Shown one piece after another: positions 1-64,000 of a DNA stretch of 64,000 nt; position 1 is the stretch's first letter; every line of letters starts with the position of its first letter. A model generated the notes under the pieces. It was not told the DNA's origin. It saw only the letters and a list, made by a program, of their open reading frames with translations, and did no database searches. The DNA is from Salinicola acroporae. Its GTDB lineage: Bacteria > Pseudomonadota > Gammaproteobacteria > Pseudomonadales > Halomonadaceae. The stretch is taken from NCBI RefSeq assembly GCF_003206615.1, contig NZ_PZJW01000004.1, positions 248,001 through 312,000 on the forward strand, read 5' to 3'. The position numbers and the translations under genes were made by a program.

Positions 1-945
1 CAGACCCACCAGGGCGCCGCCGAAGACATCCTGCAGCATCGGGCTTGCCATCGAGATCACCGCGATCCCGGCGGTCACGTTGAGGAACAGCACGCCCCAG
101 ATCAGCCAGAACTGCTTGGTCTTCCAGGCGGTGTTCAGGTGCACGTGACCGTGAGCGATCATGGCGTTGGCACTGGCTTTCTTCGGCGCCGTCCAGCCGG
201 CCGGCTTCCAGCCGTTGGGCGGTACGCGGAAGCCGATGGCGCCGCAGGCCATGACGATGGCGTAGATCACACCCATGGTGATCAGGGTCATGGCCACGCC
301 GGTGCCGCCGTTCGTGGAGTAGTGGTTCATCAGCACCACCGCCAGCGGTGCGCCGACCATGGCGCCGCCGCCATAGCCCATGATGGCGAAGCCGGTGGCC
401 ATGCCGCGGCGATCCGGGAACCACTTGATCAGGGTCGAGACCGGGGTGATGTAGCCCAGTCCCTGGCCGATACCGCCGAGCACGCCACAGCCGAGATAGA
501 CCAGCCACAGCTGATGCTGCATGACCCCGATGCCGCCGACGATCAGGCCGCCGCCCCAGCACAGCGCGGCGATACAGCCGGCCTTGCGCGGGCCGGCGTG
601 CTCGAGCCAGGCGCCCCAGATCGCCGCGGAGACGCCGAGCATGGCGATGAAGATACCGAAGACATAGGTGACCTGGGCCACGCTCCAGTTACAGCTGGTG
701 GTGGTCAGTGCCTGCAACAGGCCGAGATTGCTGCAACTGGCCGGGGCGTCGACGATCTGCTGGCTCATCGGCAGCCAGAATACCGAGAAACCGTAGGCCA
801 TGCCGATACACAGGTGAATGGCCAGCGCCGCGGTCGGCACCAGCCAGCGGTTGAAGTTGGGTCCCGCTACCGTTCTCTCGCGGGAGAAAAATCCCGCCGA
901 TGTGTTGCCGCCGGTCTCCAGCGCGGCCTGATTGATCCCACTCAT
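1..945 (-). CDS. OFA-family MFS transporter (oxalate/formate antiporter-like), 3' end outside window
   Basis: Reading leftward from the ATG at 945, 315 codons stay open to the window edge, so the C-terminal part is missing. The protein has a short polar N-terminus and then repeated hydrophobic helices typical of a 12-helix major facilitator. A KWFPDRRGMATG segment after the fourth or fifth helix, and the AYGFSVFWLPMS helix near the start, are typical of the oxalate/formate antiporter (OFA) branch, which moves small carboxylates across the inner membrane. A purine-rich AGAAGAGGG lies just upstream of the start. The substrate cannot be told from sequence; oxalate, formate, lactate or pyruvate are all possible. 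Confidence 0.85.
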   Translation of the reverse strand, partial: MSGINQAALETGGNTSAGFFSRERTVAGPNFNRWLVPTAALAIHLCIGMAYGFSVFWLPMSQQIVDAPASCSNLGLLQALTTTSCNWSVAQVTYVFGIFIAMLGVSAAIWGAWLEHAGPRKAGCIAALCWGGGLIVGGIGVMQHQLWLVYLGCGVLGGIGQGLGYITPVSTLIKWFPDRRGMATGFAIMGYGGGAMVGAPLAVVLMNHYSTNGGTGVAMTLITMGVIYAIVMACGAIGFRVPPNGWKPAGWTAPKKASANAMIAHGHVHLNTAWKTKQFWLIWGVLFLNVTAGIAVISMASPMLQDVFGGALVGL

Positions 946-1248
946 CCTGAACCCTCTTCTTGATTATCGTGTCGATGGCGCTGCCGGCGCTACCGGGAAG
1001 ACACTGCGTGCTCTACATCGGCAGGAGCGCCCTTGGGCTTGAGCGAAGAATATATGAACAGTTTTTCTTATTGTTGCCGTGTTCATCCACGAGAGTCGGC
1101 AGGATCGAATCCGCGGGTGGAAATGACAACTAGCGGAAATCATTATGCTTGGCCGTGCATAGGTGAAGGCTAGAAGAGGGCGTGAAAGTCGAAGAGTGAT
1201 GGGCGGGGAAGTCGGCCCCCGTGCTGAAAATGGTCATGTGTGCCGGCG
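946..1248. other. intergenic stretch between two leftward genes
   Basis: About 300 bases with no credible gene. It must hold the promoter of the OFA transporter; an AT-rich patch around 1050-1075 (reverse strand CATATATTC) is the likeliest promoter area, but no convincing -35/-10 pair was found. No clear terminator for the lipoprotein gene to its right was seen. Confidence 0.4.
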
Positions 1249-2262
1249 TCACGACGTCGCCGTATCGGGTTCGGTAACGGCAAAGCAGGTCAGCAGGGTA
1301 CGTTGCATCAGGCTGAAGTTGTCATCACTGACCATCAGGTAGCGGTGATGACCGATGCGCGTCAGGCCTTCGAAATTGTCCAGCGACCAGCCATCGCCGT
1401 TGGAGAGTCTGGCCAGTTCGGTGATTTCGACGCTGCCATCGTCGGCGAGATGGACGCGGCGCAGCCGGATCACCAGCGAGGCTGGCGGCGTGTAGGCGCG
1501 CTCCAGCGCCAGCAGGTCGTCATCCAGCGTTTCGAGGGCGGTCAGGGCGCTGTTGGCATTGGCCGCCAGCGGGTAACGCCACTCCCGGGAACCGTCCAGG
1601 GTGAAAAGCCGGGTCATCTTCGCCGGCCAGCCTTTCGGCGGCTGCTCGATGCCGCCAACCAAGCCGTAGCCGGGCAGCATTGCGATCGATTCCAGGCCGC
1701 CGTTGGAATCGCTATCCGAGAGGCCAGCCGGACGCCGTGCCGGTTCGCTGGCGATACCCGACGGTAGAAAGCGCTGCCAGCGGGCGTCGCTTCCCGGCGC
1801 TCCCTCGAACCCGATGATCAGTTGGGTGTTGCCGCGCAGACCGTCGTCGGCGTTCTCCAGCGTCAGCGCCTCGGCGTCGCTGCTGGCATGCGCCAGAATG
1901 GCGCCATCCTCGGCCCGCAACGGATAGGTATCCAGCGGTTCGTAGTCGCGCAACTCGCCGCTGCCGCTGAACGTCAGTCGCGCCCGATGCAGCCAGCCGC
2001 GATCCGAGACCAGAAACAGCATCGACTCGTCCTCGTCCCAGCCCAGGTCGGAGAGTCCGCCCACCGGGGTTCCGTCCTGCCACTCCGACGGCAGCGCCAG
2101 GGTGCCGCACCATTCGATGTTCGGTGTGCTCGCCAGCAGCTCCACCGGCGCGATGGCAGTGCGATGAGGCGTGGCGCTGCAGCCGGCCAGCCCCAGCGCC
2201 ACGAGGGCCAGCAGGGCGATTGAGGCGAGAGAAGAGCGTATAGATCGGGAATGCGCGTACAT
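1249..2262 (-). CDS. esterase-like activity of phytase family lipoprotein
   Basis: 337 residues. The N-terminus has two arginines, a hydrophobic stretch and a lipobox LAGC with the lipidated cysteine at residue 28, so this is an exported lipoprotein. The body shows acidic beta-propeller-like repeats (GLSDLGWDEDESMLFLVSDRG, then EALTLENADDGL and LESIAMLPGYG, and near the end DNFEGLTRIG and YLMVSDDN), the pattern of the 'esterase-like activity of phytase' domain (Pfam 13449 type). The real reaction of this family is poorly known; phosphoester hydrolysis is a family-level guess. It stands alone, divergent from the EamA transporter to its right. Confidence 0.75.
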   Translation of the reverse strand: MYAHSRSIRSSLASIALLALVALGLAGCSATPHRTAIAPVELLASTPNIEWCGTLALPSEWQDGTPVGGLSDLGWDEDESMLFLVSDRGWLHRARLTFSGSGELRDYEPLDTYPLRAEDGAILAHASSDAEALTLENADDGLRGNTQLIIGFEGAPGSDARWQRFLPSGIASEPARRPAGLSDSDSNGGLESIAMLPGYGLVGGIEQPPKGWPAKMTRLFTLDGSREWRYPLAANANSALTALETLDDDLLALERAYTPPASLVIRLRRVHLADDGSVEITELARLSNGDGWSLDNFEGLTRIGHHRYLMVSDDNFSLMQRTLLTCFAVTEPDTATS

Positions 2263-2405
2263 GACGGCTCCGGTGATCAGGGGACTTTCCTACTCTAGTT
2301 CATGGCGATCCACACCGTTGCCCGCCGGCGCGACGCGGCGCACCCGGGTATGATGTCGCGCTCGCTGAAGCCGAATCATCCCGTCCCCGAGGAGACGTCT
2401 TTACC

Positions 2406-3335
2406 ATGCACGACACCACGGACCGGCCGCTGGCCGGCATTCTGCTGCGCCTGCTCTCGGGGCTGCTATTCGCCGGCATGCTGGTCTGCGTCAAGGCGGT
2501 CAGCGACGAGGTGCCGCTGGGGCAGACCGTGTTCTTCCGCTCCGCCTTCGCGCTGCTGCCGATCGTCGTCTTCATGCTGTGGCGGCGCGAGTTCCCGCGC
2601 GCCCTGGCCACCCGGCGTCCACTCGGTCATCTGCTGCGCTCGGGGCTGGGAGCGGCGGCGATGTTCGCCTCCTTCGCGGCGGTGGCGCGGCTGCCGGTGG
2701 CCGAGGCGACCCTGCTGGCCCAACTGGCGCCGGTGGCCCTGGCGCTGGGCGGTATCCTGCTGCTGGGCGAGCGCCTCACCCGCCACCGGCTGGCGGCACT
2801 GACGCTGGTGCTGGTCGGGGTGGGGGTTCTGATCCTGCCCGAGTTGCGCGGCGGTCCGACCCCGGCGCGCGTCACTGGTTATGCCCTGGGCATCGCCGCC
2901 GCGCTGCTCACCGCCGGGGCGCTGCTCACGGTACGGCGCATCTCACGCACCGAGACGCCCGCCTCGATCGCGTTCTATTTCGTGCTGGTGACCACGCTGG
3001 CGGGGCTCGCCACCGCCACCCTGGGTTGGGTCTCGGTTGCCTGGCCGACGCTAGCGCTGCTGGTGCTGGCGGGGCTGTTCGGCGGCGCGGCGCATATCTG
3101 CATGACGCTGGCGCTGCGCATGACCGAGGTGTCGAAGCTGGCGCCGTTCGAGTACGTGGCGCTGATCTGGCCGCTGCTGGCGGATCTGTGGTTGTTCGGG
3201 CAGCCGCTCTCGAGCGGTTTCGTGCTGGCCCTGCCGCTGGTGCTGGGAGGTGCCATGCTGGCGGCGCTGGAGGGGCGGCGGCTGGGGTGGCCACGGCGCC
3301 GCCTGGGCACCAGTGAGCAGGGCGCGGGGGACTAG
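2406..3335 (+). CDS. EamA/DMT-superfamily transporter
   Basis: 309 residues, almost entirely hydrophobic, with about ten helices arranged as two EamA halves. The first half begins LLRLLSGLLFAGMLVCVKAVSD and carries the usual FFRSAFALLP arginine motif after helix 2. Members export amino acids, metabolites or nucleotide sugars from the cytoplasm; the substrate is not predictable here. The ATG at 2406 follows GAGGAGACG at a normal spacing. It converges on the ABC transporter operon with only about 46 bases between the stop codons and no obvious terminator hairpin there. Confidence 0.85.
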   Translation: MHDTTDRPLAGILLRLLSGLLFAGMLVCVKAVSDEVPLGQTVFFRSAFALLPIVVFMLWRREFPRALATRRPLGHLLRSGLGAAAMFASFAAVARLPVAEATLLAQLAPVALALGGILLLGERLTRHRLAALTLVLVGVGVLILPELRGGPTPARVTGYALGIAAALLTAGALLTVRRISRTETPASIAFYFVLVTTLAGLATATLGWVSVAWPTLALLVLAGLFGGAAHICMTLALRMTEVSKLAPFEYVALIWPLLADLWLFGQPLSSGFVLALPLVLGGAMLAALEGRRLGWPRRRLGTSEQGAGD

Positions 3336-3381
3336 GTCGTGTACGAGAAGTCGCCGCGGGTAGGCAGTTTCCGGGCAGTAG

Positions 3382-4131
3382 CTAGATGGCGGCTTCGACG
3401 ATCAGCTGCGGTCTTCCCTGGGAACAGGGCTCGATGCGCGCCTCGACCTGGAAGGTGCGGCGCAGCATCGGCGGTGTCACCACCTGCTTGCAGGGGCCGC
3501 AGTCGACCAGCCGCCCGCTTTCGATCACCAGTGCCTGATCGGCGAAGCGCAGGGCGTGGCCGAGATCGTGGAGCGCGGCGATGATCAGCATGTTCCGCTC
3601 CTGGGCCAGCCGGCGCAAGATACCGAGCAGGCTGATCTGGCGGTGGAGGTCGAGCGCCGAGGTGGGCTCGTCCAGCAGCAGGATGTCGGGGGACTGCACC
3701 AGCGCCTGGGCCGCGCCCACCAGTTGCCGCTGGCCGCCGCTCAGGTTGCCGATGTCGCGCCCGGCCAGGGTATCGATGCCGAGCGCCGCCAGTGCCTTGT
3801 CGACCTCGGCGAGATCGGCATCCGCCACCTTGAGACGACGCCCCTGCATGCGCGCCAGCAGGACCGCTTCGTAGACCGTCAGCACCGCGGTGGCGCCGTT
3901 GTCCTGGGGCATGTAGGCGATCGGACGCTCGCTGCGGGTGCCGGTGATGCGCACTTCGCCATCCCCTTCGAGCAGCCCCAGGATGCGCCGGAACAGGGTC
4001 GACTTGCCCGCCGCGTTGGGGCCGAGCAGGGCCACCACCTGGCCGCCGTGCAGCGTCGGCGTGGAGATGTCGGCGAGGATCTGGCGGCGGCCGTAGCGTG
4101 CCGAGAGGCGGTCGAGCGTCAGCGTTACCAT
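3382..4131 (-). CDS. ABC transporter ATP-binding protein (iron-siderophore/metal-chelate type)
   Basis: 249 residues from the ATG at 4131; a longer in-frame extension upstream runs inside the permease gene and is low-complexity, so it was not used. Walker A is GPNAAGKST (37-45), the ABC signature LSGGQ (130-134) and Walker B ILLLDEP (150-156). The protein is FecE/FhuC-like and would power import through the neighbouring FecCD permease. Its start overlaps the end of the permease gene by 7 bases, implying translational coupling. Last gene of the three-gene operon. Confidence 0.92.
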   Translation of the reverse strand: MVTLTLDRLSARYGRRQILADISTPTLHGGQVVALLGPNAAGKSTLFRRILGLLEGDGEVRITGTRSERPIAYMPQDNGATAVLTVYEAVLLARMQGRRLKVADADLAEVDKALAALGIDTLAGRDIGNLSGGQRQLVGAAQALVQSPDILLLDEPTSALDLHRQISLLGILRRLAQERNMLIIAALHDLGHALRFADQALVIESGRLVDCGPCKQVVTPPMLRRTFQVEARIEPCSQGRPQLIVEAAI

Positions 4132-5228
4132 GCGTTCTTCTTGTGGTTGAGGATCAAGAACAGGAAAAACGGAATCCCCACCAGCGAGGTGATGATGCCG
4201 ATCGGAATGATGGTGCCGGGGATGATCACCTTCGACAGCACCGAGCCCACCGAGAGCATCAGCGCCCCGCACAGTGCCGAGCCGGGCAGGAAGAAGCGCT
4301 GATCCTCACCCAGCAGCAGGCGCGCGATGTGCGGCCCGACCAACCCGACGAAGCCGATGGTGCCGACGAAGGAGACGGCGATCGCCGCCAGCAGCGAGAC
4401 CATGATCAGCACCTCCAGGCGCAGCGCCCGCGGCTTGACGCCCAGGCTCTCGGCCTTGGCGTCGCCCAGGCGCATGGCGGTCAGCGCCCAGCCGTGGCGG
4501 GCCAGCAGCGGTACCACCATCGCGAGCACGGCGAAGGCGATGCCGAGCTTGGGCCAGGTCGCCTTGGTCAGGCTGCCCATGGTCCAGAACACCAGCGCGG
4601 AGACCGCCTGCTGGCTGGCGAAGAACTGGATCAGCGCCATCAGCGAGTTGAAGATGAACACCATGGCGATGCCCAGCAGCACGATGGTCTCGATCGTCAC
4701 CCCGCGGCGCATGCTCAGGAAGTGGATCGCCAGCGCGGTCAGCATCGCCATGATGAAGGCGTTGAGCGGGATCGCGTAGTCGACCAGCGCCGGCACCAGG
4801 GTCACTCCGAAGGCCAGCGCCAGCGCGGCGCCGAAGCTGGCGCCGGCGGAGATGCCGAGGGTGAAGGGGCTGGCCAGCGGATTGCTAAGGATGGTCTGCA
4901 TCTGCGCGCCGGCGATCGACAGGCTGGCGCCCACCACCAGCGCCATCAGCGCCACCGGCATGCGGATCTGCCACAGGATCACGCGCAGCGAATCCTCGAC
5001 CGAGCCCGGGGTGAACAGCGCCGCGATCACCTGGTCGAGACCGAAGCGTGCCGGCCCCAGGGCAAGGTCGACGCACAGGCTGGCGAACAGCGCCAGGGTC
5101 AGCGCGGCCAGGATCAGCTGGCGCCGCAGCACCAGCCGGCGATAGAGGTTGGCGTCTTCGGCCGCGGCCGGGGGGAAGGCCGCCGCACGCGACGGCGCGG
5201 CGGCCACGCGGGAACTCTCAGTCGTCAT
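4125..5228 (-). CDS. FecCD-family ABC permease (iron-siderophore type)
   Basis: 367 residues with about nine or ten membrane helices. The family signature region GASLSIAGAQMQTILSNPLA followed by SPFTLGISAGASFGAALAL is clear, as is the cytoplasmic coupling segment near GFVGLVGPHIARLLLGEDQR. These are hallmarks of BtuC/FecCD permeases importing siderophores, haem or cobalamin. The start overlaps the upstream substrate-binding gene by 11 bases and the 3' end overlaps the ATPase gene by 7, so all three are one transcript. A hydrophilic alanine-rich N-terminus of about 30 residues precedes the first helix. Confidence 0.92.
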   Translation of the reverse strand: MTTESSRVAAAPSRAAAFPPAAAEDANLYRRLVLRRQLILAALTLALFASLCVDLALGPARFGLDQVIAALFTPGSVEDSLRVILWQIRMPVALMALVVGASLSIAGAQMQTILSNPLASPFTLGISAGASFGAALALAFGVTLVPALVDYAIPLNAFIMAMLTALAIHFLSMRRGVTIETIVLLGIAMVFIFNSLMALIQFFASQQAVSALVFWTMGSLTKATWPKLGIAFAVLAMVVPLLARHGWALTAMRLGDAKAESLGVKPRALRLEVLIMVSLLAAIAVSFVGTIGFVGLVGPHIARLLLGEDQRFFLPGSALCGALMLSVGSVLSKVIIPGTIIPIGIITSLVGIPFFLFLILNHKKNAW

Positions 5229-6375
5229 GCAGGGATACCCAGTAACCGGGGGCGTAGTCCACCGGCAGGAAGCGCTGGTGCAGCTCGCGCAGGGTGGCTT
5301 CGGGATCGAGATCGGCGAAGAGTTCCGGGTGGAACCACTTGGCCAGGCGCTGCACGGCGACGAAGTAGTAGGGGCTGTTGTAGAACTGATGCCAGATGGC
5401 GTGGACCTGGCCGTTCTTCACCGCCGCGATGCCGCTCATGGCGGTGCGATGGGTCAGGTTCTCGAGCTTGGCCCGGGCCTTCTGCATGTCCGCGCCCGGG
5501 CCCACGCCGACCCAGTTGCCGCCGGGCACGTAGGCGCCCCAGTTGCCACCGGTGACCACCACCTGATCGGGGTTGGCGGCGATGATCTGCTCCGGGTTGA
5601 GGGTGCCAAAGGTGGCGGGGATGATGCCGTCGGCGATGTTGTGGCCGCCGGCCAGCTCGACGTATTCGCCGAAGTTGCCGGGGCCGAAGCTCATGCAGCA
5701 ATCGTCGGAGTAGCCGCCGGCGCGATCGATGAACACCTTGGGTCGCGCCGGGTCGGCGGCGGCGATCTTGTCGGTGACCCGGGCCATCTGCGCCTGGGAG
5801 AAGCCGATGAAGGCCTCGGCGCGCTGGCTGTCGCCGAGCAGTCGGCCCATCAGGCGCATCGAGGGAATGGTGTGCTCGAGCGGCTTCTCGCGGAAGTCGA
5901 CGTAGACGATCGGGATGCCCAGCGCGGCCAGCTTGGTGTCGTAACCGGCATCCTCGGTGGCGGCCTTGGCCTCCAGGTTCATCAGCACCACGTCCGGATG
6001 CAGGCTGGCGGCCTGTTCGACATCGAAGGTGCCATCCTTGAAGCCGCCGAAGGTGGGGATCTGCTTCATCTCGGGAAACTTGGCGGCGTAGGCGGCGTAG
6101 TTGTCCGGGTCGGCCTCGGCGAGGTCGTGGCGCCAGCCCACCACATGGGCGAACGGGTTGTCGGGCTCGAGCGCGGCGAGCAGGTAGATCTGGCGGCCCT
6201 CGCCGAGGATGACGCGCTGCACCGGGGCCTCGACGGTCACCTGGCGCCCGGCGATATCGGTCACCGTGATCGGGCCGGCCCAGGCGCTGGCGGCACCGCC
6301 GAGGGCGAGGCTGATGATGACGAGACGGGCGAGCCTTGCGGCATATCCGGCGAAGAGAGAGCGTGGCTGAGTCAC
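5218..6375 (-). CDS. periplasmic iron-siderophore/metal-chelate binding protein of ABC importer
   Basis: 385 residues with a cleavable signal peptide (arginines near residues 14-17, hydrophobic core, AWA just before about residue 34). The mature part begins with the TroA/FecB-like pattern VTDIAGRQVTVEAPVQRVI, and DPEQ/LNPEQIIAANPDQVVV marks the second lobe. It would capture the ligand and deliver it to the FecCD permease encoded directly downstream. Double cysteines (DDCCMSFGP, about residues 226-233) are unusual and could form a disulphide or take part in ligand binding. The ligand could be a ferric siderophore, haem or another chelate; the possible Fur box upstream favours iron. Confidence 0.88.
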   Translation of the reverse strand: MTQPRSLFAGYAARLARLVIISLALGGAASAWAGPITVTDIAGRQVTVEAPVQRVILGEGRQIYLLAALEPDNPFAHVVGWRHDLAEADPDNYAAYAAKFPEMKQIPTFGGFKDGTFDVEQAASLHPDVVLMNLEAKAATEDAGYDTKLAALGIPIVYVDFREKPLEHTIPSMRLMGRLLGDSQRAEAFIGFSQAQMARVTDKIAAADPARPKVFIDRAGGYSDDCCMSFGPGNFGEYVELAGGHNIADGIIPATFGTLNPEQIIAANPDQVVVTGGNWGAYVPGGNWVGVGPGADMQKARAKLENLTHRTAMSGIAAVKNGQVHAIWHQFYNSPYYFVAVQRLAKWFHPELFADLDPEATLRELHQRFLPVDYAPGYWVSLHDD

Positions 6376-6380
6376 GATGA

Positions 6381-7391
<1,011 letters not shown>

Positions 7392-7545
7392 CGCTCGGTT
7401 GAGGCGGAGATCGGCTGCCGGCGGGGTGCTGGTCGGAGTGTCATAGGATCGAATCGCGATCGGTACTGGAGCCGGTCGCCGCTTTCCGGTATCATTTCGC
7501 CAATTTGGCCGGGCCAGTGCCGCAGGCAGTAGAGATTCGCCGCAG

Positions 7546-7638
7546 ATGATGCAGCAACAGGACAATGAGCGGGATGAAACCGGTTTTCCGGATTTCGTCC
7601 CGCTTTTTTACGACCTTGCGGCGGCTCCCGGTCAGTGA
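7546..7638 (+). CDS. putative carA leader peptide (30 aa)
   Basis: Two adjacent ATGs (7546, 7549) open a 30-codon frame that ends with TGA at 7636-7638. The translation begins MMQQQDNERDETGF and continues through PDFVPLFYDL. The frame runs straight through the terminator hairpin at 7569-7603 and its T-run, so a ribosome close behind RNA polymerase would keep the hairpin open. This is the arrangement of the enterobacterial pyrBI leader, where UTP level sets coupling. The ribosome site (AGTAGAGA) is weak and translation is unproven; the call rests on geometry and on position 64 bases before carA. Confidence 0.55.
   Translation: MMQQQDNERDETGFPDFVPLFYDLAAAPGQ
7569..7609 (+). terminator. carA leader attenuator-like intrinsic terminator
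   Basis: A long stem (left arm GCGGGATGAAACCGG, right arm CCGGATTTCGTCCCGC, one bulged A and one G-T pair, TTTT loop) is followed at once by six Ts (7604-7609). It stands about 94 bases upstream of the carA start, inside the predicted leader peptide frame. It could simply end dapB transcription, but a terminator immediately before a pyrimidine/arginine-regulated gene and embedded in a small ORF suggests attenuation. Confidence 0.85.
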
Positions 7639-7702
7639 ATGAAGGGGCGTGATGCTACACCTCGACGCAATTTGTTGATGACCAGTTAAGGAGGATGTTG
7701 CC

Positions 7703-8860
7703 TTGAACAGACCCGCGATACTGGCTCTCGAAGACGGCAGTGTATTTCACGGCGTCGCGATCGGAGCCGATGGGCAGACCAGCGGGGAGGTGGTCTTCAA
7801 TACCGCCATGACCGGTTATCAGGAAATTCTCACCGACCCCTCCTATACCCGCCAGATCGTGACCCTGACCTACCCCCACATCGGCAATACCGGCATCAAC
7901 GTCGAGGACGTCGAGTCGCACCGCATCTGTGCCGCCGGCTTGGTCATTCGCGACCTGCCGCTGATCGCCAGCAATTTCCGCAGCACGACCACGCTCTCCG
8001 AGTATCTGGCTTCGCAGAACGTCATCGGCATCGCCGACATCGACACGCGTCGCTTGACGCGCATCCTGCGCAGCAAGGGCTCGCTCAACGGGGCCATCCT
8101 GGCCGGCGACGCTGCCCGGGGCGATGACGCCGTCGAGCGGGCGCTGGCGGAAGCCCAGGCCTTCCCGGGCCTCAAGGGGATGGATCTGGCCAGGGAGGTC
8201 TCCTGTGAGTCGGTCCACGAGTGGACCGAGGGCGAGTGGACGCTGGGCCAGGGCTATGCTGACACCACCCAGGGTGAGCGCCCGTACCACGTGGTCGCCT
8301 ACGACTACGGGATCAAGCACAACATCCTGCGCATGCTCGCCTCGCGTGGCTGCCGCCTGACCGTGGTGCCGGCGCAGACGCCAGCCAGCGAGGTGCTGGC
8401 GATGAATCCGGACGGCGTATTCCTGGCCAACGGGCCGGGTGATCCCGAGCCCTGCGACTACGCCATCAGTGCAATCCGCGAAGTGCTCGAGACGGATGTC
8501 CCGGTCTTCGGTATCTGCCTGGGTCACCAGCTGCTGGCGCTGGCCGCCGGCGCCAGGACGGTGAAGATGAATCATGGTCACCACGGCGCCAACCACCCGG
8601 TTCAGGATCTCGACAGCGGGCAGGTGATGATCACCAGCCAGAACCACGGTTTCGCGGTGGACGAGACCAGCCTGCCCGATAACGTGCGTGCGATTCATCG
8701 CTCGCTGTTCGATGGCACCCTGCAGGGCATCGAGCTGACCGATCGGCCGGCGTTCAGCTTCCAGGGTCACCCCGAGGCGAGCCCGGGGCCGCAGGACGTC
8801 TCGCCGCTGTTCGATCGCTTCGTGACGATGATGCAGGCCCGCCAGCGGGATGCGGTATAA
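7703..8860 (+). CDS. carA: carbamoyl-phosphate synthase small (glutaminase) subunit
   Basis: 385 residues from a TTG start at 7703; AAGGAGG (7688-7694) stands 8 bases upstream and the frame begins with the conserved [14 protein letters not shown], so the rare start is well supported. The N-terminal CarA domain fills about residues 1-150 and the class I glutamine amidotransferase domain the rest, with the triad Cys272 (FGICLGHQ), His356 and Glu358 (GHPEA). It releases ammonia from glutamine for CarB in the cytoplasm, feeding pyrimidine and arginine synthesis. The upstream leader suggests transcriptional attenuation. Confidence 0.97.
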
Positions 8861-8879
8861 GCCGTCAGCGAAACGCAGC

Positions 8880-8933
8880 ACGGCCTTGGCCGTTTGGAAT
8901 TCAGTCTTCTTGGGTCGGCGCCAGCCGCCGACA
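8880..8933 (+). repeat. two short inverted repeats in the carA-carB gap
   Basis: The 99-base gap between carA and carB contains ACGGC-CTTG-GCCGT (8880-8893) and then GTCGGCG-CCAG-CCGCCGAC (about 8914-8932). Neither is followed by a T-run, so they look like mRNA secondary structures rather than terminators. No gene is visible in the gap, unlike the small orf reported between carA and carB in Pseudomonas aeruginosa. Confidence 0.5.
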
Positions 8934-8959
8934 CCACCATTTTCGACGAGTGTTAGCGC

Positions 8960-12185
<3,226 letters not shown>

Positions 12186-12193
<8 letters not shown>

Positions 12194-12662
12194 AGTCCCG
12201 ATGACCGTCCACGGCGAGCAGGCCTTGCGCCAGGAGCTGGAGCAGTTGAAGGGCGTCGATCGCCCCCGGGTGATCAGCGACATCGCGGAAGCTCGCGAGC
12301 ACGGCGATCTCAAGGAGAACGCCGAGTATCACGCCGCCCGCGAGCAGCAGGGTTTCATCGAGGGGCGTATCCAGGAGATCGAGGGCAAGCTGTCCGCGGC
12401 GCAGGTCATCGACGTGACCAAGATGCCGAAGACCGGCAAGGTGATCTTCGGCGTGACGGTCGAACTGCTCAATCTCGAGACCGACGACGAGGTGCGCTAC
12501 CGAATCGTCGGCGAGGACGAGGCCGACATCAAGGCCGGCAAGATCTCGGTCACCTCGCCGATCGCCCGTGCGCTGATCGGCAAGAGCGAGGGCGACGTGG
12601 TCAACGTTCGCACGCCGGGCGGGGACGTGGAGTACGAGATCTCCGGCGTCGAGCATCTGTGA
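12186..12662 (+). CDS. greA: transcription elongation factor GreA
   Basis: 158 residues, the standard length, from the ATG at 12186 ([10 protein letters not shown] aligns with the E. coli start; AGGAGC lies about 8 bases upstream). The N-terminal coiled coil with the [20 protein letters not shown] segment carries the acidic tip residues that enter the RNA polymerase secondary channel and stimulate cleavage of backtracked RNA. The C-terminal FKBP-like domain ends with [14 protein letters not shown]. It overlaps carB by 8 bases; a carAB-greA operon is also known in Pseudomonas. Confidence 0.97.
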
Positions 12663-12714
12663 CCGGCTGCGCCGGAAGTGAAAAGTGATTAGCTTGAAGA
12701 GCGGCGCTGCGCGC

Positions 12715-12849
12715 CTGGAAGCCTGAAGCTGGAAGAAAAACACCCCGCAGTGATTTGGCTGCGGGGTGTTTTTGTCTGTACGGTCGCGGGATTCTGTCGA
12801 CTTCCAGCTTCCAGCTTCCAGCTTCCAGCTTCCAGCTTCCAGCTTCCAG
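12715..12849. repeat. CTTCCAG heptamer array with inverted copies across the terminator
   Basis: Seven perfect tandem copies of CTTCCAG occupy 12801-12849. On the greA side of the terminator the same unit occurs inverted: CTGGAAG at 12715-12721, a one-base-shorter CTGAAG at 12723-12728, and CTGGAAG at 12729-12735. The two sides can pair around the terminator. Such heptamer runs are, as I recall, scattered in Halomonas-type genomes; the function is unknown. Confidence 0.85.
12736..12773. terminator. bidirectional intrinsic terminator between greA and yhbY
   Basis: AAAAACACCCCGCAG (12736-12750), an 8-base loop, then CTGCGGGGTGTTTTT (12759-12773). The perfect 15-base arms have A-run and T-run ends, so the hairpin can terminate the rightward greA transcript and the leftward yhbY transcript. 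Confidence 0.93.
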
Positions 12850-12870
12850 CTCCGGGCATAGCCCGGCTGC

Positions 12871-13197
12871 TCAGTGCCGTCCGTGATGCTCCTCGGCGCG
12901 TTGAACGTTGGAGAGCTTGGGATTGGCTTTCGGGTTGTGGCGGTAGAGCAGCGCCGTCTTGCCCAGCGACTGGACCAGTTCCGCGCCGGAGAGCTCGATC
13001 AGCTCCTCGATCATGGCCTGGCGCTCTTCCCGTTCGGGAATCGCCAGCTTGATCTTGATCAGCTCGTGATCGCGCAGGGCGCGCTCGAGCTCCTGCTGAG
13101 CGCCCTCGCTCAAGCCGTTTTCACTCACCGTGACGATCGGCTGCAGGTGATGGCCGATGCTGCGAAAGGCTTTCTTTTGTGCGGATGATAGGCTCAT
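12871..13197 (-). CDS. yhbY: YhbY family CRM-domain RNA-binding protein
   Basis: 108 residues. The whole protein is one CRM domain, with the family patterns QKKAFRSIGHHLQPIV, VSENGLSEGAQQELERAL, IKIKLAIPEREERQAMIEEL and the G-x-G-like loop region QSLGKTALLYR. E. coli YhbY associates with pre-50S ribosomal particles, so a role in large-subunit assembly is likely. The C-terminal tail (NVQRAEEHHGRH) is basic and variable. It is divergent from rlmE, another 50S maturation gene, and convergent with greA across the bidirectional terminator. Confidence 0.92.
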   Translation of the reverse strand: MSLSSAQKKAFRSIGHHLQPIVTVSENGLSEGAQQELERALRDHELIKIKLAIPEREERQAMIEELIELSGAELVQSLGKTALLYRHNPKANPKLSNVQRAEEHHGRH

Positions 13198-13428
13198 GGT
13201 AGTCTGACCGTTGGACTTCGCGATATTTTACAGCGGTGCTGCAATCGGTCTCACCACCGCACTGTCGAAACGCGACATGGTACGGGTTTCGGTCGCCGCG
13301 GGAAAGATGTCGTTGGCGTGCGGCCCCTGTAGCGGTGATGGTGATTCCCTGCCGGCATCTTCTCTCCCGCAACCGGTCTTCAGTCCGCATCTCCATCCTT
13401 TCTTCGAGCTTTTTTCAGGTGATCTCCA

Positions 13429-14094
13429 GTGGCGCGCTCCTCCAGGCCCAGTCCCGACAACGCCGGTTCCTCGACGCGCCAGAGCAAGAGCAGCGCGGGC
13501 TGGCTGAAAGAGCATTTCGACGACCGTTATGTCCAGCAGTCCTGGAAGGATGGTTATCGTTCGCGTGCAAGCTATAAGTTGCTGGAGCTCGACGAGCGTG
13601 ACAAGTTACTCCGGTCCGGCATGGCGGTGATCGACCTGGGGGCTGCGCCGGGAGGGTGGAGCCAGGTCGCCGCCGAGAAGGTCGGCAGCGACGGGGTGGT
13701 GATCGCGTCGGACATCCTGGAGATGGATGCGCTGGCCGGCGTCGACTTCATCCAGGGCGACTTTACCGAAGCGTCGGTACTGGAGGCGATTTTGGCTACG
13801 CTAGGGGGGCGCTCCGTCGACCTGGTGTTGTCCGACATGGCCCCGAACATGAGCGGCATGGCGGCGATAGACCAGCCCCAGGCGATGTATCTGGTCGAGT
13901 TGGCGCTCGATCTGGCGCGGCAGACCTTGGCACCCGGCGGTCATTTTCTGGCCAAGGTATTTCAGGGCGAAGGATTCGATGACTACCTGCGAGAGCTGCG
14001 CGGCAGTTTCCGCAAGGTGGTCACGCGCAAGCCGGAGGCTTCCCGGGCTCGATCCCGAGAAGTCTACCTGCTGGCGCAGGGATTTCATGGCTAG
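13429..14094 (+). CDS. rlmE: 23S rRNA (uridine2552-2'-O)-methyltransferase
   Basis: 221 residues from a GTG at 13429 with AGGTGA upstream. The SAM-binding motif is [13 protein letters not shown] (68-79). The catalytic tetrad of RrmJ/FtsJ is complete: Lys50, Asp136 (LSDMAPN), Lys176 (FLAKVFQG) and Glu211 (REVYL), each exactly 12 positions after the E. coli residues because of a longer basic/serine-rich N-terminus. It methylates U2552 in the 23S A-loop at a late stage of 50S assembly. Placement next to ftsH is the same as in E. coli. Confidence 0.97.
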
Positions 14095-14095
14095 G

Positions 14096-14124
14096 CTTGC
14101 AAGCGTGGTTGAACGCCCCCATCT
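14096..14124 (+). promoter_or_regulatory. sigma32-type heat-shock promoter for ftsH
   Basis: CTTGCAA (14096-14102), a 14-base spacer and CCCCATCT (14117-14124) fit the RpoH consensus (CTTGAAA, 11-16 bases, CCCCATnT) almost perfectly. It starts two bases after the rlmE stop codon and lies about 60 bases before the ftsH start. FtsH is a heat-shock protein in E. coli, so the placement makes sense. Confidence 0.75.
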
Positions 14125-14184
14125 GGTGTAGTGTCAGATCACGGCAAGCGCAGGCAGCAAGATTCGTACTACGAGGGTGGTGTC

Positions 14185-16152
14185 TTGAACGACATGGCGA
14201 AGAATCTAATTCTCTGGTTGGTCATCGCAGCCGTGCTGCTGACGGTGTTCAACAACTTTAGCGTCGATAGCTCGCCGCACACGACGAGCTATTCGCAGTT
14301 TGTGCAGCAGGTCCAGAACGACCAAGTGCGCAGCGTGACCATCGACGGCTACACCATCAACGGTGAGCGCAAGGATGGCACGCAATTCCAGACCATTCGC
14401 CCCGCCGCCCAGGATCCCAAGCTGATGGACGATCTGTTGGCGCATGATGTCACGGTCGTCGGCCAGAAGCCCGAGGAACAGAGCTTGTGGACGCGCTTGC
14501 TGATCGCCAGCTTCCCGATCCTGTTGATTCTGGGCATCTTTATCTTCTTCATGCGGCAGATGCAGGGTGGTGGCAGTGGCCGGGGCGGCCCGATGAGCTT
14601 CGGCAAGTCAAAGGCGAAGCTGCTGAGCCAGGATCAGATCAAGTCCACCTTTGCCGACGTCGCCGGCTGTGACGAGGCCAAGGAGGAGGTGGTCGAGCTG
14701 GTCGACTTCCTCAAGGATCCTTCGAAGTTTCAGCGCCTGGGTGGCCAGATACCCCGTGGCGTGTTGATGGTGGGCCCCCCGGGTACCGGCAAGACGTTGC
14801 TGGCGAAGGCGATCGCCGGTGAGGCCAAGGTGCCGTTCTTCAGCATCTCCGGGTCCGACTTCGTCGAGATGTTCGTCGGTGTGGGTGCCTCCCGCGTCCG
14901 TGACATGTTCGAGCAGGCCAAGAAGCAGGCGCCGTGCATCATCTTCATCGACGAGATCGATGCCGTCGGTCGCCATCGTGGCTCCGGCATGGGCGGCGGT
15001 CATGACGAGCGCGAGCAGACCCTGAACCAGTTGCTGGTCGAGATGGATGGCTTCGAGGCCAACGACGGCATCATCGTCATTGCCGCCACCAACCGTCCCG
15101 ACGTGCTGGATCCGGCGCTGCTGCGTCCGGGCCGCTTCGACCGTCAGGTCACCGTGCCGCTGCCCGACATTCGGGGCCGTGAGCACATCCTCAACGTACA
15201 TCTGCGCAAGGTGCCGATGGCCGACGGTGTCCAGGCCAGCATCATCGCTCGTGGCACACCGGGTTTCTCGGGGGCCGACCTGGCCAACCTGGTCAACGAG
15301 GCGGCGCTGTTCGCGGCACGACGCAATCGACGCACCGTGGGTATGGAAGAGCTGGAGCTGGCCAAGGACAAGATCATGATGGGCGCCGAACGTCGGTCCA
15401 TGGTGATGTCCGAGAAGGACAAGCTCAACACGGCCTATCATGAAGCCGGTCATGCCATCATCGGTCTGGTGATGCCCGAGCACGACCCGGTCTACAAGGT
15501 CACCATCATCCCGCGTGGGCGTGCGCTGGGCGTGACCATGTTCCTCCCCGAGGAAGACCGCTACAGCTATTCCCGTCAGCAGATCATCAGCCAGCTCTGC
15601 TCGCTGTTCGGTGGCCGGATCGCCGAAGAGATGACGCTTGGGCCGAATGGGGTCACCACCGGTGCCTCCAACGACATCAAGCGGGCAACCGAACTCGCAC
15701 ACAGCATGGTGGCCAAGTGGGGGCTCTCCGAGGAGATGGGGCCGCTGATGTACGACGAGGACGAGTCCCACCAGTTCCTCGGTGGTCCCGGTCAGGGTGG
15801 CGGCAAACTGAGTTCTGGTGAGACTTCGACCCGCCTCGACAAGGAGGTGCGTCGCATCATCGACGAATGCTATGCCATGGCGCGCAAGATTCTCGAGGAC
15901 AATCGCGACAAGCTCGACCTCATGGCCGAAGCGCTGATGCAGTACGAGACCATCGACGCTGCCCAGCTCAAGGACATCATGGAAGGTCGCCCGCCGCGTC
16001 CGCCGAAGGATTGGGGTGACGATGGCCCGAGTTCGGGTTCTGGCCGGCCGGTCAGCGATCCTGAGCCGCAGCCAGGCGATGAAGGCACGTCGGATGACGA
16101 GCCTGGTAACCGCCGCCCTTCGGATCCTCTGGGCGGGCCGTCAGGGCTTTGA
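14185..16152 (+). CDS. ftsH: ATP-dependent zinc metalloprotease FtsH
   Basis: 655 residues from a TTG at 14185 ([11 protein letters not shown]), preferred because GAGGG (14173-14177) is 7 bases away; the ATG at 14194 matches the E. coli start exactly and remains possible. Two membrane helices (about residues 7-25 and 107-127) flank a periplasmic domain. Walker A is GPPGTGKT (197-204), Walker B IIFIDEID follows, and the zinc site HEAGH is at 419-423. The C-terminal 45 residues are a proline/glycine-rich acidic tail. FtsH degrades unassembled membrane proteins, sigma32 and LpxC. A sigma32-like promoter precedes it. Confidence 0.97.
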
Positions 16153-16203
16153 GGTGATCCGGCGGTTCGCAGCCGATTCGGGTTCGAACGACTCGGCATC
16201 AAC

Positions 16204-16233
16204 CAGCAGGGCGTCAGATATGGCGCCCTGCTG
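16204..16233 (+). repeat. perfect 10-bp hairpin between ftsH and folP
   Basis: CAGCAGGGCG (16204-16213), a 10-base loop, CGCCCTGCTG (16224-16233). No T-run follows, so it may be a weak terminator, an RNA 3'-end stabiliser or a processing signal in an ftsH-folP transcript. Confidence 0.5.
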
Positions 16234-16302
16234 CGTTGTGAGGCGGTTGCGAAACCGTACCGGCCTACCTAGAGTGGGCGCTTTTGCCAGCGACGACCTT
16301 CC

Positions 16303-17172
16303 ATGACTGATTCTTCCTCTATCGGCGTTCGATTGCGCTGCGGCCATCACGATCTCGATCTTTCGCGCCCGCGCGTCATGGGCATTCTGAACGTGACGCC
16401 CGACTCCTTCTCCGATGGCAACCGGCATCGAGAGCTGGACGATGCGCGCCGTCATGCCGAACGGCTGCTGCGGGAGGGGGCCAATATCATCGATGTCGGC
16501 GGGGAGTCGACGCGCCCCGGCGCCGAACCTGTGCCTCTGGAAGAGGAGCGTGATCGGGTGCTGCCGGTGGTCGAGGCGCTGGTGCGGGAGTTCGGCGCGT
16601 TGGTCTCGGTCGACACCAGTACCCCGGAGCTGATTCGCGAAGCCGCTGCGGCCGGGGCGGGGATGCTCAACGACGTGCGCGCGCTGACGCGACCCGGAGC
16701 GCTGGCGGCGGCGGCGGCCACCGAATTGCCCGTGTGTCTCATGCACATGCGCGGAGAGCCGGGCACGATGCAGCAGGCGCCGTACTACGCCGAGCCGATC
16801 GAGGTGGCGGTGATCGACTTCCTGCGCCAGCGCGTCGCCGCCTGCGAGCAGGCGGGTGTTCCGCGTGAGCGGCTGCTGATCGATCCGGGCTTCGGCTTCG
16901 CCAAGACGCTGGAACACAACCTTCAACTGCTCAACCGGCTGAGTGCGCTCGAAGCGCTCGATCTGCCGCTGCTGGTCGGGATGTCGCGCAAGCGCATGAT
17001 CGGCCAGGCGCTGGGCCGGTCGGTCGATCAGCGCCTGGCTGGAGGTCTCGCGTTGAGCGTGATGGCGGTCGAGCGTGGCGCTAGAATAGTCAGAGTGCAC
17101 GATGTGGCAGCCACGGTCGACGCGATCGGCATGGCTTGGGCTGTGCTTCAGGAACGGAGCGATCATGAGTAG
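16303..17172 (+). CDS. folP: dihydropteroate synthase
   Basis: 289 residues. The two family signatures are present: [14 protein letters not shown] (about 26-39) and [17 protein letters not shown] (about 61-77), with the later [11 protein letters not shown] and [10 protein letters not shown] segments of the TIM barrel. It condenses p-aminobenzoate with dihydropterin pyrophosphate in folate synthesis and is the sulphonamide target. It overlaps glmM by 8 bases, the same ftsH-folP-glmM order as in E. coli. Confidence 0.97.
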
Positions 17173-18550
17173 ACGTTATTTTGGTACCGACGGTATTCGC
17201 GGCACCGTCGGCGAGTATCCGATCACCGCCGATTTCATGCTCAAGCTGGGGTGGGCGATGGGGCGCGTGCTGTCTCGCAAGCTATCCTCCCATCAGACCC
17301 GGCAGCGATCTTCCCAGTCGCCGCGGCCCAAGGTGATCATCGGCAAGGACACTCGTATCTCGGGCTACATGTTCGAGTCTGCGCTGGAGGCGGGGCTATC
17401 GGCCGCAGGGGCCGATGTCTCCTTGTTGGGGCCGATGCCGACCCCGGGTATCGCTTACCTGACCCGAACCTTTCGTGCCGACGCCGGCATCGTGATCTCC
17501 GCTTCGCACAACCCCTATCAGGACAACGGCATCAAGTTCTTCTCGGCGGAAGGGCTGAAGCTAGCCGACGAGGTCGAGGCGGAGATCGAGGACGAACTCG
17601 AGAAACCGCTGGAGACCATGGCGCCGAACCAGCTTGGCAGGGCGGTGAGAATCAACGATGCGGCCGGTCGCTACATCGAGTTCTGCAAGTCCACGGTCCA
17701 TAATCGTCTCGAGCTGCACGGCCTGCGCGTCGTCCTGGATTGCGCACACGGCGCGACCTATCACATCGCCCCCAATGTCTTTCGGGAGCTCGGCGCCGAT
17801 GTCAGCGTGATCGGTGGAGAGCCGGATGGCCTCAATATCAACCGCGACGTGGGGTCGACCCACTCCGAGCGTTTGCGCGAGGCTGTCCTGTCGTGTCAGG
17901 CCGACCTGGGCATTGCGTTCGATGGCGACGGCGATCGCGTACTGATGATCGACCGTCGGGGCGAGGCGGTGGACGGCGATGAGATTCTCTACATCATCGC
18001 GCGGGACCTCCATGCGCGAGGCAAGCTCAATGGCGGCGTCGTAGGCACGCTGATGACCAATTTCGGGCTGGCCGCGGCGTTCGAGAAGCAGGGGATTCCT
18101 TTCGAGCGGGCCAAGGTGGGAGATCGCTACGTCGTCGAGCGGCTGCTGGCCAACGACTGGCTGCTGGGCGGAGAGGCCTCGGGGCATATCGTCTGCCGTC
18201 ACGTGCAGACCACTGGCGACGGCATCGTCTCCGCGCTGCAGGTGCTGGCGGTCATGGTGCGAGAGGGGGTGCCTCTGGATCAGTTGCTCGAAGGGTTCGA
18301 GAAGGCGCCACAGGCACTTGTCAACGTTCGCCTGCCCCCGGGTTCCGATGCCCGGGCGCTGTTGGAGAACCAGGCGTTGTGCCGGAGCGTGAAGTCGGTC
18401 GAAGAGGAGCTGGGCGGCGGTGGTCGAGTGCTGCTGCGGCCCTCGGGCACCGAGCCGTTGATCAGGGTCATGGTCGAAGGCCGGCCGAGATTCGATGTCC
18501 AGGCACTGGCACGGCGGATCGCCGATAGTGTCGAAACCTTGATCGCCTGA
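17165..18550 (+). CDS. glmM: phosphoglucosamine mutase
   Basis: 461 residues from the ATG at 17165, where the conserved start [17 protein letters not shown] begins. The phosphoserine loop is ISASHNP with the active serine at residue 114, the metal loop is AFDGDGDRV, and the C-terminal phosphate-binding loop [12 protein letters not shown] is present. It converts glucosamine-6-phosphate to glucosamine-1-phosphate for peptidoglycan and LPS. Compared with E. coli (active Ser102) there is an insertion of about 12-14 mostly polar residues near residues 41-56 ([14 protein letters not shown]), before the first conserved [12 protein letters not shown] strand. Confidence 0.96.
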
Positions 18551-18629
18551 GCTGATCGGGTCGCCGACAGCAATTGTTGTCTTGTTGTCAAGGCTCTTAT
18601 ACCATGTCGCTCCACCGATGGGAGGTAGC

Positions 18630-19379
18630 ATGCGCAAGCCGCTGATCGCAGGTAACTGGAAGATGAACGGCTCGGCAGAATTGATCGAGACGTTCGGTCG
18701 GACGTTTGCCGGGATTGAGTTTTCGTCGCCGGTCGATGTGGTGATCCATCCCCCGTTTCCCTATCTCGATGCGGCGCGCAGCGCTTTTGCGGGCACGCCT
18801 CTCGCGCTGGGCGCCCAGACGCTGAATCCGCTGCCCTCCGGGGCTCGCACCGGCGAGGTGAGTGGTCAGATGCTCGTCGAGTTCGGTGTCGAGTACGTGT
18901 TGGCCGGCCACTCCGAGCGTCGCCAGCTCTACCACGAAAGCGACGAACAGGTTTACGAGCGGGTCCTTGCTGCGCTCACCGCGGGGCTCAAGCCGATTCT
19001 CTGCGTGGGAGAGACCCTCGAGGAGCGCGACGCCGGTCGATCCGAGGAGGTCGTGCTGCGTCAGGTCGGCCATGTCATGGCCCGGCTTGAGCCCGGACAG
19101 CGTCGAATGATGACGATTGCCTACGAGCCGGTGTGGGCGATCGGGACCGGGCGCACTGCCACGCCGGAGCAGGCCCAGCAGATGATGGCTGCGATTCGCG
19201 GCTATCAGGCAAGCTACGACTCGGGGTTGGCCGATGCGCTACGCCTGCTGTATGGCGGTAGCATGAACGCGAGCAATGCACCGGAGTTGCTCGCCCAGGA
19301 AGATATCGACGGCGGCCTGATCGGTGGAGCTTCGCTCAAGGTCGCCGATTTCAAAGCGATTTGTCAGTCAGCAGGTTGA
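18630..19379 (+). CDS. tpiA: triosephosphate isomerase
   Basis: 249 residues from the ATG at 18630, with GGAGG 5 bases upstream. The catalytic residues are Lys11 (AGNWKMNG), His94 (LAGHSERR) and Glu166 (AYEPVWAIGTG), and the phosphate loop LYGGSMNASN is intact. It interconverts dihydroxyacetone phosphate and glyceraldehyde-3-phosphate in the cytoplasm. Located between glmM and secG, as in several gammaproteobacteria, with secG starting 5 bases after the stop, so the two are probably co-transcribed. Confidence 0.97.
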   Translation: MRKPLIAGNWKMNGSAELIETFGRTFAGIEFSSPVDVVIHPPFPYLDAARSAFAGTPLALGAQTLNPLPSGARTGEVSGQMLVEFGVEYVLAGHSERRQLYHESDEQVYERVLAALTAGLKPILCVGETLEERDAGRSEEVVLRQVGHVMARLEPGQRRMMTIAYEPVWAIGTGRTATPEQAQQMMAAIRGYQASYDSGLADALRLLYGGSMNASNAPELLAQEDIDGGLIGGASLKVADFKAICQSAG

Positions 19380-19383
19380 TTTC

Positions 19384-19764
19384 ATGCAGATAGCAGTTTT
19401 GTTGTTACACGTTCTCGTCGCCATTGCGCTGGTGGTTCTGGTCCTGCTTCAGCAGGGCAAGGGCGCCGAAGCGGGCGCCGCATTCGGCGGCGGCTCCTCG
19501 CAGACGGTGTTCGGCTCTCGCGGCAGCGGCGGGTTCCTGTCCAAGCTGACGGGTGGCCTGGCGGCGCTTTTCTTCGTGACCTCGCTGGGCCTGGCGTACT
19601 TCGCCGCCAATGCCGGCAGCGCGCCGCAGAGCGGTATTCCGGATGCCCAGGTGATCGAGCAGCAACATAATGGTGCTCCGACCCTTGACGATGGTGCCCA
19701 AAGCGGGAATAATGCTGCGCCAGCACTCGAGGAAGGTGGCGATCAGGAATCGTCAAATCCTTGA
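19384..19764 (+). CDS. secG: preprotein translocase subunit SecG
   Basis: 126 residues from the ATG at 19384. Two membrane helices (about 1-22 and 57-77) flank the conserved cytoplasmic loop QQGKGAEAGAAFGGGSSQTVFGSRG. The C-terminal 45 residues are acidic and Asn/Gln-rich and extend past the usual 75-80-residue core, as in E. coli (110 residues). SecG joins SecY and SecE in the inner-membrane protein channel. It is followed by tRNA-Leu, the E. coli order. Confidence 0.96.
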   Translation: MQIAVLLLHVLVAIALVVLVLLQQGKGAEAGAAFGGGSSQTVFGSRGSGGFLSKLTGGLAALFFVTSLGLAYFAANAGSAPQSGIPDAQVIEQQHNGAPTLDDGAQSGNNAAPALEEGGDQESSNP

Positions 19765-19775
19765 GTGGAAAGGAA

Positions 19776-19815
19776 AATTCGCTGCCTTCGATGAAAGCTA
19801 TGAATGCAGCGAATT
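19776..19815 (+). repeat. 10-bp inverted repeat between secG and tRNA-Leu
   Basis: AATTCGCTGC (19776-19785) and GCAGCGAATT (19806-19815) are perfect reverse complements with a 20-base spacer and no T-run. It could be an RNA processing hairpin separating the secG mRNA from the tRNA, or a protein-binding palindrome. Confidence 0.5.
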
Positions 19816-19848
19816 GAGTGTGGCGCGCAGGCGTTGCACGCCCCTGAT

Positions 19849-19935
19849 GCCGAAGTGGTGGAATTGGTAGACACGCTATCTTGAGGGGGTAGTGACCTTA
19901 CGGTCGTGCGGGTTCAAGTCCCGCCTTCGGCACCA
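19849..19935 (+). tRNA. tRNA-Leu (anticodon GAG)
   Basis: The acceptor arms GCCGAAG and CTTCGGC pair perfectly and are followed by A and an encoded CCA. The anticodon loop TTGAGGG sits on the stem CTATC/GGTAG, giving GAG. A class II variable arm (GACC-TTAC-GGTC) and the T-arm GCGGGTTCAAGTCCCGC are clear. It corresponds to E. coli leuU, which also follows secG. Confidence 0.97.
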
Positions 19936-20026
19936 TCGTCAAGTTTTTCCGGTCTTTTCGACTTGAACCGCTGGACGGTACTGATGAATTCTTGTTGCTG
20001 AGGATTCGGCGATATCGCGGCCTTCC

Positions 20027-20055
20027 TTGACCCATCTCAAGGCCGTTCCTATAAT
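20027..20055 (+). promoter_or_regulatory. strong sigma70 promoter for tRNA-fMet/rimP-nusA-infB
   Basis: TTGACC (20027-20032), a 17-base spacer and a perfect TATAAT (20050-20055) lie about 15 bases before the mature tRNA 5' end. The discriminator is short and GC-containing (CGCCAA), as in stringently controlled stable-RNA promoters. It is the clearest sigma70 promoter seen in the window. Confidence 0.85.
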
Positions 20056-20069
20056 CGCCAACCTGATGT

Positions 20070-20146
<77 letters not shown>

Positions 20147-20156
20147 AGTTTTTTGA

Positions 20157-20183
20157 AAGGCCCCTTCCTGAGAAGGGGCTTTT
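20157..20183 (+). terminator. intrinsic terminator after tRNA-fMet, possible rimP attenuator
   Basis: AAGGCCCCTTC-CTGA-GAAGGGGCTTTTT: at least eight G-C-rich pairs and five Ts, 10 bases after the tRNA CCA. No other clear promoter was seen between it and rimP, so part of the strong upstream transcription must read through to supply rimP-nusA-infB. Confidence 0.88.
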
Positions 20184-20320
20184 TGTTAGCAGCCTTGTCG
20201 ATGCCAGCGCTCGTCGCCGTTGATGGCGCTGCCGACGTCAATGCCAGTCAGCCACCTAGCACCTTGCATTTCTCTCAACTCCCGGTCAGGTGCCTGATGC
20301 AACTGCTGTAGGAGTCGTTT

Positions 20321-20782
20321 GTGGTCACCAAGGACGCAGCACTGTATGCGATCATCGAACCTGTGGTCACCGCCATGGGTTTCGAGTTGTGGGGCCTCGA
20401 CTATCTGGCTCAGGGCAAGCATTCCAAGCTGATGATCTACATCGACAGCCCCGATGGAATCTCGGTCGACGACTGCGCGAGTGTCAGCCGTCAGGTCAGC
20501 GGCGTGCTGGATGTCGAAGATCCGATCTCGGGCAACTACAGCCTGGAAGTTTCCTCTCCAGGTCTCGATCGCCCGCTCTACACGCTCGATCATTTTTCGC
20601 GCTTCAGCGGTCATGTGGTGCAGCTCAAGCTACGCACCGCCTTCGATGGGCGTCGCAAGTTCCAGGGGCGCCTGGCCGGCATCGATGGCGACGAGGTGCT
20701 GCTGCACATCGATTCGGAAGAGTACTGCTTTCCCATCGAAAGCATCGATCAGGCTCGCGTCGTCCCGCAGTTCGACGACTGA
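20321..20782 (+). CDS. rimP: ribosome maturation factor RimP
   Basis: 153 residues from a GTG at 20321 with AGGAG 6 bases upstream. The N-terminal alpha/beta domain begins VTKDAALYAIIEPVVTAMGFELWGLDYL and contains the conserved SPGLDRPL turn (about residues 75-85); the C-terminal SH3-like domain covers roughly residues 90-153. RimP helps assemble the 30S subunit. It is the first protein gene of the rimP-nusA-infB-rbfA-truB cluster. Confidence 0.95.
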   Translation: MVTKDAALYAIIEPVVTAMGFELWGLDYLAQGKHSKLMIYIDSPDGISVDDCASVSRQVSGVLDVEDPISGNYSLEVSSPGLDRPLYTLDHFSRFSGHVVQLKLRTAFDGRRKFQGRLAGIDGDEVLLHIDSEEYCFPIESIDQARVVPQFDD

Positions 20783-20866
20783 ATTCCATCACCTGTTGTT
20801 CGATGACTCAGTAATTCGAGACCAAGAATTCGAAACCAAGAACCGGTTTTTCGGCGAGGCATAGGC

Positions 20867-22360
20867 ATGAGCAAAGAGATACTGCTGGTCGTTGACGCCA
20901 TCTCCAACGAGAAGAGCGTGCCCCGAGACGTCATTTTCGAGGCTGTCGAGGCGGCACTGGCTAGCGCATCGCGCAAGCGCTTCGAGGGACAGGACGTCAG
21001 CGTCCGGGTCCAGATTGATCGCCGCACCGGCGAGTACGATACTTTCCGTCGCTGGGTGGTGGTCGAAGACGAAGACTATCTCAGCGAAGATCGCGAGATT
21101 CCGCTCTCCGAAGCGGAAACGCGCGAGCCTCCCTTGGCCGTCGGCGACGTGGTCGAAGAGCAGGTCGAGTCGGTGGCCTTCGGCCGTATCGCCGCGCAGA
21201 CCGCCAAGCAGGTGATCGTGCAGAAGGTGCGCGAGGCCGAACGTGCCCAGATCGTCAAGCAGTACTCCGAGCGGGAAGGCGAACTGGTTGCGGGTATCGT
21301 CAAGAAAACGACACGTGACGGGCTGATCATCGATCTCGGCGAGAACGCCGAGGGCTTCCTGCCCCGTGGCGAGATGATCCCCGGCGAGCGCTACCGCATG
21401 AACGAGCGTGTGCGCGCGCTGCTGTGGAAAGTCGACGCGGAGGCGCGTGGCTCCCAGTTGATCCTGTCGCGGACCAAGCCGGGCATGCTGGTCGAGCTGT
21501 TCAAGATCGAGGTGCCGGAGATCGCCGAGCAGCTGATCGAGATCAAGGGCGCGGCTCGCGACCCCGGTGCGCGGGCCAAGATCGCGGTCAAGACCAACGA
21601 CAGGCGGATCGATCCAGTCGGCGCCTGTGTCGGCATGCGCGGGTCGCGCGTGCAGGCGGTATCCAACGAGCTGCGCAACGAGCGCGTGGATATCATTTTA
21701 TGGGACGACAACCCCGCGCAACTGGTGATCAACGCCATGGCGCCGGCGGAAGTCGCCTCCATCCTCGTTGACGAGGACGCCCACTCGATGGACGTCGCCG
21801 TCGGCGAGGACAACCTCGCTCAGGCCATTGGTCGTAGCGGTCAGAACGTGAGGCTCGCCAGCGAGTTGACGGGCTGGACGCTCAACGTCATGACCATCGA
21901 TGAAGCCGAGGGTAAACGCGAGCAGGAAGTCGACAGCCTGGTCGAATATTTCATCAACCATCTCGAGATCGACGAAGACGTCGCCCGCATCCTGGTCGAG
22001 GAAGGGTTCACGACGATCGAAGAACTGGCCTACGTGCCGGTCGAAGAGATGCTGGAGATCGAAGAGTTCGATGAGGATCTGGTCGAGGAACTTCGTGCAA
22101 GGGCCAAGGATGAGCTTCTCAACCTGGCCATCGCATCGGAAGAGCAACTGGATGGCGCTCAGCCCGCCGAAGACCTTCTCACGATGGACGGCATGGACCG
22201 CCACCTGGCTTTCATTCTTGCCAGCCGTGGCATCGTCACCATGGAGGACCTCGCAGAACAGTCCATCGAGGATCTGAAGGATATCGACGACGTGGACGAG
22301 GAGCGCGCAGCGGCACTGATCATGACTGCCCGTGCGCCTTGGTTTCAGAGCGAAGAGTAA
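20867..22360 (+). CDS. nusA: transcription termination/antitermination factor NusA
   Basis: 497 residues, full length for gammaproteobacteria. The domains in order are: N-terminal RNA polymerase-binding domain (1-125), S1 domain (about 135-200, [21 protein letters not shown]), KH1 and KH2 (about 230-345, with [15 protein letters not shown] and [13 protein letters not shown]), and two acidic C-terminal repeats (about 365-420 and 440-495). NusA binds RNA polymerase and modulates pausing, termination and antitermination. In E. coli it represses its own operon; the terminator upstream of rimP would be a natural target. Confidence 0.97.
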
Positions 22361-22387
22361 CGTGGTCACGGGTTCAGGAGGGTCGTA

Positions 22388-24922
22388 ATGTCAGACATGA
22401 CCGTAAAAGAGTTTGCCGGCAAGGTGGGACGCGATGTGTCCCGTCTGCTTGAACAGATGAAGGATGCGGGTCTGCCGCATCAGAAGGAAAGCGACGCGGT
22501 CTCCGAAGAGGACAAGCAACGTCTGCTCGATCACCTGACCAAGAGTCATGGTGGTGGCCGCGGCCCGCGCAATCGCATCACCTTGACACGCAATACCCGC
22601 AGCAAGATCCGTTCGGGCGAGCGTGGCAAGACCATCGAGGTGCAGGTGCGCAAGAAACGCACCTACGTCAAGCGGGATGCGGAGCCGGTCGAGGAAGCAC
22701 CGGCCGAGGATGCGGGCCCGCGTCAGCTCGTCGGCGACATGGCCGATCAGGCGCAGCAGCAGTCCGAGCAGGCTGCGGCCACGGCGGAAGCGGCGGCCAA
22801 CGCGCCGACGTCGGATCTGACCGCCGGCCAGGAGAGCTCCAACAAGGCGGCCGCTCCCGCGCCCGAGCCTCAGGCACCGGGGGATGACATTCCCCAGGAG
22901 CCGCAGGTGGAAGACGAGGAGCCGACGTCCAGCAGCCAGCCGTTCGTCGAGCCACCGCCCAAGGAGCCGCGGACGGAGAACCGTCGCGCCCATCCGAAGA
23001 AGGACAAGGAGCGCGATCAGGGCCGTCGTGGCCGTCGAGACGACGACGACGACCGTTCCGAGCGTCGTCGCGGTGGCGGTGCCAAGAAGGTCAAGCGGGC
23101 CGAGCGTCGGGGTAGCCGTCGCGGTCGCGGCGACAACCAGCACGGATTCCAGAAGCCGACCCAGCCGATCGTGCGTGAAGTCGCGCTGCCGGAATCGATC
23201 AGCGTCGCGGAATTGGCGGACAAGATGTCGGTCAAGGCCAACGAAGTGATCAAGGCCATGTTCAACATGGGCGCGGCGGTGACCATCAACCAGACCATCG
23301 ATCAGGACACTGCCGCGATCGTGGTCGAGGAGATGGGCCACAAGCCGAAGCTGGTCAAGGAAGATGCGCTCGAGACCGAAGTGCTCGAAGGCATCTCCTA
23401 TGAAGGCGACGAGATTACCCGCTCGCCGGTCGTCACCGTCATGGGGCACGTCGACCACGGCAAGACCTCGCTGCTCGACTTCATTCGTCGCACCAAGGTC
23501 GCGACCGGCGAAGCCGGCGGTATCACCCAGCACATCGGCGCCTACCACGTCGAAGGCGAACATGGTGGGGTCACCTTCCTGGATACGCCTGGCCACGCGG
23601 CCTTTACCGCCATGCGTGCTCGTGGTGCCCAGGCCACCGACGTCGTCATCCTGGTGGTTGCCGCCGACGATGGCGTCATGCCGCAGACGGTCGAGGCGGT
23701 AGAGCACGCCAAGGCCGCCGGGGTGCAACTGGTCGTGGCGATCAACAAGATCGACAAGGAAGGCGCCGATCTCGACCGGATTCGCAACGAGCTCTCTCAG
23801 CACGGTGTGATCTCCGAGGAGTGGGGCGGCGATACCCAGTTCGTCTCGGTCTCCGCGAAGACCGGCGAAGGTATCGACCAACTGCTGGAATCGGTGCTGC
23901 TGGTTTCCGAAGTGCTCGAGCTCAAGGCCGTGCCGGAAGCGCCGGGCAAAGGCGTCGTGGTCGAGTCTCGCCTCGACAAGGGCCGTGGTCCGGTAGCGAC
24001 CGTGCTGGTCCAGAACGGTACGCTCAAGCGTGGCGACATCGTCCTCGCTGGCCTGCACTACGGCCGCGTGCGTGCGCTGACCAACGAGCTCGGCAAGCAG
24101 GTCGAGTCGGTGGGCCCGTCGATGCCGGTGGAGATCCAGGGGCTCGACGGCACGCCGGAAGCCGGTGAAGACTTCATGGTGCTGACCGATGAGAAGAAGG
24201 CGCGTGAAATCGCCAACTTCCGTCAGGGCAAATACCGCGAGGTGCGTCTGGCGCGTCAGCAGAAGGCCAAGCTGGAGAACATGTTCAGCCAGATGGGCCA
24301 GGACGAGGTGGCCAAGGTCAACGTCGTGCTCAAGGCCGACGTCCAGGGCTCGCTGGAAGCGATCCGTGGCGCACTGGAAGAGCTCTCCACCGACGAAGTC
24401 CAGGTCGCCGTGGTTTCCTCCGGGGTCGGTGGTATCACCGGTACCGACGCCAACCTGGCACTGGCCAGTGAAGCGATTCTGGTCGGCTTCAACGTGCGTG
24501 CCGATGCCTCCGCACGGGAGATCGTCGAGCGTGAAGGGCTGGATCTGCGCTACTACAGCGTCATCTACCAGCTGATCGACGAGGTCAAGCAGGCCATGAG
24601 CGGCATGCTGGCACCGGAGTGGAAGGAAGAGATCGTCGGTATCGCCGAAGTGCGCGACGTGTTCAAGGCGCCGAAGATCGGGGCGATCGCGGGCTGCATG
24701 GTCGTCGAGGGCTCCGTCCACCGCAACAAGAAGATCCGCGTCCTGCGCGACAACGTGGTCATCTACGAAGGCGAGCTGGAATCCCTGCGTCGCTTCAAGG
24801 ATGACGTCAACGAAGTGCGCAACGGCATGGAGTGCGGTATCGGCGTCAAGAACTACAACGACGTCCAGATCGGCGACAAGATCGAGGTCTTCGACCAGGT
24901 CAAGGTCGAGCGTACCCTGTAA
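22388..24922 (+). CDS. infB: translation initiation factor IF-2
   Basis: 844 residues. An N-terminal IF2_N domain (1-50, [21 protein letters not shown]) is followed by a long charged linker (about 60-260) rich in Arg, Asp and Glu, then a second IF2_N-like segment. The GTPase domain has G1 GHVDHGKT (353-360), the DTPGHAAF G3 and [10 protein letters not shown]4 motifs. Domains III and IV ([16 protein letters not shown]) end the protein. IF-2 brings fMet-tRNA to the 30S subunit, and its gene sits in the same transcription unit as initiator tRNA. AGGAGG precedes the ATG. Confidence 0.97.
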
Positions 24923-24933
24923 GTGACAGGATC

Positions 24934-24972
24934 CCGCCGGCGCCCAGGTTTCTACGGAATAGGCGCCGGCGG
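24934..24972 (+). repeat. strong GC hairpin in the infB-rbfA gap
   Basis: CCGCCGGCGCC (24934-24944) and GGCGCCGGCGG (24962-24972) pair perfectly; three more pairs (GAT/ATC) form beyond one mismatch. A 17-base loop and no T-run follow. It probably adjusts rbfA-truB expression relative to infB or protects the infB 3' end. Confidence 0.6.
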
Positions 24973-24989
24973 AATCTCGAGAGGCAACG

Positions 24990-25445
24990 ATGCGCGAATT
25001 CAAACGAACCGACCGGGTCGCCGACCAGCTGCAACAGGAGCTGGCCGTGCTGATTCAACGCGAGATCAAGGATCCGCGCCTGGGCATGGTCACGGTCAGC
25101 TCGGTCAAGGTCAGTCGGGATCTCGGTTACGCCGACATCTACGTGACGTTGCTGGGCGAAAACGATTCGGCTCGGGTCAAGGAAAACCTGGCTGTGCTCA
25201 AGCGGGCCGCCGGTTTCCTGCGCTCGCAGATCGCGCGCCGTATCAAGCTTCGCCATGTACCCGAGCTACGCTTTCACTATGACGAGAGCGTCGTGCGCGG
25301 GCACAAGCTGTCGGCGCTGATCGACGAAGCCGTTGCCAGCAACCGCCCGCAGGAGAGTGACGAAGCGGCGGCTGCGGATGGCGCGAGCCAGGACGACGAA
25401 TCCCGGCAGAGCGATACCCGGCACGGAGATGGAGAGTCCCGCTGA
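24990..25445 (+). CDS. rbfA: 30S ribosome-binding factor RbfA
   Basis: 151 residues. The KH-like core (1-115) shows REFKRTDRVADQLQQELAVLIQREIKDPRLG at the start and the LRHVPELRFHYDES motif near residues 88-102. A hydrophilic Glu/Asp/Ser tail of about 40 residues follows. RbfA binds the 30S subunit late in assembly and supports 16S 5'-end maturation and cold adaptation. Its stop codon shares one base with the truB start, implying coupled translation. Confidence 0.96.
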   Translation: MREFKRTDRVADQLQQELAVLIQREIKDPRLGMVTVSSVKVSRDLGYADIYVTLLGENDSARVKENLAVLKRAAGFLRSQIARRIKLRHVPELRFHYDESVVRGHKLSALIDEAVASNRPQESDEAAAADGASQDDESRQSDTRHGDGESR

Positions 25446-26404
25446 TGGCACGGCGTCGCAAGGGGCTGCCCATCAACGGTGTGCTGCTGCTCGACAAGCC
25501 CAAAGGGATGTCGAGCAATCACGCGCTGCAGCGCGCCCGACGGTTGTTCCAGGCGCGCAAGGCGGGTCACACCGGGACGCTGGATCCGATGGCGACCGGG
25601 TTGTTGCCGGTTTGCCTGGGCGAGGCGACCAAGTTCTCCGCTCACCTGCTCGAGGCCGACAAGGTCTATCGGACCCGAATCCAGTTCGGGGCCGTGACCG
25701 AGACCGGGGACGCCGAAGGCGAGGTGATCGCGCGCCAGGCGCTGCCCGCCACGCTGGATCGTGACATCGTCGAAGCTGCGCTCGAGCGGTTCCGCGGTGA
25801 GATCGAACAGATCCCGCCGATGTATTCGGCGCTCAAGCATCAGGGGCGCAAGCTCTACGAGCTGGCGCGTCAGGGCGAGACGGTAGCGCGTGCGCCGCGC
25901 CGCGTAACGATATATGATATGCGCCCGCTCGAATGGGAGCCCGATGGCGTCTGGCTGCAGGTTCGCTGCAGCAAGGGCACCTACATTCGGACCCTGGCCG
26001 AGGATATCGGCGCCGCGGTTGGGCTTGGCGCCCACATCACGGCGTTGGAGCGTCTGGAAACCGGGCCCTTCGACAGCGAAAGGCGCTTATCCTTCGAGAC
26101 GCTCGAGGCGATGAGCGGCGAGGAACGGCTGGCGCAACTGCTCCCGGTCGATGTCATGCTCGAGCATCTGCCGACGCTCAGCGTGACGGAAACCGTGGCC
26201 CGGCGACTGCTGCTGGGGCAGCGGGCGGCGGTGTCGGACACCGAGCTGGCGCCGGGCGCGACGGCAAGACTGTATCGCGACGAATCCTTTCTGGGATTGG
26301 TCGAATTGACCGCGCCGGGGGAAATCGCTCCCCGGCGTCTGGTCGACACGACAGCACTGGGCTCGGATCCTGTCGAGTCGAGGCAGGTTTCGACAGGCGC
26401 CTGA
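25445..26404 (+). CDS. truB: tRNA pseudouridine(55) synthase
   Basis: 319 residues. The N-terminal [17 protein letters not shown] and the catalytic motif [22 protein letters not shown] contain the nucleophile Asp47. [20 protein letters not shown] and the C-terminal PUA-like region (about 250-310) complete the family layout. It makes pseudouridine 55 in the T-loop of all elongator tRNAs. The start overlaps the rbfA stop by one base. Confidence 0.97.
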
Positions 26405-26526
26405 GCCCAAGCTGGCGGCATCGATTCGATGCACCCGTCCCCGTGACGGTTAAACGGGAGGCTGCAAATATGCGTGGTCTCCGAGATATTCATCATTCAG
26501 GCATATTGCTTGCTGGAGAGTTTTTC

Positions 26527-26796
26527 ATGGCACTAACCGCTGAAAAGAAAGCCGAGATCGTCAAAGAGTTCGGTCAGGGCGAGAGCGACACCGGATCCCC
26601 GGAAGTTCAGGTTGCGCTGCTGAGCGCCAACATCGACGGCCTGCAGAGCCACTTCAAGGATCACAAGCAGGATCACCACTCCCGTCGCGGTCTGATCCGC
26701 ATGGTCAACCAGCGCCGTAAGCTGCTGGACTACCTGAAGGGCAAGGACTTCGATCGCTATCAATCGCTGATCAAGAAGCTCGGCCTGCGTCGCTGA
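26527..26796 (+). CDS. rpsO: 30S ribosomal protein S15
   Basis: 89 residues, the standard length, from the ATG at 26527 with GGAGA upstream. The family signature [21 protein letters not shown] (about 50-70) and the [29 protein letters not shown] region are intact. S15 binds the central domain of 16S rRNA and represses its own mRNA in E. coli. Unusually for a gammaproteobacterium, pnp does not follow; a terminator ends the unit. Confidence 0.97.
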
Positions 26797-26864
26797 GTCG
26801 CCCGGTCGCCAGCAACGGCGGCCCTGGTATCAGCGAAAGCCGGTGACGCCTCGTCATCGTCGAG

Positions 26865-26896
26865 AAGCCCTGTCGATTCATCGGCAGGGCTTTTTT
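26865..26896 (+). terminator. rpsO intrinsic terminator
   Basis: AAGCCCTGTCGAT followed by a two-base loop and ATCGGCAGGGCTT, ending in six Ts. About 11 pairs including one T-G. It closes the rimP-to-rpsO cluster. Confidence 0.92.
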
Positions 26897-27081
26897 CATG
26901 GCCTCGAAGCGGGTGATCCCGTGTCTCTCCGCATTCCGGTGCCAAGGCTCGTCGCCCAACCCATCGCCGTCGTTGGAAGACTGGCGATGTCCCATCCCCC
27001 CACTAAAGGCGAATACGCAGGAGTGACCGCGGCCGCTATGGTCGCTGGATATATGTATGATGTATTACTAAAGGATGTCCA

Positions 27082-28092
27082 ATGGCGACGGTCGATTTCG
27101 CAACATTGCAAGCCACCCTGCACCGGGTCCTGCTCGAGGCGGGGCTGGGCCCCGACGATGCTGCGCTCTGTGCACGTATTCATGCCGAGAGCACGCGGGA
27201 GGGGGTGCACTCTCACGGTATCGGACGCATTCCCCGCTTCGTCGACTACGTCCGCCGGGGTTGGGTCGACATCGACGCCTCGCTGGAATCCGTCCAGCGA
27301 CTCGGCGCCATCGAGGTGCTCGACGGCCACTTCGGCATCGGCATTCGCAATGCGATCCAGGCCACCGAAAGGGGTATGGCCCTGGCGCGCGAGCACGGCA
27401 TGGGGCTGGTCGCGCTGCGTGACACGACCCACTGGATGCGGGGAGGCAGCTACGGGTGGCACGCAGCCGAACGGGGGTTTGCGGCGATCATGTGGACCAA
27501 CACGGAGTCGTGCATGCCGGCCTGGGGTGCCGCCACCCAGTCGATCGGCAACAATCCTCTGGTCATGGCCGTTCCCCATCACGACGGTCCACTGGTGCTG
27601 GACATGGCGATGTCCCAATTCTCCTACGGCAAGCTGCAGACCATGCGACTCAACGGCGAGCAGCTTCCCGTCGACGGTGGCTTCGATACGGACGGCGAAC
27701 TGACGCGGGATCCGGCGGCGATCGAGGCGACGCGTCGCCTTCTTCCGACCGGTTACTGGAAAGGGTCTGGACTGTCCATACTGCTCGACGCTCTGGCTGC
27801 GCTGCTGGCACAGGGCCGGCCGAGCCACGGTATCGATCGGGTCGAACGCGGCAGTGGGGGAGGGAGTTGCCAGATATTCATGCTGTTCGACCCCGCGCAG
27901 CTCGGCGGGCGAGCCGCCTGTGACGCCATCGTCGAGGGTATCCAGCACCATCTGGCGAGCGCCACGCCCGACGAGCCCGGCCGGGCGGTGCGCTGGCCAG
28001 GGGCTTCGACCTGGCGCCGGCGTCGCAGCCAGGCGCCGCTGACGCTGGACGACGGCCTCTGGCAGGAGGTCCTGGCGCTGGCGAAGAGCTAG
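27082..28092 (+). CDS. Ldh_2-family oxidoreductase, 2,3-diketo-L-gulonate reductase-like
   Basis: 336 residues, close to E. coli DlgD/YiaK in length and sequence: VYSHG/VHSHGIGRIPRF early, then GMGLVALRDTTHWMRGGSYGWHAAERG, the ATQSIGNNPLVMAVP segment and LPTGYWKGSGLSILLD. The family (malate/L-lactate dehydrogenase type, unlike classical Rossmann LDHs) reduces 2-oxo acids with NAD(P)H. YiaK works on 2,3-diketogulonate; whether this enzyme does is open, since no other ascorbate/gulonate genes are nearby. Its upstream DNA is AT-rich (TATATGTATGATGTATTAC) and unlike its neighbours, suggesting a regulated promoter. Confidence 0.85.
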   Translation: MATVDFATLQATLHRVLLEAGLGPDDAALCARIHAESTREGVHSHGIGRIPRFVDYVRRGWVDIDASLESVQRLGAIEVLDGHFGIGIRNAIQATERGMALAREHGMGLVALRDTTHWMRGGSYGWHAAERGFAAIMWTNTESCMPAWGAATQSIGNNPLVMAVPHHDGPLVLDMAMSQFSYGKLQTMRLNGEQLPVDGGFDTDGELTRDPAAIEATRRLLPTGYWKGSGLSILLDALAALLAQGRPSHGIDRVERGSGGGSCQIFMLFDPAQLGGRAACDAIVEGIQHHLASATPDEPGRAVRWPGASTWRRRRSQAPLTLDDGLWQEVLALAKS

Positions 28093-28201
28093 CCGCAAGC
28101 CACGCGAAGGCGACGACATGCCGCTCGCAGGCGTTAGGGCGTTTATGGCATAAACTGAAGGTCACTCCTTGTACTCGAACAACGACAACAGGTGTGATGC
28201 C

Positions 28202-29611
28202 ATGAGTGAGCATGTTTTCGATCTCGACGGCCGGCGGTATCGGTTCGATGGTCTTGGCGCGCTGCTGGCCGCCGCCACGCCTCACCGTTCCGGAGATGCC
28301 CTGGCCGGGATTGCGGCTGCCAGCGCCGAGGAGCGAGCCGTTGCCCAGATGGCGCTGGCGGAGCTGCCTCTCGCCACGTTCCTGGAAGAGCCGCTGATTC
28401 CCTACGAGGAGGACGAGATCACGCGGCTGATCCTCGACCGTCATGATCGTGCCGCGTTCGCACCGGTTGCCTCGCTGAGCGTCGGCGAATTCCGCAACTG
28501 GTTGCTCTCCGAACGCGCCGACGGCGAGTCGCTCGGACGGCTGGCCCCTGGCCTGACGCCGGAGATGGTCGCGGCGGTCTCCAAGCTGATGCGCGTTCAG
28601 GACCTGGTGCTGGTGGGACGCAAGTGCGAGGTCGTCACGCGCTTTCGCAACACCATCGGCCTGCCGGGCCGGCTGTCGACGCGGCTGCAGCCCAATCATC
28701 CCACCGACGACGCTTCCGGCATCGCGGCCAGCATTCTCGATGGCCTGCTCTACGCCAGTGGCGACGCCGTGATCGGCATCAATCCCGCCACCGACAACAC
28801 CTCCACGGTGGTGACGCTGTTGAAGATGCTCGACGAGGTCATTTCCCGTTACGAAATCCCCACCCAGAGCTGCGTATTGACCCATGTCACTACCGCGATC
28901 GAGGCGATCGAGCGCGGCGCGCCGACGGATCTGGTGTTCCAGTCGATTGCCGGCACCGAGGCGGCCAATCGCGGATTCGGCATCGACCTGGCCCTGCTGC
29001 GGGAGGGGCGCGAAGCGGCACTGTCGTTGAATCGCGGCCCCCTCGGCAACAACGTGATGTATTTCGAGACTGGTCAGGGCAGCGCGCTTTCCGCCAATGC
29101 CCATCACGGGCTCGACCAGCAGACGCTGGAGGCGCGCGCCTACGCGGTCGCGCGGGAGTTCGAGCCGCTGCTGGTCAACACCGTGGTCGGCTTCATCGGC
29201 CCCGAGTATCTGTTCGACGGCAAGCAGATCATCCGCGCCGGGCTGGAGGATCACTTCTGCGGCAAACTGCTCGGCGTGCCGATGGGCTGCGATGTCTGCT
29301 ACACCAACCACGCCGAGGCCGACCAGGACGACATGGACATGCTGCTGACGCTGCTGGGTGCGGCGGGATGCCACTACATCATGGGCATTCCCGGCTCCGA
29401 CGACATCATGCTCAACTACCAGACCACGTCGTTCCATGACGCGCTCTACCTGCGCCAGGTGCTGGGGCTGCGTCCGGCGCCGGAGTTCGAGCAGTGGCTG
29501 GAGAGCAGCGGCATCTACCGCCACGCTCAAGGCATCGCCTTTGATCGTGAGTTGCCGCCGCGTTTCCAGCATGTACTGGGGTCGAGGGGCACCACGGAGC
29601 TGCCGTCATGA
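28202..29611 (+). CDS. eutB: ethanolamine ammonia-lyase large subunit
   Basis: 469 residues from the ATG at 28202; E. coli EutB has 453. Strongly conserved stretches include SGDALAGIAAASAEERAVAQ, ARLQPNHPTDD, the EA-binding region QSCVLTHVTTAIEAIERGAP, YFETGQGSALSANAHHG, and HFCGKLLGVPMGCDVCYTNH. The TIM-barrel enzyme binds adenosylcobalamin with EutC and splits ethanolamine into acetaldehyde and ammonia. The eutC start overlaps its stop by four bases. No reactivase (eutA), transporter or shell genes are present in the window. Confidence 0.96.
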   Translation: MSEHVFDLDGRRYRFDGLGALLAAATPHRSGDALAGIAAASAEERAVAQMALAELPLATFLEEPLIPYEEDEITRLILDRHDRAAFAPVASLSVGEFRNWLLSERADGESLGRLAPGLTPEMVAAVSKLMRVQDLVLVGRKCEVVTRFRNTIGLPGRLSTRLQPNHPTDDASGIAASILDGLLYASGDAVIGINPATDNTSTVVTLLKMLDEVISRYEIPTQSCVLTHVTTAIEAIERGAPTDLVFQSIAGTEAANRGFGIDLALLREGREAALSLNRGPLGNNVMYFETGQGSALSANAHHGLDQQTLEARAYAVAREFEPLLVNTVVGFIGPEYLFDGKQIIRAGLEDHFCGKLLGVPMGCDVCYTNHAEADQDDMDMLLTLLGAAGCHYIMGIPGSDDIMLNYQTTSFHDALYLRQVLGLRPAPEFEQWLESSGIYRHAQGIAFDRELPPRFQHVLGSRGTTELPS

Positions 29612-30429
29612 AGGAGAGTCAACCATCCGCGGCCGGTGAAGCGCTCACGGTCACCAATCCTTGGCAGCGGCTCCGCGAACTCACCGATGCCAGAATCGGC
29701 CTGGGACGCGTCGGCGGCAGCCTGCCAACGTCGGCCCAACTGGCCTTTCAACTCGACCACGCCCGGGCCCGCGACGCGGTGCACATGACGCTGGATACCG
29801 AACGCCTGATGCCGGCGCTGGACCGTCGCTTTCCCTTGGCGCTGCGGCTGCACAGCCGCGCCATCGACCGCGACGAATATCTGCGCCGGCCGGATCTCGG
29901 CCGACAACTTTCCGCAGACGCCGAGCAGGAGCTTGCGGCCATCACGTCCGAACCCTGCGATGTCTCGATCTGCGTGGTCGACGGCCTCTCCGCGCGGGCG
30001 ATTCATGAGCAGGCCATCCCGTTTCTCGATGCCGCGCTGCCGGAGATCGACCGGCTGGGACTGTCGCTGGGGCCGGTGGCGCTGGTGGAGCAGGGCCGGG
30101 TCGCGATCGGCGACCCCATCGGCGAGGCGCTCAAGGCGCGCATGAGCATCGTCATGATCGGTGAGCGGCCCGGACTCAGTTCGCCGGATAGCCTGGGGCT
30201 CTATTTTACCTGGGCGCCCCGGACAGGCCGACGCGACAGCGAACGCAACTGCATCTCCAATATCCGCCCGCGAGGACTGAAGTATGCCAACGCCGCCAGG
30301 CTGCTGGCCTACCTGATGCGCGAGGCGCAGGCATTGGGCGCTTCCGGGATCGCACTCAAGGACGACAGCGAAGGGGACTCGCAGCTCGGTGACGGTCGCC
30401 AAGGCAATTTCTTGCTGCTGCCTGAGTAA
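29608..30429 (+). CDS. eutC: ethanolamine ammonia-lyase small subunit
   Basis: 273 residues. Family landmarks: LTDARIGLGRVGGSLPT early, FQLDHARARDAVH, DVSICVVDGLSARAIHEQA, and the cobalamin-contacting IGERPGLSSPDSLGLYFTW, then CISNIRPRGLKYANAA. EutC forms the adenosylcobalamin-binding interface with EutB. The ATGA overlap with eutB ensures 1:1 translation. The pair probably supplies nitrogen from ethanolamine; the neighbouring choline-sulfatase hints at a shared theme of amino-alcohol use. Confidence 0.95.
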   Translation: MKESQPSAAGEALTVTNPWQRLRELTDARIGLGRVGGSLPTSAQLAFQLDHARARDAVHMTLDTERLMPALDRRFPLALRLHSRAIDRDEYLRRPDLGRQLSADAEQELAAITSEPCDVSICVVDGLSARAIHEQAIPFLDAALPEIDRLGLSLGPVALVEQGRVAIGDPIGEALKARMSIVMIGERPGLSSPDSLGLYFTWAPRTGRRDSERNCISNIRPRGLKYANAARLLAYLMREAQALGASGIALKDDSEGDSQLGDGRQGNFLLLPE

Positions 30430-30716
30430 CGCTGGCATTCGAGCCCGGTCGACTTCGTTCAGGGAAGAGTGGCCTTGCAGGTTGCCGAGGCTGGCGGCAT
30501 CGATGCCGTCGGTGCGGGTGGCTGTGCCGGGCCGTTGCCGAAGCGGCGTCGCCATTCACTGGGGTTGGAAAGGTTCCGACAGCGGAGCTTGACGGCCTAC
30601 CGCCTAGCCCAAGCCCCACTTGGCCTCAGGCGTCGAATTGATCGTTTGCGCCGATCCTTCCGCGAGGCGCAAGCTGGTGGTAATTCGAACGCCAAGACAA
30701 CGACGCAGGGGGAAGC

Positions 30717-32231
30717 ATGACGCGACCGAATATTCTGGTGCTGATGGCCGATCAGGTGAATGGCACGCTGTTCGAGAACGGGCCGGCGGATTTCCTGCAC
30801 GCGCCGAACCTGAAGAAGCTGGCCAGGCGTGCGGTCAACTTCAACAACGCCTACACCCCGAGCTACCTATGTGCGCCGGGTCGCGCCGCGTTCATGTCGG
30901 GCCAACTGCCGTCGCGCACCGGCGTCTACGACAACGCTGCGGAATTTCGCTCCGCCGTGCCGACCTGGGCCCACCATCTGCGTCGCGCCGGCTATTCGAC
31001 CTGCCTCTCCGGCAAGATGCACTTCGTGGGGCCGGACCAGTTGCACGGCTTTGAAACCCGGCTGACCACCGATGTCTATCCCGCCGATTTCGGCTGGACG
31101 CCGGACTATCGCAAGCCCGGCGAGCGCATCGACTGGTGGTACCACAACCTGGGCTCGGTGACTGGTGCCGGGGTGGCGGAAATCTCCAACCAGATGGAGT
31201 ACGACGACGAGGTCGCTTTCCACGCCGAGCAGAAGCTGTTCGATCTCTCCCGCGGACACGACTCGCGGCCCTGGGCGATGTGCGTGAGCTTTACCCACCC
31301 CCACGACCCCTATGTCGCTCGTCGCCGGTTCTGGGACCTCTACGAGGATTGCGAGCACCTCGATCCAGAGCAGGATGTGGTGCCCTTCGACGAGCTCGAT
31401 CCGCACAGTCGGCGGGTCTTCGAAGCCAACGACTACACCCAATTCGATATCCAGCCCGAGCACGTGCGCCGGGCACGGCGCGGTTATTTCGCCAATATCT
31501 CCTATATCGACGACAAGGTCGGCTCGATTCTGGACGTGCTGGAACGGACCCGGATGCTCGAGAACACTATCATCGTGGTCTGCTCCGACCACGGCGACAT
31601 GATCGGCGAGAAAGGGTTGTGGTTCAAAATGAGTCCGTTCGAGGGCTCCTCCAGAGTCCCGTTGATGATCGCCGCGCCGGGACTGGAGCCGCGTTCGGTG
31701 GAGACGCCGGTGTCCACGATCGATATCAACGCCACCCTGGCCGATCTGGTGGGAATCGACCTCTCCGAGGTGGCACCCTGGACCGATGGCCAGTCGCTGC
31801 TGCCGCTGGCCCGTGGCGGCACCCGCGAGGCGCCGGTCTACATGGAGTACGCCGCCGAGGGCACCCAGGCACCGCTGGTCACGATTCGCGAAGGGCGCTG
31901 GAAATTCAACCACTGCGAGCTCGATCCGCCGCAGCTGTTCGATCTCGAGGCGGACCCGCGCGAGACCCGCAACCTGGCCGACGATCCGGACCACGCCGAG
32001 ACGCTGGCGGCGTTCCAGGCCAAGGTCCGCGAGCGCTGGGACATGCAGCGCTTCGATGCCGAAGTCCGCGAAAGCCAGGCCCAGCGGCTGATCGTCTATG
32101 AAGCGCTGCGCAACGGCCACTATTACCCGTGGGATCATCAACCGTTGCAGGACGCCTCGCAGCGCTACATGCGCAACCACATGGATCTCAACATCGTCGA
32201 GGAGTCCCAGCGCTTCCCTCGTGGCGAGTGA
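30717..32231 (+). CDS. betC: choline-sulfatase
   Basis: 504 residues. The sulfatase signature CAPGR starts at Cys52, which would be converted to formylglycine; the second signature region GYSTCLSGKMHFVGPDQLHGFE matches BetC closely, as do HPHDPYVARRRFWDLYED and CSDHGDMIGEKGLWFKMSPFEGS. BetC releases choline from choline-O-sulphate in the cytoplasm, giving choline for glycine betaine synthesis in osmoadaptation. No betAB or choline transporter lies next to it. The tail (HYYPWDHQPLQDASQRYMRNH) is typical of the choline-sulfatase subfamily. Confidence 0.93.
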   Translation: MTRPNILVLMADQVNGTLFENGPADFLHAPNLKKLARRAVNFNNAYTPSYLCAPGRAAFMSGQLPSRTGVYDNAAEFRSAVPTWAHHLRRAGYSTCLSGKMHFVGPDQLHGFETRLTTDVYPADFGWTPDYRKPGERIDWWYHNLGSVTGAGVAEISNQMEYDDEVAFHAEQKLFDLSRGHDSRPWAMCVSFTHPHDPYVARRRFWDLYEDCEHLDPEQDVVPFDELDPHSRRVFEANDYTQFDIQPEHVRRARRGYFANISYIDDKVGSILDVLERTRMLENTIIVVCSDHGDMIGEKGLWFKMSPFEGSSRVPLMIAAPGLEPRSVETPVSTIDINATLADLVGIDLSEVAPWTDGQSLLPLARGGTREAPVYMEYAAEGTQAPLVTIREGRWKFNHCELDPPQLFDLEADPRETRNLADDPDHAETLAAFQAKVRERWDMQRFDAEVRESQAQRLIVYEALRNGHYYPWDHQPLQDASQRYMRNHMDLNIVEESQRFPRGE

Positions 32232-32412
32232 AAGCCCGAACACGGGGCGCTCTGCGCAATCTGTCGGCATGCGGCGTATGAGCGGGCGCCGCATGCGCGT
32301 ACAATCCGCATGAGACGAACGTCCAAGACGAAAGTCGAGCCTGCCTCGGCTGTCGTCGTTCCGTTCCCTCTGTCGTCGTTTCATTCACGCCGTTTCCGCG
32401 AGATTCCCCGCT

Positions 32413-34002
<1,590 letters not shown>

Positions 34003-34079
34003 GCACTACCGCCGCTCCGTGGCCCGGGATGGACTAAGCTGAACGACAGCGAGCCCATCCCTGCCAGGAGCTTCCCGCC

Positions 34080-34712
34080 ATGACATCTGTCCTCTCCCAG
34101 CGCATCGATCCGGTCAAGACCGCCTTGGTCCTGATCGAATTCCAGAACGACTTCACCACGCCCGGTGGCGTACTCCACGAGGCCGTCAAGGCCGTCATGG
34201 CGCGTGACGACATGCTGACCAAGACCCAGCGCCTCGTTGCCACGGCACGCGCGGCGGGTGTCAGCGTGCTGCACGCGCCAATTCACTTCGCACCCGGCTA
34301 TGGCGAGATCACCGCCCAGCCCTACGGCATCCTCGCGGGTGTCGTCGACGGCAACGCCTTCGTCAAGGGCGAGTGGGGTGCGGAGATCTGCGATGCGCTG
34401 ACGCCACAGGCCGGTGACATCGTCATCGAGGGCAAGCGCGGGCTGGATACCTTTGCCTCGACCAACCTCGATTTCATTCTGCGCAGCAAGGGTATCGAAA
34501 CCATCGCGCTGGCCGGATTCCTGACCAATTGCTGCGTGGAATCCACCATGCGCTCGGGCTACGAGAAAGGCTTCGAGGTGCTGACGCTGACCGACGGTGT
34601 CGCCGCGACCAGCGAGGCCGAGCACGATGCCGCGATCCGCTACGACTACCCCATGTTCTCCAAGCCGATGACGATCGCCGAGTTTACCGGACGGCTGCCG
34701 GACGCCGCCTAG
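34080..34712 (+). CDS. isochorismatase-family cysteine hydrolase
   Basis: 210 residues. The catalytic triad of the family is visible: Asp24 (LIEFQNDF), Lys119 (IEGKRGLD) and Cys152 (TNCCVEST), with the cis-peptide region GFLTN before it. Members hydrolyse amides or ureas such as nicotinamide, N-carbamoyl compounds or biuret, or vinyl ethers; the substrate here is not evident. It stands alone between ybiT and an exported protein gene, with no shared operon features. Confidence 0.88.
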   Translation: MTSVLSQRIDPVKTALVLIEFQNDFTTPGGVLHEAVKAVMARDDMLTKTQRLVATARAAGVSVLHAPIHFAPGYGEITAQPYGILAGVVDGNAFVKGEWGAEICDALTPQAGDIVIEGKRGLDTFASTNLDFILRSKGIETIALAGFLTNCCVESTMRSGYEKGFEVLTLTDGVAATSEAEHDAAIRYDYPMFSKPMTIAEFTGRLPDAA

Positions 34713-34875
34713 GCGCTAAACATTGGCGGGCGGGGATAGAAATGGTGTGGCGAGGGTCTATCGGAAAGCCGATGGCCATGAATCATGTCTATCATCGGTC
34801 AGGCAAGGATTGCCGGCATGCTGCCATGCCGGCCAGGCCCGCACAGGGCGGCACTCGACGAAGGAGCGACGGGCG

Positions 34876-36246
34876 ATGATGTCACGGAGAGGATCCGTTG
34901 CGGTACTGCTGGGCGCCTGGTTGATGGCCACGGCGACCACGGCGTTGGCCTTGCCCAGCAGCTTTCCCACCGGTACGACCTACTACGATCCCGAGCGGGC
35001 CTACAACGGCTTCGTGCTGTTCCCCGGCGGCGACCGCAAGACCCATCTGATCGACATGAACGGCAACGAAGTGCACCGTTGGGACTACGAGAGCTTCCCG
35101 CCCATCCCGCTCTCCGCCGAGCAGGCCGGTGGCGAGAAAGGGCATCTGCTGGTGCAGCTGGCGAGGGCCGACAAGCTCCCCGAGCACGCCAGCCCCGGCA
35201 ACGGTCTCACCAACGCCGCCGTGGCGGAGGTGAACTGGGACGGCGAGGTGCAGTGGCATTGGGGCAGCCAGCAGGATCCGGTCTACCAGCATCACGACAT
35301 GCGCCGGCTGTCCAACGGCAACAACCTGGTGATGACCGCCGAGATGCGCGAGCTCAACGGGTTCGATTATCCGATCATCGAGAACGGTATCGAGGAGGTC
35401 GATGACGAGGGGCAGGTGGTGTGGACGTGGAAGGCGGGCGATCATCTCGACGAGATGGGTTTTTCCGATGCCGGCCTGCGCTCGCTCAAGGATTCCGAGG
35501 ATCCTGACTTCCTGCATCTGAACACGGCCGTACCGGTGGGGCCCAATCGCTGGTACGACGCCGGCGACGAGCGCTTCGCGCCGGACAATATCCTGGTCAA
35601 TTCGCGCAACGCCAACGTCACGTTCATCGTCGACCGGCAGAGCGGCGAGATCGTCTGGCGTATCGGCCCCGACCTGCCGGCCCTGCAGCTCAATGGCAAG
35701 CTTGGCCGTCCCGTGGATCAGACCGTGGGATCCCACGACGTCCACCTCATCCCCAAGGGCCTGCCGGGTGCCGGCAATCTGCTGATCTTCGACAATCAGG
35801 GCAACGCCGGCTTCCCGCCCTCGAAGCAGGGGTTCTTCTCGTCCTCCCGCGTGATCGAGGTGAATCCGAGCAGCGGCAAGATCGTGTGGCAATATACCGG
35901 CAACATGTCGGGACGTTCGCCCTACACCTTCTATAGCTCGTTCATCTCGAGCGCGCGCCGGCTGCCCAACGGCAATACGCTGATCGACGAGGGCCAGAAC
36001 GGCCGACTGTTCCAGGTCACGCCGGCAGGCGAGATCGTGTGGGAGTACGTGAGCCCGTTCTTCGGCAAGTCGATGCCGAACGACGATTACGTCACCAATC
36101 AGGTCTACCGCGCGCAACTGGTGGATTACGACTGGGCACCGGCGGGCACGCCGCACGAGGAGACCGCCGTGATGCCGGACTGCGACATCTATGTGGCGGC
36201 GCCCGGCTGTGGCCCAGGCGATGCCGACGACTTGTCCGAACAGTGA
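34876..36246 (+). CDS. exported arylsulfotransferase (ASST)-like protein
   Basis: 456 residues from the ATG at 34876, chosen because AAGGAG lies 9 bases upstream and a normal signal peptide follows (Arg4-Arg5, hydrophobic core, ALA before about residue 27). The mature chain has beta-propeller repeats with the arylsulfotransferase patterns THLIDMNGNEVHRW, VAEVNWDGEVQWHW, HHDMRRLSNGNNLVM, SGEIVWRIGPDL, SHDVHLIPKG and RRLPNGNTLIDEGQNGRLFQVTPAGEIVWEY. ASSTs pass sulphate between phenols in the periplasm. Whether catalysis is kept is uncertain; His residues in the repeats (for example SHDVH) are candidates. Confidence 0.8.
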   Translation: MMSRRGSVAVLLGAWLMATATTALALPSSFPTGTTYYDPERAYNGFVLFPGGDRKTHLIDMNGNEVHRWDYESFPPIPLSAEQAGGEKGHLLVQLARADKLPEHASPGNGLTNAAVAEVNWDGEVQWHWGSQQDPVYQHHDMRRLSNGNNLVMTAEMRELNGFDYPIIENGIEEVDDEGQVVWTWKAGDHLDEMGFSDAGLRSLKDSEDPDFLHLNTAVPVGPNRWYDAGDERFAPDNILVNSRNANVTFIVDRQSGEIVWRIGPDLPALQLNGKLGRPVDQTVGSHDVHLIPKGLPGAGNLLIFDNQGNAGFPPSKQGFFSSSRVIEVNPSSGKIVWQYTGNMSGRSPYTFYSSFISSARRLPNGNTLIDEGQNGRLFQVTPAGEIVWEYVSPFFGKSMPNDDYVTNQVYRAQLVDYDWAPAGTPHEETAVMPDCDIYVAAPGCGPGDADDLSEQ

Positions 36247-36351
36247 GCGATCCCCTCGGCCGGCATGGTGGCAAGACGCCGCAGGCGGGCTGGATGCGGG
36301 GCGAGCGATGTCTGCGTACACTGCGCATGACATTCTCCGGCGCGAGTCCCC

Positions 36352-37779
36352 ATGATCAGCCATGCTCCAGACGTTCCGGCCGATATGCCCCCCGATCGAC
36401 ATGACGTCCCGTCCGACACCTTGATCGTCGGTGCCGGGGCCACCGGCCTTGCTGCTGCCTGGGCGCTTGCCAGGCGTGGCCGGAACGTCACCGTGCTCGA
36501 GAGCGACCACCGGGTGGGCGGCAACCTGCGCACCGAGCGCGACGGCGAATGGCAGATCGAGCACGGCCCCAACACCGTAATCATGAAGCCTCCGCTCTAC
36601 GCGCTGCTCGAGGAGCTCGATCTGCTCGACGAGGCGCAGCCGGCCAACGCCATCGCCAACAAGCGTTATGTGGTGATGGCCGGCCAGCCGGTGGCGCTAC
36701 CGATGAAGCCGATCGAAGCGTTGACCAGCCCGCTCATTGGCTGGCGTGGCTGGTCACGGCTGGCTCGAGAGCCCTTCATCGGTCGCTCGAGCGCAGTGGA
36801 GGAAACGCTCGCCGCTTTCGTTGAACGCCGCCTCGGCCCACGGATTCTCGCGCGAATGGTCGATCCGTTCGTTTCTGGGGTCTACGCCGGTGATCCGTCG
36901 CGGCTCTCCGTCCAGGCAGCGATGCCGCGGCTGGCGGCGATCGAGCGCGAGCACCGCTCGCTGATCGTCGGCGGCCTGAAACGCCTGCGACAGTCGCGTC
37001 GCGACCCGGCGGGCGTTCCCGCCGAGTGGCGTGGCAAGCTGGTGAGCTTTCCCCAGGGGCTGCAGCATCTCGCCGAGCGGCTGGTGCAACGCATTGCCGC
37101 CCAGCCGACGGCTGCCATTCATACCGGCTGCTCCGTGCAGGGCGTTCGTCGCGAAGGCGAGCAGTGGGTTGTCATGGACGATCAGGGTCGGGAATGGCGC
37201 GCCGGGACGCTGGTGCTGGCGGTGCCGGCCCCAGTGGCGGCACGGCTGCTAGCGCCCACGGACTCGGCCCTGGCGGAGCCGCTGGCGGCGATCGCCTATC
37301 CGCCGGTCAACGCCATCGCGCTGGGTTTTCGCGAGCAGGATATCGCCCACCCCCTGGATGGCTTCGGGGTGCTGATTCCCCGCTCGGAGGGGCGGCGTAC
37401 GCTCGGTGCGCTGTTCTCGTCGACGCTATTTCCCCACCGGGTACCGACGGGCCACAAGTTGCTCAACGTCTTCATCGGCGGCCGCCAGGACCCGGATGCC
37501 GCCGACGGCGACGATGCGGCCCAGATCTCGCAGGTAAAAGACGATCTTGGTGATCTCCTTGGAATTCATGGCGAGCCGGTATGGCAGCGCGTCACCCGCT
37601 GGCCACAGGCGATTCCGCAGTACGAGCTCGGCCACCTGAGGCGCATCGAGGCGCTGGACGTGGCGCTTCAGGGTCATCCCGGGCTGCACCTGGCGGGCAA
37701 CTGGCGCGGGGGGATCGCGGTAGGGGACTGCCTCGAGAATGGCCGCCGGCTCGGGGAGCGGCTACTGTCGGAGGCTTGA
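36352..37779 (+). CDS. hemY: protoporphyrinogen oxidase, HemY type
   Basis: 475 residues. The FAD-binding motif LIVGAGATGLAAAWALARRGRNVTVLES starts at about residue 24, after a 20-residue polar extension. GGNLRTERDGEWQIEHGPNTV and the very characteristic DPFVSGVYAGDPSRLSVQAAMPRL identify the oxygen-dependent HemY/PPOX class, and the C-terminus has the second FAD segment HLAGNWRGGIAVGDCLENGRR. It oxidises protoporphyrinogen IX to protoporphyrin IX in haem synthesis. Annotation pipelines often label this class hemG, but it is unrelated to the flavodoxin-like E. coli HemG. Confidence 0.88.
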   Translation: MISHAPDVPADMPPDRHDVPSDTLIVGAGATGLAAAWALARRGRNVTVLESDHRVGGNLRTERDGEWQIEHGPNTVIMKPPLYALLEELDLLDEAQPANAIANKRYVVMAGQPVALPMKPIEALTSPLIGWRGWSRLAREPFIGRSSAVEETLAAFVERRLGPRILARMVDPFVSGVYAGDPSRLSVQAAMPRLAAIEREHRSLIVGGLKRLRQSRRDPAGVPAEWRGKLVSFPQGLQHLAERLVQRIAAQPTAAIHTGCSVQGVRREGEQWVVMDDQGREWRAGTLVLAVPAPVAARLLAPTDSALAEPLAAIAYPPVNAIALGFREQDIAHPLDGFGVLIPRSEGRRTLGALFSSTLFPHRVPTGHKLLNVFIGGRQDPDAADGDDAAQISQVKDDLGDLLGIHGEPVWQRVTRWPQAIPQYELGHLRRIEALDVALQGHPGLHLAGNWRGGIAVGDCLENGRRLGERLLSEA

Positions 37780-37781
37780 GG

Positions 37782-37808
37782 CGAGGCGGCGCGGAGAGCG
37801 CCGCCTCG
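37782..37808. terminator. hairpin between convergent hemY and HAD genes (no T-run)
   Basis: CGAGGCGGCGC, loop GGAGA, GCGCCGCCTCG: 11 perfect G-C-rich pairs located 3 bases after the hemY stop and 15 bases past the stop of the opposing gene. No T-run on either side, so it may act as a U-less terminator for both transcripts. Confidence 0.55.
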
Positions 37809-37822
37809 ATGCGTCTCCGAGG

Positions 37823-38620
37823 CTACTTGTCGACCAGCTCCGCCACCGAGGACATGATCTCCTTGGGCCGGAACGGGTAGCGTTCGATCTCGGCCTTGTC
37901 GGCGATGCCGCTCAATACCAGTACCGTGTGCATGCCCGCTTCGATGCCGGCGACGATATCGGTATCCATGCGGTCACCGATCATGCCGGTACCGTCGGAG
38001 TGGACGCCGAGCTTGTTGAGCGCCGAGCGGAACATCATCGGGTTGGGCTTGCCGACGATATAGGGTTTGCGCCCCGTCGCTTCGGTGATCAGCGCGGCGA
38101 CCGCGCCCGTGGCCGGCAGCACGCCTTCCTGGCTGGGCCCGGTGGCGTCCGGGTTGGTGCAGATGAAGCGGGCGCCCTGGTTGATCAGCCGAATCGCCTT
38201 GGTGATCGCCTCGAAGGAGTAGGAGCGGGTCTCGCCGATCACCACGTAGTCCGGCTTGGCGTCGGTCATGATGAAACCGGCCTCGTGGATCGCCGTGGTC
38301 AGGCCGGCCTCGCCGACGACGAAGGCCGAGCCCCCCGGGGCCTGGTCGCGCAGGAACGCCGCCGTCGCCAGTGCCGAGGTCCAGATCTTCTCCTCGGGAA
38401 CCTCCAGGCCGCTGTGTCGCAGGCGCGCGCTGAGATCGCGGGGGGTGAAGATCGAGTTGTTGGTCAGTACCAGAAACGGAATTTCCCGCTCCCGCCACTG
38501 GTTGATCAGGTCCGCGGCACCGGGAATGGCCTTGTTCTCATGGACCAGGACGCCATCCATGTCGGTCAACCAGGACTTGATGTTGCGTCGACTCGCGGTG
38601 TTGTCTTTCTTGCTGGCCAT
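37823..38620 (-). CDS. HAD-IIA family sugar/nucleotide phosphatase (NagD-like)
   Basis: 265 residues. The HAD nucleophile motif is WLTDMDGVLVHE with Asp20 and Asp22; motif II is FLVLTNNS; motif III is IVGKPNPMMF; motif IV is MIGDRMDTDIVAGIEAGM. The C2-type cap between motifs II and III places it in the NagD/PGP subfamily, whose members dephosphorylate UMP, GMP or sugar phosphates in the cytoplasm. The exact substrate is unknown. It is convergent with hemY. Confidence 0.9.
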   Translation of the reverse strand: MASKKDNTASRRNIKSWLTDMDGVLVHENKAIPGAADLINQWREREIPFLVLTNNSIFTPRDLSARLRHSGLEVPEEKIWTSALATAAFLRDQAPGGSAFVVGEAGLTTAIHEAGFIMTDAKPDYVVIGETRSYSFEAITKAIRLINQGARFICTNPDATGPSQEGVLPATGAVAALITEATGRKPYIVGKPNPMMFRSALNKLGVHSDGTGMIGDRMDTDIVAGIEAGMHTVLVLSGIADKAEIERYPFRPKEIMSSVAELVDK

Positions 38621-38731
38621 GGGACCCCTTAGCGTGCGCGTGGAGAGATGATCGGTATCGAATCGCTTGCTCCCTCAGTTTAGCAAGTTGTCGCGCGGAC
38701 GTGCGGGCGACCCTAGTTTGATAGGCCGAGA

Positions 38732-39421
38732 TCACGAAGAACTCAGCGAGGTCTCCAGCAGCTCAGGAAGGTTGAGAATCGCCTTCATGATCGCCTCTTC
38801 GCCCGAGGCAAGGTGCTCCGTCATCAATCTCGCCGCTTCGTCCCCGCAACCGCTTTCCAGCGCGGCAACGATGCCTGCGTGATCATCGTTCCAGTACTCG
38901 CTCGATTGACCATATACCATGCTGACATAGGCGATCCTCATATGATCGTCCGACAGCTCCTCGATCAGTCGCGCTAGACGGTCGTTGCCCGCGGCATGAG
39001 CGATCAGGCAATGAAACCGGTGGTTTGCCTGAGAGAAAGCGATCATCTCGGCGGCGCTGTTACGGTCGTAGCTTGCCGAGCTGCAGTCACGCAGGGCGCG
39101 TAGCTTGTCGCCGTCGAGTCGCCCGGCCGCCAGTCGGCAAAGCTCCGGCTCGATCAGCCGGCGCGCCTGGTAACTGTCGCGAATACTCTTGATGGTGATC
39201 GGGGCCACGGTGTAGCCCAGTCGCCCCTGATTGAGGGTCAGCCCTTGTTGCGTGAGTCGCGCCAGGGCATGGCGGATCGCCGCCTTACCCAGGGCGTAGT
39301 GCTCGGTGAGCCAGGCTTCGGTGATAGTGGTGCCAGGCTTCAGCGTGCAGGAGATGATGTCTCTGCGCAGGGTGTCGAAGGCTTGAGCGTTAAGGTTGCC
39401 TTTTTTCGGGGACGTTGCCAT
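38732..39421 (-). CDS. GntR-family (FCD) transcriptional regulator
   Basis: 229 residues from the ATG at 39421 (an in-frame extension further upstream is low quality and was left out). An N-terminal winged helix-turn-helix (AQAFDTLRRDIISCTLKPG, then the recognition helix region YALGKAAIRHALARLTQQGLT) is joined to an FCD effector domain (DSYQARRLIEPELCRLAAGRL ... AHAAGNDRLARLIEEL), the FadR/VanR branch. It lies downstream of the AtoE-like transporter and CocE hydrolase genes on the same strand and is the obvious candidate regulator of that unit. Confidence 0.88.
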   Translation of the reverse strand: MATSPKKGNLNAQAFDTLRRDIISCTLKPGTTITEAWLTEHYALGKAAIRHALARLTQQGLTLNQGRLGYTVAPITIKSIRDSYQARRLIEPELCRLAAGRLDGDKLRALRDCSSASYDRNSAAEMIAFSQANHRFHCLIAHAAGNDRLARLIEELSDDHMRIAYVSMVYGQSSEYWNDDHAGIVAALESGCGDEAARLMTEHLASGEEAIMKAILNLPELLETSLSSS

Positions 39422-39561
39422 GGCCGATTTCCGTGAGGATGGCGCAGTGGCGCCCGATGAGTCCGCCGGATGCTGGAGCAGCCCGAGTGTCGCCGGAAAC
39501 TGTCTGCACCCGCCGGCCTCTCGGACGACACTCGACGTTGGTGTGTGGTGATGCGGCCACT

Positions 39562-40878
39562 TTACAGCATGGAGAGCAGCACGAAAGCCGCGATGATGGT
39601 AGCGCCGCACAGCAATGTCCACATCACGCAGTAGCCCATGATGTCCCTGGCGGAGAGGCCGGCAACGCCCAGCAGCGGCAGTGCCCAGAACGGCTGCATC
39701 TGGTTGGTCCAGGCATCACCCCAAGTAAATGCCATGATGGTCTGCGGTATGTCGGCCCCCAGCGTCTTCGCCGCGTCCAGCATGATCGGTCCTTGAATGG
39801 CCCATTGGCCGCCGCCGGAAGGGATGAATATGTTGATGATCCCCGCCGACACGAATGTCAGGATCGGGAAGGTATGAACGTTGGCGATATCAACGAACCA
39901 GGTCGAGAGGGTGTCGGCCAGTCCCGAGACCTTGACCATGCCGGCAATCCCGGCGTACAGCGGAAACTGCATGATGATGCCGCGACAAGAGAGGACGCCT
40001 TCCTTGACCGCCTTGCCGAAGCTTGCGGGGCTAGGTTGCAGCAACAGGCCTATGGTCAGGAAGATCAGGATGACCAGGTTCAGACTCAGCGTGAAGCCGA
40101 GCTGTTGGAAGTTGATCACCAGGTATCCCAGGGGCAACAGCGCCAGCACGAGATTGGGCAGGCGATAGTGCTCCAACTTTTCGGCCCACGGCATCTGGCG
40201 GGTATCGACGATCCCCGTGTCATTGTTCAAGGGCTCGCCCTGGAACTGCTTGACCTCGTCACCCTCCGGTTTGACCCGGGTAAAAACGAAATAGAGCAAT
40301 GCCAGCAGCACCAGAGTCAGGGCGACGTTCCACCACGAGTAGAGAGTGTCGGTGATCGGTACGATACCCACCACGTCCTGCATGAAATTACCTTCGGAGG
40401 CCATCAACAGCGGGATCGAGGCCGTGGTGCCACGGACGATCTCCCCCGAATAAGCGGCGGCAACGGCGAGGGGGAAATGGAGTCCTGGCACGCGGCGCCC
40501 CATCTCCCGGGCCAGGAAGGCACCGACGATCATGCCGAACCCCCAGTTGATATAGAAGGTCACCATTGATACGACGGCGATGATACCGGCGGCTTGGGCC
40601 GGGTTGTCGGGGATGTCGACCAGGCGATCGATGAGGCGCGCGACGATTGGCGTCTTGGCGATGACGAAGCCTGTCAGCAGAATCAGGCACATCTGCATGG
40701 CGAACTTGTAGAGATTCGAGAATCCCTCTCCCCAACCGTTGAGCATGGTATAGGCGCTCTGCCCTTCGATGGTCACGCCGAGCAGGAATACGACCGCGCT
40801 CAACGCGATGGCCAACAGCATCGCGTTGGGCAGACAGGTCTGGACGAACTTGAGGCACAGCCGTGTTAAAAATTGCAT
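39562..40878 (-). CDS. AtoE-like short-chain fatty acid transporter
   Basis: 438 residues with about ten to twelve helices. It matches the TIGR00366/AtoE family: start CLKFVQTCLPNAMLLAIALSAVV, WGEGFSNLYKFAMQMCLILLTGFVIA, TFYINWGFGMIVGAFLARE and the re-entrant-like IIN IFIPSGGGQWAIQGPIMLDAA segment. E. coli AtoE imports acetoacetate and short-chain fatty acids. Gene order CocE hydrolase, this transporter, GntR regulator (gaps 91 and 140 bases) suggests uptake of a small carboxylate linked to an ester or amide hydrolase. Confidence 0.88.
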   Translation of the reverse strand: MQFLTRLCLKFVQTCLPNAMLLAIALSAVVFLLGVTIEGQSAYTMLNGWGEGFSNLYKFAMQMCLILLTGFVIAKTPIVARLIDRLVDIPDNPAQAAGIIAVVSMVTFYINWGFGMIVGAFLAREMGRRVPGLHFPLAVAAAYSGEIVRGTTASIPLLMASEGNFMQDVVGIVPITDTLYSWWNVALTLVLLALLYFVFTRVKPEGDEVKQFQGEPLNNDTGIVDTRQMPWAEKLEHYRLPNLVLALLPLGYLVINFQQLGFTLSLNLVILIFLTIGLLLQPSPASFGKAVKEGVLSCRGIIMQFPLYAGIAGMVKVSGLADTLSTWFVDIANVHTFPILTFVSAGIINIFIPSGGGQWAIQGPIMLDAAKTLGADIPQTIMAFTWGDAWTNQMQPFWALPLLGVAGLSARDIMGYCVMWTLLCGATIIAAFVLLSML

Positions 40879-40969
40879 GGAGAGACCCCATTGGTTGTTG
40901 TGGGCTTGTTCTTTGAGTTGAGCGACGGCCGACCGGTCGTCGCGGGCCTGTCCGAAACGGGGGAAAGGG

Positions 40970-42796
40970 TTATCGGCGGGCCATCATGGGCAGTTCGATA
41001 TGCGAGGCGTGGGCGGCTTGTCGGCCTATGGTGATGGTCGGCACGACGCCATCCGGAATACGGGAGAAGTGGTCGTTGTCAGCAAGTGCGATCGCCACCC
41101 GTAGGCGATGGCCAGCCTTGAATAGCCACGATATCGGCAGCAAGTCGAAGGCGATCTCGCTACGCTCGCCGGGAATCAGGTAGCGGGCGTCGCATTCGTT
41201 GAAACTGTGATCCGGGCCAAGCGACGGAATATTATCGGGGCCGGACGAGAGTCGTCGGTGCAGGGCGCGGAAGACACCTTCGGTGACATAAGATGCCTGC
41301 CCCTGTTCATCGATGTCCTCGAGATAGACGAACAGGGCGCAGTCCTCGGTATCGCTCTCTAGGAACAGTCGCACGACGGGGTGGCCGGTCACCTCCATGT
41401 CCGATTCTAAGCGGTCGGTGGTATAGCAGAGCATGCGCTCGTCCCGACCATGCCAGTCTGGGTAGTAGCGCTCGACGTTCTGGGCGTAGAGGCGGTTGTA
41501 GCGGGACTGGTTACCGCTACCGCAGCGATAGTCGCCGACATATCGGTCCGCTGCCGTTTCCGCCGTCGGCGCGGTGTCGGCGAGCCGGTGGTCGGGCTGA
41601 AAGTAGAGCCTGTTGAGCGTCGTCTCCGCGGGTGGCCACTCGCTGGCGGACTTCCAGCGTTCTTCCCCCACGGTGTAATAGTGCACCGGTGGTTCATTGC
41701 CGATACCGGTTTCCAAACCCATCAGATGCTGGTCGAAGAAACGCAACGTCTCCGCTAGCGCCTTGTCCTGCGGTGCCGGATCGTGTCGAAACGGGCTGGA
41801 GCCGGTGCGGGCCCCATGATCCCATGCGCCGAGCATCAGCCGCTTGCCGGGGTTTCGCTGCCAGTTGAAACGCAGCGCCGCGCCACGGGAGTAATGGCCG
41901 TCCATCCAGCCGGAGATCGTGTAGACGGCGGTTTGTGAGTCGGCGGTGCGATTGGCGTAGTGGTAGGGGCTGATGGTAGCCGATGTGAAGTCCGGCGACG
42001 TATGCAGGGCCCGGTCCCGATAGGGCAGTTGGTGGACGAAATCTGCCATGTCGAAGTTGGCGACATGCTCCTTCAGTGCTGCGGCAAGCATGGCGCCGTC
42101 CGTGTCTTCATCGACCGGCGCCGGACCTTCGAAGTGATCGCCGCGAAAATAGGGGAAGCTGGCCCTCTCGTCGGCGGCATCGTCGTCGAGCGCCTCCATC
42201 AGACGGCCGTACTCCTTGACCAGTCGACGGCACATGACGCCTCCCGGGTAGAGCTGATTCGACCAGGTATCCCAGACCGCCGAGTGCGGCACGATAGCCT
42301 TGACGGCTGGATGGGCCCAGGACGCGGTGAAATCGGCAGCCGCGCCGAGGTAGGAGATGCCGGTCACTCCTATCGCGCCGCTGCACCAGGACTGTTGACT
42401 GATCCAGTCGATCACCTCCAGGTAGTCCTCGCGCTCGTTGGGAGAACGCAAGCCGGTGCGAGTGCCATAGGAAGCGCCACTACCACGCACGTCCACGGCA
42501 ACCAGCGCATAGCCTCGCGCCAGCAGCAGCGAGCGGAACACGGCGATGTTGGGACAGTCTTCCGTGTCATCCGGGGCGGCGGGCTTCAGTTTCATGCGCC
42601 GATAGTAAGGCGTGAAGAATACGACGACGGGGAGTCGGGCGTCAGAGGAGGGCTGACTGCCGGGAAGGTGGATGTCAACGGCGAGGCGAATACCGTCCCG
42701 CATGGTCAGGTAGTGCGATGAGAGTCGCTGGCCTTCGAAGATTGGCTCGCGGCTCTCCAACCAGGTCTCGGGGCGAAAGGTAGAGGTGTCCGACAC
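40970..42796 (-). CDS. CocE/NonD family alpha/beta hydrolase (X-Pro dipeptidyl-peptidase type)
   Basis: 608 residues. The alpha/beta hydrolase core shows YALVAVDVRGSGASYGTR (oxyanion region) and the nucleophile elbow GVTGISYLG with Ser148; LMLGAWDHGARTG later holds the catalytic histidine. The C-terminal jelly-roll (about 400-600, ATVRLFLESDTEDCALFVYLEDID and FKAGHRLRVAIA) is the X-Pro dipeptidyl-peptidase C domain. Members hydrolyse esters (cocaine esterase), glutaryl amides or peptides. No signal peptide, so cytoplasmic. First gene of the hydrolase-transporter-regulator unit. Confidence 0.9.
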   Translation of the reverse strand: MSDTSTFRPETWLESREPIFEGQRLSSHYLTMRDGIRLAVDIHLPGSQPSSDARLPVVVFFTPYYRRMKLKPAAPDDTEDCPNIAVFRSLLLARGYALVAVDVRGSGASYGTRTGLRSPNEREDYLEVIDWISQQSWCSGAIGVTGISYLGAAADFTASWAHPAVKAIVPHSAVWDTWSNQLYPGGVMCRRLVKEYGRLMEALDDDAADERASFPYFRGDHFEGPAPVDEDTDGAMLAAALKEHVANFDMADFVHQLPYRDRALHTSPDFTSATISPYHYANRTADSQTAVYTISGWMDGHYSRGAALRFNWQRNPGKRLMLGAWDHGARTGSSPFRHDPAPQDKALAETLRFFDQHLMGLETGIGNEPPVHYYTVGEERWKSASEWPPAETTLNRLYFQPDHRLADTAPTAETAADRYVGDYRCGSGNQSRYNRLYAQNVERYYPDWHGRDERMLCYTTDRLESDMEVTGHPVVRLFLESDTEDCALFVYLEDIDEQGQASYVTEGVFRALHRRLSSGPDNIPSLGPDHSFNECDARYLIPGERSEIAFDLLPISWLFKAGHRLRVAIALADNDHFSRIPDGVVPTITIGRQAAHASHIELPMMARR

Positions 42797-42852
42797 GGCT
42801 CAAATTCCTGTTTATTGTACGGATATTATTTAGAAAGGTTGAACTCGTGTTT

Positions 42853-42864
42853 TTGACATGTCAA
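42853..42864 (-). promoter_or_regulatory. candidate GntR operator upstream of the CocE gene
   Basis: A perfect 12-base palindrome TTGACATGTCAA lies in an AT-rich region 57 bases before the CocE start. FadR/GntR-FCD proteins bind short palindromes of this size. On the reverse strand, TTCAAC and TACAAT (spacing about 18) follow it as a possible promoter, so bound repressor would sit just upstream of or over the polymerase site. Confidence 0.45.
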
Positions 42865-42973
42865 TTAATTGTTTTTGAAACTCCTATGCTGAAAAGGGAT
42901 CGGACGATCGCCCTTGCAGTTTGGGATGGTTTCTCCGGCAACAGGTCGTTATTGGTGGGTGAGCTATTTTGCG

Positions 42974-43906
42974 TCAATACCCGCGTGTGGCATCGGCCAG
43001 ATCATCGACGTGCCCGGTCTGCTCGAAGCGCTCGATATTGGCGGCGACGATGCGGCTGCCGGTGGGGGCGTCGATCAGCGAGGCGATGTGGGGCGTTACC
43101 GTGATCCTGGGATGCGACCAGAACGGATGCTCGCTCGGCAGCGGCTCGACGTGGAAGACATCCAGGGTGGCGTGACTCAGCTGGCCATCGTCCAGGGCCG
43201 CGACGAGATCCGCCTCGACCAGATGCTGACCCCGGCCGGCATTGATCACGCTCGCACCTCGCGGCAATCTGGCGAAGAGCTCGGCGTCGAGGATCCCCGC
43301 CGTCGCCTCGGTCAGTGGCAGCAGACAGACCAGAATCTCGCAGTTGCTGATGAAGCCATCGAACCCGGCGTCGCCGGCGTAGGTGGTGACCCCCTCGATC
43401 TCGCGCTTCGTGCGTGACCAGCCGAGCGTCTCGAAACCGAGGGCGGCGAGCGTTAGCGCGGCACTGCCGCCGAGATTGCCCAGTCCCATGATGCCGACGG
43501 TGCGACCGGTCGCGGGCGGTACCACCAGCTGTTGCCAGTGCCGCTCGCGCTGATTGGCGGTGATGGTCGGCATGTCGCGGTGGTGGCGCAGCACGTGCAG
43601 GGCCACGTATTCGCGCATGCGCTGGGTTAGATCCGTGCCGACGGTGCGAATGATCGGCACCCGGCGTGGCAATTCGACATCGGCCAGCACATGGTCGATT
43701 CCGGCGCCCAGCGAGACGATCGCCTTGAGGTTAGGGAAGGGGAGAAACGCGCCTGTCGCCGGTTTCCAGACCACGGCGTAGGTGACGGCATCGGCGTCGC
43801 CTGGGTCGTCGATCGGGCGGATCGTCCAGTTCGGGAGTAGCGCCTGGAGCTGCTTGATCCACCAGTCGGTCTTTTCGCGATGGGGGTGTGAAACAATGAT
43901 GGTCAT
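42974..43906 (-). CDS. ghrA: GhrA-like glyoxylate/hydroxypyruvate reductase (D-2-hydroxyacid dehydrogenase)
   Basis: 310 residues. The Rossmann motif GLGNLGG begins at residue 141, and the catalytic triad of D-2-hydroxyacid dehydrogenases is complete: Arg225 (NAGRGQ), Glu254 (FHVEPLP) and His273 (TPHIASL). The short N-terminal domain and the WKPATGAFLPFPNLKAIVSLGAGIDHVLAD region match GhrA. It reduces glyoxylate and hydroxypyruvate with NADPH, though homologues accept other 2-oxo acids. Only 42 bases separate it from a divergent LysR gene, which may control it. Confidence 0.88.
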   Translation of the reverse strand: MTIIVSHPHREKTDWWIKQLQALLPNWTIRPIDDPGDADAVTYAVVWKPATGAFLPFPNLKAIVSLGAGIDHVLADVELPRRVPIIRTVGTDLTQRMREYVALHVLRHHRDMPTITANQRERHWQQLVVPPATGRTVGIMGLGNLGGSAALTLAALGFETLGWSRTKREIEGVTTYAGDAGFDGFISNCEILVCLLPLTEATAGILDAELFARLPRGASVINAGRGQHLVEADLVAALDDGQLSHATLDVFHVEPLPSEHPFWSHPRITVTPHIASLIDAPTGSRIVAANIERFEQTGHVDDLADATRGY

Positions 43907-43948
43907 GATGATCTACCTGATAAGAACAAGGTTGGGGATGTCCCAAGG

Positions 43949-44869
43949 ATGAATTTCAAGCAGCTGGAAGCCTTCTACTGGCTGGCCCAACTGGGTAACT
44001 ATCAACGGGTCGCCGAGCGGCTCAGCCTTACGCAGCCTGCCGTATCCGCGCGTATCAGTGCACTCGAAGAGGCACTCGGCACCCCTCTGGTCGAGCGGCG
44101 TGGCCATGACTTCGCGCTCACCGAATCGGGCCATGCGGTGGCTGGTTATGCCGAGCAGTTCCTGAATCTGCGCGAGGCGATGAATAGCCGTCTCCATCAG
44201 CGCCAGCACCAGCGGCTCTCGATCGCGATGACCGGGCCGGCAGCGCTGACCTGGGGCGTGGCCCTGAAAAACGACATCGCCCACCACGCGGCGGATCTCG
44301 TCGTAGACTTCCACGCTTCGGCAAACTATCAACTGCGACCGATGATAGCCTCGGGGAGCATCGACATTGCCTTTCTCTCCAACGACGCCGGACTCTCGCC
44401 TGTCGAAGGCAGCTTTGCGGTGCAGTATCGCGTCGGATGGGTGACGCGTACCGATTGCGTGGCCGATGTCGCCAGGTCCAGGACACCCGACGAACTGCGT
44501 CAGATGCCGCTGATTCTCTACCCGCGTTCGTCGCCACTGTTCTCGCCGATTGCCGACTACGTACATGAAGACCAGCTCGGCCGGGGGCCACGACATTATG
44601 CCAACTCGCTGCCGATGATCGTCGAGATGCTGCGTCAGGGTTTTGGTCCCTCGGCGATTCCGCTGGCGGTGGTGGAGCCCGATATTGCCAGCGGCCTGCT
44701 GGTCGAAATCCCCACCACGACCGCGCTGGCACCTTTGGAGATTCGCTGCGTGCACCTCAATGAATCGCGCCGCCCGCTGATAGACGACCTCTTCGAATTG
44801 GCGCGCCGTGCCGCGAAGACCTGGTGCAATGACCACCTTGACTATGCGCGCTTCGTCGACTCGGCATGA
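43949..44869 (+). CDS. LysR-family transcriptional regulator
   Basis: 306 residues. The N-terminal helix-turn-helix is typical (MNFKQLEAFYWLAQLGNYQRVAERLSLTQPAVSARISALEEALGTPLVERR), followed by a type 2 periplasmic-binding-like effector domain (about 90-300). It is divergent from the GhrA gene, with a TTGGG-GATGT-CCCAA imperfect dyad in the short gap just before its ATG, and convergent with the gamma-glutamyltransferase gene. It could control either unit. Confidence 0.92.
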   Translation: MNFKQLEAFYWLAQLGNYQRVAERLSLTQPAVSARISALEEALGTPLVERRGHDFALTESGHAVAGYAEQFLNLREAMNSRLHQRQHQRLSIAMTGPAALTWGVALKNDIAHHAADLVVDFHASANYQLRPMIASGSIDIAFLSNDAGLSPVEGSFAVQYRVGWVTRTDCVADVARSRTPDELRQMPLILYPRSSPLFSPIADYVHEDQLGRGPRHYANSLPMIVEMLRQGFGPSAIPLAVVEPDIASGLLVEIPTTTALAPLEIRCVHLNESRRPLIDDLFELARRAAKTWCNDHLDYARFVDSA

Positions 44870-44885
44870 CCAAGGTGCCGCCGGT

Positions 44886-46511
44886 TCAGGGCCGCACCGC
44901 GGGCGCATCGCTGCCGAGCGACCCCAGCCTGAACGGTGCCGGCGCGGCGCCCCCGCCGATCGGCTGAGTGGGGTCGTTGATGCCGATACATTCGCCGGTT
45001 TCCGGGTCCCGCGAGACCGCCGAGACGCAGGCGTAGAGCTTGGGAAATACCAACTGCTGGGCAATCTCCAGCTCGAAACGTTCGCCCAGCCGTTTCAGCG
45101 TCGCTGGATCGAAGCGCGGGTCGACGCGTACCGAATCACGGTAGCTGGCATCGAGACGCGGATGGTGCACGGCCTGTTCCAGGCGCATGTCGAAATCCAT
45201 CATCAGTGCCGCGACCTGGGTCACCGCCGGCATGATCAGGTTGCCACCCGAGGCGCCCACCGAGAAGCGTGCCTCACCGTCCCTCACCGCGACGGTGGGG
45301 CACATGTTCGAGGAGTTGATGCGTTTGCCTCCCGCCATGGTAGTGGGGTAACCGGGGCGCGGATCGAAATAGCTGACGCTGTCGTTCATCAGCATCCCGG
45401 TCGCCGGCAGGGTGACGCCGGAACCGAAGCGATTGAGGAGCGTGTAGGTGAGCGCCACCATGTTGCCCTCGGCATCCACCGACGACATCGACGAGGTGCA
45501 GGCGCCATTCTCGCCGTCGGCCGCGTTCAGCACACCGTTGCGAACCTTGTGCTGCTTCCAGCAAGCCTCGAGCGCCTCGGCATAGACGAGCCAGGTCTCA
45601 GGTGTCGGGTTTTGCGGCGGCGCAGGCATGGCATCGAGCGCGTGCGCCAGCATCTCGCGCTGGCGCAGGCCGCCGGAGACCTCGCCCGGGGTGTAGAGCG
45701 TATAGCCGCGATGCTCGGCGGCCATGGCGGCATACTCGAACACTTCGTAGGCAGCGAGATCCTCCCGCGAGATGCGCGAGCCGCCGGCCTGAAGGTCGGC
45801 GACGATCCGCTCGGCCAGGGCACCACGATAGAAGCTTTCGGCGCCCGCTTCGGCGATCTCGCGCAGCGTCCCGGCGAGCTGCGGGATTCGTAGCCGGCTC
45901 TCGGGCGTGGCCGGATGGCCACCGGGCAGATAGATCGACGCCGACGTCGGGTCGCGTGCCAGCGTGCGGGCGCAGACGCCGATCTGCAGGCTGGTGAACC
46001 AGTCGACGTGCAGGCCGCGGTCGGCCAGCTCGATCGCCGGTGCCATGACCTCGGCACGCGGCTTCGTGCCGAAACGGCGCAACGCATGTTCGAGCCCGGC
46101 CACGGCGCCGGGCACGGTGATCGAGCGATAGCCTTCGATATTGGCGTTGTCGACCACGCCGGGAAAGCCCATGGGGGTCGCCGGCAGGCCGGGATCGACC
46201 GGATAGTCTTCGAGGCGGGTATCACCGGCCAGGGTGCCCTGGAAATCCAGAGCCACGGCGCGCTGCTCCCGCGCCAGCCAGATCACCATGAAGCCCGAGC
46301 CGCCGAGTCCGCTCATCCACGGTTCGACGGCATTGAGCGCGTAGGCGGTGGCGACGATGGCATCGATGGCGTTGCCGCCGGCGTCGAGCTGGGCGGCGCC
46401 TGCCTGGGCCGCGACGCGGTGCTGGGAAGCCACCACGCCGTTTGGGGACCGCGCGGCGGGCGTGGTCAGCGTCCAGTTGTCGATGTCGGCATGAAGCGTG
46501 TTGGTGGCCAT
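44886..46511 (-). CDS. gamma-glutamyltransferase family protein without signal peptide
   Basis: 541 residues. The Ntn-hydrolase small subunit would begin at Thr339 in CTSSMSSVDAEGN, aligned with catalytic Thr391 of E. coli Ggt. GLGGSGFMVIW, FPGVVDNANIEG/ITVPGAVAGLEHAL and the substrate loop RINSSNMCPT and SVGASGGNLIMPAV are family marks. Unlike E. coli Ggt there is no export signal (start MATNTLHADIDNWTL), implying a cytoplasmic enzyme. It follows the RraA-like gene by 7 bases on the same strand as the TRAP transporter. It may hydrolyse an imported gamma-glutamyl or related amide compound; acylase activity is an alternative. Confidence 0.88.
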   Translation of the reverse strand: MATNTLHADIDNWTLTTPAARSPNGVVASQHRVAAQAGAAQLDAGGNAIDAIVATAYALNAVEPWMSGLGGSGFMVIWLAREQRAVALDFQGTLAGDTRLEDYPVDPGLPATPMGFPGVVDNANIEGYRSITVPGAVAGLEHALRRFGTKPRAEVMAPAIELADRGLHVDWFTSLQIGVCARTLARDPTSASIYLPGGHPATPESRLRIPQLAGTLREIAEAGAESFYRGALAERIVADLQAGGSRISREDLAAYEVFEYAAMAAEHRGYTLYTPGEVSGGLRQREMLAHALDAMPAPPQNPTPETWLVYAEALEACWKQHKVRNGVLNAADGENGACTSSMSSVDAEGNMVALTYTLLNRFGSGVTLPATGMLMNDSVSYFDPRPGYPTTMAGGKRINSSNMCPTVAVRDGEARFSVGASGGNLIMPAVTQVAALMMDFDMRLEQAVHHPRLDASYRDSVRVDPRFDPATLKRLGERFELEIAQQLVFPKLYACVSAVSRDPETGECIGINDPTQPIGGGAAPAPFRLGSLGSDAPAVRP

Positions 46512-46518
46512 GGCTGCC

Positions 46519-47199
46519 TCAGGTTGCCTGTTTTTCTTCGATCATACGGGAAGCGCCGGACAGATCACCCAGGCGCTCTCCCGCGCTGACACGGGCTTCG
46601 TTCTTGAGGCCGTTGGCGGTCTTGGTCTCGCCCGCGTCGAGCACGGCGTCCAGATCCTCGGGGGCGATGAACAGTACCCCGCACTCGTCGGCGAGTACCG
46701 CATAGCCTGGCAGTACGGCGGCTCCCCCGATCGCGACCGGAATATTGAAGCCGCCACCGGTATTGTAGAGCCGCGTGGTGACCGGCGAGGCACCGCGGGA
46801 CCACATCGGAAAGTCCTGCTCGCGAATCTCGGCGGTGTCGGTATGAGGGCCGTCGACGCAGCCGCCGGCGATCTGCATCGACGCTGCCATACGGGTTACG
46901 CCGCCGCCCCAGCAGGCGTACTTGCGGTCGCCGAGACGGTCCACGGCGAGAAAATACCCCGGGCCCATCTGAGACAGGCAGTGATGCAGGAGGGTGCTGT
47001 CGAGACCGGGGATCGCCAGCGTGCAGACGGTGCCGACGACGGTCTTGCTCGGCAGTACTGGCGAGATCGCCGGGCTGGCGAAGCCGAAGTGATAGAAGTG
47101 GCCCAGGGTTGCGGTCTCGAGCTTGGCGAGGCGCTCCAGCTTGTCGGCGGCGATCGGCTCCGGCATGGGATTAATCTTGTAGGTCAGTTGCGTCATCAT
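46519..47199 (-). CDS. RraA-like / HMG-CHA aldolase family protein
   Basis: 226 residues. The RraA fold pattern is visible: TVVGTVCTLAIPGLDSTLLHHCLSQM, the DRLGDRKYACWGGGVTRMAASMQIAGGCVDGPHTD core (GG...GxVxDGxxRD type) and GGAAVLPGYAVLADECGVLFIAPEDLDAVL. In this family the aldolases split 4-hydroxy-4-methyl-2-oxoglutarate and decarboxylate oxaloacetate; RraA proper binds RNase E. Here the usual catalytic DG-x-x-R-D reads DGPHTD, so arginine is replaced and activity may differ. Its neighbours (TRAP permease, GGT) point to a catabolic role, not to RNase E control. Confidence 0.75.
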   Translation of the reverse strand: MMTQLTYKINPMPEPIAADKLERLAKLETATLGHFYHFGFASPAISPVLPSKTVVGTVCTLAIPGLDSTLLHHCLSQMGPGYFLAVDRLGDRKYACWGGGVTRMAASMQIAGGCVDGPHTDTAEIREQDFPMWSRGASPVTTRLYNTGGGFNIPVAIGGAAVLPGYAVLADECGVLFIAPEDLDAVLDAGETKTANGLKNEARVSAGERLGDLSGASRMIEEKQAT

Positions 47200-47303
47200 G
47201 GCTCTCTTGTGTTTGGGGGGGAGGCGACGAGTCGAGGCCGACCGCTGTCACTGTCCGATCATGGCGGTCGATCGCGTGTCGATGGACATCGCGTCGGTTC
47301 GGT

Positions 47304-48587
47304 TCACGAAGGTCCCAGCAGCAGGTCAGGCAGAAAGGTCACCACGCCGGGAACGAAGGTGATCAGCAGCAGCACCAGGAACAGCGGGACCAGCATGGGA
47401 AGGACGGCCAGTGTGACGTCTTCGAAGCGGATGCGGCCGACCTTCGAGACGATGTAGAGTCCGATCCCCATCGGCGGCGTGGCGATGCCGAGCAGCAGGC
47501 CGAGCTGGATGATGATGCCGAAGTGCACGCGGTCGATACCGTAGGCGTCGATCACCGGCAGCAGCGTCGGTACCAGGATCAGCTTGGCCGGCACGCCTTC
47601 GACCACGCAGCCGACCACGACGATGAAGACCAGCAACAGCAGTAGGAACACGTGACGGTTGGCGGTCAGGGCGAACATCTGGTCGGCGATGTGCTGAGGC
47701 GCTTGCTCGATCGCCAGCACCCAGCCCATGGCAATGGAAAAGGCGATGATGATCATGATCACTGCCGTCATCGAAGTGGTGTCGGTGAGCGCCTCGCGGA
47801 ACTTTCGCCATGTCAGCTCGCGATACCACAGCCCCAGCCCGATACAGTAGAGACACGCCAGCACGCCCGCTTCGGTCGCGGTGACGAAACCGGTCATGAT
47901 CGAGCCGAGGATGATCGCCGGCGCCAGCAGGGCCAGGAAACCGTGCCTGCCCGTCAACGCGATCTCCCGTCGCGAGGCACGCGGTTGCGTAGGGAACGTT
48001 TCGCGAGTCGCGCGCAGCCGCAGATAGAGCATCAGCGACAAGCCCACCAGCAGCCCCGGGACCAGTCCTGCCAGGAACATGCGTTCAATGGAGACCTGGG
48101 CCAGGAAGGCGTAGATCACCAGCCCGATGGAGGGCGGGATCAACGGCCCGATCACCGAAGAGGCCACGGTGATGGCGGCGGAGAAGTCCGCGCGATAACC
48201 TCGCTCGCGCATCGCCTTGATCTCGATCGCTCCCAGGCCGGCGCAATCCGCGACAGCAGCGCCGGAAATGCCAGCGAAAATCATCGAGGAGAGCACGTTG
48301 ACCTGCGCCAACCCGGCACGGAAGTGACCCACCAGCGCATTGGCGAAGGCGAATATGCGGTCGGTGACACCGGTGACGTTCATCAGGTTGCCGGCCATGA
48401 TGAAGAACGGCACGGCCGTCAGCGACGCCTTGTTGACCCCCTCCAGCATCTGCTGCGGAATGATCTGCAGGGCCGTCGAGAAATCCGAGGTGAGAAAGGC
48501 GAGAGTCACCGCGCCGCCGATGGCGATCGAAATCGGTACCCGCAGCAGGATCAGCATCAGAAAGACGCCAAACAGAACGTAGATCAT
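47304..48587 (-). CDS. dctM: TRAP transporter large permease (DctM)
   Basis: 427 residues from the ATG at 48587, with GGAGGTGG upstream and a 4-base overlap with dctQ. About twelve helices; family motifs include ALTAVPFFIMAGNLM, MIFAGISGAAVADCAGLGAIEIKAM, SSVIGPLIPPSIGLVIYA and the late GIIIQLGLLLGIATPPMGIGLYI. It carries the substrate with a sodium gradient after delivery by DctP. An in-frame upstream extension exists but belongs to the dctQ region. Confidence 0.93.
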   Translation of the reverse strand: MIYVLFGVFLMLILLRVPISIAIGGAVTLAFLTSDFSTALQIIPQQMLEGVNKASLTAVPFFIMAGNLMNVTGVTDRIFAFANALVGHFRAGLAQVNVLSSMIFAGISGAAVADCAGLGAIEIKAMRERGYRADFSAAITVASSVIGPLIPPSIGLVIYAFLAQVSIERMFLAGLVPGLLVGLSLMLYLRLRATRETFPTQPRASRREIALTGRHGFLALLAPAIILGSIMTGFVTATEAGVLACLYCIGLGLWYRELTWRKFREALTDTTSMTAVIMIIIAFSIAMGWVLAIEQAPQHIADQMFALTANRHVFLLLLLVFIVVVGCVVEGVPAKLILVPTLLPVIDAYGIDRVHFGIIIQLGLLLGIATPPMGIGLYIVSKVGRIRFEDVTLAVLPMLVPLFLVLLLITFVPGVVTFLPDLLLGPS

Positions 48588-49141
48588 GGTGCCACCTCCG
48601 GATGGAGCGGCGCGGTGTTCTCGGGGAGGCCGACGCAGCATTTGGCGATATCGACGAGTGCAGTCAGGGCCACCAGCGCGCTGGAGATGAAGAGCGGCAC
48701 GAACAGCGCCTGCCGAGGAAGCTCGCCACCCCAGGGCAGCATCACGCCCTCGACGAACCCGGCGGCGGAAGCCATCACCGTAGGGGCCTGTTGCACCAGA
48801 ATCACGCTGACGCCCAAGCCGACCGCATCGGAGAGCAAGCGACTGACGATATCGCCGGCTTGGCCGAGACGTTTGGCCAGGAAGTCGATACGCACGTCCT
48901 TGAGGCGGGCGTAGATGGCGAAGAAGCCGAAGAAGCTCAGCCAGATGAACAGCACCATGGTCCACGGCCAGAACCACCACACCGAGACATCGAAAGGACG
49001 CAGCAGAAAAGTGGCCGCCGTCAGTGCGAGCATCGCAAGAAGGCACAGATTGCAGAGCCACAGGCAGACCCCGCCGAGCGTCCACAGCGCTCGATCGGCA
49101 CCCGCCACCAGGCGTCGAATGACGTTTTCTTGCCCACTCAT
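48584..49141 (-). CDS. dctQ: TRAP transporter small permease (DctQ)
   Basis: 185 residues with four hydrophobic helices. The DctQ signature WFWPWTMVLFIWLSFFGFFAIYARLKDVRIDFL (W near a conserved E/Q-like position, then the charged K/R-x-H/R-I-x-x-D turn) is recognisable. It bridges DctP and DctM in the inner membrane. It starts 4 bases after the dctP stop and overlaps dctM by 4 bases. Confidence 0.9.
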   Translation of the reverse strand: MSGQENVIRRLVAGADRALWTLGGVCLWLCNLCLLAMLALTAATFLLRPFDVSVWWFWPWTMVLFIWLSFFGFFAIYARLKDVRIDFLAKRLGQAGDIVSRLLSDAVGLGVSVILVQQAPTVMASAAGFVEGVMLPWGGELPRQALFVPLFISSALVALTALVDIAKCCVGLPENTAPLHPEVAP

Positions 49142-49145
49142 GGCG

Positions 49146-50150
49146 TCATGACTCCGCTGCGCCGCGAGTGTCTTTGACCGTCTGCAGGAAACCCTCGGGT
49201 AGATCGCCTGCGGTATCCATCTGCCGATAGAGCTGCTGGGTGCGCTCGATGAACGGCTGTGTGTCCAGTTCGGTATAGGTCAGGCCATGTTGCTGCATTC
49301 GCTCGAGGCTGGCCTGGGTCACTTTGGCCAGGGCGTCATGGCTCTCCTCGCCGGTTTCCCGGTAGCCCCGCATCAGGCCGGCCCGAGTATCGTCGTCCAG
49401 CGCATCGAGCGCTGCCCGGTTGGTCATGAAGCCGATCGACTGATAGTACTCGTTGGTACGCGCCATATAGGGCGCTACCTCGTTGAAACGCATCGACTCG
49501 ACCATGGCGACGGGGCTGGTAACCGCCTGGACGATATCCTTGGATATCGATTGATAGACCTCCGTCCATGGGAGAGTCATGACCTGGGCGCCCAGGTTGT
49601 CCCAGACTTTCATCAGCAACTGATTGGCCGGCATTCGCATTTTCAGGCCGTCGACGTCCTGAAGCCCGGCGACCGGCTTATTGGAGACCAGCACACGATA
49701 GGGCCCGCGCACGATAGCGGAGGGATCGCCGAGCGGCACGATGCCGGACTTCTCGGCGGCATGCTCGAACCAGCCGTCGACCAGCTCGGAGTTCATGAAA
49801 CGCGACCAGTGATCGTAATCGTCGAAGGCGAACGGCGCCACGACCCAGGCCAGGTCGGGCTCCCAGCGCTTCAGGAAATTGAAGCCTTCGGCGTAGATCG
49901 TGACGACACCTGACTGCAACTGCTCGAGGATGGCGTCTTCCTTGCCGAGCTGCTCATTGGGAAATACCTGAATGGTGAGTTCGCCGTCGGTGTACTGATC
50001 GACCTTGTCGGCGAACGCCTGGAAGAGCTGTCCTTCCGGACTGTCGACCGGCATCTTGGTAGCCATGCGCCATGTCTCGGCATGGGCGACCGTGGTCAAG
50101 GCGACAGCGGATAGTGCCGCGAGCGTCGCGGCGAGCATCGAACGTCTCAT
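49146..50150 (-). CDS. dctP: TRAP transporter substrate-binding protein (DctP)
   Basis: 334 residues with a signal peptide cleaved after AHA (about residue 24). The mature protein starts ETWRMATKMPVDSPEGQLFQAFADKV, and the family marks VFPNEQLGKEDAILEQLQSGVV and GLKMRMPANQLLMKVWDNLGAQVMTLPWTEVYQSI follow; the arginine of KMRMPAN is the usual carboxylate-binding residue. It binds an organic acid in the periplasm and delivers it to DctQM. First gene of the apparent dctPQM-rraA-ggt operon. Confidence 0.93.
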   Translation of the reverse strand: MRRSMLAATLAALSAVALTTVAHAETWRMATKMPVDSPEGQLFQAFADKVDQYTDGELTIQVFPNEQLGKEDAILEQLQSGVVTIYAEGFNFLKRWEPDLAWVVAPFAFDDYDHWSRFMNSELVDGWFEHAAEKSGIVPLGDPSAIVRGPYRVLVSNKPVAGLQDVDGLKMRMPANQLLMKVWDNLGAQVMTLPWTEVYQSISKDIVQAVTSPVAMVESMRFNEVAPYMARTNEYYQSIGFMTNRAALDALDDDTRAGLMRGYRETGEESHDALAKVTQASLERMQQHGLTYTELDTQPFIERTQQLYRQMDTAGDLPEGFLQTVKDTRGAAES

Positions 50151-50205
50151 GGTGCGCTCTCGATTGTGTTTGGAATTGGGGTGAGTCGCTTGATAAGAGG
50201 AAACC

Positions 50206-50233
50206 GATTTCGGACGTTAGCGTCCAATCGATT
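50206..50233 (-). repeat. imperfect hairpin between serine hydrolase and dctP genes
   Basis: CGATTTCGGACG-TTAG-CGTCCAATCG pairs over GGACG/CGTCC and CGAT/ATCG with a small internal mismatch. It lies between the stop of the serine hydrolase gene and dctP, both leftward. No proper T-run follows on the leftward strand, so it is only a possible terminator. Confidence 0.35.
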
Positions 50234-50268
50234 TTTCTTTGGCCAGGGATAAGCGACTTTTTGTCGTG

Positions 50269-51330
50269 CTAGCCGTCTTCGGCGCTGGCGGTCGCTTCGT
50301 TCGTGGCTGTCGCCTCGATCAATTCGCTGACCAGTGCCTCGACACCGGTGTTGTAGGCGCTGCCGTTCGAGGGCGGAGTGGGATCGGAAGTTACGACGAC
50401 GGTCATGGCGCGGGAGGGGATGACGTAGAGCAGCTGGCCGCCGTAGCCCCAGCCGTAGTAGACCGGTTCGCCGGCGAGTTCGGTGATGAACCAGCCATAG
50501 CCGTAGTCATCGCCGTTGAAGAACGAGTGGGTGCGGGGCTGCCACGACTGCTCGATCCAGTGGGCGGAGATGATGGCCTGTCCCTCGTGCACGCCACCCT
50601 GGCGATAGAGCTCGCCGAATCGCAGTAATGCGCGTGGGGTCAGGCCCATCTCGTTGCCGCCGAAGTAGATCCCTTGCGGGTCCCGCGTCCACGGCGGAAC
50701 GGCAACGTCGAGCGGGTCGCCCAGCCAGTCCCGGGCCAGCGCCAGCGTGCTGCGCCCGGTGGCCTCGGTCAGTGCGGCGGAGAGCAGGTGGCTGTTGCCG
50801 GTGGAGTAGAGCATGCGCCCACCGATCTCGGCGACGAAGGGACGCATCAGGGCATCGCCGACCCAGTTCGCGCTCGTCACCCAGGCACCATAGTTGCCGC
50901 CGGAGGTGCGCTCCAGCCCGGCCTGCATCGATAGTAGGTTGCCGACGGTGATGTCGCTGACGCGCGGATCGACATCCGCGGGGACCCGGGCCCCCAGCAG
51001 CTCGACGACGGGCTGGTCGACGCTTTCGATCACGCCGCGGTCGATGGCGGCACCCACCAGGGCCGAGATCAGCGTCCTGGAGAGTGACTTGATATTGGCC
51101 GTCTCGTCGGTCGCGTGGCCGCGAAAGCCCTCGTCGATGACGGTCTCGCCATCGATGGCGACCAACAGGGTATGGCTGCGCGGCAGGGCGCTGGCACGCT
51201 CGACGACGCTCTCCCGCTTGTCGGCGGCCAGGGCCGCGGCCGCCGGCTCGAGCGGCAGCAGCGTCAGCAGGCCAACGAGACAGAGACGCCAGGCAGGCGT
51301 GGCGCGAGGACTTTTCAGAGAGGTCGGCAT
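50269..51330 (-). CDS. serine hydrolase-fold (beta-lactamase family) exported protein with SxxR in place of SxxK
   Basis: 353 residues from the ATG at 51330; a GTG at 51357 gives nine more residues and cannot be excluded. A signal peptide (Lys6, Arg9, Arg15, then LCLVGLLTLLPL) precedes a class C beta-lactamase/6-aminohexanoate-dimer-hydrolase-like domain. The nucleophile motif reads S82-L-S-R85 (TCA CTC TCC AGG), where active relatives have S-x-x-K. The Tyr motif region YSTGNSHLLS and the late GWGYGGQLLYVIP (HxG/GxG loop) are present. It may be inactive, altered in mechanism, or hold a natural variant. Not likely a resistance enzyme. Confidence 0.8.
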   Translation of the reverse strand: MPTSLKSPRATPAWRLCLVGLLTLLPLEPAAAALAADKRESVVERASALPRSHTLLVAIDGETVIDEGFRGHATDETANIKSLSRTLISALVGAAIDRGVIESVDQPVVELLGARVPADVDPRVSDITVGNLLSMQAGLERTSGGNYGAWVTSANWVGDALMRPFVAEIGGRMLYSTGNSHLLSAALTEATGRSTLALARDWLGDPLDVAVPPWTRDPQGIYFGGNEMGLTPRALLRFGELYRQGGVHEGQAIISAHWIEQSWQPRTHSFFNGDDYGYGWFITELAGEPVYYGWGYGGQLLYVIPSRAMTVVVTSDPTPPSNGSAYNTGVEALVSELIEATATNEATASAEDG

Positions 51331-51398
51331 GCTTCCGAGTGTGGCGCATGCCGGCACGATCCGCCACGTGGGGCCGTCGGCTCGGTCCAGGGCGCTTT

Positions 51399-52376
51399 TC
51401 AGGCCGGGCGGGTCAGGGCGCCGGCACGCCAGCCACGCAGGTAGAAACCGAGATAGCGCAGCGCCACGTAGCCGACAATGACGCTGGCGACGATCACCTC
51501 CAGCGTTGCCAGGGTATGGACGATCGCGACGTCGTGGGCGCTGAAGCCGTGGGATTGCATCCAGTCGGCGGTCTTTGCCAGGGCCGTGGCGCCGATCACC
51601 ATGGGAAAGGTGAATGCGGCATATCCCGGGCTATAGGGCAGGCGCAGCAGTTTGAAGAAGGCCAGATAGATGATCAGGGTCATCAGGACCGCGATGCCAC
51701 CCAGCAGGGCGACCAGCAGCGGCGACGGTGTCGAGACGACGGTGAGATAGCCGGCCAGCGACAGGCTGGCCGGTGCCGCCATGATGGCGATGGTCGGTTT
51801 GGCGGGATCGGGGATCTCGTCGGCGAAGATCAGCCGGTAGATCATGACCGGCAGCAGGATGGCGTAGAGCCCCATGCCGACATAGAGCAGGCCGATAGCC
51901 AACGGGTGCAGTACCGAGACGCCCGGGAACGCCACATCGGCGACGATGATCCCCACCGGTGGCACGAACCACGCCGGTACCATGTGGTGGAGTTCGAACG
52001 CCCGTGTCCGGTGTACCACGAAGGCGACGAGAAAGCTCAAGTGCAGCGCTACCGCCACGAGCCAGAGCGCGACACCGATGGACGGCATCAGCCACGCCCC
52101 GGCGGCTTTCGAGACCACCATCAGCGCCATGGCGAAGGTTGGCACGACGCTGCCGACGACTGGGTGGGCCAGGTCCGACCGCAGCAGCCGAGGGTGAAGC
52201 ACGAATTTGGCACTGAGGATCAGCAGCAGCACCGTTGCGGCTATCGCGCCGGCCAACTGCGCCCTGCCCTCGAGGGGCGCGAAACTCTCCCAGCTCCAGC
52301 CCAGGCTGGAGATCCCCAGCGCCAGGCCGGCCATCGGCGTCGGCGCCGTCTGAAGACGTTGGGTCAGGGTCGGCAT
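51399..52376 (-). CDS. TDT-family (TehA/malic acid) transporter
   Basis: 325 residues from the ATG at 52376, preferred because AGGAG lies about 8 bases upstream. Ten helices; the TDT family pattern is seen in PTPMAGLALGISSLGWSWE, AHPVVGSVVPTFAMALMVVSKAAG, HHMVPAWFVPPVGIIVADVAFPG and LLRLPYSPGYAAFTFPMVIGATALAK. Relatives export tellurite, sulphite or C4-dicarboxylates or act as anion channels. It is divergent from a LysR gene with a long perfect palindrome in between, the common TDT-LysR pairing. Confidence 0.88.
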   Translation of the reverse strand: MPTLTQRLQTAPTPMAGLALGISSLGWSWESFAPLEGRAQLAGAIAATVLLLILSAKFVLHPRLLRSDLAHPVVGSVVPTFAMALMVVSKAAGAWLMPSIGVALWLVAVALHLSFLVAFVVHRTRAFELHHMVPAWFVPPVGIIVADVAFPGVSVLHPLAIGLLYVGMGLYAILLPVMIYRLIFADEIPDPAKPTIAIMAAPASLSLAGYLTVVSTPSPLLVALLGGIAVLMTLIIYLAFFKLLRLPYSPGYAAFTFPMVIGATALAKTADWMQSHGFSAHDVAIVHTLATLEVIVASVIVGYVALRYLGFYLRGWRAGALTRPA

Positions 52377-52422
52377 GGAGGGTCTCCTCATGATCGATGG
52401 AGACACCTTATGGCATTTTGCG

Positions 52423-52476
52423 CTATCGTTATATTTTAACTTTATTTACAAGTCGTTTTATAAAATATAACGATAG
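52423..52476. promoter_or_regulatory. perfect 16-bp inverted repeat between TDT transporter and LysR genes
   Basis: CTATCGTTATATTTTA (52423-52438) and its exact reverse complement TAAAATATAACGATAG (52461-52476) are separated by 22 bases. The DNA is sharply AT-rich against a GC-rich background. The right arm runs into the lysR ribosome-binding site (AGGAGG, 52475-52480), so binding there would also block lysR translation start DNA. Very likely the LysR operator for both genes. Confidence 0.8.
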
Positions 52477-52484
52477 GAGGAGCA

Positions 52485-53381
52485 ATGGCGATCACGTTTC
52501 GTCAGCTTCAAGTGTTCGTCGCGGTGGCGCGCGAGCGCACGTTGACCGCGGCGGCGGCGGCGCTGTTCCTGACCAAGCCGGCGGTCAGCATCGCGCTGGC
52601 GGAACTGGAGAAACAGTGCGGACGCACGCTCTTCGATCGCCACCGTAACCGGCTCTATCTCAACGACCAGGGGCGGCGGCTGCTACCGATGGCGGATGAA
52701 CTGCTGGCCCGCAGCGAAGCGATCGAGCAGCTATTCGACAACGAATCCCTGGGCGGGCATCTCCACATCGGTGCCAGTTACACGATCGGTCACCAGCTGT
52801 TGCCGACGCTGTTGCGGGACTTCCGGGTCGAGAGCGGGCATCGCGATCAACGGATCACCATCGCCAACAGCGCCTCGATCTGCACCGCGCTGGAAGCGTT
52901 CGAGTTGGACGTCGGCATGATCGAGGGCCGTGTCGCCGGAGAGCGTTTCCACGTGCTGCCGTGGCGCCGCGACCGGATGCTGGTGGCGGCCTCCCGCGAT
53001 CATCCGCTGGCAGCCCTGGGGCCGGTGGCGGTCGAGAGGCTGGCGGAGTATGCGTGGCTGCTGCGGGAACCGGGCTCCGGCACCCGGGAGCAGTTCATGC
53101 GATTCATCGCCCCGCGGTTGCCGCAGTGGGAACTGAGCCTGGAGATCAACTCGGCGGAGGCGATCATCAACGCCGCCGCGGCCGGGCTTGGGCTGACCTG
53201 CCTTTCCGCGCTGGAGGCGCGGCACGCCTTGAGCGATGGACGTCTGGTCGAGATCGAACTGGACCTGGATATGACCCGGGAGTTCAGTCTGGTGCTGCAC
53301 CGCGACAAGTATCGCAGCCCGTTGATCGAGCGATTCGTCGAGTTCTGTCGGCAACGTGACGAAGCCGTCGATCCGCCATGA
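52485..53381 (+). CDS. LysR-family transcriptional regulator of the adjacent TDT transporter
   Basis: 298 residues. Helix-turn-helix at residues 1-60 (MAITFRQLQVFVAVARERTLTAAAAALFLTKPAVSIALAELEKQCGRTLFDRHRNRLYL), effector domain from about residue 90 (GGHLHIGASYTIGHQLLPTLLRDFR). Similar to CysB/CbbR-side regulators with a WLLREPGSGTREQF loop. AGGAGG is 4 bases before the ATG. Divergent from the TDT transporter gene, which it probably controls from the inverted repeat in the gap. Confidence 0.93.
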   Translation: MAITFRQLQVFVAVARERTLTAAAAALFLTKPAVSIALAELEKQCGRTLFDRHRNRLYLNDQGRRLLPMADELLARSEAIEQLFDNESLGGHLHIGASYTIGHQLLPTLLRDFRVESGHRDQRITIANSASICTALEAFELDVGMIEGRVAGERFHVLPWRRDRMLVAASRDHPLAALGPVAVERLAEYAWLLREPGSGTREQFMRFIAPRLPQWELSLEINSAEAIINAAAAGLGLTCLSALEARHALSDGRLVEIELDLDMTREFSLVLHRDKYRSPLIERFVEFCRQRDEAVDPP

Positions 53382-53481
53382 ATCCAGGGCGGCGAGGCGC
53401 AGCCGTCGCCGCAGGAACGGGCGCCCCATACCGTGAGGCGGGACGCCCGTGGGACGGGGTCGAGTGGGCCAAGGGCGGGTG

Positions 53482-53952
53482 TCAGCCGCCGAGGAAAGAG
53501 GACATGGCCTTGTCGGTGATCATGCCGCAGGCCTTTTTACCGGCCTGGTCCTTGAGATTGGTCAGGCTGAAGGTCTGGCCGTTGCCGCCCTGCAGCAGGC
53601 CGTTCAGACCTTGTTGATAACCGGCATCCTCCTTGGCCTGACTTTGGCCGCCGACCTTCTCGAGCAGGCTGTTCTTGACCTTGTCGGTCGTGCTCTCGGT
53701 ATAGCCCTGCTGCTGGCAGTAGCCCAGCACCCCGGCCACATTCTGCATGCTGCCGAGATTCATCGACCCGGAGCCTAGCGAGCTGAGCAGCGAGGCCCCA
53801 TCGGTGGCGCCTGATCCCTGGCCCTGGGAGGACTGCCCGGACATCATCTCGCCGGCGTTTTTCTTGACGCTGTCGAAACTGAAGGCCGACGCCATGGGGG
53901 AGGCGGCGATGGATGCGGTCAACAAGGCGGCGGGGAGGAAACGAAGATTCAT
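53482..53952 (-). CDS. DUF2501 (YjjA-like) exported protein
   Basis: 156 residues with a signal peptide ending near ASA (about residue 23). The body is Ser/Gly/Gln-rich with SGSMNLGSMQNVAGVLGYCQQQGY and a later QAGKKACGMITDKAMSSFLGG, the DUF2501 layout with two conserved cysteines that may pair. The function of the family is unknown; E. coli YjjA is periplasmic. AGGAG is about 9 bases upstream of the ATG. It is convergent with the lysR gene. Confidence 0.8.
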   Translation of the reverse strand: MNLRFLPAALLTASIAASPMASAFSFDSVKKNAGEMMSGQSSQGQGSGATDGASLLSSLGSGSMNLGSMQNVAGVLGYCQQQGYTESTTDKVKNSLLEKVGGQSQAKEDAGYQQGLNGLLQGGNGQTFSLTNLKDQAGKKACGMITDKAMSSFLGG

Positions 53953-54199
53953 GAACTCATACTCCTGGCTGGAAAAGAAACCCCGTCGGGTTTCGATGAA
54001 ACGATCCGCGAGTATCGATGATAGGGCGATGAGACGCCGTGCTGGCGCCGCCCTACGCTAGAGCAACCAGGCGCTTCTGTCCAAGCGCGATGATGACCGT
54101 CCGCGCTCCTCGATGCGATGAGGAAACGCCGAACCCGGGTCATGGTCTAGGCTTGGAGTGTCGGAAGGAGTTCGACGTTCCCTCGAGAAAGGAGATGGC

Positions 54200-54388
54200 A
54201 TGATTATCAACGTTGGCGAATTCAAGCGCCTGCTCGACGAATACGACGATCAACTCGAACTGAGCTTCAGTGGCCTGGAATACCACCGGCTCAGGCAGAA
54301 GGGCGACAAGCACCTGGAAGTCGAGTTCGAGGAGAAGATATTCCGGGACAAGACCGGGCATATCGACATTCATGACGAAGGGCATTGA
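54200..54388 (+). CDS. small conserved-looking hypothetical protein (62 aa)
   Basis: The ATG at 54200 has AAAGGAGA 7 bases upstream, a very good ribosome site, and an in-frame start 42 bases earlier has none. The protein (MIINVGEFKRLLDEYDD start) is highly charged, predicted alpha-beta, with the pattern 'xxELKxxLxxxxDxxElxfxGLxxxRLKxRGDKxxxvEF' that I associate with small proteins of unknown function in proteobacteria. No membrane segment or signal peptide. No operon partner: ubiM-like gene starts 170 bases later. Confidence 0.65.
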   Translation: MIINVGEFKRLLDEYDDQLELSFSGLEYHRLRQKGDKHLEVEFEEKIFRDKTGHIDIHDEGH

Positions 54389-54557
54389 GAGCGTACTCCG
54401 GTACCGATCCGGCAGGGCGCTGCCAGCTCGGTGCCGGTGGTGTCTCGCCGGGCGCCGTGCCATTGTCCTTTGAGCGTGGCGTTCGGCAGGGGCCGCGACT
54501 TCGCCGCGGGAGGCTTTTCCGTTACCGTTACGCCATTGAGGCTAGGGAGCGGTAGGA

Positions 54558-55766
54558 ATGGATGATTCAACCCCGACCACGCAGGTCGATGTCGCCATCG
54601 TCGGTGCTGGGCCGATCGGCCTCTGTTTCGCCAATGCGCTGTCGCGCCGGGGGGTGAGTTCGATGCTGATCGATCGCCAGCCGAGATCGGCGATGGCGGA
54701 CCCCGGCAATGACGGTCGCGAGATCGCGCTGACCCGAGCATCGCAGCAGATTCTCGATCGGCTCGGCGTCTGGTCGGGTATCGATCCCGCTGAACGGGCC
54801 CGGATGCGAGCCGCCAAGGTCTTTGACGGCCAGTCACTGTTCGCGATGGAGATCGCGCCGGGCGCCACCCGGGACGACCCGCTCGGTTGCCTGGTACCCA
54901 ATCGGGTGATTCGTCGGGCTGCCTATGCTGCCTTGCAGCCGGGAGCGCCGGGGACGGGGGATATCCTGTGGCGCGACGAACGCGAGATCGCGCGATTCCA
55001 GGCCAACGAGGCAGAGGTCGATATCGAGCTTGGCAGTGGCGAGCGTGTCCAGGCTTCGCTGCTGGTGGCGGCCGACAGCCGCTTTTCCACTACGCGGCAG
55101 GCCATGGGGATTCCGGCCCGTGCCTACCAGCATGGCGAGCAGATGCTGGTCTGCCGGATGCACCATGACGAGCCTCACGACCAGACCGCCTGGGAATGGT
55201 TCGGTTACGGTCAGACGCTGGCGTTGTTGCCGGTCGATACCCACTGCTCATCGCTGGTGCTCACTCTCCCCCCTGAAGCCATGGCGCATCAATTGGCGTT
55301 GAGCGACGAAGCGTTCGACGCCGATATCACCCGTCGTTTCGAGGGTCGGCTTGGCGCCATGCGTCGGATCGCCGAGCCCCACCGTTATCCACTGGTCAGC
55401 GTCTATGCCGAGCGTTTCGTCGGCCATCGTCAGGCGCTGATCGGTGATGCCGCCGTCGGCATGCATCCGGTGACCGCGCACGGCTTCAATCTCGGCCTGC
55501 AGGGCCTCGCCAGGCTGGCGGAGCTGATTGGCGGGGCACGCCAGCAGGGGCGAGACATTGCCTCGCCGGCCCTGCTCAAGCGTTATCAGCGCGAACAGCG
55601 GCTGGCGACAGGCCCGTTGTTCGCAGCGACCTTGGCGATCGTCGGGCTATATACCGACGATCGGCCGCCGGCCAGGCTGTTACGCAAGGCGATATTGAGA
55701 GCCGGCGAGACGGCCTGGCCCATTCGGCGCCTGATCGCCGATCATTTGACCCGTTCGGCAAGTTAG
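54558..55766 (+). CDS. ubiM: UbiH/UbiF-family FAD hydroxylase, probably UbiM
   Basis: 402 residues. The FAD motif VDVAIVGAGPIGLCFANALSRRG (11-33), the middle SLLVAADSRFSTTRQAMGI (DG/DS motif) and the second FAD motif ALIGDAAVGMHPVTAHGFNLGLQG are clear. Classical UbiH/UbiF/UbiI proteins have HPIAGQGFNLGLRD at that place; the HPVTAHGFNLGL form is what I recall for UbiM, a hydroxylase able to act at one or more ring positions of ubiquinone. Membrane-associated in the cytoplasm. The exact ring position cannot be read from sequence. Confidence 0.7.
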   Translation: MDDSTPTTQVDVAIVGAGPIGLCFANALSRRGVSSMLIDRQPRSAMADPGNDGREIALTRASQQILDRLGVWSGIDPAERARMRAAKVFDGQSLFAMEIAPGATRDDPLGCLVPNRVIRRAAYAALQPGAPGTGDILWRDEREIARFQANEAEVDIELGSGERVQASLLVAADSRFSTTRQAMGIPARAYQHGEQMLVCRMHHDEPHDQTAWEWFGYGQTLALLPVDTHCSSLVLTLPPEAMAHQLALSDEAFDADITRRFEGRLGAMRRIAEPHRYPLVSVYAERFVGHRQALIGDAAVGMHPVTAHGFNLGLQGLARLAELIGGARQQGRDIASPALLKRYQREQRLATGPLFAATLAIVGLYTDDRPPARLLRKAILRAGETAWPIRRLIADHLTRSAS

Positions 55767-55817
55767 CGACTGGCGGGTCAGCCTTGTTATCTCCGTTCAC
55801 GCTCGACAGGAGTTCGT

Positions 55818-56720
55818 ATGGATCTTGCAATGGTGGGCTTGGGGCGCATGGGCGCCAATATGGCGGAGCGCCTGGTGCGCAGCGGTCATCGCGTGGTGGG
55901 CGTCGATCCCAGCGAGGAGGCGAGGGCCCGGGCGGCGGACAAGGGCATCGAGCCGGCGGTGTCGCTGGCAGCGGCAGTCGACGCACTACCGTCACCCAGA
56001 GTCGTCTGGCTGATGGTGCCCGCCGGCCCGCCGGTGGACAAGTTGATCGCCGAACTCGAACCGCTGCTGGCCGCCGACGACGTGATCATCGACGGCGGCA
56101 ACTCGATGTACAAGGACACGCTGCGCCGCGCGGCGCAGTCGCGCTCGAATCGTCTGCACTATGTGGATGTCGGCACCAGCGGCGGCGTCTGGGGGCTCGC
56201 CGAGGGCTACAGCATGATGGTGGGCGGCGAGACCGGGGTGGTCGAGTCGCTCCGGCCGCTGTTCGAAGCGCTCGCTCCTGCCGCGGACAAGGGGTGGGGG
56301 CACGTCGGCCCCAGCGGTGCGGGTCACTTCACCAAGATGGTCCACAATGGCATCGAGTACGGCATGATGCAGGCCTACGCCGAGGGCTTCGCGATCATGG
56401 AGCGCAAGGATTTCGAGCTCGATCTGCATCAGATCGCCGAGATCTGGCGCCACGGCAGCGTGGTGCGCTCCTGGCTGCTCGACCTGACCGCCGATGCACT
56501 GGAAAAGAATCCGTCGCTGGAGGGTATCGCGCCCTATGTCTCGGACTCCGGCGAGGGGCGCTGGACCGTGAACGAGGCGATTGAACTCGAGGTCAGCGCG
56601 CCGGTAATCACGCTCTCCCTGCTCGAGCGGCTGCGCTCGCGCGAGCAGGACTCCTATGGTGACAAGCTGCTCTCCGCCATGCGCAACGAATTTGGCGGAC
56701 ACGAGATCAAGAAGGGCTGA
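55818..56720 (+). CDS. gnd: 6-phosphogluconate dehydrogenase, decarboxylating, short form
   Basis: 300 residues, the short GntZ/GndA-type length rather than the ~470 of E. coli Gnd. NAD(P) motif MVGLGRMGANMA (5-16), GGNSMYKDT for substrate phosphate, and the catalytic motif GAGHFTKMVHNGIEYGMMQ with Lys173, Asn177 and Glu180. It oxidatively decarboxylates 6-phosphogluconate to ribulose-5-phosphate. The short form is often NAD-preferring. It begins 51 bases after the ubiM-like gene and ends at a strong terminator. Confidence 0.93.
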   Translation: MDLAMVGLGRMGANMAERLVRSGHRVVGVDPSEEARARAADKGIEPAVSLAAAVDALPSPRVVWLMVPAGPPVDKLIAELEPLLAADDVIIDGGNSMYKDTLRRAAQSRSNRLHYVDVGTSGGVWGLAEGYSMMVGGETGVVESLRPLFEALAPAADKGWGHVGPSGAGHFTKMVHNGIEYGMMQAYAEGFAIMERKDFELDLHQIAEIWRHGSVVRSWLLDLTADALEKNPSLEGIAPYVSDSGEGRWTVNEAIELEVSAPVITLSLLERLRSREQDSYGDKLLSAMRNEFGGHEIKKG

Positions 56721-56826
56721 TCGAAGTGCCTCCATGGCTGGCGTATCGTCGTGCCGCCACGTCGGGATCGACCTTCGTCACGCTACCCCACCCATTCTCT
56801 TCCACTACCAGATAGTGTGTTCAGAG

Positions 56827-56857
56827 ACGCCGGGAGACACAAGTCTCCCGGCGTTTT
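56827..56857 (+). terminator. gnd intrinsic terminator
   Basis: ACGCCGGGAGAC, loop ACAA, GTCTCCCGGCGT: 12 perfect pairs followed by TTTT. It separates gnd from the nrd operon promoter. Confidence 0.9.
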
Positions 56858-56935
56858 CGGCTGGAAACACACTCGATTTTCGACCTTGACAGGCCGGGAA
56901 GCCGGCTACCATGCGGGCTCCCGAGCGGTGCGAAA

Positions 56936-57007
56936 CTATCCACAGGATGTTGACAGAAAAAGACCACATCTATGCTTGGAAAAACCGCCGGCTACCATAT
57001 ATAGTGT
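56936..57007 (+). promoter_or_regulatory. nrdHIEF promoter region with tandem NrdR-like boxes and a DnaA-like box
   Basis: TTGACA (56950-56955) and TATGCT (56971-56976, 15-base spacer) form a plausible promoter. ACCATATATAGTGT (56994-57007; reverse strand ACACTATATATGGT) is a good NrdR box, and a weaker ACCACATCTATGCT lies at 56963-56976, exactly 31 bases upstream centre to centre, about three helical turns as expected for NrdR. CTATCCACA (56936-56944) differs from a DnaA box at its first base. NrdR repression and perhaps DnaA control are inferred. Confidence 0.65.
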
Positions 57008-57110
57008 TTTTCCAGAGGCGGCGGGAGCGGCGCGAAACCGTGATTTCCCAACCGCCATAGCCTGCACCATCGGCTGTCGATGGCGTCTTTCCCTGTCAAG
57101 GATGGTTATC

Positions 57111-57335
57111 ATGAGCATCACGATCTATAGCAAGCCGGCCTGCGTCCAGTGCAACGCCACATACCGCGCTCTGGACAAGCAAGGAATCGACTATACCGTG
57201 GTTGATCTGACCCAAGACGCCGATGCCATGCAGCGCGTTCAGAACCTCGGCTATCGCCAGGTGCCGGTCGTGGTCGCGGGTGAAGATCACTGGGCCGGGT
57301 TCCGTCCGGACAAGATCAGCACGCTGGTCGCCTGA
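57111..57335 (+). CDS. nrdH: glutaredoxin-like protein NrdH
   Basis: 74 residues from the ATG at 57111 with AAGGA 7 bases upstream. The redox motif CVQC is at residues 11-14 and the thioredoxin-fold marks YRQVPVVV and WAGFRPDKI are typical of NrdH, which is reduced by thioredoxin reductase and supplies electrons to NrdE. First gene of the nrdHIEF operon. Confidence 0.95.
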   Translation: MSITIYSKPACVQCNATYRALDKQGIDYTVVDLTQDADAMQRVQNLGYRQVPVVVAGEDHWAGFRPDKISTLVA

Positions 57336-57429
57336 TCCGATCGCTTCGCATCTTTCAGGCTCGAATCTTTCCGGCTAGCGCTGGCTTCGCCCGCGCTGCC
57401 GAAACCGCGCAGGGGCGCAGGAGACCGTC

Positions 57430-57834
57430 ATGGCTGGGCTGGTCTATTTTTCGACCAAATCAGGCAATACGCGGCGCTTCGTCGAGAAACTGGGTCTGCC
57501 GGCCAGCCGGATTCCGCTGAACCGAAGCGACCCACCCCTGCAGGTCGAGACACCCTATATTCTCGTAGTACCGACCTATGGTGACGGTGATCCGCGCTCC
57601 GCGGTGCCCGCGCCAGTCATTCGCTTTCTGAATGACGAACATAACCGGTCCCTGATTCGCGGCGTCATCGCCGGCGGCAACACCAATTTCGGCGAGGCTT
57701 TTGGCCTGGCGGGACGGGTTGTCGCGAGCAAGTGTCGGGTACCGCTTCTCTATCGTTTCGAACTGATGGGCACGGCAGAAGATGTCCATCGAGTCCTTGC
57801 AGGGGTGACCGAATTTTGGAAACGCTCAGCCTAG
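57430..57834 (+). CDS. nrdI: flavodoxin-like protein NrdI
   Basis: 134 residues. [23 protein letters not shown] forms the FMN phosphate loop, followed by [13 protein letters not shown] and [21 protein letters not shown]. NrdI makes superoxide to build the dimanganese-tyrosyl radical cofactor of NrdF. The nrdE start lies inside its last 19 bases, so translation is coupled. Confidence 0.95.
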
Positions 57835-59993
57835 ATACGGGTACGACCGTGCGGCCTGCCGTCAGCGCCGACCACAACGCCAAGGCGCTCGATTACCACG
57901 CGCTCAACGCCATGTTGAACCTGTATGACGCCAACGGTCGTCTGCAGCTCGACAAGGACAGGGAAGCGGCGCGTCAGTATTTCCTGCAGCACGTGAACCA
58001 GAACACGGTGTTCTTTCACTCGCTGAAGGAAAAGCTCGACTACCTGGTGGAGGAGGGCTACTACGAGCAGCAGGTGCTCGACCAGTACGACTTCGGCTTC
58101 GTGACGGCACTGTTCGATCAAGCCTACGCGGCGAAATTCCGTTTCCAGAGCTTCCTGGGCGCGTTCAAGTACTACACCAGCTACACGCTCAAGACTTTCG
58201 ACGGCAAGCGTTACCTCGAGCGTTTCGAAGACCGCGTCTGCATGGTGGCGCTGTCGCTGGCGCGCGGCGACGAAACCCTGGCGCGTCAGCTGGTCGAGGA
58301 GATCATCCACGGCCGCTTTCAGCCGGCGACACCGACCTTCCTCAACTGCGGCAAGCGCCAGCGCGGCGAGCTGGTCTCCTGCTTCCTGCTGCGCATCGAG
58401 GACAACATGGAGTCGATCGGTCGCTCGATCAATTCCGCGCTGCAGCTCTCCAAGCGCGGCGGCGGGGTGGCGTTCTCGCTCTCCAACGTGCGGGAATCCG
58501 GCGCGCCGATCAAGCGCATCGAGAACCAGTCCTCCGGCATCATCCCGATCATGAAGATGCTCGAGGACGCCTTCTCCTACGCCAACCAGCTGGGCGCGCG
58601 CCAGGGTGCCGGGGCGGTCTATCTCAACGCCCACCATCCGGACATCCTGCGTTTCCTCGACACCAAGCGCGAGAACGCCGACGAGAAGATCCGTATCAAG
58701 ACGCTGTCGCTCGGCATCGTGATGCCGGACATCACCTTCGAGCTGGCCAAGCGCAACGAGGAGATGTACCTGTTCTCGCCCTATGACGTGGAGCGCATCT
58801 ACGGCGTGCCGTTCGGCGACATCAGCGTCACCGAGAAGTACGAGGAGATGGTCGCCGACGGTCGTATCCGCAAGAAGAAGATCAACGCCCGCGAACTGTT
58901 CCAGACCATCGCCGAGCTGCAGTTCGAATCCGGCTATCCGTATCTGATGTTCGAAGACACGGTAAACCGCGCCAACCCGATCCACGGCCGGATCAACATG
59001 TCGAACCTCTGCTCGGAGATCCTGCAGGTCAACACGCCCACCGAGTACGACGACGATCTCGGCTATCGGCACATCGGCGAGGACATCTCCTGCAACCTGG
59101 GCTCGCTCAACATCGCCAAGACCATGGATTCGCCGGACTTCGGCACCACGGTGGAGGCTGCCATTCGCGGTCTGACCGCGGTCTCCGAGATGAGTAACAT
59201 CACCTCGGTGCCGTCGATCGCCGAAGGCAACGCCAAGTCTCACGCCATCGGCCTGGGGCAGATGAACCTGCACGGCTACCTGGCCCGCGAGCACATTCTC
59301 TATGGCAGCGAAGAGGGGTTGGATTTCACCAACATCTACTTCTATACCATCGCGTTCCATGCCCTCCGGGCGTCCAATCGCATCGCCATCGAGCGCGACC
59401 AGCGCTTCGCCGGCTTCGAGCAGTCGACCTATGCCAGTGGCGAGTACTTCGACAAGTACACCGAGCAGGCGTGGGAGCCGAAGACCGAGAAGGTGCGCGG
59501 CTTGTTCGAGAAGAGCGGTATCGCCATTCCGACCCAGGACGACTGGCGCGAGCTCAAGGCATCGGTAATGGCCCATGGGCTGTTCAACCGCAACCTGCAG
59601 GCGATTCCGCCCACCGGCTCGATCTCGTACATCAACAATTCGACCTCGAGCATCCACCCGGTGACGGCCAAGGTCGAGATTCGCAAGGAAGGCAAGCTGG
59701 GCCGGGTCTATTATCCGGCGCCGTACCTGACCGACGAGAATCAGGCGTACTATCAGGACGCCTACGAGCTCGGCCCCGAGAAGATCATCGACACCTACGC
59801 CGAGGCGACGCAGCACGTCGACCAGGGCCTGTCGCTGACGCTGTTCTTCCGCGACACCGCGACCACGCGTGACGTCAACCGTGCGCAGATCTACGCCTGG
59901 CGCAAGGGTATCAAGACGATCTACTACATCCGTCTGCGCCAGGCCGCTCTCGAGGGAACGGAAGTCGAAGGCTGCGTTTCCTGCACGCTGTAA
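57816..59993 (+). CDS. nrdE: class Ib ribonucleoside-diphosphate reductase alpha subunit
   Basis: 725 residues from a TTG at 57816; AGGGGTGA (57800-57807) is 8 bases upstream, and the reading gives METLSLDTG before the conserved [14 protein letters not shown]. The class Ib alpha-subunit sequence is very close to E. coli Nrd[21 protein letters not shown] (active-site Cys), [12 protein letters not shown] with the catalytic Asn/Cys/Glu region, and the C-terminal redox pair EGCVSCTL. It lacks the N-terminal ATP-cone of NrdA. Reduces ribonucleoside diphosphates with NrdF and NrdH. Overlaps nrdI by 19 bases. Confidence 0.96.
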
Positions 59994-60009
59994 GCCTGAA
60001 TCTGTTTGA

Positions 60010-61038
<1,029 letters not shown>

Positions 61039-61058
61039 TCCCAACTGCCTATCTCGAC

Positions 61059-61088
61059 AAAAGCCGCCCTGCCCAGGGCGGCTTTTTT
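61059..61088 (+). terminator. nrdHIEF intrinsic terminator
   Basis: AAAAGCCGCCCT, loop GCCC, AGGGCGGCTTTTTT: 12 perfect pairs with a T-run, 20 bases after the nrdF stop. Confidence 0.94.
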
Positions 61089-61234
61089 GTGCCTATCCGA
61101 ACCTCGGCCCTCGCGATCGCGGCAGAACAGCCAATATCGTGGCGCGACCTTCCTCGCTCGCTGCACACTGTCTGCACGAAACCGCGCGATAGTGCTCCTG
61201 CACCGCGTCTCGGTGCGCAACCGGAGTCGAAGTC

Positions 61235-61969
61235 ATGAAATTTCACACGTCACTCATCGCGCTGGCCGTTGCCGCTTCCACCTTGTCACCATTGGCCATG
61301 GCCGCTCCCACCGAACAACCCAGGCCGCCTGCGCCCCACGAGGCACCCATGGCCCACGCCAACCCGCTCAAGGCGGCGGTGGTCGCCAGTTGGAACCTCG
61401 ACGAGGACAAGCTGGCCAGGCTGGCCCAGGCCGACAGCGATTTCCATGCCGGTCTCCAGCAACTGCTTGGCAACGATGACCAAGCAGCGCCCGAGCAGCG
61501 CCGTGCCGCCATGGAGTCACTCCTCCAGCAGCAGCGCGAGCAACTCACCGACGTGCTCAGCGATGAACAGCTGCACGCCTACCAGATGCTGGAGCGTCCC
61601 CGGCCTCCGATGATCCGTCACGGCGGACCGCGCCTGGATCCCGAGCAGATGACCGCACAACTCGAGCAGCGCTACGCCCCGCTGTTCGCGACCTGGAATC
61701 TCGATCAGGCACAGAGCGCCAAGGTGCTCAACGCCGAACGCACCTTCTTCGATGGCTTGCATCAGTTGAAGCGCCCCGACATGAGGGGCGACGGCGAATC
61801 GCAGGACGCGCGCGGAGCCCGGTTCAAGCAGTTGCTGGAGCAGCGCCACAGCGCGCTCTCCTCGGTGCTGGACGACGAGCAGGTCACGGCATTCGAAGCA
61901 CTGACCAAGCCGCCGCGTGGACCTCATCACGGCCCGCGACCGGACGGCGAGGCGCCTGCGGCCGGCTGA
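61235..61969 (+). CDS. exported protein with two Spy/CpxP-like helical repeats
   Basis: 244 residues with a signal peptide cleaved after AMA (about residue 23). Two related helical units follow: about 43-115 (LKAAVVASWNLDEDKLARLAQADSDFHAGLQQLL ... QREQLTDVLSDEQLHAYQML) and about 147-222 (APLFATWNLDQAQSAKVLNAERTFFDGLHQL ... RHSALSSVLDDEQVTAFEAL). Each ends with an 'L(T/S)(D/S)VL(S/D)DEQ' turn like the LTxEQ of Spy/CpxP chaperones. Linkers and the tail are Pro/His/Arg-rich. Probably periplasmic; a chaperone or metal-linked stress role is a guess. Confidence 0.6.
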   Translation: MKFHTSLIALAVAASTLSPLAMAAPTEQPRPPAPHEAPMAHANPLKAAVVASWNLDEDKLARLAQADSDFHAGLQQLLGNDDQAAPEQRRAAMESLLQQQREQLTDVLSDEQLHAYQMLERPRPPMIRHGGPRLDPEQMTAQLEQRYAPLFATWNLDQAQSAKVLNAERTFFDGLHQLKRPDMRGDGESQDARGARFKQLLEQRHSALSSVLDDEQVTAFEALTKPPRGPHHGPRPDGEAPAAG

Positions 61970-61990
61970 TGCCGCCATCACGCCGATACC

Positions 61991-62014
61991 AGCCCTTCCT
62001 CGGAAGGGCTTTTT
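61991..62014 (+). terminator. terminator after the Spy-like gene
   Basis: AGCCCTTCC, two-base loop TC, GGAAGGGCT, then TTTT. Nine perfect pairs; with a real loop about eight form. It lies 21 bases after the stop. Confidence 0.85.
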
Positions 62015-62114
62015 CATGCTCGCGCCACATGGTTGCCTGACGTCCTCGACCACAGTTGTTAGTCTTTAGCCGAACCTGCATCGTCATTCACCCTCTGCGA
62101 TCGGAAACCGACCC

Positions 62115-62735
62115 ATGGAAGATCAATGGCTCGCCTGGGCCAAGCGGCTCTCGGCGCTGGCCGATACCGGGCTGCACTACTGCCGCGACAAGTTCGATCG
62201 CGAGCGCTATGAAGAAGTCGCCGAGATTTCGGCATCGATGATGTCGGCGCTGGGCGATATTCCCATCGGCCACGTGAATCTGGCGCTGGGCGAAGGCGAG
62301 GGTCATGTCACCCCCAAGATCGATGTGCGCGCGGCGATCATCGACGACGGCAGGATTCTGCTGGTCAGGGAGAAGATGGACGGACGCTGGACGATGCCCG
62401 GCGGCTACGCCGAGATCGGGCTCTCGGCTGCCGAGAACACGATCAAGGAGGTGTGGGAAGAGGCTGGTGTCAGGGTCGAAGCCAAGCGGCTCTACGCCAT
62501 CCGCCACAAGGCGAAGCACGCTTATCCCGCCGACGTGCTCGATTTCTACAAGCTGTTCTTCCTCTGTGAGCGGCTCGATGGTGCCCCGCTGGACCCTGGG
62601 CATGAAGTGCACGACGCCGCCTACTTCTCGCCCACGGCGCTGCCGCCGCTCTCCGAGCCACGCGTCATCGCCCGGGACATCGAGGATGCGTTCGCCTTCC
62701 ATGCCCAGCCGCAGCGGCCGGCGCTGATCGACTAG
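62115..62735 (+). CDS. NUDIX hydrolase with N-terminal helical domain
   Basis: 206 residues. An N-terminal helical domain of about 65 residues (EDQWLAWAKRLSALADTGLHYCRDKFDRERYEEV) precedes the Nudix fold, as in ADP-ribose pyrophosphatase-like relatives. The Nudix box reads GGYAEIGLSAAENTIKEVWEEAGV: compared with the strict pattern the first Glu is Leu and the Arg is Lys, while the metal-binding E-x-x-E-E is kept; I recall the same GGWADVG-S form in this subfamily. It likely hydrolyses a nucleoside diphosphate derivative. Confidence 0.85.
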   Translation: MEDQWLAWAKRLSALADTGLHYCRDKFDRERYEEVAEISASMMSALGDIPIGHVNLALGEGEGHVTPKIDVRAAIIDDGRILLVREKMDGRWTMPGGYAEIGLSAAENTIKEVWEEAGVRVEAKRLYAIRHKAKHAYPADVLDFYKLFFLCERLDGAPLDPGHEVHDAAYFSPTALPPLSEPRVIARDIEDAFAFHAQPQRPALID

Positions 62736-63022
62736 GTCATGTCAGACAAGTACTGCGCTCCGCCGTGCGGGGTTAAAAACGGGTTCACTGAATAACGCTC
62801 AGAACGTCCGCAGGGCGAGTGGAGCGGACAACATGCTCATTGCCATCGCGTAAACGGGAGCGCCAGCCCGGGCCGCCTTTGACTCGCGACATCCTTGTCG
62901 CTCGCATTTCGTGCAGCGACGCTGTCCAGGTCGTCAATCCTGACGATTTGTCGCCAAGTGGCGCCTGGTCCGGGCTTCGCTCGTCGACTTTTCAGACAAC
63001 ATCCAGGGTAGGGTCGCGGCGC
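62736..63022. other. intergenic region without recognised gene
   Basis: About 290 bases between the Nudix gene and the convergent chemoreceptor gene. No terminator hairpin with a T-run, tRNA or credible ORF was found. Short reading frames on both strands resemble no family I recognise; a decayed gene or dispersed repeat cannot be excluded. Confidence 0.4.
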
Positions 63023-64000
63023 CTAGAACGCTTCCCACTCGGCGGTTTCCGACTCGCGGCGGCGGGGCGGCTGGGCGTCTGCAGGCCTGGTGCTCACCGC
63101 CGGCAGCGGGGCGGCCTGCGGGCGCCGCGGGCTGGTCGCGGTGCGAGTATCGAGGCGGAATACCGCAACCACCGACTGCAGCTCGTTGGCTTCCTCCTCC
63201 AGCGCCCGCGCGGCGTTGGCGGCCTGCTGCACCAGCGCGGCGTTCTGCTGGGTGACCTGATCCATCTGGGTCACCGCCTGATTGACCTGGGTGATGCCGT
63301 GGTTCTGCTCCTCCGAAGCCGCGGCGATCTCGTGCATGATCTCGCTGACCCGGGCGATCGATGTGACGATGTCGTTCATCGTGGTACCGGCCTTGTCGGC
63401 CAGGGCGGCGCCGCTCTCGACCCGCTCGGCGGAGCGCTGGATCAGGTCGCGGATCGCCTTGGCCGCATCGGCCGAACGCCTGGCCAGTGTCTGCACCTCG
63501 TTGGCGACCACGGCGAAGCCGCGGCCCTGCTCGCCGGCGCGGGCCGCCTCCACCGAGGCGTTGAGGGCGAGGATATTGGTCTGGAACGCTACCGCGTCGA
63601 TGGCGTCGAGCAGCGCCACCGCCTGGCGCGAGTTCTCGCTGATCTCGTGCATCGTGCTTACCACGCCACCGACCACCTCGCCACCGCGGTGCGCCACACC
63701 GGTGGCCTCGCTCGCCAGCTGGCTCGCCTGGACCGCATTGTCGGCGTTCTGGCGCACGGTCGAGGTCAGCTGCTCCATGCTCGCGGCCGTCTCTTCCAGC
63801 GATGCTGCCTGCTGTTCGGTGCGCGAGGAGAGGTCGGTGTTGCCTTGGGCGATGCCGCTGGCGCCGTCGAGCACGTTGTCGCAGGCGCTGCGCACGTTGC
63901 CGACGGTGCGTGAGAGATGGCTCTGGGTCTGCGCCATGGCCGCGAACAGTCGCCCGATCTCGTTGTTGCCGCGGCGCTCCACCGGCACCGACAGATCGCC
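63023..64000 (-). CDS. methyl-accepting chemotaxis protein, 5' part outside window
   Basis: Open from the window edge (position 64000) leftward to the stop at 63023, about 325 residues of the C-terminal part. The visible start, [22 protein letters not shown], is the end of a HAMP domain; the ligand-binding and membrane segments lie outside. The long coiled-coil signalling domain contains the hairpin tip [23 protein letters not shown] that binds CheA and CheW, and methylation-helix Glu/Gln patterns ([21 protein letters not shown]). The last five residues, EWEAF, resemble the NWETF tail that tethers CheR and CheB in Tsr/Tar, on a Pro/Arg-rich flexible linker. Confidence 0.95.

Follow-up and report, generated by a model that had tools for sequence, protein, structure and literature searches.

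The leader of the carA-carB-greA operon in Salinicola acroporae carries a strong intrinsic terminator and, upstream of it, an unusually conserved putative start site, and we favor, with about even confidence, a reading in which UTP-sensitive initiation would be combined with an untranslated attenuator. The usual account of pyrimidine attenuation rests on pyrBI and its translated leader. The carA leader looks outwardly like that system, with a small frame lying over the terminator, yet it fails most comparative tests of translation, while the start site adjoining the frame would carry the other half of the pyrBI logic.

Locus and comparison set

The leader was analyzed in a window of 64,000 nt of S. 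acroporae DNA (genome size, 4.37 Mb), in which dapB is followed by a 311-nt gap and then by carA, carB, and greA, all in the same direction. CarA of the window is 94% identical to CarA of S. salarius, and the order carA-carB-greA matches that described for Pseudomonas (PMC4997734); the region is likely the 5' control region of a carA-carB-greA operon, with these elements:

6549..7391, + strand: dapB, the upstream gene, start codon unsettled (Pfam DapB_N, 137 bits; DapB_C, 156.6 bits)
7688..7694, + strand: carA ribosome site AAGGAGG (sequence)
7703..8860, + strand: carA, TTG start (Pfam CPSase_sm_chain and GATase)
8960..12193, + strand: carB (Pfam CPSase_L domains)
12186..12662, + strand: greA, closing the likely operon, start codon chosen for the scan (Pfam GreA_GreB_N and GreA_GreB)

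The comparison set consisted of carA upstream stretches from 226 loci in all, made up of 80 loci from named genomes together with loci of the same genus, family, and order. TTG stands at the aligned carA start in 199 of the 226, as it does in E. coli carA, and the duplex energy of the carA ribosome site has a median of −10.2 kcal/mol in 108 relatives. A three-codon mini-frame, ATGACCAGTTAA (window positions 7678 to 7689), ends at the carA ribosome site and is kept in several Salinicola; at locus L004 the leader frame continues into this mini-frame, with its stop at +85.

A conserved terminator hairpin precedes carA

The original prediction placed an intrinsic terminator before carA at 7569 to 7609, and both folding and covariation bear it out.

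7567..7605, + strand: terminator hairpin (fold, −28.6 kcal/mol, z −6.7; covariation; model R1, 50 bits)
7604..7609, + strand: terminator T-run (sequence; five T columns invariant in 47 aligned leaders)
7610..7616, + strand: ACGACCT directly after the T-run (alignment; RCR, often then ACC, in many relatives)

Shuffled sequences fold at −10.9 ± 2.7 kcal/mol, and none of 200 reached the value of the hairpin. A built-in terminator pattern scan found none here, perhaps because the stem has a bulge. Across the order, the 47 aligned leaders (hand-chosen from a list of 48, with L181 excluded for its long loop) include changes of both partners in 11 of the 13 stem pairs; 93.0% of their stem cells pair, and two-sided changes occur in 82 stem cells against 27.6 ± 6.7 in shuffles. 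The carA-leader hairpin is real, beyond chance, and widely kept in relatives.

A model built from this alignment (R1) gives the window 50 bits, a score to which the window copy within the model contributes, and matches only the window in its own genome at an E value of ≤0.01, under filters that cost some of the weak matches. Extended to 229 genomes of the class under the same filters, the search found 30 with a match; only 6 of the 30 loci fetched, window included, have carA in the stretch, so that outside the order most weak R1 matches are other hairpins. Within the family, a pattern for the window-type hairpin was matched in 108 of 121 loci. The 13 others show either small changes (L167, L168, L170, and L214) or a different stem (9 loci of genera g3, g4, g18, g22, and g24), where a hairpin and T-run are visible by eye. 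A generic hairpin finder returned the AGCGRG form in 199 of the 226 loci, a count that includes a few misplaced ones, at least two of which (L058 and L076) are another hairpin further upstream; among the 27 loci lacking this form, 13 show a hairpin and T-run by pattern, of which six duplicate other loci, and the remaining 14 show none. The 5' arm is near-fixed, with columns 8 to 12, which the search pattern left free, conserved at 92 to 97% over 19 genera (columns 0 to 7 were partly set by the pattern).

The sequence after the T-run (RCR, often then ACCTG) is alike across families though present only in read-through RNA; its pairing with the leader gives a z of ≤−1 in 10 of 18 Salinicola rows and a mean z of −0.59 over 93. 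Hairpins of related look (e.g., AGCGGGA..TCCCGCTTT) without a long T-run also stand before carA in Chromatiales-like and betaproteobacterial loci (L061, L076, L078, L081, and L083), in two of which (L078 and L083) the hairpin comes almost directly after the putative start.

The homologous leader of Pseudomonas

At the homologous position in P. syringae DC3000 lies the small RNA P32, the 3' end of which falls by 3' RACE just after the terminator, and the results are consistent with a single promoter serving both P32 and carA (PMC4997734). In the same work, reporters rise when the stem-loop is broken or removed, a full-length fusion is lowered by uracil and raised by arginine, and P32 and carA are unchanged by quantitative reverse transcription-PCR with arginine plus uracil (PMC4997734). 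Work cited there reports the P. aeruginosa stem-loop as required for the pyrimidine response and predicts carA attenuation in P. syringae pv. phaseolicola; the source of this prediction is presumed to be PMC2965389, in the available text of which carA occurs once. Attenuation by this element of the carA leader is thus known in kind.

The Salinicola and Pseudomonas leaders share the operon order, an intrinsic terminator between promoter and carA, an alignable hairpin, AGCGGG..CCGCTTTTTT and then RCAACCTG, and a lack of good ribosome sites at leader starts (best, −4.3 kcal/mol; 18 leaders). The two-sided changes and the R1 score, window copy included, argue that the terminator between the putative car promoter and carA is homologous to the attenuator of the Pseudomonas type. 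The leaders differ in a strand pair, CTTTAGTG..CACTA, seen by eye near the 5' end in Pseudomonas, in the distance from a −10-like hexamer to the following T-run (5 to 6 nt in Pseudomonas, 8 nt here), and in the company of PyrR, as described below.

Among Rfam families, none passes its threshold on the window leader. P31 (RF01676) reaches 19.1 of 40 bits on the opposite strand, and Xoo2 (RF02241) gives a weak match of 20.2 of 45 bits. In 5 of 18 scanned loci, all Pseudomonas or Stutzerimonas, P31 overlaps the homologous hairpin on the opposite strand, with above-threshold minus-strand matches at L022:1920-2001, L024:1919-2001, L025:1906-1983, L034:1923-2002, and L055:1905-1981; either P31 may have been assigned to the wrong strand, or it may represent an antisense RNA made at a terminator that works in both directions. 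Xoo2 has one match over 185 genomes of the class, below its cutoff, and the available part of the paper naming it yielded no link to carA. No Halomonas carA leader appeared among the top matches listed in open full-text papers, and carA was not found in the accessible text of a paper on Halomonas terminators (PMC9271916).

The small frame across the hairpin is most likely a by-product

The 30-codon double-ATG frame of the original prediction does cross the terminator, with its stop 64 nt before the carA TTG at 7703, and overlaps a second frame that was absent from that prediction.

7546..7638, + strand: 30-codon frame, most likely without function as a leader gene (ATG ATG at 7546 to 7551, TGA at 7636 to 7638; translation, MMQQQDNERDETGFPDFVPLFYDLAAAPGQ)
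7565..7642, + strand: second overlapping frame, 25 codons from ATG 7565, no ribosome site (−1.9 kcal/mol; translation, MSGMKPVFRISSRFFTTLRRLPVSE)

In attenuation of the pyrBI type, a ribosome on the small frame would trail the polymerase closely at low UTP and so block folding of the terminator. Every one of the 18 Salinicola leaders has an ATG frame that extends at least to the hairpin (15.9 under the null; 18 of 200 shuffles), and in 12 of them the frame passes through it, no more often than chance would give (12.6 ± 1.6 in shuffled leaders, with 12 attained in 151 of 200 shuffles); FVPLFYD is the reading in 8 leaders, 4 have a different frame, and the ATG frame of the other 6 stops upstream of the stem or within it. 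With ribosome sites ignored, ATG frames pass through the hairpin in 68 of 93 family leaders against 47.0 ± 4.2 in shuffles (0 of 200), or in 11.9 of 19 genera against 9.0 ± 1.4 when weighted by genus (2 of 100). This family-wide excess is the main result against reading the leader as untranslated. Part of it comes from a single ATG that the Halomonas group carries at columns −10 to −8 ahead of the hairpin, and these columns are conserved at 54 to 69%, versus 92 to 97% for stem columns 8 to 12; with GTG and TTG starts added, ribosome sites again ignored, the count is 80 versus 73.4 (12 of 200 shuffles). A carA leader peptide was reported earlier for P. aeruginosa (Kwon 1994, cited in PMC4997734), whereas the authors of the P. 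syringae study found no leader start codon (PMC4997734).

Set against the excess of ATG frames are the tests of frame and ribosome site. Matched hairpins in the 18 Salinicola leaders are 34 (1), 35 (12), or 36 (5) nt long, so that the frames through them differ; the lengths fall in all three residues modulo 3 (5, 1, and 12 of 18), and such variation by 1 to 2 nt is found within other genera as well. The original prediction had named loss of the frame in relatives that keep the hairpin as a refutation, and this is the pattern found. When the ATG of a frame through the hairpin is required to have a ribosome site of −4 kcal/mol or better, 2.3 of 19 genera qualify, against 2.6 by chance, and at −6 kcal/mol or better 0.0 against 1.2; with GTG and TTG included, the values are 5.0 versus 6.5 and 0.1 versus 2.9. 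If anything, car leaders are poor in translated starts. The window frame has a ribosome site of −2.9 kcal/mol, compared with −10.3 for E. coli pyrL, and the best ATG frames in the family, in the Cobetia group, reach −5.8; two starts with stronger sites belong to frames that stop short. The window leader also lacks a U-rich tract, with a T fraction of 0.11 and a longest T run of 2 (no TTT), versus 0.31 and 5 in the pyrBI leader, and any TTT is present in 23 of 108 leaders. Finally, the ATG stands 20 to 23 nt before the hairpin, which would leave a ribosome little time to load.

Downstream of the start, the likeness to E. coli pyrBI/pyrL is that of an intrinsic terminator crossed by a small frame; ribosome site, U-rich tract, and frame conservation, the marks of a translation-coupled attenuator, are all missing here. 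We consider pyrBI-type attenuation unlikely and, despite the ATG-only excess, set the leader peptide aside, and with it the proposed role of the small frame as a translated sensor. Read in three frames, the 5' arm of the hairpin is open in two and the 3' arm in all, and the 30-codon frame is most likely a by-product of a G+C-rich leader with a hairpin open in most frames. What stands of the proposed likeness to pyrBI is the terminator itself as an attenuator, on the strength of the homologous Pseudomonas leader.

A putative UTP-sensitive start site upstream of the hairpin

Two elements that the original prediction had not mentioned lie upstream of the small frame and, with the terminator, would define a short RNA.

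7490..7495, + strand: −10-like hexamer TATCAT of the putative car promoter (TANNNT-8 nt-TTT conservation)
7502..7508, + strand: AATTTGG, putative start region and candidate site of UTP-dependent stuttering (reiterative transcription) (conservation; pyrBI layout)
7502..7609, + strand: predicted terminated leader RNA, about 107 nt (start motif and terminator)

A sigma-70 scan of 6900 to 8100 gave no promoter and no −35 match, and we infer the car promoter upstream of the leader from sequence comparison. All 108 family leaders in which the hairpin pattern matched have TANNNT, exactly 8 nt, and TTT in this order, and in each the TTT is directly preceded by A or G, then A. A looser pattern allowing 4 to 14 nt gave a spacing of 8 nt in 101 of 101, and a scan with another hairpin finder recovered the start motif in 104 of 107, against 5.0 expected from shuffles; the three misses (L126, L155, and L174) are loci for which that finder recorded no hairpin, and all three carry the motif. 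Weighted by genus over 19 genera, A stands at 100% in the two columns before the TTT (itself part of the pattern). The layout of a UTP-sensitive stuttering promoter, at least three T right after the start at a fixed distance from the −10 hexamer, is thus present at the putative start position.

Elsewhere the spacing changes or the motif is lost. TTT follows the −10 hexamer by 7 nt in the Marinobacter group (ten loci, six named Marinobacter and four with the same leader; L015 and L016 were counted through a wrong match) and, in the scan, in 3 of 5 Betaproteobacteria, and in all 29 leaders of Pseudomonas or Stutzerimonas its distance from a −10-like hexamer is 5 to 6 nt. Five further genera of the family (9 loci) lack the motif at the promoter, the 1 match among them lying away from the promoter position, and the other loci of the order have it in 13 of 36 cases, near chance (6.9 expected). 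The motif is therefore not essential for car control.

Two E. coli promoters have a similar layout. That of pyrBI reads TATAAT-GCCGGAC-AATTTG, with a short 7-nt spacer and AATTTG at the start. In carAB P1, which serves the same gene, TTT follows CAGAAT (−10-like, by reading) by 7 nt, compared with 8 nt after TATCAT here, and the start is different, GTTTGCC. At P1, stuttering on the U-run gives unextended GUUUUn products, less at low UTP; a broken T-run abolishes control, A starts stutter more than G starts, and the effect is reported to act at low UTP levels of 0.9 to 50 µM (PMC6245113). Attenuation is not involved in control of carAB P2 according to the same review (PMC6245113), and the literature searched, in the portions available, describes no attenuator for P1. 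The UTP control that the original prediction had proposed is plausible as far as UTP is the signal, but it would act at the start site, without a ribosome as intermediary.

The start could also be a protein site, since many leaders have a near-palindromic CCAATTTGG (of 103, 65 have CC on the left side and 100 have GG on the right), as an operator for a DNA-binding repressor lying over the start site would be. We regard an operator as very unlikely: conservation is asymmetric, and it is AATTT at a fixed −10 distance that is invariant, while the lengths of the A- and T-runs and the center of symmetry vary among the leaders compared. A narrower promoter-plus-start pattern, TANNATN6AATTTG, has two matches in the genome, one here and one in a stretch with an integrase-like frame (so named from reading its translation) and not at a pyrimidine gene; this second match, too, speaks against an operator.

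What could switch the terminator

PyrR was not found in the S. acroporae genome (best score, 26.9 bits against a cutoff of 140), nor in any of the 5 family genomes searched. Of 12 genomes searched in all, 5 encode it (193 to 232 bits), none of which belongs to the family, and two of the genomes with a Pseudomonas-type leader (L267 and L268) encode it, at 229.7 and 231.9 bits.

An RNA-only switch would have an upstream strand pair with the base of the 5' arm of the terminator. A strand like CGCTTGTTG, complementary to CAACAAGCG at the hairpin base, is found in 48 of 93 leaders, with duplex z scores of −0.2 to −4.6, and the same pair can be read by eye in L204, L205, and L211 and, shorter, in L219. 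None of the 18 Salinicola rows has the strand, nor do those of Chromohalobacter, Cobetia, and g19, so that such an antiterminator could hold at most for the Halomonas-Vreelandella side. Of the 18 Salinicola duplexes between a candidate strand and the hairpin base, 16 were no better than shuffles (z above 0), and no compensatory changes were seen in the CGCTTGTTG/CAACAAGCG pair. The conserved strand is a plausible antiterminator on the Halomonas-Vreelandella side; as the general switch, RNA pairing of this kind seems to us quite unlikely. Examples of leaders with a conserved CGCTTGTTG (or CGCTTGTAG) strand complementary to the terminator base are L005, L010, L103, L131, and L149.

For Salinicola, then, a switch was sought and not found, either as PyrR in the S. 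acroporae genome or as an antiterminator in the 18 leaders. Together with the want of a leader gene, this would suit a passive terminator that stops transcripts arriving from dapB and holds car expression at a fixed level, any UTP control being exerted only at initiation. Such a terminator would be expected before the car promoter, but it sits downstream of the putative one, and the response of P. aeruginosa to pyrimidines reportedly depends on the stem-loop (cited in PMC4997734); we judge a passive role fairly unlikely. With PyrR not found in the genome, no competing strand seen in Salinicola, and a possible antiterminator only on the Halomonas side, we commit ourselves to UTP-sensitive initiation with an untranslated attenuator.

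Proposed mechanism and implications

According to this preferred reading, transcription would start at or near A7502/A7503. On the AAUUUGG start, as the layout resembling pyrBI and carAB P1 suggests, polymerase would stutter on the U-run when UTP is plentiful; the short products would not be extended, and initiation would therefore fall as UTP rises. Polymerases that escape would meet the terminator at 7567 to 7609 and end in part as a short leader RNA, as has been shown in Pseudomonas, the leader being most likely untranslated. Counting against this reading are the excess of ATG frames, the loss of the start motif in five genera of the family, the failure of the scan to list a sigma-70 promoter, the near-palindrome at the start, the low UTP levels at which E. 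coli P1 is reported to stutter, and the unchanged P32 and carA signals in P. syringae. In Halomonadaceae, the start site, the 3' end, and the expression pattern that together make up such leader control are predicted from sequence and by analogy.

A broader conjecture, which we put forward as quite improbable in its entirety, is that Halomonadaceae car leaders sense pyrimidines twice, with neither ribosome nor PyrR. The first sensor would be slippage on A/U-runs at the invariant A(n)T(n) start, and the second a sequence-constrained terminator with read-through set by RNA pairing or by the slipped 5' end, a logic comparable to that of pyrG but read through UTP. The sensors would differ by lineage (a 5' hairpin in Pseudomonas, the CGCTTGTTG strand in Halomonas, and none seen in Salinicola), while the terminator and start site would stay fixed.

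The carA leader of Salinicola thus has the outward form of pyrBI, and the part of the pyrBI logic that its relatives conserve would be the one at the start site. It also counsels caution, in that an open frame over a G+C-rich terminator should not be read as a leader peptide.
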